This document shows positions 1 to 24,739 of a stretch of 24,739 nucleotides of DNA, piece after piece (position 1 is the first letter of the stretch; every line of letters begins with the position of its first letter). The position numbers and the translations under genes were made by a program. Origin of the DNA: a virus; the IMG/VR virus record IMGVR_UViG_3300032820_000110, positions 1 to 24,739 of that record; one strand, 5' to 3'. The notes under the pieces are model-generated. The model had not been told where the DNA came from and did not search any database. It saw only the letters and a program-made list of their open reading frames with translations.

Positions 1-3000
1 CTGAAGTTCTTGCCCTATTTTCTTCTTAAGAAAATTCCAAGACTTATTATTGGCCGCAAGCTTATTAAGTTTCATATTATCTTCGACCATTTCATACATC
101 ATGCCTTTTTGTTCGAAGTTTAACTTTCTACGTGAAAACTCAAAGTTTTGCTGGTCCTTAGAATATTTGACCAAACTATCTACCCATTTAGCATATAACT
201 TATCTGGATTAGCAATACTTATCCTACTAAGAGTGGTACTTTTACCTGCAACCAAATTCTCAAAAACACCCATTACTTTCTTAGATACCCTTTTATAATG
301 AGCACTAACACCATCTTCTGCTTTTATATGTCCAATCCTTCTCCCATCTCTAACAGTACGTAATAACCATTCTGCAGTTCTATCAGCATCAAATTCTGCA
401 AAACCCTTCTTAGTATCTCTATAAGCAGGGTTTGTCTTTTTAGCCTCTTCATAGGCTTCAAGTAATCTATCTCTTAAGCCGGGTTTAAAATGAAGTTCTT
501 CTAATTCATTAAGTTTAACTATATGCCCTATTTCATGGGCTACATAAATTTGAGCCATTTCTTCGCCCAACTGTTGGCTTGTGAATTTACCTTTCTTAAA
601 TGCCTTGCTAAGAGTTATTAACTCTTCTTTACTCAGAAATTTCAGTGCATATGGTTCCACCCGAACTGGGTAAGTATCTACTACAACTACCCATTTATCC
701 TCTCTTATTTGATAACTTGCTGCTGGATGAAGTTTAAGAGAACCATCGTCTTTTTGTTTAAGTTTCCATAGTGCATCTAAAGCATATCTAGATTGAGTAT
801 CGTTATATAACAAACCAACCTCAAGATCCTCTCTTTTTATTTTTGAGTTATATTCTGGGTTTATATCATTATAAGTAAGAAAAGTTACATCGGCTTTTAT
901 ACCAAACCAATTAAGGGAATCTAAAGTTTTAAGCATTGGTTTGGTCAAACTACCAAGATACTTTTTAAAATCCTCAGACATACTAGTAGTAGTCTTAGTC
1001 CTCTTTATCCCAGGTAATCTACCCTTCATCCAGTTTTTATCTATATATTTAAAATCAATCTCTGCATCTAAGCTATTATTTACAGCAATACCCCTGTTAT
1101 ATAATGAGGTCATATCAATACCCTCACCGAGCTTACTCCAACCAGCTATAATTGATGACATCTGCATCATGTCATATTCATCAGCTACTACTTCTTCTTC
1201 AGGGGTTCTCATACCCTCTATTTCTAAATTAGATACAGACAACCCAGCAGCCATATCCATAGGTTTTAAGTCCATAATATCCTGCTCTTGTACAGTATCG
1301 TAGATAGCATCATGGATATCTTGATAAATAGTTATCCTATCTTGATTTTCCTGCCCTGGTGTTGTGGGTCTTAATAAATGGTATTCAGATAATTTGTCCT
1401 CATTAGGAAATAACATTAAATCCCCATTATCATTATAGCCCCAGCCCAATAACCCAGATCTTTTGTTAAGATCAAGCATTTTTGTCTCTAAATCCTCTTG
1501 TCGCTCATTTATTCTTTGTGCATCTTCAGGGGTCAAAACTGTATCTTCTACCATTTCTCCTTCTTGTTGTGCTCGTGCTTCTTCTTCAAATCTTTCAATC
1601 TCCCATTGTTGGTCTGTTGTATAAACTCGTCCTGACACCCCATTTGAGTCATAAAACTCTACTTCCTCATAAATAATATCTTGAAGGGCCCCAGTCTCAT
1701 TACTCTTGTCCTCAGTTATAAGTCCTTCACTAACTAACCTTGCTAATGCTAGGTCCTCTACTTTTTCTCCCCTCTGCCCAAATAGCTCTTCTTGTCTCCC
1801 TGTTCTCGTTCTAAATGGGTTTCTTTTAGTTTGAGGTAATCGGAATCCTGGAAGTGCAGCAAATTCTCCTTTTGACTCTTTGGTATCAAGGCCCCCCATT
1901 TGATCTATTATTGTTAACGCACTAGATGATGGATACCATTTAGATTTAGTTTTTGGCCTTTCTAAAGGCAGTGAAGGGTAACTAATCCTAGTCTCTTCTT
2001 GTTGCCACTCTTCTTCAAGAAGTTCCCTTATCTGTTCTGCCCTTTCTGTAGTTAAATCCCTAGGTCCAGCTATATTTATTGTCTTACCTTCTAAACCATG
2101 ATTAACCATAAACTCATTTAATTCATACCAAGTAGGATTTACAATCAACGGTTTTCCTTCTTGTCTCGCTAACTTTATAGTTAAATTAGTACCAGGAGAG
2201 CCTTCTTGAGCCCCCTTCTCAAGCTTAGTGTTATATGTACCCTCTTTGTAATTAGTGAATACAATAGTCGCATCAGACTTTAGAATATTCTCATGCGTTC
2301 TAACTCTATACTTCTCAGCATTCGTATCAGTCTCTTTTGATTGTTCAGATTCAACTAACCCATAATTTTTAAGTGACTCTATATGCTGGGCCTTATCCTT
2401 AGCATTATTTAGATAACCTAATGGGGCAATACCTCCTGTTGGTATTTTCAATCCATCAGCAATTTCTAATCCAAGAAAATCAACGCCTTCTTGCCCCCCA
2501 GTTACAATTTTTCCTGGTCTCTTTATTCTAGAAAGTTCTTTACTAGACTTACTCTGACTATCCCAAAGCTTGTTTAAATTCTGCCCTATTTTAGAATTAA
2601 TTAGTTTTTCATCTACTTCCTTAATAAGGAAATGAAGAAAAGTTCCTTCTGTAGCTGTTAACTCCGTACCTTCAAGGTTATACCTCATTGACTTTATAAA
2701 TGAAGTTATTTGTCCCTTTAATCTTTGAGTTGTTCCTCTCTGATCAGAAGAATTCCTAATCAAATCACTTATAGTATATTCTGAGTATATCTTACCTTTA
2801 GACTCAATTAACTGCATAGGAGCAACATCTTGAAGGGGTATAGACACATCTAATTTATTTAATACTTTCCCACCAGCTTTTTGATTTGCCTTAAATCTAA
2901 ATTCATAGCCATGTTGCCTTGCCTGATGCAGGATTGTCTGGAAGGCATTAAAAGCGTGAGCTAAATTACTATTATCCCATTCTTGATCTGCCTTTAATAA

Positions 3001-6000
3001 AGCCCTACCTAAATGTATAACACTCGATACATCAAAAGGCTTTGTAACTTTTCTATACTCAAGATCAAGTTCATCTGCATAAGCCTTTTTATTTTCCCTT
3101 TTTCTTTTATCCACCTTGTCATATTTTTTATTAACCCTAGCTAGAACCTCTTTTGCATCTTCAGGGGTTATTACTCCAAAAACTGCGGCTTTTTTTCTTT
3201 TTGGTGATGCTCTATTATTAGCATCTATAAAAACCCTATCTATAAAATCAGATACTGGTAATAAGCTCTCTTGTAGTGCTTTTTTACCTGTTTTAGATTC
3301 CCCTCTATATGGTATTAAAATAGATTCTGGTGAAGGAATATGTTCAATAACAAATCCTAAATCATCTTCTACCCACCCCTGTGCTACGGGTAAAGGAGAA
3401 TCTTGTGTTAGCATTTCTAGAATATTAAAATACCCACCTGGGATACTCAATCCAGGAAAACTTAATTTATAAGCATCTACATCTTTAGGAATTTGTCGGA
3501 AATTAAATTTGTAAAATTTTTGTGCCCAGCCTGTTCCCTTTAGTACTTTATCAGTAAGAACATGTACAGGTACTGGAACAATCTTCCAATCTATACTGTT
3601 ATTAATATCTATAAGCCTACTAAACTCATTAAGTATATCTAGACCCGGTTTTGCTTTAACATCTTTATCAAATAAGAGATTAAAATTAGCTTTCTCTTGA
3701 GGGGCAAGTTTATTTAATATTTCTCTTTTAACTGCTGTATAAGCTTTTTGGATTGCCCTATCATTCTTAACCTTGTCTAAATCATCTCTAAACCTTCTAT
3801 AAGGCTCAGCATTCTCAAACATAGTTTTATTTTTACCTATGCGTATAACATTATCTTGTTCAGCTTCTTTTATTGTGAGCTCATAAGGATCTATACCATC
3901 AGCATTATTAGGATCAATAGATAATATTTCCTCTTCAGCAATTGTCTCTTCATCTTCAGTTTTTCTTTGCTCTTCTAATCTCCTTTTCTCTTGAGTTTCA
4001 ACAGCTTCTAATGCGCTTTGTATTTGGCCCGTTTTCCCCTCTTGTTCTTCAGCTAATGTAAGTTGTATCTCCTGAGTAGCTCTAATTTTATCTAATGCTT
4101 TTTCAGTTATTTGTAAGCCACTTAATCCAGTAATATCTTCCCCTTCTAAAGTGGTTCTCATAATTTGTAATAATCTTTCTTTAAGGGCCTCTCCTATTTT
4201 TCCCCATTCTTGTAATGGTAAAGATAACTTAGTAAGGTCTGTAACTTCCTTCCCACCCCATAGCTCATTATAAATACCCCTTAATACAAAGAAATCTGCA
4301 TCTTCCCCTTTTTTAGCACTTCCCCAAAATCTTTGTAGTACTCTTACTACCTCTTCTCCTGTTTTAGCGAGGTCTATATTAGATAAAGAATTTGTTAATC
4401 TAGTTTTATTTGCAAGGTCAATATTACTGGACTTAAAAGCTTCTAATTTTTGGTCTTCATTTACATCCTGTATATCAAACCCATTTTCTACTTTGAACCC
4501 ATCTTCTTCTTTATGGAGCTCTCTTTGTTTCTCTGCTGCCTTCTCTCTATCTTGTTGATTAGTAAGTTCCCTATGAACTACTGCACCCTCTTTGTTCTGC
4601 ACCTCTATAACAATATCGTCTCCAGGTTGTTCTAATCTCAATTTACCCAAAGCCTTAGCTATTGAAGCTCTGGAACCATCAGTCCTCCTAAATTCATCAA
4701 CTTTATTTTTTGCTGTACTAATTAACATCCCAACACCATCTATAGCGTGACTAAAGACTGTATTCTCCCCAATTATTTCCTGCATCTCTTTTGCAGTGGG
4801 TAAATTATCTAGCATTGCCGAACTGACAAAAAAGGAATCCTTACCAGACTTAGGATTAAAAATATTAGATAATTGAGCTTTAATATCCTTAAGAGATTCA
4901 AATATCCTATTAGGTTGAGATATATCAAAATTTGCGGCAGGAACAAGATCAAGCTCTGAAAGATTAGGCACCTTGGAAGATTTAATAGGTACTACTGCTT
5001 CTGTGCCCTTTACTTTTCTCTGTTTACCCTTTTTAAGGTCCTGTTCTAAAAAGGCTCTAGTTTTTCTATCCGCTGCCTCTTTTTGCTTTTGGGTAGTTCT
5101 TTTTCCTTGTGGGGTATCACTTGGTGTTTCTGGTCCCCCTTGAGTTGCCCCAAGCATATCCCTACTTTTCCTAAATACTGATTCCGCTGTTGATGACACT
5201 CCTCTACCACCGCCAGCAAAAAGACCACCACTTGTAACACCTTTAAAAGCCGCCTCCATAACATCCATTTTCATTTGGGCTGTAGTGTAATCATCATCAA
5301 TAGCGAGTCTTTGTAACCCTGTCATAGTATCCTGAATAGTTTCAGCACCACCTTCGGCAACAGCACCTTGAGCAAGACCCATTCCAATATCAGCACCAAT
5401 TTTTTGTAATTCTTTTTGAAGCCCCATATATGTAGCTGCTTCAGCTGCTGAGGCAGTTGCTATTTTACGTTTAATTATACGTAAAAGAGGTGTGATAACT
5501 GAAGTAGCCATAATAACTTCAGCCCCAACACCAACACCAGCATAAGGCACACCAACTCCCATACTTATAGCAGCTTCCCTACGACCAGTCATACCTTCCC
5601 TAGCAAAAGTCCCAAAAGTTATACCAGTTCCTTGAACATATTCCTGTGCATAAGCTCCTGCTAATCCACCTACAGCTCCTGGTCGCCTAATACCAGATAG
5701 CCCTGCTCTAGTAAACATCTCCCTTTTAGCTCCAGGCCTACCAAGAACTTTTTGCATTAACTTAAGACTACCTTCCGCTAATTGATCATCCCATACCTTC
5801 TGTTTAGAAAGTAACTTCTTACCCTTCTTCGTAAAAGACTGCCCTATAATTTTTCTCAAGGCCATTTTAGAACTTTGAGAAAATCCAAACTTGGCTGCTC
5901 CTCCAACAGCAAGACCACCCCACAATGGGGCAGTAGACCCAAGAGCAACAGCAAGAATAGAACCAATAACTGCAGAAGTTATACTAGCCAACATAGAAGG

Positions 6001-6861
6001 AGTAAATTGCCCTAAACCTAATACAGTTTGGTCTACTAAATCACTAAACTTTTCAGAACTATGTAAAGCATCCTCAAATGTAGGGACACCAATCATATAT
6101 TCTGAAGCAATCTCTTCTAATAATTGTGCATGTTGTAAAGACTGATTAGCTTCCCACTCATCTCCTGTAAGGGTTTCCCAAGCAGCGTCAAAATAATTTA
6201 TATTTGCCGCTAGATTATAGGCCCCAGAACTTACACCCCTGCTGAAAAGTTGCCCTTTAGTAGAAATAGTTTCTTGGGCACCTTGCCAATCAGTTAACTT
6301 AGGAGTGGTTTGGGGTAAACGGGCTTCAAATATATCTCTAATGGGAGTATCAGCAAATTCTGCAGTTCTAGTTGCTTGTGCTGCTGTTGTTGGGCCAACC
6401 ATTTCCCCCACAGGCATTAAAGCTGCAATACCTTCCTGAAAAGCTCTAATTCTTTTAGGGGTTTGTTCAAACCACTTAGAATCTTCAGCCTCAGTTAATG
6501 CTTCGTCATACTTACCTTCTTTTAAAAGATTCCATGTTTTTGTGTGTTCTTTATTCCAATTAGTACCTAACTGAAAATTAACTGAGGCTAAACGCTCTAA
6601 AAATAAAGAGTCACTAACCCCTAGTTCAGTAGCTTGTGTTTGTGCTGCACTCCATGCTTTAGCTGAATCTTCCTTTAACCACTTATCACGGACTTCTTGA
6701 GGAACTTCATCCCCAACTTTGTAGGTTTCCAGTTCTCTTTTTGTTAATTTGTGTCCAACACCAGCAGTAGGATTACCCTTAGTATCTGTATAGACATCAC
6801 TTCTATTACCTTCAACTTCTGCAGAGGATAAATAATTTAAAAAAGATTGAGGAGCGGCCAC
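1..6861 (-). CDS. Giant polyvalent internal virion protein (GH24 lysozyme + cpYpsA/SLOG + HEXXH peptidase), 3' end outside window
   Basis: The frame is open for 2287 codons to the left edge, so the C-terminus is missing. The start is GTG at 6861, 2 nt after the upstream stop, with AGGAG at 6871-6875 at good spacing. Residues 1-150 are a T4-lysozyme/GH24 domain: E17, D26 and T32 match the spacing of T4 lysozyme E11/D20/T26, and NFQLGTNWN (95-103) is a family motif. Hydrophobic Gly/Ala-rich segments lie near 279-324 and 434-462, followed by an AEGGAETIQD stretch typical of large phage virion proteins. An acidic coiled coil lies near 950-980. Residues 1448-1615 match circularly permuted YpsA SLOG proteins: VTGGQEGVD (1453-1461), RTHENILKSDAT (1521-1532), AGPR (1598-1601). 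H2109-E-I-G-H2113 with E2156 in an ExxADxxA motif indicates a zinc peptidase. The likely role is an ejected protein that cuts the wall during entry and carries effector domains into the cell; that role is inferred. Confidence 0.88.
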   Translation of the reverse strand, partial: MAAPQSFLNYLSSAEVEGNRSDVYTDTKGNPTAGVGHKLTKRELETYKVGDEVPQEVRDKWLKEDSAKAWSAAQTQATELGVSDSLFLERLASVNFQLGTNWNKEHTKTWNLLKEGKYDEALTEAEDSKWFEQTPKRIRAFQEGIAALMPVGEMVGPTTAAQATRTAEFADTPIRDIFEARLPQTTPKLTDWQGAQETISTKGQLFSRGVSSGAYNLAANINYFDAAWETLTGDEWEANQSLQHAQLLEEIASEYMIGVPTFEDALHSSEKFSDLVDQTVLGLGQFTPSMLASITSAVIGSILAVALGSTAPLWGGLAVGGAAKFGFSQSSKMALRKIIGQSFTKKGKKLLSKQKVWDDQLAEGSLKLMQKVLGRPGAKREMFTRAGLSGIRRPGAVGGLAGAYAQEYVQGTGITFGTFAREGMTGRREAAISMGVGVPYAGVGVGAEVIMATSVITPLLRIIKRKIATASAAEAATYMGLQKELQKIGADIGMGLAQGAVAEGGAETIQDTMTGLQRLAIDDDYTTAQMKMDVMEAAFKGVTSGGLFAGGGRGVSSTAESVFRKSRDMLGATQGGPETPSDTPQGKRTTQKQKEAADRKTRAFLEQDLKKGKQRKVKGTEAVVPIKSSKVPNLSELDLVPAANFDISQPNRIFESLKDIKAQLSNIFNPKSGKDSFFVSSAMLDNLPTAKEMQEIIGENTVFSHAIDGVGMLISTAKNKVDEFRRTDGSRASIAKALGKLRLEQPGDDIVIEVQNKEGAVVHRELTNQQDREKAAEKQRELHKEEDGFKVENGFDIQDVNEDQKLEAFKSSNIDLANKTRLTNSLSNIDLAKTGEEVVRVLQRFWGSAKKGEDADFFVLRGIYNELWGGKEVTDLTKLSLPLQEWGKIGEALKERLLQIMRTTLEGEDITGLSGLQITEKALDKIRATQEIQLTLAEEQEGKTGQIQSALEAVETQEKRRLEEQRKTEDEETIAEEEILSIDPNNADGIDPYELTIKEAEQDNVIRIGKNKTMFENAEPYRRFRDDLDKVKNDRAIQKAYTAVKREILNKLAPQEKANFNLLFDKDVKAKPGLDILNEFSRLIDINNSIDWKIVPVPVHVLTDKVLKGTGWAQKFYKFNFRQIPKDVDAYKLSFPGLSIPGGYFNILEMLTQDSPLPVAQGWVEDDLGFVIEHIPSPESILIPYRGESKTGKKALQESLLPVSDFIDRVFIDANNRASPKRKKAAVFGVITPEDAKEVLARVNKKYDKVDKRKRENKKAYADELDLEYRKVTKPFDVSSVIHLGRALLKADQEWDNSNLAHAFNAFQTILHQARQHGYEFRFKANQKAGGKVLNKLDVSIPLQDVAPMQLIESKGKIYSEYTISDLIRNSSDQRGTTQRLKGQITSFIKSMRYNLEGTELTATEGTFLHFLIKEVDEKLINSKIGQNLNKLWDSQSKSSKELSRIKRPGKIVTGGQEGVDFLGLEIADGLKIPTGGIAPLGYLNNAKDKAQHIESLKNYGLVESEQSKETDTNAEKYRVRTHENILKSDATIVFTNYKEGTYNTKLEKGAQEGSPGTNLTIKLARQEGKPLIVNPTWYELNEFMVNHGLEGKTINIAGPRDLTTERAEQIRELLEEEWQQEETRISYPSLPLERPKTKSKWYPSSSALTIIDQMGGLDTKESKGEFAALPGFRLPQTKRNPFRTRTGRQEELFGQRGEKVEDLALARLVSEGLITEDKSNETGALQDIIYEEVEFYDSNGVSGRVYTTDQQWEIERFEEEARAQQEGEMVEDTVLTPEDAQRINERQEDLETKMLDLNKRSGLLGWGYNDNGDLMLFPNEDKLSEYHLLRPTTPGQENQDRITIYQDIHDAIYDTVQEQDIMDLKPMDMAAGLSVSNLEIEGMRTPEEEVVADEYDMMQMSSIIAGWSKLGEGIDMTSLYNRGIAVNNSLDAEIDFKYIDKNWMKGRLPGIKRTKTTTSMSEDFKKYLGSLTKPMLKTLDSLNWFGIKADVTFLTYNDINPEYNSKIKREDLEVGLLYNDTQSRYALDALWKLKQKDDGSLKLHPAASYQIREDKWVVVVDTYPVRVEPYALKFLSKEELITLSKAFKKGKFTSQQLGEEMAQIYVAHEIGHIVKLNELEELHFKPGLRDRLLEAYEEAKKTNPAYRDTKKGFAEFDADRTAEWLLRTVRDGRRIGHIKAEDGVSAHYKRVSKKVMGVFENLVAGKSTTLSRISIANPDKLYAKWVDSLVKYSKDQQNFEFSRRKLNFEQKGMMYEMVEDNMKLNKLAANNKSWNFLKKKIGQELQ

Positions 6862-6863
6862 AC

Positions 6864-9320
6864 TTATTGGCTCCTAGCTGCTATAGCTGCTTTTTTGCGC
6901 CTGAAATAATCTTCATACCATCCAAATTTTTGACCAAATAAACTCTGTAGACGATGTGCCATCAAATACTCTGTACCAAATCCTTGGCTCTTGTTTGGGT
7001 CTACAATAAGCTCACCATTTTTGTCTTTTTTTAGCTTGCCCTCACTATCTCTTTCATAAACCTCCCCAATTCCGCCTATTGTCACATATAACAACTTATC
7101 TGTATCAGGATCAAACACCCCATTCATTTGACCAATAATACCCCCAACATTCGCCATATCTTTTATCGAGTAACCAAATTTATTCTTCCACCATTTATCA
7201 AACTCGGTTATCCTTGCACCCTCGAGCGTCTCTCTAAGATTCCTCAATATGGCATGACCACCAAGCTCACCTAGAGCCATCTCTGATTGCCTAATAGAAT
7301 TTTCTATCCGTATTGTTGTTTCTTCATCTCTTGTAATAAATGGGTCTCCTTCCCTTGCAATATTCTGCCTTTCCCAATGAGAAAATAGATCAAACAGATT
7401 AGCTGTAAAAGCATTTTGCACAACCTCATTAAAACCTCCATATCCTGTCTCAGGGTCATATAAAGCTTGAATAGTTCTAGTAGCTATATCTGATGTCTCC
7501 TTGTCCCAATCCGAAAACTCATTTAAAAAATATTGTTGCATCTTTACATTATGTTCTAACGTATCTTTGTTCGCAGCAATAGCATTCTTTAAATCAGCAT
7601 CATACTGTGCTGGAGTTTTTCCTAATATAAGCATTTTGGTCATCGCATCTATCTCAGCTACACGCTGTAGCATCGTTGCATTAGGGTTACCTATTAATGA
7701 CCAGTTATAAGCTAAGTCTTCAAATACTAGACGTTTCTCATTAAGAGAAGCCGTTTTTGACTTTATAACATCACTAGGTGTTATTAAATCATGTTTAGCC
7801 ACTATCAACTTTGCATTTAACCCCTTAAGCTCATTCTCTAAAGCATTTTTATCTTCAGTTAATTTACCTCTCTTATTTGCTGCAGCTGCTATTGAATTAT
7901 CCGTTGGGACTCCTTTATCCTCATTAGTTTTATCTTCACCAACTAATCTTTTCCTTGTAACTGTTCTTTCTCCACCTTTTACCGTTTGGGTTGTCTCATA
8001 CTCTTCTACTTTCTTATTCTCGTAGTTCATCATCTGCTCATCAATATAGAGCTGATCTTTAGCCATCTGATCTTTATAACGCTGAATGCTAGGGCTACCA
8101 ACTTTACCGTCCGATATCAATTTATCTATCTTGGCTTGTCCCTTGGCTATTCGTAGTGAAGCTCTCTTAACCCTTCTTACAGTACCTTTTGTTCCCCTAA
8201 GTCCTGTACCCCCTGGGCCGAGAATTTCAGGGAATGCCTCAGTTCTTGCCACAACATCAGCGTGCCTATGAGATTGTTCTCTTAAACTAGCTGGAGTTAA
8301 ATCGTCTTTACTCCAATTATGGAGATAAGAAGAAACATCCCCATCTTCAGTAAATACTGCTCTTTGCTCATCAATACTATCTGGGTCCGTAACTACGTCC
8401 TCTGGGGGTTTTGCCCCTGCCATAAGTTTCTTTGCTATTTCACCTTTAAACTCTTTTTTCTTCTCTAATTCTTTAACTTCACCAAGAGGGTCTGTTTGTA
8501 TAGATATTCCTGATTTTGTAATGAGTGTTTCAACTTTTTCCTTTAGAGCTTCTGTATGAGTTTCCTGTTGTTCCAAAAGGGCTCCCACTTTCGCTCTTAT
8601 CTCTACAGGTGGTAAATCCTCTAGGTCCTGGGCCAACTTATCTATTTCTTTAGTTATACTAGTTATATTCCCCTCTAACCTTTTTATTTCTGCCTTTTCC
8701 TCATCCCATTCCTCCCCAACAAGATTTTCTAGGTCCTTCATATCCACACCCAATGAACCAGCTATTGCTTTCCCTTGGTTCCAATAAAATTGTTCCTCTC
8801 CTCCTTTTGCAACCCATAAGTTCCTTATCATTACTTTGCCTAACCCTTGTATATCTTTCTCGGAGAATCTAGTAAAGGTTTGTTCATCCTCTACTCCTTC
8901 CTCACCTATTCCGGCTCCCGGTGCCCCATTTTTTATAACTCTATTACCATCTTCTAAAACCGTAGTCCCTCCAAAGTCACCTTTAGCATATTTACTTGGG
9001 TTTTTTCTTAAATCTCTTCTTACTTTCTTTGTGTATTTTAAAAACCCAGGAACCGTCTTCCCAAGGTCTTTAATAATAGTTTTATTCTTTGGGAGATTAA
9101 CCGCTTTTTCATTAATTTTGTAACCAACAATAGGATCATCGGGATCCTCAACAATTATCCCATTAAGAATGGCTTTCACCCATACGCTACCCGCGAATTT
9201 TTTTCTTGCTTTTTGTTCTTGTTCAGTAGGTACACCACTGTTCCCTAATTTTGACAGCATTACCTGTCTTAAAGGAGACCTAGCTAAGCCACTGGCAAAC
9301 CCACCATAATCAGTCGCCAT
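6864..9320 (-). CDS. Large coiled-coil internal virion protein (818 aa)
   Basis: I do not recognise a named family. The 818-residue protein is highly charged and mostly helical. It has a clear coiled-coil stretch around residues 205-270 (alternating Glu/Lys with regular Leu/Ile) and further helical segments around 400-450 and 500-540. There is no signal peptide or obvious membrane segment. Its start overlaps the stop of the S74-domain gene by one base (TAATG), and the giant lysozyme-domain gene follows 2 nt after its stop. That position, between small Ala-rich proteins and a giant lysozyme-bearing protein, is where T7-like phages encode the gp15-type ejection protein, so an internal core or ejection-channel role is inferred from synteny. 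A tail structural protein is an alternative. Confidence 0.8.
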   Translation of the reverse strand: MATDYGGFASGLARSPLRQVMLSKLGNSGVPTEQEQKARKKFAGSVWVKAILNGIIVEDPDDPIVGYKINEKAVNLPKNKTIIKDLGKTVPGFLKYTKKVRRDLRKNPSKYAKGDFGGTTVLEDGNRVIKNGAPGAGIGEEGVEDEQTFTRFSEKDIQGLGKVMIRNLWVAKGGEEQFYWNQGKAIAGSLGVDMKDLENLVGEEWDEEKAEIKRLEGNITSITKEIDKLAQDLEDLPPVEIRAKVGALLEQQETHTEALKEKVETLITKSGISIQTDPLGEVKELEKKKEFKGEIAKKLMAGAKPPEDVVTDPDSIDEQRAVFTEDGDVSSYLHNWSKDDLTPASLREQSHRHADVVARTEAFPEILGPGGTGLRGTKGTVRRVKRASLRIAKGQAKIDKLISDGKVGSPSIQRYKDQMAKDQLYIDEQMMNYENKKVEEYETTQTVKGGERTVTRKRLVGEDKTNEDKGVPTDNSIAAAANKRGKLTEDKNALENELKGLNAKLIVAKHDLITPSDVIKSKTASLNEKRLVFEDLAYNWSLIGNPNATMLQRVAEIDAMTKMLILGKTPAQYDADLKNAIAANKDTLEHNVKMQQYFLNEFSDWDKETSDIATRTIQALYDPETGYGGFNEVVQNAFTANLFDLFSHWERQNIAREGDPFITRDEETTIRIENSIRQSEMALGELGGHAILRNLRETLEGARITEFDKWWKNKFGYSIKDMANVGGIIGQMNGVFDPDTDKLLYVTIGGIGEVYERDSEGKLKKDKNGELIVDPNKSQGFGTEYLMAHRLQSLFGQKFGWYEDYFRRKKAAIAARSQ

Positions 9321-10165
9321 TACAGTGCTCCATAATTAACCATCAAATAACCATGGCTACCAGTATGAACAGCTTCAGGTTTAATTTCCTGAATCTCCTG
9401 AGCTATAACTCCTGTAGTAGGATCATCAATACCAAGCTCCCTAGCTTCATCATTCCAGTTCCAAGTATAAATGTTATAACCTTTTGAAGATTTACCTAGA
9501 TATTTAATAGCCTCTTTTAGCCTTATATCACTCCACATTGCTATTATTGCTGCAGAAGCCAATGACCCAGCTAACTGAGTATTTTGAGCTCTGGCTGCGG
9601 CTTTTGAAGCTTGGTATTCAGCCATTCTTGCTTGTGCATTTTGTGCTGCACTACCCATTCCCTCAATAGCCCCACCATATACCCCTTGGGCTATATTGGC
9701 TAAATTAGCCCTCAACCTGTTATTGGATTCTAGCTGAGCTATCCTGGCATTATTAGTAGTTCCAGCAACAGCTAATGACTCCCCTCTTTGACTGGCTCTA
9801 CCCATTTCTGATCTTTGGGCGCCCGTAAGTTCTGTACCATACCTTTCTAAATTTCTTTGTCGTGTTCCCCTAGATATCTCAAACTGCTTTTTAGCTAATC
9901 CAGGAGCTTCATCTACTAATGAAGTGTCTTTTAATCTACCAATTGTTTCTTCTTCAAAGGTACTAAAATTTTTCATCCAATCAAGATACTCTCGCTTAGT
10001 TATACCAGCATAGGCTGTTTCAGGGTTTGATACATTAGGTATAAGATAATTCTCTGAATACCCAGGAGGTGCACCAGGGTTACCTGGCTCAGTTACTCCA
10101 CCAATGTCTCGTCCACCAATAGAACCACTGTGGGCCGTTGGGTTAAATCCTGATGGTATTGGCAT
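9320..10165 (-). CDS. Ala-rich virion protein with C-terminal peptidase S74 (intramolecular chaperone) domain
   Basis: Residues 1-60 are Gly/Pro-rich. Residues 60-200 are helical and rich in Ala, Gln and Arg, resembling small internal virion proteins. The C-terminus is an S74 intramolecular chaperone domain: SDIRLK at 212-217 is the conserved autocleavage region, GVIAQEIQEIKPEAV (252-266) is the family's central motif, and HGYLMVNYGAL ends the protein. In tail spikes and fibres this domain assists trimer folding and then cuts itself off. Here it sits on a 281-aa protein with no beta-helix or fibre repeats. A hydrophobic stretch (LAGSLASAAIIAMW, 198-211) lies just before the cleavage site. The gene is 3 nt from the upstream gene and overlaps the next by 1 nt. 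It may be an internal virion or tail-tip protein. Confidence 0.85.
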   Translation of the reverse strand: MPIPSGFNPTAHSGSIGGRDIGGVTEPGNPGAPPGYSENYLIPNVSNPETAYAGITKREYLDWMKNFSTFEEETIGRLKDTSLVDEAPGLAKKQFEISRGTRQRNLERYGTELTGAQRSEMGRASQRGESLAVAGTTNNARIAQLESNNRLRANLANIAQGVYGGAIEGMGSAAQNAQARMAEYQASKAAARAQNTQLAGSLASAAIIAMWSDIRLKEAIKYLGKSSKGYNIYTWNWNDEARELGIDDPTTGVIAQEIQEIKPEAVHTGSHGYLMVNYGAL

Positions 10166-10168
10166 TGC

Positions 10169-10681
10169 TTAGGTCTTCCCGTAAAGTTTCATTGCGCCAT
10201 AAGTCCCAACCATCTCACCGAGAGCACCCATTTGTGCACCACTAACCATCATTCTATTTCGGCTCTCCTCTATAACTCCTTTAGCACCAAGCCTTGCAGC
10301 CACACTTAATCCACTCATAGTCTGGGCTTGTTGCCCACGAGAAGCAGCTAATACATCTGAAGCCATATTTGTACTTATATCTTTGGCTTGGAGAGTACCC
10401 TGTAACATAGCAGAAGTACCAAGGCTTGCCCTATCAGCAGCTCCACTAACACTTTCAACTGCTGATAACCCAGGCATTTGTCCAGTGGTAGCTTGTGCTA
10501 CATCTGCACCAGCTCTACCCCGTAACATCGGGGCATAATCTCTTTTAGCCTCATCTCTCCACTCTTTTAATACTGGATCATAGGTTTTTTTGAACCTATT
10601 GTATTCAGCTAAAGCAACACCCGCTTGTGTCTTTTCGGCCTTACTTGCCGCATAGTCTTGTCTTTTTGGTTTACTACTCAT
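10169..10681 (-). CDS. Ala-rich small internal virion protein
   Basis: The 170-aa protein is rich in Ala, Gly, Met and Gln. Its N-terminus (about 10-60) is a charged helix of the kind found in podovirus proteins beside the internal core genes: a KAEKTQAGVALAEYNRF-like helix, then YDPVLKEWRDEAKRD and the motif LRGRAGADVAQA. The rest is small-residue-rich and looks helical. The start overlaps the stop of the GNAT-like gene by 4 nt (ATGA), implying translational coupling. By position it could correspond to the T7 gp14-type ejection protein, but sequence alone does not establish this. There are no catalytic motifs. Confidence 0.78.
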   Translation of the reverse strand: MSSKPKRQDYAASKAEKTQAGVALAEYNRFKKTYDPVLKEWRDEAKRDYAPMLRGRAGADVAQATTGQMPGLSAVESVSGAADRASLGTSAMLQGTLQAKDISTNMASDVLAASRGQQAQTMSGLSVAARLGAKGVIEESRNRMMVSGAQMGALGEMVGTYGAMKLYGKT

Positions 10682-11100
10682 ATCTCTTTCTTATATACAT
10701 AACTGGTTAATTTATATCCATACTTTGGAGCAACCTTGCTCCATCCCTTTCTACTCGTTTGAAACTCAATATTATCTGCATGTAACTGATTTGCAAGCCT
10801 ATCCAACAAATCAAACCCATCTTTCGAATAGTCACACTTAGGGTCTTGGTAAGCTGCCCACACATATAGAGTGGGTCCACCCCCATGGTTCTGCTGTGTA
10901 CTGGTAATGAGAAATCCCACATTTTTATCTTTTTCGTATCCAATATATAAATCAGCTTCTTTATTCTTTAAGGCCACATATATGTCTGCTGGCACCCAGT
11001 CCGAATAACTTTTCTTAATTATGTATCTTAACTTCTCCTCTATATCTTCATAAACAAATTGCAAATCGTCTTCAGCTATTTTTGACAATACCACAGACAT
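10678..11100 (-). CDS. GNAT-fold acetyltransferase-like phage protein
   Basis: The 140-aa protein has the outline of a small GNAT-like fold found beside virion genes of many podoviruses (T7 gp13 region). It shows an N-terminal helical part, a strand with YIGYEKDKNVGFLITS where the core strands of GNAT enzymes lie, a second strand around LYVWAAYQD, a helix FDLLDRLANQLHA, and the ending TSRKGWSKVAPKYGYKLTSYVYKK, typical of the C-terminal GNAT strand-helix-strand. A canonical acetyl-CoA loop (Q/RxxGxG/A) is not evident, so catalysis is uncertain and the fold may be structural. It directly abuts the adaptor gene upstream (stop at 11101) and overlaps the next gene by 4 nt. Confidence 0.75.
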   Translation of the reverse strand: MSVVLSKIAEDDLQFVYEDIEEKLRYIIKKSYSDWVPADIYVALKNKEADLYIGYEKDKNVGFLITSTQQNHGGGPTLYVWAAYQDPKCDYSKDGFDLLDRLANQLHADNIEFQTSRKGWSKVAPKYGYKLTSYVYKKEI

Positions 11101-11787
11101 CTATCCCTTCTCCGATCCATACCTCCGATATCTTCTACTAGGAGGTACACCTACACCAGAATATGTAACTTTCCTCCCTACTCCAATATCGGCTCTCCTA
11201 GCTTTTATCTCTGCGTCTTGTACTGTTTGCCCAAATAGCCCAGCATAATCCATTGCCGCCTGTGGGTCAGACCAATCCCTCTGTGGCATCCTCAATAATC
11301 TCCACAAGGCTCCAAAAATAATTCCATCTCTGTAATCATCCGCTACCTGGGTCAATATATTATTAGAACTACGAGAGGGCTTTAATGATACATTCATAAT
11401 AATACCACTAGCTTTAGTAGTATCTGGCACAGGTATCAACCAAAACAAATCAGGTGATTGCTGTAAAAAATACTCAGGCGTGGAAGTATTATTACTTTCC
11501 CTCCACTTAGGCTTCCTACTCTCAAGCATCCTTGGGGTTATTGCTTCTAGGTCTTTACCATCATAAATTCCCCAAATTATCTTGTCCACCTTAGTACCCG
11601 TAGGCTGCCCAAACTCATACTCATAAATACCAGCTACAGTGGTTATAGGGTCTAACTCCTTTGTATATACCGCAGCTTTTTCACAAAGCTCTATAGTAGA
11701 AGAACGTAAAGCATTCTCTACAACAGTATCTGGACACCCAGGTACATAGGGTAATACATCTTTCATAAATGATTCAAAACTAGCCAT
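11101..11787 (-). CDS. Phage adaptor / tubular tail-type protein
   Basis: The 228-aa protein begins with a helix containing LPYVPGCPDTVVENALRSSTIELCEKA. That pattern (DVLPYVPGCPD, then a helix ending in a Cys) recurs in podovirus head-to-tail adaptor or tubular tail A-like proteins. A beta-rich middle follows, then a helical segment DDYRDGIIFGALWRLLRMP with the nearby DWSDPQAAMDY. The C-terminus is basic (RYRRYG). It overlaps the upstream adaptor-like gene by 8 nt. It probably forms part of the connector below the portal. The assignment to the adaptor/tail-tube group is from family resemblance and gene order. Confidence 0.8.
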   Translation of the reverse strand: MASFESFMKDVLPYVPGCPDTVVENALRSSTIELCEKAAVYTKELDPITTVAGIYEYEFGQPTGTKVDKIIWGIYDGKDLEAITPRMLESRKPKWRESNNTSTPEYFLQQSPDLFWLIPVPDTTKASGIIMNVSLKPSRSSNNILTQVADDYRDGIIFGALWRLLRMPQRDWSDPQAAMDYAGLFGQTVQDAEIKARRADIGVGRKVTYSGVGVPPSRRYRRYGSEKG

Positions 11788-12469
11788 TACTCACTATCTG
11801 TATATCGGGTTTAATAAAAGCGTCTATTTGAGCTTTGCCTTGGACACTTACCGCAAACATTTGGTAATGAACACCAGCTCTCGCTCCATTACCAGCAAAT
11901 TCAGCATCCTTAGTAAAGGCTCTAAATAAACAATAATCTATAATAGCATTAGAATAATTATCTGGAATTCCTATAGTACTACTTGCAGCTGATAAATCTG
12001 TTGGTCTTTGCGAATACACAAGTTCTACATAAGCATTACCAGCTACCCCAGGGTACACATAAAAATTCAAAGGGTCATTCTCATCAAATAAATAATGCTT
12101 TGGAATTGCCCCATGAGTTGCGTCACCTGCTACAGTAGGATTATGCCAATCTGGGTCTTGTGTATCTAAAATATCCCAAGCTACCAATCTAATAGCCCGA
12201 CCACCAGTAGCAGCATTAACAGTACTAGACATATTACGCACTACACTAATAAGCCTTAATCCATCAGTAGGTATAGCCTGTTTAGTACCAGTAACTAATT
12301 GCACATTGGAATGAGTAGCAGTAGCATCGGGCTTTATATTAGTTATCTCACGTTGAGCATCATTAATGTAATTTAATAGTTCAGCTTCAGTCCACCGCAC
12401 ATTCGCTGTGTCCTGTAATGTAGCCTCAATACGTGCTAATAAATTTGTTCCAGTTGTTACTGATGCCAT
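11780..12469 (-). CDS. Phage adaptor protein (DUF6682-like)
   Basis: The 229-aa protein matches the pattern of phage adaptor proteins of the DUF6682 type. The N-terminal helices carry LQDTANVRWTEAELLNYIND and REITNIKPDA. A strand ends in GTKQAIPTDGLRLISVVRNM, followed by GGRAIRLVAWDILD and DPDWHNP, then the C-terminal helical part with IPDNYSNAIIDYCLFRAFTKDAE. Such proteins sit between portal and tail in podoviruses. The start codon overlaps the upstream stop by 1 nt (TAATG) and the end overlaps the next gene by 8 nt, so the genes are probably co-translated. Confidence 0.85.
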   Translation of the reverse strand: MASVTTGTNLLARIEATLQDTANVRWTEAELLNYINDAQREITNIKPDATATHSNVQLVTGTKQAIPTDGLRLISVVRNMSSTVNAATGGRAIRLVAWDILDTQDPDWHNPTVAGDATHGAIPKHYLFDENDPLNFYVYPGVAGNAYVELVYSQRPTDLSAASSTIGIPDNYSNAIIDYCLFRAFTKDAEFAGNGARAGVHYQMFAVSVQGKAQIDAFIKPDIQIVSNG

Positions 12470-12894
12470 TAACCCTCTTCACCTACTATTATTTCAGCCC
12501 AAATTTCATCTCTTTCATCTGAGCTAATTTGTTCCCCAAATACACCTTTAATAACAGATTGCTTAGGTAGCCCATCAGTAGTGAAATCACTAGGGGAACC
12601 CTCGTCTAATACCTGTTGTAAAGCTGCTTTCAATTTATCTTCTCTATCTCTATTGTCATTGATATCAATAACAATAGCATCCTCCACTTCTCCCTCATCA
12701 ATAACCCCTATCTCAGATGCAAGAATAGTTGGGCTTTCAGAAACTGAAACCCCTTCTTTTACTTCCTTAGCACCTTGTTGAAGAGCCACTAATGAGATGT
12801 CATCTCCTAACTCTTTTGGCTCACCAGCATATAACCATATGGAAGCTCCCCAAGTTGTAGATATATACATATCTGAATCTGAAACTATTTTCAT
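12469..12894 (-). CDS. Conserved head-associated phage protein
   Basis: The 141-aa acidic protein lies directly after the capsid gene. Residues 1-45 form a small strand-rich part (MYISTTWGASIWLYAGEP, then DDISLVALQQGAKEV), a pattern common in small proteins encoded next to podovirus capsid genes. Residues 85-135 contain KLKAALQQVLDEGSPSDFTT and GLPKQSVIKGVFGEQISSDERDEIW, a compact helical module also seen in phage head-associated proteins. The molecular role (head decoration, completion or connector) is not known to me. AGGAG at spacing 6 precedes the ATG. An intrinsic terminator lies between this gene and the capsid gene. Confidence 0.75.
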   Translation of the reverse strand: MKIVSDSDMYISTTWGASIWLYAGEPKELGDDISLVALQQGAKEVKEGVSVSESPTILASEIGVIDEGEVEDAIVIDINDNRDREDKLKAALQQVLDEGSPSDFTTDGLPKQSVIKGVFGEQISSDERDEIWAEIIVGEEG

Positions 12895-12909
12895 AATTAC
12901 TCCTAAATT

Positions 12910-12942
12910 AAAAAAAGAAGAGGGGCCACCATAAAGATGGCC
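12910..12942 (-). terminator. Intrinsic terminator after the major capsid gene
   Basis: On the minus strand GGCCATC (12942-12936) pairs with GGTGGCC (12930-12924) across a TTTAT loop, with one G-U pair. It is followed by a CT-rich spacer and seven T residues (12916-12910). It lies about 20 nt past the capsid stop codon. It probably attenuates transcription so the capsid is made in excess over downstream genes. Confidence 0.8.
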
Positions 12943-12963
12943 ACCACTTCAATTAAGACTGGA

Positions 12964-14112
12964 TTATGCGTAAGCAACATCAAGTCTAATTACACCAAAG
13001 TCCTCTACGGCACTATTTATATCGGAATTGAATTTTGGTTTCTTCAATCCAAATATCTTGCCAATAGAGATACCATTTTGGTTACCATAGTCGAAGTTAT
13101 CTTCAACCATTTCAGGTAACCCGATATCAGCCATCGCAAGTGATTGTGCTCCACAGAATAAGCAAGCAGAGCCATTGACGTCAGCGTCAGCTCCCCACTT
13201 GTATCCAGCAGCACCCGCATTACTTGAGGTTCCAGTTGTTGCGCCAGAAGTATTAAACACGTGTCTGAACTCGTGAATAAATACACCATCGACCATCAAA
13301 CTAGAAGATCCAGCAAACAAACTGTTGCTAGGTCCTCTTACTCCGGCATTCCTGACGTTAGCCAAGAAATCAGAGTCTAGTTTAATATCAGCCATAACTT
13401 GTGGAGTTACGAAAAGATGAAAACTCTCTTCGTTACCTGCGCTCCGGATACCACGGATGTAGTTATCTTTAGCGTAGGCTTTTAGGTCCACAATTGTGTT
13501 ATAGGCCAGTTTATCAGCAGCTACAGTAGCTGTGACATCTCCAGCAACCAAACCATTAGTTGCATCCCACCTTCTATGTCTATTAGAAGTTGGAGCTGTG
13601 ATATCGCTATTAAAAGCAAGATCACCTAAGTTTTGACCTGAAGTATAAACCGGTCTTAACGCACCATTGTTCTTTTGCGTGTAAGCAACACCAGAAAGCG
13701 TTAAAAACGCTAATTGGTCAATTCTATCGGCAATTGCATAAGCAAGTGCATCTCTAGAATGCTCACGAAAAGTAACAACTGATTTTTGATCCGCTAGACG
13801 ACCTGCGAGTCTATTCGCAAATCTCAATTGATCTAGTTGGATCACTATGTCGTACGCACGTAACGATTCTTCGTTACCTTCCAGTGTGTTGTCTCCAGTC
13901 ACACCATCACCAGTCATATCAGCAAGTAGAGTCAATACTGCTCTAGCTCCCTTGTCTGACTTAGTGAGTTCACTAACTCTCTGGACCATTGCATTAGATC
14001 CAGAACCAGCGAATTGGTTGATAAACGACATGTTACGAGCAACGCGCCAAAAGTCACGTGACCAAGCCGTTAATTGTTCGGAGGTCAGTGACGCGAAATT
14101 AGTATTAGCCAT
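12964..14112 (-). CDS. Major capsid protein (N4-gp56 / DUF4043 family)
   Basis: The 382-aa protein matches the N4-gp56 family of HK97-fold capsid proteins. The N-terminus reads TSEQLTAWSRDFWRVARN. It contains MVQRVSELTKSDKGARAVLTL and TGDNTLEGNEESLRAYD, then QLDQLRFANRLAGRLADQKS and FREHSRDALAYAIADRIDQ. The middle has HLFVTPQVMADIK and the C-terminal part GADADVNGSACLFCGAQSLAMAD, followed by DYGNQNGISIGKIFGLKKPKF. The ATG has a good upstream ribosome site (AGGAG, 6 nt). Arg codons are often CGT/CGC and third positions are richer in G/C than in neighbouring AGA-rich genes, consistent with high expression. A long untranslated leader precedes it and an intrinsic terminator follows, so it is set apart from the tightly packed genes on either side. 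Confidence 0.93.
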   Translation of the reverse strand: MANTNFASLTSEQLTAWSRDFWRVARNMSFINQFAGSGSNAMVQRVSELTKSDKGARAVLTLLADMTGDGVTGDNTLEGNEESLRAYDIVIQLDQLRFANRLAGRLADQKSVVTFREHSRDALAYAIADRIDQLAFLTLSGVAYTQKNNGALRPVYTSGQNLGDLAFNSDITAPTSNRHRRWDATNGLVAGDVTATVAADKLAYNTIVDLKAYAKDNYIRGIRSAGNEESFHLFVTPQVMADIKLDSDFLANVRNAGVRGPSNSLFAGSSSLMVDGVFIHEFRHVFNTSGATTGTSSNAGAAGYKWGADADVNGSACLFCGAQSLAMADIGLPEMVEDNFDYGNQNGISIGKIFGLKKPKFNSDINSAVEDFGVIRLDVAYA

Positions 14113-14328
14113 TTGGCTTCTCCTATATTACGTTACTATTTAACCTGCCAACTTATTGGGGTGACAAACCAACCCGTGTACCTCGTATCGTGAGGAAACG
14201 ACTTCGCGACTTTAACGAAAGCGACCTCGACCAGATTTACGTCATGATAGACGAAAGCGTTTGTTTACCTTAACGACCAGGGCTAGATATCGTTCTAGCT
14301 TACGAATTCTTATATGATATATGACTCT
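14113..14328 (-). promoter_or_regulatory. Structured leader / intergenic region before the capsid gene
   Basis: This 216-bp gap is the longest non-coding stretch in the virion module. On the minus strand it contains the hairpin GCTAGA-ACGATA-TCTAGC, the short hairpin CGTC-TATCAT-GACG, and CCTC/GAGG pairing around ACGATAC. ACGAAAGCG occurs twice on the plus strand (14215-14223, 14251-14259), and ACGA recurs many times. It ends in the capsid ribosome site. No convincing promoter was identified. It may hold the capsid promoter or an mRNA-stabilising or processing leader. Confidence 0.5.
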
Positions 14329-15399
14329 TTATCCAAAGTCACCACGCAATCTGCGTAAAGTTTCCTCTGGTAAAGCATTAAACTCATCTTCTGATAAAGC
14401 ATTCACATCAAGTGTTCCTTCTCCCCGCTCTGCATTGCCTTGACCCTTAAGATCAGGTGGCTGAGATTCAGATGCTTCTATCTTTTTTTGTACTGCAGCT
14501 TTCTTTTTCTTTTGTGCAATCTCCCCATTACCTTTTTTAGGTAAAGGGGTTGTTGCCTCTACTATTGGTTCATTTCCCGCTACAACATATTTAGTTGCTT
14601 TAGTCAGAGCATCTGATGCTTGATACCCTTGCACTATAAAAGCATCACGAAGATCAATTACTTCATCTGCCATTTCCTTATTATAATCCTGACTGTTTTC
14701 GTCAAGAATAGGGTATTGTTCTTGTATTAACTGAGCTGTAGTTTGTAACTGTATAGCTTCCTGACTTTGCTGAACTGTCTGACCCATCTTCTGCTGAACT
14801 TCAAACATAGTTTGCTCTCTTTCAGCATTCCTTATCTCAGTTCTTAAAGCTGTAGCTTTTTCAGACTCCCCATCAAGAACTAGTTGCTGATATTCAGCTT
14901 CTTTAGTATCAAACTCATACTTGGGTGCTTCTGCTTGTACTTCTGCTTCTTTAGCCATTTGCTCATTTAATTGTTTCTGTAAAGCTTTTTGTTTTGCTAA
15001 AACCTCATCCAACCTAGATTTAGGAACCATAGGAGATTTTTTCTTCTCTTCTACTTCATCCCCTGACTGCTCATCAAATTCTGCAGTAGCTGTCTCCTCG
15101 ACTGGCTCCTCAACTTGTTCGCCTCCTTTATCACCATCTTCTGGCGAGTCATCACTTTCTGCTGGCGCCTCTTCCTCTGGTTCGTCACTTTTTGCCTGCT
15201 CTGTTGGTTCTTCCTGACTTTCTTCACTCTCCTCCTCCTTGGGGTTACCCTCTAAATCTAAATCAAAACTTAAATCCTCTACAAACGGGGCGGCATCTTT
15301 TTCCGTCAGCTTGTCTGCCCCAGGTATACCATCAAAGGTAACATCTAATAGGCCTGCCTCTTCTTGAGGTGCCTTTGTTTTTGCTTTTGCTCTTGCCAT
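14329..15399 (-). CDS. Capsid scaffolding protein
   Basis: The 356-aa protein lies between portal and capsid genes, the usual scaffold position. The first 35 residues are mixed. Residues 35-120 are extremely acidic with runs of Glu, Asp, Ser and Pro. Residues 120-230 are a Gln/Glu/Lys-rich coiled coil, starting with PMVPKSRLDEVLAKQKALQK, a pattern frequent in phage scaffold proteins. A helical C-terminal domain and a Lys-rich segment near 285-310 follow; a basic C-terminal element would fit capsid-protein binding. It ends LSEDEFNALPEETLRRLRGD. AGGAG overlaps the portal stop codon, 6 nt from the ATG. Confidence 0.85.
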   Translation of the reverse strand: MARAKAKTKAPQEEAGLLDVTFDGIPGADKLTEKDAAPFVEDLSFDLDLEGNPKEEESEESQEEPTEQAKSDEPEEEAPAESDDSPEDGDKGGEQVEEPVEETATAEFDEQSGDEVEEKKKSPMVPKSRLDEVLAKQKALQKQLNEQMAKEAEVQAEAPKYEFDTKEAEYQQLVLDGESEKATALRTEIRNAEREQTMFEVQQKMGQTVQQSQEAIQLQTTAQLIQEQYPILDENSQDYNKEMADEVIDLRDAFIVQGYQASDALTKATKYVVAGNEPIVEATTPLPKKGNGEIAQKKKKAAVQKKIEASESQPPDLKGQGNAERGEGTLDVNALSEDEFNALPEETLRRLRGDFG

Positions 15400-15408
15400 A
15401 ATTTACTC

Positions 15409-17523
15409 CTATTTATTGCTAGTTATTGCAGCTGTTGCCATTTTAACAGCAGCTTGCGTTTCCGTCTGCCCCCTTCTCATATCATTCGTATCAGCAGATA
15501 GGTTTTGACGTAATGCTAATTCTTCTCTCTTCATCTGTAACTCAGCCTGTAATTTAGCTATCTGTATTTGTGGATCTATTTGAGATATATCCTGTGCTTT
15601 AGCTGTATTAAGTTGGGCTTCAGATTGAGTTCTCATAACTTCAGCTTCTAATTGAGCTATCGTTAATTGTATTTGCCTAATTTGTGCTTCTGCTTGGAAT
15701 TGCATAATTGCTGCTTCTTCTTCGGTTGGTGGTTCTTGTCCAGTCATTACCCTTATACGTCTTGCAAGTTCATTTTTCCTCTGTAAGTTCGAGTATTCTA
15801 TAATAACATCATCAGGTATGGGAACCCCCATTTGTTTTAGTTCTAGTGCCTGTGCAAACTGAATATCATCAAAATTGTCCCTAGCTGGTGCAGTACTTAC
15901 AATTACATCGTACTCACCAATTGTTAAGTCATTAACAACTATGCCTTCAGGGGTCATCTGATTAACCATCATTGGTTCACGTGGTTTCATTGGGTCTTCT
16001 TCATTTGTAACCTGAATAACCCGCTCTTCAGTATAAAAATTTTGTATTAAACCTAATACATTTTCTGCTAGATATTGTCTTGTCTTAGTCAGATTATCTA
16101 ATGGAACCTGAATCATCAAAGCCCCCCGTTCCTGTTTAGCTCTTATTGCTACTCCTGATACTTCTGGTTTATCAGTGCCTAACATAGAATCACCAATACC
16201 ACTTATCTCTTTTATATTAAATGAAGCTTTCATAGCTATACGATCTAAACCAGTGGGGATTGTATTGGATGGAATTTTGGCAGGGAGGGCGGAGCCACGA
16301 TTATACTCGAGAACTAACCCTGTCTCAGCCCCATGTTCCTCTAAGTCATCTGCAGTCATACCCACTAACGACCCAGACTCCACCATCCACCCACTATTAG
16401 CAGTGGTGTTTACTATGTGTAGCTCTTGAGAGGAAATTTTATTAAGTTGTTCTTGAGGTGAGAGTAAATTTCTCACCATACCAAATGGTTTACCTCTTCG
16501 CCAATAAGGGAAATAAGGCACAATAGTAAAATCAGAATAAGGAGACCAATCATCATGAAGTACCACTTTATCAGCGGTTACTGTCCACTTAACCTTTTTA
16601 ACTAGTTTTTCAATTACACTTAATCCATAGTCACTTGCAAATTTATTCCTCTTTTGTTTTGACCAACCATAAGGAACTTCTCTCATATCCCCTGTAAAAT
16701 CATCAACAAAGAATTGACAGTTCATAAGCTTACGATGTTGTCGTTCAATAACCCTTATTGCTCTAACTGCTCCAACTTCTTCTGGAATATTTGGAGATGT
16801 TGAGCCTGAATATTCCAAATTAGCATTTGTATCTCCATATCTCTGTTCTTCATATTCAATAGAGTCCATTCCATAACTTGATCCGTTCTCCGCTATCACT
16901 CTTAACTTATCTGCTTTTTTCTGCCCATACAGTTCTTCAATTTCATCCGTTGTCATCCAACGGGTCTTAAATACTTCGTCCCACGTTTTTGGGTCCCATT
17001 CTTTTGCGTCAGGGTCTATTAATATATCTAATGGATCTTCAGCTTTTATTCTTACCTCTCCTTCCAAATGGTCACTAAAGTCCATGCGTACATCAAAATA
17101 CCCACGGTCCTGAATTAATCCGTCCGTAAATACCTGGCTCTCTGTCCAATCTAATTTATTATTATCACCAATTTGCTTAAATAATTTATTAAGAACAACT
17201 GCCGTTTCTTCATTGGTATTTCTTCTAGGCTTAAATGAAATATCCATTCTTCTCGTAGACTGTTCACCTATTACAGTATTTACAGTCGGAAGTATTGTAT
17301 TAATTGTAAGTGCAGGTCTGCCTTCTTCATCTAAAGCTGCAATATCTGCTTGATCCCACTGATCCCCCCGATAAAAAGCATCACAGCGTTTAGCCATCTC
17401 GACATAATCTATATGACCATTGTCCCTGGCCCTTTTATAACGTTCCCAATTATTTTTGGAAATACGCCCCTCTTCTTCCCCGCTCAGTTTTTTCTGTTTT
17501 TTACTATATCTAGGATCTGGCAT
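15409..17523 (-). CDS. Portal protein (P22-type)
   Basis: The 704-aa protein fits the P22 portal family in length and motifs. Near the N-terminus are DYVEMAKRCDAFYRGDQWD and RPALTINTILPTVNTVIGEQ, then QVFTDGLIQDRGYFDVRMD and EDPLDILIDPDAKEWD. The central part has VPYFPYWRRGKPFGMVRNL and SPQEQLNKISSQELHIVNTT, then the GIGDSMLGTDKPEVSGVAIR segment of the stem/tunnel region. Residues 630-700 are a Gln/Ala-rich coiled coil. The portal forms the dodecameric vertex through which terminase packages DNA. Its ATG overlaps the large terminase stop by one base (TAATG) and the scaffold gene follows 9 nt downstream. Confidence 0.93.
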   Translation of the reverse strand: MPDPRYSKKQKKLSGEEEGRISKNNWERYKRARDNGHIDYVEMAKRCDAFYRGDQWDQADIAALDEEGRPALTINTILPTVNTVIGEQSTRRMDISFKPRRNTNEETAVVLNKLFKQIGDNNKLDWTESQVFTDGLIQDRGYFDVRMDFSDHLEGEVRIKAEDPLDILIDPDAKEWDPKTWDEVFKTRWMTTDEIEELYGQKKADKLRVIAENGSSYGMDSIEYEEQRYGDTNANLEYSGSTSPNIPEEVGAVRAIRVIERQHRKLMNCQFFVDDFTGDMREVPYGWSKQKRNKFASDYGLSVIEKLVKKVKWTVTADKVVLHDDWSPYSDFTIVPYFPYWRRGKPFGMVRNLLSPQEQLNKISSQELHIVNTTANSGWMVESGSLVGMTADDLEEHGAETGLVLEYNRGSALPAKIPSNTIPTGLDRIAMKASFNIKEISGIGDSMLGTDKPEVSGVAIRAKQERGALMIQVPLDNLTKTRQYLAENVLGLIQNFYTEERVIQVTNEEDPMKPREPMMVNQMTPEGIVVNDLTIGEYDVIVSTAPARDNFDDIQFAQALELKQMGVPIPDDVIIEYSNLQRKNELARRIRVMTGQEPPTEEEAAIMQFQAEAQIRQIQLTIAQLEAEVMRTQSEAQLNTAKAQDISQIDPQIQIAKLQAELQMKREELALRQNLSADTNDMRRGQTETQAAVKMATAAITSNK

Positions 17524-19175
17524 TATGCTCTCATTGCTGTTTTATCTTTCTCACCTTTTACGAGGTGTCTTAATTTATCTCTCCAAGACGGAACATGTAC
17601 AACTGGTTCAATATAAGTACCAAACTCAGCCATCATTAATCCAACCCATGCCAAAGCATCAACTTGGTCATCGTGTACTCCATTAGGAAAACGTAATAAT
17701 TCCGCAACCAGTGGACCGGTCCAAATTTCATCTTTCGGAATCTTAACCATCCCTTGCTGCATTCTACCTTGTATCGCCCTCGCTCTTGCTTCTTTATCTC
17801 GCCTTCCCGGCTTTAAATCTTTGAAATAGGCCTCGTATAGTTTACGCTCTCTTACCCTCTTTTCCAAGAATGGACCAAGGGCCATTTCTATGTGACCTTT
17901 CTCAATACCAATTATGCTTGGTCTCCACTGTTGATACAAGTCTAAAATGCGTTCAACTATATCAAAACCATCAAATTTCCCACGAACAAGGTCAATTACA
18001 TATATACAATCATATTCATCCACCCCCACGACAATCCCAACAGTATAATCGTTTCTATCTCTTTGACCAATGGCCAAGTCCCATGCACAGTAAAATTTCA
18101 TCCTACCAAGGTCTATATCGTCAGGTTCATAATAACGAATCATATCCCTGGTGAAATAATCTCCTTCATCTGATACTGGGTTCTGTTGGTATAACGCTGA
18201 CCAATCTCGAGGGCCGATGGCCCTTTGTATTTTGGTTAGTGCCTCTAAATTATATCTCTCTGGATGTAAAGGTTCACCTATCTCCCTGAAATTTTCAGCA
18301 GCTTCCGCTACCGCTGGATATTTGACTACTTCCCATTCATCACCACCATCGGCTGCGTTTCTTAATAGACGACCAGCTAAATCATCATCATGCCATCTCG
18401 TTAAAATAATAAGTATGCCACCACCAGGAGCAAGACGTGTATAAGCTGTGGATGTATACCAGTCCCAAACATTATCCCTATTGAAATCTGATTCTGCATC
18501 TTCACGGTTTTTTACTGGGTCATCTATTACCAGAACGTGAGCTCCCTTACCCGTAATACCACCACCAACACCAGCTGATACATAACCACCACCTTTGGTA
18601 GTCAACCATGCTTCAACTGACTGCGAATGTGGGTCCAATCTTGAATCAGAGAACACAGTCTTATATAATGGTTCACGCAGTAAGTGACGGACCTTTCTAC
18701 TGAAAGACATCGCTAAAGATCCAGAATAAGAACAACTTATAAACTCGTGTTTTGGGTTTCTGCCCAAGTGCCAGGCGGGGAACGTAATACTAGCCAATGT
18801 TGATTTTCCATGCCTTGGTGGCATAAACAACATTAATCTAGGAGATTTACGATCAACTACATCTTGGCTAAACTGTTCAAGCCGTTTGCAAATATCTTTG
18901 TGAACCCAGCCAGCTTGATAATCCGGTGTAAAACGCTCTACAAAAGGGAGCAGTCTTTTACGTGAAAGTATACGTTTGGCTAATTCTTTTTGTGCCTTTA
19001 ATGATGCGCCTTCTTCCTTTGGATCTTCTCCTTGTTCAACTTGATCAGGGATCGGGTCAATCTTTTCAGCGTCATCGGCTCGACAATATACACATAGCCC
19101 ATGTTCCTGTGAGAATAGAGTCTGAGGATGTAATTTCTTACAACGTGGGCATTCTATATTAGGGATTGCACTCAT
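17523..19175 (-). CDS. terL: Terminase large subunit
   Basis: The 550-aa packaging motor has an ATPase domain: the Walker A motif is in PPRHGKST (119-126), the Walker B region in VLVIDDP (214-220), and LTRWHDD (259-265) resembles the coupling motif. Its RNase H-like nuclease domain has acidic residues D366 (AWDLAIG), E425 (GIEKG) and D502/D503 (HDDQVDALAW). It cuts concatemeric DNA and pumps it into the prohead through the portal encoded next. The first 35 residues contain CPRC (9-12) and CVYC (28-31), a zinc-ribbon-like pair not part of the standard terminase core. The start overlaps the stop of the ART-like gene by 4 nt (ATGA) and the stop overlaps the portal start by 1 nt. Confidence 0.95.
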   Translation of the reverse strand: MSAIPNIECPRCKKLHPQTLFSQEHGLCVYCRADDAEKIDPIPDQVEQGEDPKEEGASLKAQKELAKRILSRKRLLPFVERFTPDYQAGWVHKDICKRLEQFSQDVVDRKSPRLMLFMPPRHGKSTLASITFPAWHLGRNPKHEFISCSYSGSLAMSFSRKVRHLLREPLYKTVFSDSRLDPHSQSVEAWLTTKGGGYVSAGVGGGITGKGAHVLVIDDPVKNREDAESDFNRDNVWDWYTSTAYTRLAPGGGILIILTRWHDDDLAGRLLRNAADGGDEWEVVKYPAVAEAAENFREIGEPLHPERYNLEALTKIQRAIGPRDWSALYQQNPVSDEGDYFTRDMIRYYEPDDIDLGRMKFYCAWDLAIGQRDRNDYTVGIVVGVDEYDCIYVIDLVRGKFDGFDIVERILDLYQQWRPSIIGIEKGHIEMALGPFLEKRVRERKLYEAYFKDLKPGRRDKEARARAIQGRMQQGMVKIPKDEIWTGPLVAELLRFPNGVHDDQVDALAWVGLMMAEFGTYIEPVVHVPSWRDKLRHLVKGEKDKTAMRA

Positions 19176-20293
19176 GGTAATAATTCTTTAATCTTATATT
19201 TCTCGGGTCTGAGAAGAAGGATTGCTGGACTATCCGTTACCAGACCCTTACCCACGTGGTGCTGTTCTATAGTTTTAACCGCCTGATACCCATATTTTTC
19301 TAAAAACTGTCTTTGTGACTCTGTAAGATGTGACAGGTATTTTTCTTCTCGTAACGTACGAAGGTCTGCTGCTCGCCAACCATCTTTTGATTTTTCAGCT
19401 ATTTTTATTTCCTTATCTAGTTTCCCTTTTATAAACTTTGAGGGTTTATTAGTGTCAAATATTTTTTTAACTGACGAAATATCTATCTCATATACACTTT
19501 TATTAGGCCCACGCCCATATGCTACTGCTACATCTTTTGTACCAGTATAAAGAGCTGATTGAAAGGGGCTATACCCAATCTTACCTAATTCTTTTACCAC
19601 TTGTTCGCCTCCTTCATCACCAAAAACCCGATAAGGTATTATATTGTCTATTTTTTGGCCTTCTTTAGCACGGTCATAAGTAGCTTTTAATGGGTTTACA
19701 TTTGCTTCCCCACCATGATATGTCTTTTTAGGTGTTTTACTTTTAGTAAATCTATCCACAATTTGATCAGAATACATTTTAGTTCTACTTGCTGCATTGA
19801 CTGCTGCCTTGACTGCTACTTTACCTAACCCATAACCAAACTCAATTATAGGAGCTACTTCCCCTAGTCCAGGTTCAAAATGATATTCTGGCCAAAGCTC
19901 TTGTTTATTACCAGTTCTAGCATGTTTTGATTCTACTTTACCGTAGTGCTCAAGCTCTGGAGTTTTATAACCCCCCGCCGCATATGCTTCTGCTTCTGGA
20001 ATTGTATCAAATTTTTTATAGTTCCCTGCTTTCTTAGCCGCCTCCCAAGCTCCAAATTTATCATCACCAAAATCTTTTAAAGTCCCAATATCTGGGCCTG
20101 ATCTTTGAAACTGAATCATAGGGAAAGCGTAATTATCCATCTGAGCCATCCTATGTGTCTTTACAGATCCAGTCTCCTCATCAAATATATGTCCGAACAA
20201 ATAAGGGTCCTCAATTCGCGCTTGGAAAGGCGGTGGGTTATCAATATTATCCCTAAGACTCATCAATGATTGATCAACTTCACCTAAACTCAT
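19172..20293 (-). CDS. ADP-ribosyltransferase-like phage protein
   Basis: The 373-aa protein has two parts. Residues 25-115 include NYAFPMIQFQ and KFDTIPEAEAYAAGGYKTPE, a FDTxxEAxAYA-type segment found in phage virion-associated proteins. Residues 188-373 resemble an ADP-ribosyltransferase fold: KTYHGGEANVNPL (first strand with H193), SALYTGTKDVAVAYGRGPN (245-263), VYEIDIS (267-273), and a final KYGYQAVKTIE with AILLLRPEKYKI. The pattern YHGG ... YTGTxxxAxAY ... VYEIDI is typical of H-Y-E-type ART domains of phage polyvalent proteins. The third catalytic residue is not certain (E343 is a candidate). It sits between small and large terminase genes and overlaps terL by 4 nt, so it is probably made late and may be packaged or act on host targets. 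It may be inactive. Confidence 0.65.
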   Translation of the reverse strand: MSLGEVDQSLMSLRDNIDNPPPFQARIEDPYLFGHIFDEETGSVKTHRMAQMDNYAFPMIQFQRSGPDIGTLKDFGDDKFGAWEAAKKAGNYKKFDTIPEAEAYAAGGYKTPELEHYGKVESKHARTGNKQELWPEYHFEPGLGEVAPIIEFGYGLGKVAVKAAVNAASRTKMYSDQIVDRFTKSKTPKKTYHGGEANVNPLKATYDRAKEGQKIDNIIPYRVFGDEGGEQVVKELGKIGYSPFQSALYTGTKDVAVAYGRGPNKSVYEIDISSVKKIFDTNKPSKFIKGKLDKEIKIAEKSKDGWRAADLRTLREEKYLSHLTESQRQFLEKYGYQAVKTIEQHHVGKGLVTDSPAILLLRPEKYKIKELLP

Positions 20294-20406
20294 TACACTA
20301 ATTTAATAACTCCATATAGTAGGCATATCAATATAGTTAACAGTGCCCAAAATATGTAATGTATTGGAAATGATTGGTTTATTATCTTTTTTATCTTTTT
20401 TATCAT
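20293..20406 (-). CDS. Small single-span membrane protein (37 aa)
   Basis: A 37-codon frame lies in the gap between small terminase and the ART-like gene. The basic N-terminus (MIKKIKKIIN) is followed by a hydrophobic span (residues 17-36, YIFWALLTILICLLYG and onward). Its stop overlaps the next start by one base (TAATG), as elsewhere in this operon. The ribosome site is weak. Another 38-aa frame at 20303-20419 overlaps it and shares an ATGA junction with the small terminase, but lacks a coherent pattern. A small holin-like or membrane accessory role is possible, but there is no family match I can name. Confidence 0.5.
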   Translation of the reverse strand: MIKKIKKIINQSFPIHYIFWALLTILICLLYGVIKLV

Positions 20407-20415
20407 GTTTTAAAC

Positions 20416-20892
20416 TCATCTGGCTGGCTCCAAGTACGCAACATCATCTCCAGCTATTTTTAACAGCTCCTCATCTGACAGGTTCTCAAGCTTCTCCACC
20501 TCGCCATTAATTATATTTATTTGGGTAGGATTCTCTGGAGCAAATAGACCATGGAGCTTGCACATTGAATCAATGATATTTTTTTCTTCCGTAGCATTAG
20601 CTGACTTTCGATGGGCTTCGAGATACATTGAGGTAGCAGTCCCCTTATCAAAGTTAAACTCGCGCCTGCTTTCTTCACGTAGGTAATTAACCGCCTGAAT
20701 AATTTTTGGTTTTTTAAATATGTCGTAGACATGCTCTATGTTTAGATACCCAGCTGCGCGTCCAGCGGCAGCTTTAGTCATACCTTTGAGGTGATACAAT
20801 ATTAACCGTTCTTCTTGAACGCTAAGTTCGTTTAAATTTAACCCCATATAAGGGTAGTGTGACTGAAGTTCAGCCCTCTCAGAATCCGACAT
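20416..20892 (-). CDS. terS: Terminase small subunit-like protein
   Basis: The 158-aa protein carries a helix-turn-helix-like segment near residues 24-72. It reads LSVQEERLILYHLKGMTKAAAGRAAGY, then a second helix and KKPKIIQAVNYL, corresponding to the pattern of small terminase DNA-binding domains (helix with KAAxxAGY, then xxPKIxxAV). A middle helical region (85-115) could mediate oligomerisation. The C-terminus (ENLSDEELLKIAGD) resembles the tail that contacts the large subunit. Position two genes upstream of terL supports the role of recognising the packaging site. It begins 2 nt after the upstream 76-aa gene. Confidence 0.8.
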   Translation of the reverse strand: MSDSERAELQSHYPYMGLNLNELSVQEERLILYHLKGMTKAAAGRAAGYLNIEHVYDIFKKPKIIQAVNYLREESRREFNFDKGTATSMYLEAHRKSANATEEKNIIDSMCKLHGLFAPENPTQINIINGEVEKLENLSDEELLKIAGDDVAYLEPAR

Positions 20893-20894
20893 AA

Positions 20895-21125
20895 TTATTC
20901 CGAATTAAGTTTTTCGTCAATAACGGATACGGCCTCCTTAGCCTCACCGATTTTCTTTACCCACTGTTCCACTTCAGATGTTATATCAGAGTGTTCCCCT
21001 ATACCGACACTTTTAGTTAATAAAATTTCTAGGTTCGTATCGTAATTGGATATGTCTGCTATAAGCTTCTTCTGAACCGAACGCAAGATTCCTTCTTTCA
21101 TCTCCATAATGGTATCAAATATCAT
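20895..21125 (-). CDS. Small helical protein of unknown function (76 aa)
   Basis: The 76-aa protein is charged and predicted helical, with heptad-like hydrophobics in ILRSVQKKLIADISNYD and VEQWVKKIGEAKEAVSVIDE. It has no cysteines or membrane segment. It overlaps the end of the HNH gene by 11 nt and ends 2 nt before terS, so it is embedded in the packaging operon. I do not recognise its family. A DNA-packaging accessory role is only a guess from position. Confidence 0.6.
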   Translation of the reverse strand: MIFDTIMEMKEGILRSVQKKLIADISNYDTNLEILLTKSVGIGEHSDITSEVEQWVKKIGEAKEAVSVIDEKLNSE

Positions 21126-21591
21126 CCATAGTAGTAACTATATTCTTACACCAGTGCCAAAACATGTCCTGAGTTAGGTTATGTTTCATTATATTTGCCC
21201 GATGACACACAAGTTGAATGTTCCCAGGTATGTAGTGTAAGTTTGGGTTAATTCTGTCTATAGAAACATTAAAGTCGTGTACACCACTTCCATCCTTAAT
21301 GTGTGTCATGTAATGACCGCTAAGGGCACAACGCCCTTTTTGTTGTTCCCATATCACTACCAAATGTCCAGGGTCGATGGCCCATTCCATATCTGGATTT
21401 TTCTGATTTCTAGAGTACTTCAACTGAGCATGCAGGTGAGATAAATAAGATTTAGGTGTTTTACTCCTATTTTTGTTTTGCTCTACTGTTCTGCACTTTT
21501 TGCAAATGGATCTTTTCCATTTCCCCTTGAGAACTTCAAACTCTTCTAGAGGTAATTCCTTTTTACAATCAGCACAGGTCCTTGTCCCCAT
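21115..21591 (-). CDS. HNH endonuclease with N-terminal zinc ribbon
   Basis: The 158-aa protein starts with a Cys4 zinc-binding module (CADC at 6-9, CKKC at 30-33), common in phage HNH proteins. The C-terminal HNH domain follows: CALSG (88-92), VSIDRINPNLHYIPGNIQLV (109-128), then CHRANIMKHNLT. The conserved Asp112, Asn124 and the NIMK helix are the usual catalytic and metal-binding positions. HNH proteins encoded next to terminase genes assist DNA cleavage during packaging in several phages; a free-standing homing nuclease is the alternative. It is the first gene of the leftward operon. No clear Shine-Dalgarno site is visible before its ATG. Confidence 0.88.
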   Translation of the reverse strand: MGTRTCADCKKELPLEEFEVLKGKWKRSICKKCRTVEQNKNRSKTPKSYLSHLHAQLKYSRNQKNPDMEWAIDPGHLVVIWEQQKGRCALSGHYMTHIKDGSGVHDFNVSIDRINPNLHYIPGNIQLVCHRANIMKHNLTQDMFWHWCKNIVTTMDDI

Positions 21592-21858
21592 GCCAAAACC
21601 ATATCATAAAAAAAATTATTTGAAAATTTTTAAATATATCACTCACACAGTGTTTGTAGTGTTGCCACCACAAGTGGTGTCCCCCCTTTTTCATCTCCTG
21701 AGCAGCTCGTTCCGAATCCGACCATTGGAACCTTGTTTTCGATTTAGGGAAAATCCACTGGCGTGTATTTCAGGGGACGGAACATATGAGATTAAGATAG
21801 ATTTTATGGCTGGTCCTTCTTCTTCTCTTAAATCTAACACAGCCTAGAGGTAAATATC
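21592..21858. promoter_or_regulatory. Divergent intergenic region between leftward virion genes and rightward operon
   Basis: This 267-bp gap separates divergent transcription units, so it should hold promoters for both. It contains a very AT-rich stretch (21600-21650), the near-palindrome ACACAGTGT at 21646-21654, the perfect hairpin CACCAC-AA-GTGGTG (21666-21679), and one copy of a 16-bp repeat. I could not assign confident -35/-10 boxes. Confidence 0.6.
21671..21686 (-). repeat. 16-bp inverted repeat, left copy
   Basis: On the minus strand this reads GGGGGGACACCACTTG. An exact copy in the opposite orientation lies at 22593-22608. Both read outward from the two-gene operon at 21859-22522. 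This copy overlaps the CACCAC-AA-GTGGTG palindrome and lies about 80 bp upstream of the HNH start. Confidence 0.85.
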
Positions 21859-22197
21859 ATGGCAGCTTTCCAAAAAGTTATTTATGATATATGCGTAAGC
21901 ATGGGACACTACATCGATAAAGAAACGGGAGAAACCAAATCCTCTCTGCTTAAAATCGGTGTTGGATACCAAAACGGAGATGGTTCTATCAATGACAGAT
22001 ATGATCTACCTATTCCCTTAGAGAATAAGAGAGTACAGATTATAGATAAAAGAGAAGAATCAGGACTAAGATGGGTCAACACTCAAGTTCCCATGGATAC
22101 AGTCCACTTCCTTCAAGATAAATTCAAGCCTACTAAGAAAAAGGCTACATCTACGAAGAAAGTCGCTTCAGAGCCCGGAGATATCTTTGATGGTTGA
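21859..22197 (+). CDS. Conserved small phage protein (112 aa), possibly nucleic-acid-related
   Basis: The 112-aa protein is beta-rich in its first 80 residues (VIYDICVSMGHYIDKETGE, SSLLKIGVGYQNGDGSI, LPIPLENKRVQII). The pattern of a strand, then TGxYxDxxGxxK, then GVxxxxDGS resembles small phage and plasmid proteins with an OB-like outline, but no function is established. The C-terminus (88-105) is Lys/Thr/Ser-rich and basic, compatible with nucleic-acid binding. AGAGG lies 8 nt before the ATG. It is the first gene of the rightward module and overlaps the next gene by 8 nt. Confidence 0.7.
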   Translation: MAAFQKVIYDICVSMGHYIDKETGETKSSLLKIGVGYQNGDGSINDRYDLPIPLENKRVQIIDKREESGLRWVNTQVPMDTVHFLQDKFKPTKKKATSTKKVASEPGDIFDG

Positions 22198-22522
22198 TTC
22201 CAAAAGAGATGTAAAAGCAGAGCTAGGAGTACTTACAACACTTCTGGCTCAGGGTATCTTAACCGCTAAAGATGGACTAGCTTATCTACAAAAAAGATAT
22301 GCTGAACTTCAGCTAACTGCTAACCGCTTAGATCAACTAAGAGTAGGAGACTTAGACGATCAAATAGAGACTTTAGAGCTAAAAATGGACGCTGTAAGAC
22401 TTCTCAGAGATCATAAACCCCAAGAGGGAGTGAACTATGACGAAGAACTAGCATTCATGGACATAGAACTTAAGCAATTAAGAGCTAAAAGAGCCGAGGT
22501 CTCACCTCAACAAGAGTCTTAA
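22190..22522 (+). CDS. Small helical protein of unknown function (110 aa)
   Basis: The 110-aa protein is almost entirely helical and charged, with heptad-like segments (AELQLTANRLDQLRVGDLDD and EELAFMDIELKQLRAKRAEV) suggesting a coiled coil. I chose ATG at 22190, not the in-frame TTG at 22187, because GGAG at 22177-22180 sits 9 nt before it. It overlaps the preceding gene and is followed 15 nt later by a strong terminator. No family was recognised. Confidence 0.65.
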   Translation: MVDSKRDVKAELGVLTTLLAQGILTAKDGLAYLQKRYAELQLTANRLDQLRVGDLDDQIETLELKMDAVRLLRDHKPQEGVNYDEELAFMDIELKQLRAKRAEVSPQQES

Positions 22523-22536
22523 TCTAGACTGAAATT

Positions 22537-22573
22537 AGCCTTGGGAGTATCAACTACTCTCAGGGCTTTTTTT
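22537..22573 (+). terminator. Intrinsic terminator after the two-gene operon
   Basis: AGCCTTGGGAGTA pairs along all 13 positions (two G-U) with TACTCTCAGGGCT across the loop TCAAC, and is followed by a T7 tract (22567-22573). It closes the 21859-22522 operon. Confidence 0.92.
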
Positions 22574-22592
22574 ATACTAAGCCGATAACACC

Positions 22593-22608
22593 GGGGGGAC
22601 ACCACTTG
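22593..22608 (+). repeat. 16-bp inverted repeat, right copy
   Basis: GGGGGGACACCACTTG, an exact match to the minus-strand copy at 21671-21686. It lies 20 bp past the terminator and points rightward toward the small-gene module. This placement suits a promoter or regulator site restarting transcription. Confidence 0.85.
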
Positions 22609-22614
22609 AAAGGC

Positions 22615-22634
22615 ATTAGCCATCCCTGGCTAAT
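22615..22634. repeat. Perfect hairpin, first of a twin pair
   Basis: ATTAGCCA-TCCC-TGGCTAAT, an 8-bp perfect stem with a TCCC loop. The core AGCCATCCCTGGCT is repeated 31 bp downstream. Confidence 0.85.
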
Positions 22635-22645
22635 ACATCTGAAAG

Positions 22646-22661
22646 CAGCCATCCCTGGCTG
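22646..22661. repeat. Perfect hairpin, second of a twin pair
   Basis: CAGCCA-TCCC-TGGCTG, a 6-bp perfect stem with the same TCCC loop and the same inner core as the hairpin at 22615-22634. Flanking stem bases differ but still pair, which suggests the structure matters. Confidence 0.85.
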
Positions 22662-22680
22662 AACACCTGGCTCCTCCCTC

Positions 22681-22721
22681 GTGTGCGGTGTGCGGGTGAC
22701 ATCGTTAGGTGTGCGGTGTGC
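22681..22721 (+). repeat. Direct repeat of 13 bp (two copies, 28-bp period)
   Basis: GTGTGCGGTGTGC occurs at 22681-22693 and 22709-22721. Each copy is itself two GTGTGC units. A related GGTGTGCG lies at 22743-22750. Confidence 0.8.
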
Positions 22722-22723
22722 TA

Positions 22724-22771
22724 TTACTACTATCATCAGCGAGGTGTGCGAGCTGATTTACTACTATCATC
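22724..22771 (+). repeat. Direct repeat of 14 bp (two copies, 34-bp period)
   Basis: TTACTACTATCATC occurs at 22724-22737 and 22758-22771. Between them ATCAGC (22735-22740) and GCTGAT (22752-22757) form an inverted pair, and ATCGC-GTTA-GCGAT (22769-22782) forms a hairpin next to the second copy. Confidence 0.8.
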
Positions 22772-22799
22772 GCGTTAGCGATGTGGACTGTACAGCGTA

Positions 22800-22838
22800 C
22801 TTGGACCCCTTTTCTGTAAAAAAGGGCATCCGTCCAAG
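22800..22838. repeat. Long interrupted hairpin
   Basis: CTTGGAC (22800-22806) pairs with GTCCAAG (22832-22838), and the inner CCCTTTT (22807-22813) pairs with AAAAGGG (22820-22826). Only a 5-nt bulge on the right arm interrupts 14 bp of stem. No T-tract follows, so it is not a simple terminator. Confidence 0.75.
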
Positions 22839-22845
22839 AGACCCC

Positions 22846-23184
22846 TGTGTACCGGTACACACCGGCAATCGCCACGGACGTGGTACACACCTAAGCTGTT
22901 GATTTAAAAGGACATTTCATAATGTGTACCACGTGTACCACGTGTACCAGCTAATTTCGCTGTTTAACCATAGACCATCGACCATAGATATTTATCATAG
23001 AATGTATGAATATGAATATTAGACGGTACACATGGTACACAAGCCCAATTACGTCTGAAATACCCCACAAAATCAATGACTTAGTGTGTACCACCACGCC
23101 TAAATCGTTAGTGGTACACAAAACACGCTGTACAGCAACTTCTTCAATATATTCAATAGCTTAATGTGTACCACTGTGTACCAC
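22846..23184. repeat. Iteron-like array of GTGTACCAC elements
   Basis: The 16-bp palindrome TGTGTACCGGTACACA lies at 22846-22861. Forward GTGTACCAC or one-mismatch copies lie at 22924, 22933 and 22942 (three in tandem, 9-bp period), 23086, 23166 and 23176. Reverse copies (GTGGTACAC or variants) lie at 22880, 23023, 23032 and 23111. The density far exceeds chance and no gene frame explains it. It is a probable binding array for a phage DNA-binding protein, either an origin or a regulatory region. Confidence 0.8.
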
Positions 23185-23195
23185 CAACATCGAAC

Positions 23196-23217
23196 GATAT
23201 GCGCTGGCGCGCATATC
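23196..23217. repeat. Perfect 9-bp inverted repeat
   Basis: GATATGCGC (23196-23204) and GCGCATATC (23209-23217) flank TGGC. It lies 70 bp before the start of the small-gene module. It may be an operator or mRNA hairpin. Confidence 0.8.
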
Positions 23218-23233
23218 AGCAGACGGTATTTAT

Positions 23234-23255
23234 GAGGATATGACCATATATCCTC
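23234..23255. repeat. 8-bp inverted repeat before the small-gene operon
   Basis: GAGGATAT (23234-23241) and ATATCCTC (23248-23255) flank GACCAT. It lies about 30 bp upstream of the ATG at 23287 and could be an operator or leader hairpin. Confidence 0.7.
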
Positions 23256-23286
23256 TCTACTTTAACCAACAAAATAGGAGAAAAAC

Positions 23287-23526
23287 ATGTTGATAAGGAG
23301 AATATCGTTGCTCACTGGGACTGAGCACACAAAAGAAGTCCCAATAACTGACCAACAAGCTAGAGATTTAACCTCTGACACAGGCTTGATTCAAGAAATA
23401 TGCCCAAATCTATCTAGTACAGATAGAGAATTCCTAATGACTGGCATAACTCTAGAAGAATGGGAAGACGCTTTCGGTGGCCCATTAGACGCTGAATCTG
23501 ATGATGAAATAGGAGGATTGCAATGA
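23287..23526 (+). CDS. Conserved small acidic phage protein (79 aa)
   Basis: The 79-aa acidic protein has a pattern common in small early-region phage proteins: an N-terminal strand with a SxLTGxxHT-like motif (ISLLTGTEHTKEVPI), a helix containing LIQEICPNLSSTDREFLMTG, and ITLEEWEDAF. The combination of NLSxxDREFLMTGIT and EEWE is recognisable, but the family has no known function to my knowledge. AGGAG lies 6 nt before the ATG. Its stop overlaps the next start (ATGA, 23523-23526). Confidence 0.75.
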   Translation: MLIRRISLLTGTEHTKEVPITDQQARDLTSDTGLIQEICPNLSSTDREFLMTGITLEEWEDAFGGPLDAESDDEIGGLQ

Positions 23527-23684
23527 AAGCTAAAAAACTAAGACGCATGATGAGAGCCAACGGCTTCGACATGCTAACAGTTGCCTATAATCGTATAGAG
23601 CACAGAAATGGCAATCACACTAGAATCTTAGATCCTAATTGTGGTAGAGCTGTCTACCAAAAAGCTAAGAGAGGTGTGAAATGA
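23523..23684 (+). CDS. Small basic protein (53 aa)
   Basis: A 53-codon basic protein begins MKAKKLRRMMRANGFDMLTV and contains many Arg/Lys residues and one cysteine. It is joined to both neighbours by 4-nt ATGA overlaps, which strongly supports translation. I do not recognise a family. The basic, helical N-terminus would fit nucleic-acid binding. Confidence 0.6.
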   Translation: MKAKKLRRMMRANGFDMLTVAYNRIEHRNGNHTRILDPNCGRAVYQKAKRGVK

Positions 23685-23863
23685 AAGGTATAAATTTCAA
23701 ACCACTTGCAACAGCTATGAGGTACCAATTCGACTTTGAATATGCTCTTTGCGAAGGATTTAGATTACTTTGCATGCAATGCAAGCATCCAGTAATGTAT
23801 GAAGATACTTATCCAACAGTAGAAACACCTAAATGCAGACAATGCATACTGGAGGAAGCATGA
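23681..23863 (+). CDS. Small zinc-ribbon-like protein (60 aa)
   Basis: The 60-aa protein has two CxxC pairs, CMQC (31-34) and CRQC (52-55), separated by 17 residues including HPVMYEDTYPTVETP. This is a minimal zinc-ribbon arrangement. It starts within an ATGA overlap (23681-23684) and ends within another (23860-23863). A regulatory or protein-binding role is plausible but not shown. Confidence 0.65.
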   Translation: MKGINFKPLATAMRYQFDFEYALCEGFRLLCMQCKHPVMYEDTYPTVETPKCRQCILEEA

Positions 23864-24264
23864 GTATAAATAAACTAGATAACCTCACTAGAAGGCTCAA
23901 CAGAGCCATGAGAAGTATATTACTTAATAGTGAACCAAATGAACTAACTAACTTATATATATATAAGTTGGGCTTAACACAAACTATAAAGCCCCATACA
24001 TGGGAAGCACTAGGTATATTGCTCAGAACAGATGTAACGCTACATACTGAGGGAGTAGAAGAAACACCTCCTAGTAAGAAATACCCTGATTATTTTAAAT
24101 ACAGGGCTTTCACAGATAGTGATAAAGCTTACTTTGCTCATAGAGTTGACGGAGACTGTATATGCTGGGGTGGAAGCATAGAATGTGGAGCGACTGACAA
24201 GGAGCGTAAAGACATACTCAACTTTCGTAAGAAAGAATGCAGTCAGGATTGGTGGCTATCATGA
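23860..24264 (+). CDS. Protein of unknown function (134 aa)
   Basis: The upstream ATG at 23833 is in frame, but ATG at 23860 is preferred. It has GGAGG at 23851-23855 and forms the ATGA overlap used throughout this operon. The protein has a helical basic N-terminus (LDNLTRRLNRAMRSILL), a central part with PHTWEALGILLRTDVTLH, and a C-terminal half with YFKYRAFTDSDKAYFAH and three cysteines near CICWGGSIEC. I recognise no domain. It overlaps the next start by 4 nt. Confidence 0.6.
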   Translation: MSINKLDNLTRRLNRAMRSILLNSEPNELTNLYIYKLGLTQTIKPHTWEALGILLRTDVTLHTEGVEETPPSKKYPDYFKYRAFTDSDKAYFAHRVDGDCICWGGSIECGATDKERKDILNFRKKECSQDWWLS

Positions 24265-24410
24265 GTATATTAACCTTCATCATAGGTTTAGTTCTAGGTT
24301 GGTTTATCGCCAACCTATGGACTGTGTACCAAATAGGCGAAATGAGCCTAAAAGAAGTTAAGAAGCTCAAACATGAAGCTGATTACCTAATTAATAATAA
24401 TAAAATATAA
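24261..24410 (+). CDS. Small single-span membrane protein (49 aa)
   Basis: A 49-codon frame begins at the ATGA overlap (24261-24264). Residues 3-20 are hydrophobic (ILTFIIGLVLGWFIANLW), giving one N-terminal membrane segment. A charged helical tail with KEVKKLKHEADYLINN follows. It resembles small membrane-anchored phage proteins of unknown role, with no spanin or holin motif that I can identify. The next gene's GGAGG begins at the base after its stop codon. Confidence 0.65.
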   Translation: MSILTFIIGLVLGWFIANLWTVYQIGEMSLKEVKKLKHEADYLINNNKI

Positions 24411-24419
24411 GGAGGAAGT

Positions 24420-24683
24420 ATGGATATAAAAATCTTACTCGATCGTGTTAAAAGTCTAAAACTAATAAGACATAGCCCCTTCACCAAAAAGTTTGACAAA
24501 GAAGCTTACAAAGCGTTAAGACTTGCTGGTGCAGATTGGAGCTCACAACTTGTGGCCCACAAAGAAGGAACACTTGAACATGAGTTCTATGAGGGTAAAC
24601 CAGACTCTCAAGATATGGAAGAGTTTCTTGAAAACAAGATTAGTGGAGTTGTCAATGGAATTAGTCTCCTACTTGTAAAGTAG
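24420..24683 (+). CDS. Protein of unknown function (87 aa)
   Basis: The 87-aa charged protein is predicted mostly helical. It begins with MDIKILLDRVKSLKLIRHS and continues with FDKEAYKALRLAGADW, then SQDMEEFLENKISGVV. No cysteines, membrane span or known motif is seen. GGAGG at 24411-24415 lies 4 nt before the ATG. It is the last gene before the terminator at the right edge. Confidence 0.65.
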   Translation: MDIKILLDRVKSLKLIRHSPFTKKFDKEAYKALRLAGADWSSQLVAHKEGTLEHEFYEGKPDSQDMEEFLENKISGVVNGISLLLVK

Positions 24684-24690
24684 TAAAAAA

Positions 24691-24739
24691 AGCTCAAGTA
24701 CGCTGGCTGAATAAGTACAGGTGCTTGGGCTATTTTTTT
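24691..24739 (+). terminator. Intrinsic terminator at the end of the small-gene operon
   Basis: AGCTCAAGTAC (24691-24701) pairs along all 11 positions (with G-U pairs) with GTGCTTGGGCT (24721-24731), followed by an A and a T7 tract to the window edge. A matching A7 tract precedes it (24685-24691), so it could also work on the other strand. Confidence 0.9.

Follow-up and report, generated by a model that had tools for sequence, protein, structure and literature searches.

The closest described counterparts of the locus reported here are the ori and crr of P4, the origins of PICIs and SaPIs, the repeats bound by SCCmec Cch2, and the recognition site of the NrS-1 primase. In the P4 record, type-1 repeats of ori lie at 9310, 9320, 9331, 9353 (inverted), 9396, and 9406, and two crr repeats lie 3′ of alpha. 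PICI and SaPI origins are located immediately 3′ of the rep gene (PMC6092414, PMC7581432); in PICI origins, an AT-rich region is flanked by two sets of iterons (PMC6092414), and the SaPI/PICI initiator combines primase and helicase (PMC6092414, PMC7581432). Through its C-terminal domain, SCCmec Cch2 recognizes repeats located 3′ of the gene that encodes it (PMC7581432). For NrS-1, the primase recognition site, TTTGGTTA, is known from experiment (PMC8718748).

Here, we describe an array of GTGTACC iterons in a 24,739-nucleotide stretch of viral DNA (IMGVR_UViG_3300032820_000110, positions 1 to 24,739; hereafter, the window). The window is a tailed-phage genome fragment: genes for tail, head (including the major head protein), portal (phrog_156), and the terminase large subunit (TerL; phrog_38) occupy the minus strand, followed by an endonuclease VII-like gene and then by small plus-strand genes. 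We consider it probable that the array is a phage replication origin of the P4/SaPI/NrS-1 kind, at which replication would start, and that its cognate initiator would be the phage's own primase-SF3 helicase; all support for this reading is comparative. The layout appears to be that of a compact, two-sided P4/SaPI-type origin, a variant of a known origin type.

Geometry and conservation of the array

The window has 16 exact copies of GTGTACC: 12 lie within 22847-23182 (seven on the plus strand and five on the minus strand, spanning 336 bp of noncoding DNA) and four elsewhere. The features of the region are as follows.

22847, 22924, 22933, 22942, 23086, 23166, and 23176, plus strand: exact GTGTACC matches
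22854, 22882, 23025, 23034, and 23113, minus strand: exact GTGTACC matches
22847-22948: left half-array, six exact GTGTACC iterons in the order +--+++
23025-23182: right half-array, six exact GTGTACC iterons in the order --+-++
22846-22861: 16-bp palindrome TGTGTACCGGTACACA, formed head to head by the outermost two iterons of the left half
22949-23024: 76-bp central spacer with 70% A+T, putative melting region
22966-22986, plus strand: period-7 heptad ladder AACCATA-GACCATC-GACCATA, in the left portion of the center
22724-22737, plus strand: flanking element TTACTACTATCATC, copy 1, left of the array
22758-22771, plus strand: flanking element TTACTACTATCATC, copy 2, left of the array
17523-19175, minus strand: TerL gene (phrog_38, E = 3.5e-123), a synteny landmark outside the putative origin

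The initial annotation, made from the window sequence, had counted about eleven copies in both orientations within some 340 bp of noncoding DNA; the clustering, the mixed orientation, and the noncoding setting stand, while the count becomes twelve. The 16-bp palindrome and the three head-to-tail copies at an exact 9-bp period (22924, 22933, and 22942) that it described are both present. Two findings that it said would speak against the array were looked for: an equal density of the motif elsewhere in the genome was not seen, since 12 of the 16 copies fall in the array, and the array is present, not absent, in the syntenic region of relatives. With up to one mismatch allowed, the 9-base word GTGTACCAC has 13 matches in the window versus 2.5 expected, a number reached in none of 100 shuffles; nine of the 13 fall in 22880-23184.

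Plus-strand ORFs 22187-22522 and 23287-23526 are 764 bp apart, and the array sits between them. Its left edge is overlapped by a mechanically called 61-aa ORF (22705-22890, minus strand), which is not conserved as a protein. By nearest-neighbor stability, the weakest 50-mer of the central spacer falls in the bottom 2% of the window, and the innermost sites of both halves are tandem at 9 bp and face each other across the center. Cumulative GC skew, proposed earlier as a check for an origin, reaches its minimum at 23000-23499, at the array, a position confounded by the nearby change of gene direction. The array region contained no Rfam family, and a DNA-level search of phage records with it as the query gave no match.

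A protein search led to three relatives with arrays, and pattern searches led to more. Compared with relatives L009, L112, and L025, the iteron sites are 94-95% identical and the spacers 63-67%, with 5-6 gap columns per comparison; the array sequence drifts while the sites and their distances stay. In place of palindrome TGTGTACCGGTACACA, all three have two direct copies 10 bp apart. The order ++-+++ / --+-++ is common to many relatives, with spacings of 10, 25, 42, 9, 9, 82, 9, 54, 26, 55, and 10. The center measures 73-79 bp in nearly all relatives with a recognized core (85 bp in L025, where only exact sites were counted), and GACCRT-type heptads lie at the same center offset in most clade members; the heptad ladder is absent from outgroup arrays L076, L102, and L132.

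Six exact-word sites per side were found in the window, L112, L076/L089, L132, G028, G033, G037, G077, G078, G080, G035, G025, and G082. Other relatives have four to seven per side, outgroups differ, and left halves of six sites are found in most relatives of the clade. Outside the clade, the numbers of exact sites are 9 (L042), 10 (L092), 4 (L134), 5 (L138), and 8 (Pseudomonas aeruginosa phage KPP25). Because the count fails outside the clade, six-plus-six is a property of the clade and not a law. The pattern searches yielded 102 stretches in which GTGTACC occurs three times at a 9-bp period; most were rejected as coding repeats, lying on one strand with spacings that are multiples of 9. L113/G005, found via a 79-aa neighbor protein, was likewise set aside: it has only a small gene in common with the window, and neither an array nor a noncoding gap there.

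Likeness to described origins

As in P4 ori and crr, the array is built of short iterons (TGTTCACC in P4, TGTGTACC here) in both orientations at 9-11 bp, with AT-rich DNA alongside; multiple iterons of 8-10 bp in both orientations, which characterize P4, are present here as 12 exact copies. The P4 type-1 word (TGTTCACC / GGTGAACA) is not found; TGTGTACC stands here, alike in 6 of 8 bases, and the polarity of the P4 word relative to GTGTACC is ambiguous. An alpha-family primase-helicase is present in the same genome, as seen on a sister contig, and its DUF5906 domain is also found in P4 alpha. P4 alpha has a Toprim primase, whereas the window-type initiator has an AEP-like one; P4 ori and crr are split over 4.7 kb, whereas the window lineage has two facing halves in one 340-bp locus; and crr lies directly 3′ of alpha, whereas in the window lineage the gene is 12.4 kb away, although placement 3′ of the gene does occur in L042, L092, L134, and L138.

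The spacings of P4 ori are 10, 11, 22+43, and 10, with one site inverted. Read in reverse, the right half-array of L076 (9, 11, 26+40, 9) matches P4 ori in order and spacing, as does that of G025 (9, 10, 26+39, 9). Other half-arrays differ from P4 ori by about one helical turn, and the window's own halves match less closely. The comparison is post hoc, and 1.1% of 360 rearrangements of the same spacings match P4 ori as well.

The array shares with SaPI/PICI origins two iteron sets flanking an AT-rich region, here six plus six about a 76-bp center of 70% A+T, and so fits the PICI description. SaPIs and PICIs are satellites with ori 3′ of rep, whereas the window phage has its own TerL, portal, and head genes, and its primase lies 12.4 kb away. 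SCCmec Cch2 and Cch are, like the predicted initiator, self-loading helicases, but the Cch2 site has three 5-nt AAGTG iterons and belongs to a staphylococcal mobile element. The initial annotation had judged the array unlike classical plasmid Rep iterons, and we agree: spacings are 9-10 bp in both orientations, versus direct repeats at about 17-22 bp, and the small plus-strand proteins of the window gave no match to a plasmid-type Rep or other replication initiator. Its suggestion of a different type of origin is now well supported by iterons spaced at the helical turn, by two sets flanking an AT-rich center, and by the link to a P4-alpha/NrS-1-type primase-helicase.

In NrS-1 (AB746912), 11 GTGTAAC copies in both orientations occupy 17061-17434, directly 3′ of the primase-polymerase gene. 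This array contains the only exact TTTGGTTA of the record and is overlapped by an annotated hypothetical CDS; it is likely to be the NrS-1 origin. The NrS-1 polymerase is the closest solved structure to the window-type initiator (6k9c/6k9e/6lrb) but differs by its HBD domain and its length of 718 residues, and the NrS-1 repeat layout is not six-plus-six. KPP25 (NC_024123), a Kochitakasuvirus, has the same genome layout as the window phage, a primase-helicase 30% identical to the one described below, and an array in the syntenic 676-bp gap (26219-26894), where eight exact copies of TGTTACG, some on each strand, surround an AT-rich stretch. It differs in its word, TGTTACGA, in a center of about 111 bp, and in having four exact sites per side. 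The KPP25 record does not annotate the array, and no origin is mentioned in the CRPAP1904 paper; we regard the TGTTACGA array as a candidate Kochitakasuvirus origin. These comparisons suggest that P4 ori/crr, PICI origins, and the NrS-1 repeats are built on a common layout.

The primase-helicase and the iteron words

The window ends before the predicted initiator gene. Sister contig IMGVR_UViG_3300032278_000078 (L114), 99.9% identical to the window over 7,553 bases, contains the following gene.

L114:2102-4561, same direction as the early genes: primase-SF3 helicase, 819 aa (DUF5906, E = 1e-17; phrog_24712)

This gene is 12.4 kb downstream of the array and does not adjoin it in the window lineage. 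The nearest solved relative of its product is the C-terminal helicase region of NrS-1 (E = 1e-25 by sequence), which is also the best fold match. Since the AEP domain of S-2L PrimPol ranks next in the fold search, the N terminus is probably an AEP primase. The structure model has medium confidence (mean pLDDT, 64), as does the model of the C-terminal domain (pLDDT of about 70-80 in the wHTH part), and in the models the C terminus looks like a winged helix; Foldseek with the C-terminal domain alone gave no significant match. D5_N (PF08706) had no match in array contigs, DUF5906 being the fitting domain.

Searching from protein to DNA, we started from 80 viral contigs that encode the 819-aa protein family. 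All 10 contigs that reach the early region via TerL carry an array of CTGTACC, GTGTACC, TGGTTCC, or ATGTTCC at the syntenic place, 2-4.5 kb past TerL, and a second round gave nine more arrays. Among fetched primase loci, a GTGTACC array was found in L149 only, with variants in L177 and L219, because the array usually lies >10 kb from the gene. This protein or a relative also occurs in array contigs of other lineages (G007, G042, L042, L092, L134, and L138). A phrog_2249 primase gene (P4 alpha family) has the array directly on its 3′ side in L042, L092, and L134, as does an NrS-1-like primase gene in L138. The primase-helicase is the sole family linking the window clade with G015, G021, L134, and NrS-1. 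Of 10 array contigs at least 20 kb long (a count that leaves out G005, which has no array), 7 have DUF5906, versus 3 of 30 comparison contigs; this control is modest: we chose the 30 ourselves, and two of them (L050 and L082) hold real arrays. Both have the word GTGTACC, and the L082 genome (L235-L236, G071) has a DUF927/HTH_56 (Cch-type) helicase instead; thus, a single word accompanies initiators of different types. These results predict an origin and an initiator for phages known mainly from metagenomes and for the P. aeruginosa KPP25 group, in whose records the predicted initiator is annotated as a hypothetical protein.

Some of these loci have further features. Phage phiA008, whose homologue is 29% identical, has no clear array; its noncoding gap at 2811-3227 (L141/L142), which is AT-rich in the middle and contains several copies of CTAGA, may be an origin that has diverged. 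The P4-alpha-type primase-helicase of L092 (1775-4578) is divided between two overlapping ORFs, a Toprim part and a helicase part. In L138, from a Thermomicrobiales MAG (JAUJOZ010000058), the small GTGTACC array 3′ of the NrS-1-like primase-polymerase gene spans 1816-1925.

The iteron word differs between phages (GTGTACC, CTGTACC, TGGTTCC, and ATGTTCC, and TGTTACGA in KPP25), and a change affects essentially all copies of an array together. The predicted wing of the helicase C terminus changes with it: RKRxG...SAPRG accompanies TGTACC arrays and RKRx[ST]...[IV]PRG accompanies TTCC arrays, while CTGTACC goes with a GEGE wing variant and ATGTTCC with S[SA][ND]K. We predicted the word class beforehand for 12 unseen contigs; it was correct in all nine where the array was reached, the other three arrays being out of reach. 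A tree from the rest of the protein requires only three word changes, so much of the agreement is explained by shared ancestry; G007 has a different wing, yet its word is GTGTACC. The link between word and wing residues is suggestive, not proof. Natural word classes paired with small changes of the helicase C terminus permit direct tests of origin reading by self-loading SF3 helicases, including whether origin specificity shifts without loss of replication.

Predicted mechanism, alternative readings, and flanking elements

The geometry suggests how such an origin might work. The C-terminal winged-helix-like domain would bind each 9-bp GTGTACC iteron, and subunits would assemble on the six sites of each half-array. 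The two oppositely oriented assemblies could then open the AT-rich 76-bp center; as two helicase rings, they would be loaded onto the separated strands and travel away from each other, with the N-terminal AEP-like primase domain making primers as the rings move. A natural hypothesis, which the six-plus-six layout makes testable, is that two hexamers face each other and that each of their subunits has one site. The fuller proposal, in which a single-locus, two-sided P4 origin counts two facing hexamers by its six iterons per half while word and helicase wing co-evolve as natural origin-initiator pairs of differing specificity, is one we offer tentatively, as possible but rather doubtful.

Alternatively, a small phage protein or a host factor might read the iterons of the origin, with the primase-helicase recruited second. 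GTGTACC occurs with AEP-SF3, Toprim-SF3, and DUF927 initiators whose C termini are not visibly alike, as such a reader would allow; but word and helicase C terminus change together in the window clade, SaPI Rep and Cch2 recognize their origins by their own C-terminal domains (PMC7581432), and no other family links the array-bearing lineages. We think a separate reader unlikely. The initial annotation proposed the small plus-strand proteins as binders; these are probably the wrong candidates, the likely binder being the 819-aa primase-helicase. It also raised a cooperative repressor array, and a phage repressor or activator that bound the repeats cooperatively could control the early plus-strand genes from 23287: the array does lie between two plus-strand genes, and multiple sites at helical spacing suit cooperative binding. 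Such an operator is nonetheless improbable. Promoter-like matches in the array region are at chance level (4 found versus 5.0 expected), array-bearing lineages have no transcription factor family in common, the form of the array persists while its gene neighbors vary between lineages, and two-sided symmetry about an AT-rich center of 73-79 bp is unusual for operators.

TerL is constantly near the array in the window clade (2-4.5 kb), and unrelated TerL genes lie 1.4-3.2 kb from it in L060 and L079, as might be expected of a packaging (pac) site bound by the small terminase. That this proximity reflects packaging is very improbable: the same word occurs with at least three TerL families (phrog_38, phrog_2, and phrog_3717), the array touches the primase gene in L042, L092, L134, L138, and NrS-1, and placement between the replication and packaging modules explains the nearness of terminase. 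Short repeats at 9-11 bp in two groups also resemble R1 parC, and a parC/tubC-like partition centromere of a plasmid-like prophage might look similar. We find this scarcely credible, given that no PHROG of known function matches the small plus-strand proteins beside the array, that the families common to array-bearing lineages include no segregation protein, and that array-bearing relatives look like ordinary tailed phages.

The sequences to the left of the array have elements of their own. In 21 of 21 clade members examined, whatever the iteron word, the TACTATCATC core is found on the same strand at a distance of 58-93 bp to the left of the first iteron, and it is absent from outgroup arrays; its reader, if it is read at all, must be one that stays the same when the iteron word differs. 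This copy is usually the only exact one in genomes of 57-61 kb, and a longer form of the element has one or two exact 12-base copies per genome. A DnaA-driven origin was considered since the complement of TTACTACTATCATC reads TAGTAGTAA, which is DnaA-trio-like, and was rejected: the sole DnaA box in the window (TTATNCACA) is at 5645, with none near the array. Two further repeats, both poorly conserved in relatives, lie in the same stretch: two copies of GTGTGCGGTGTGC are at 22681 and 22709, and 22618-22660 contains two AGCCATCCCTGGCT copies at a distance of 29 bp, either of which could fold into a small hairpin.
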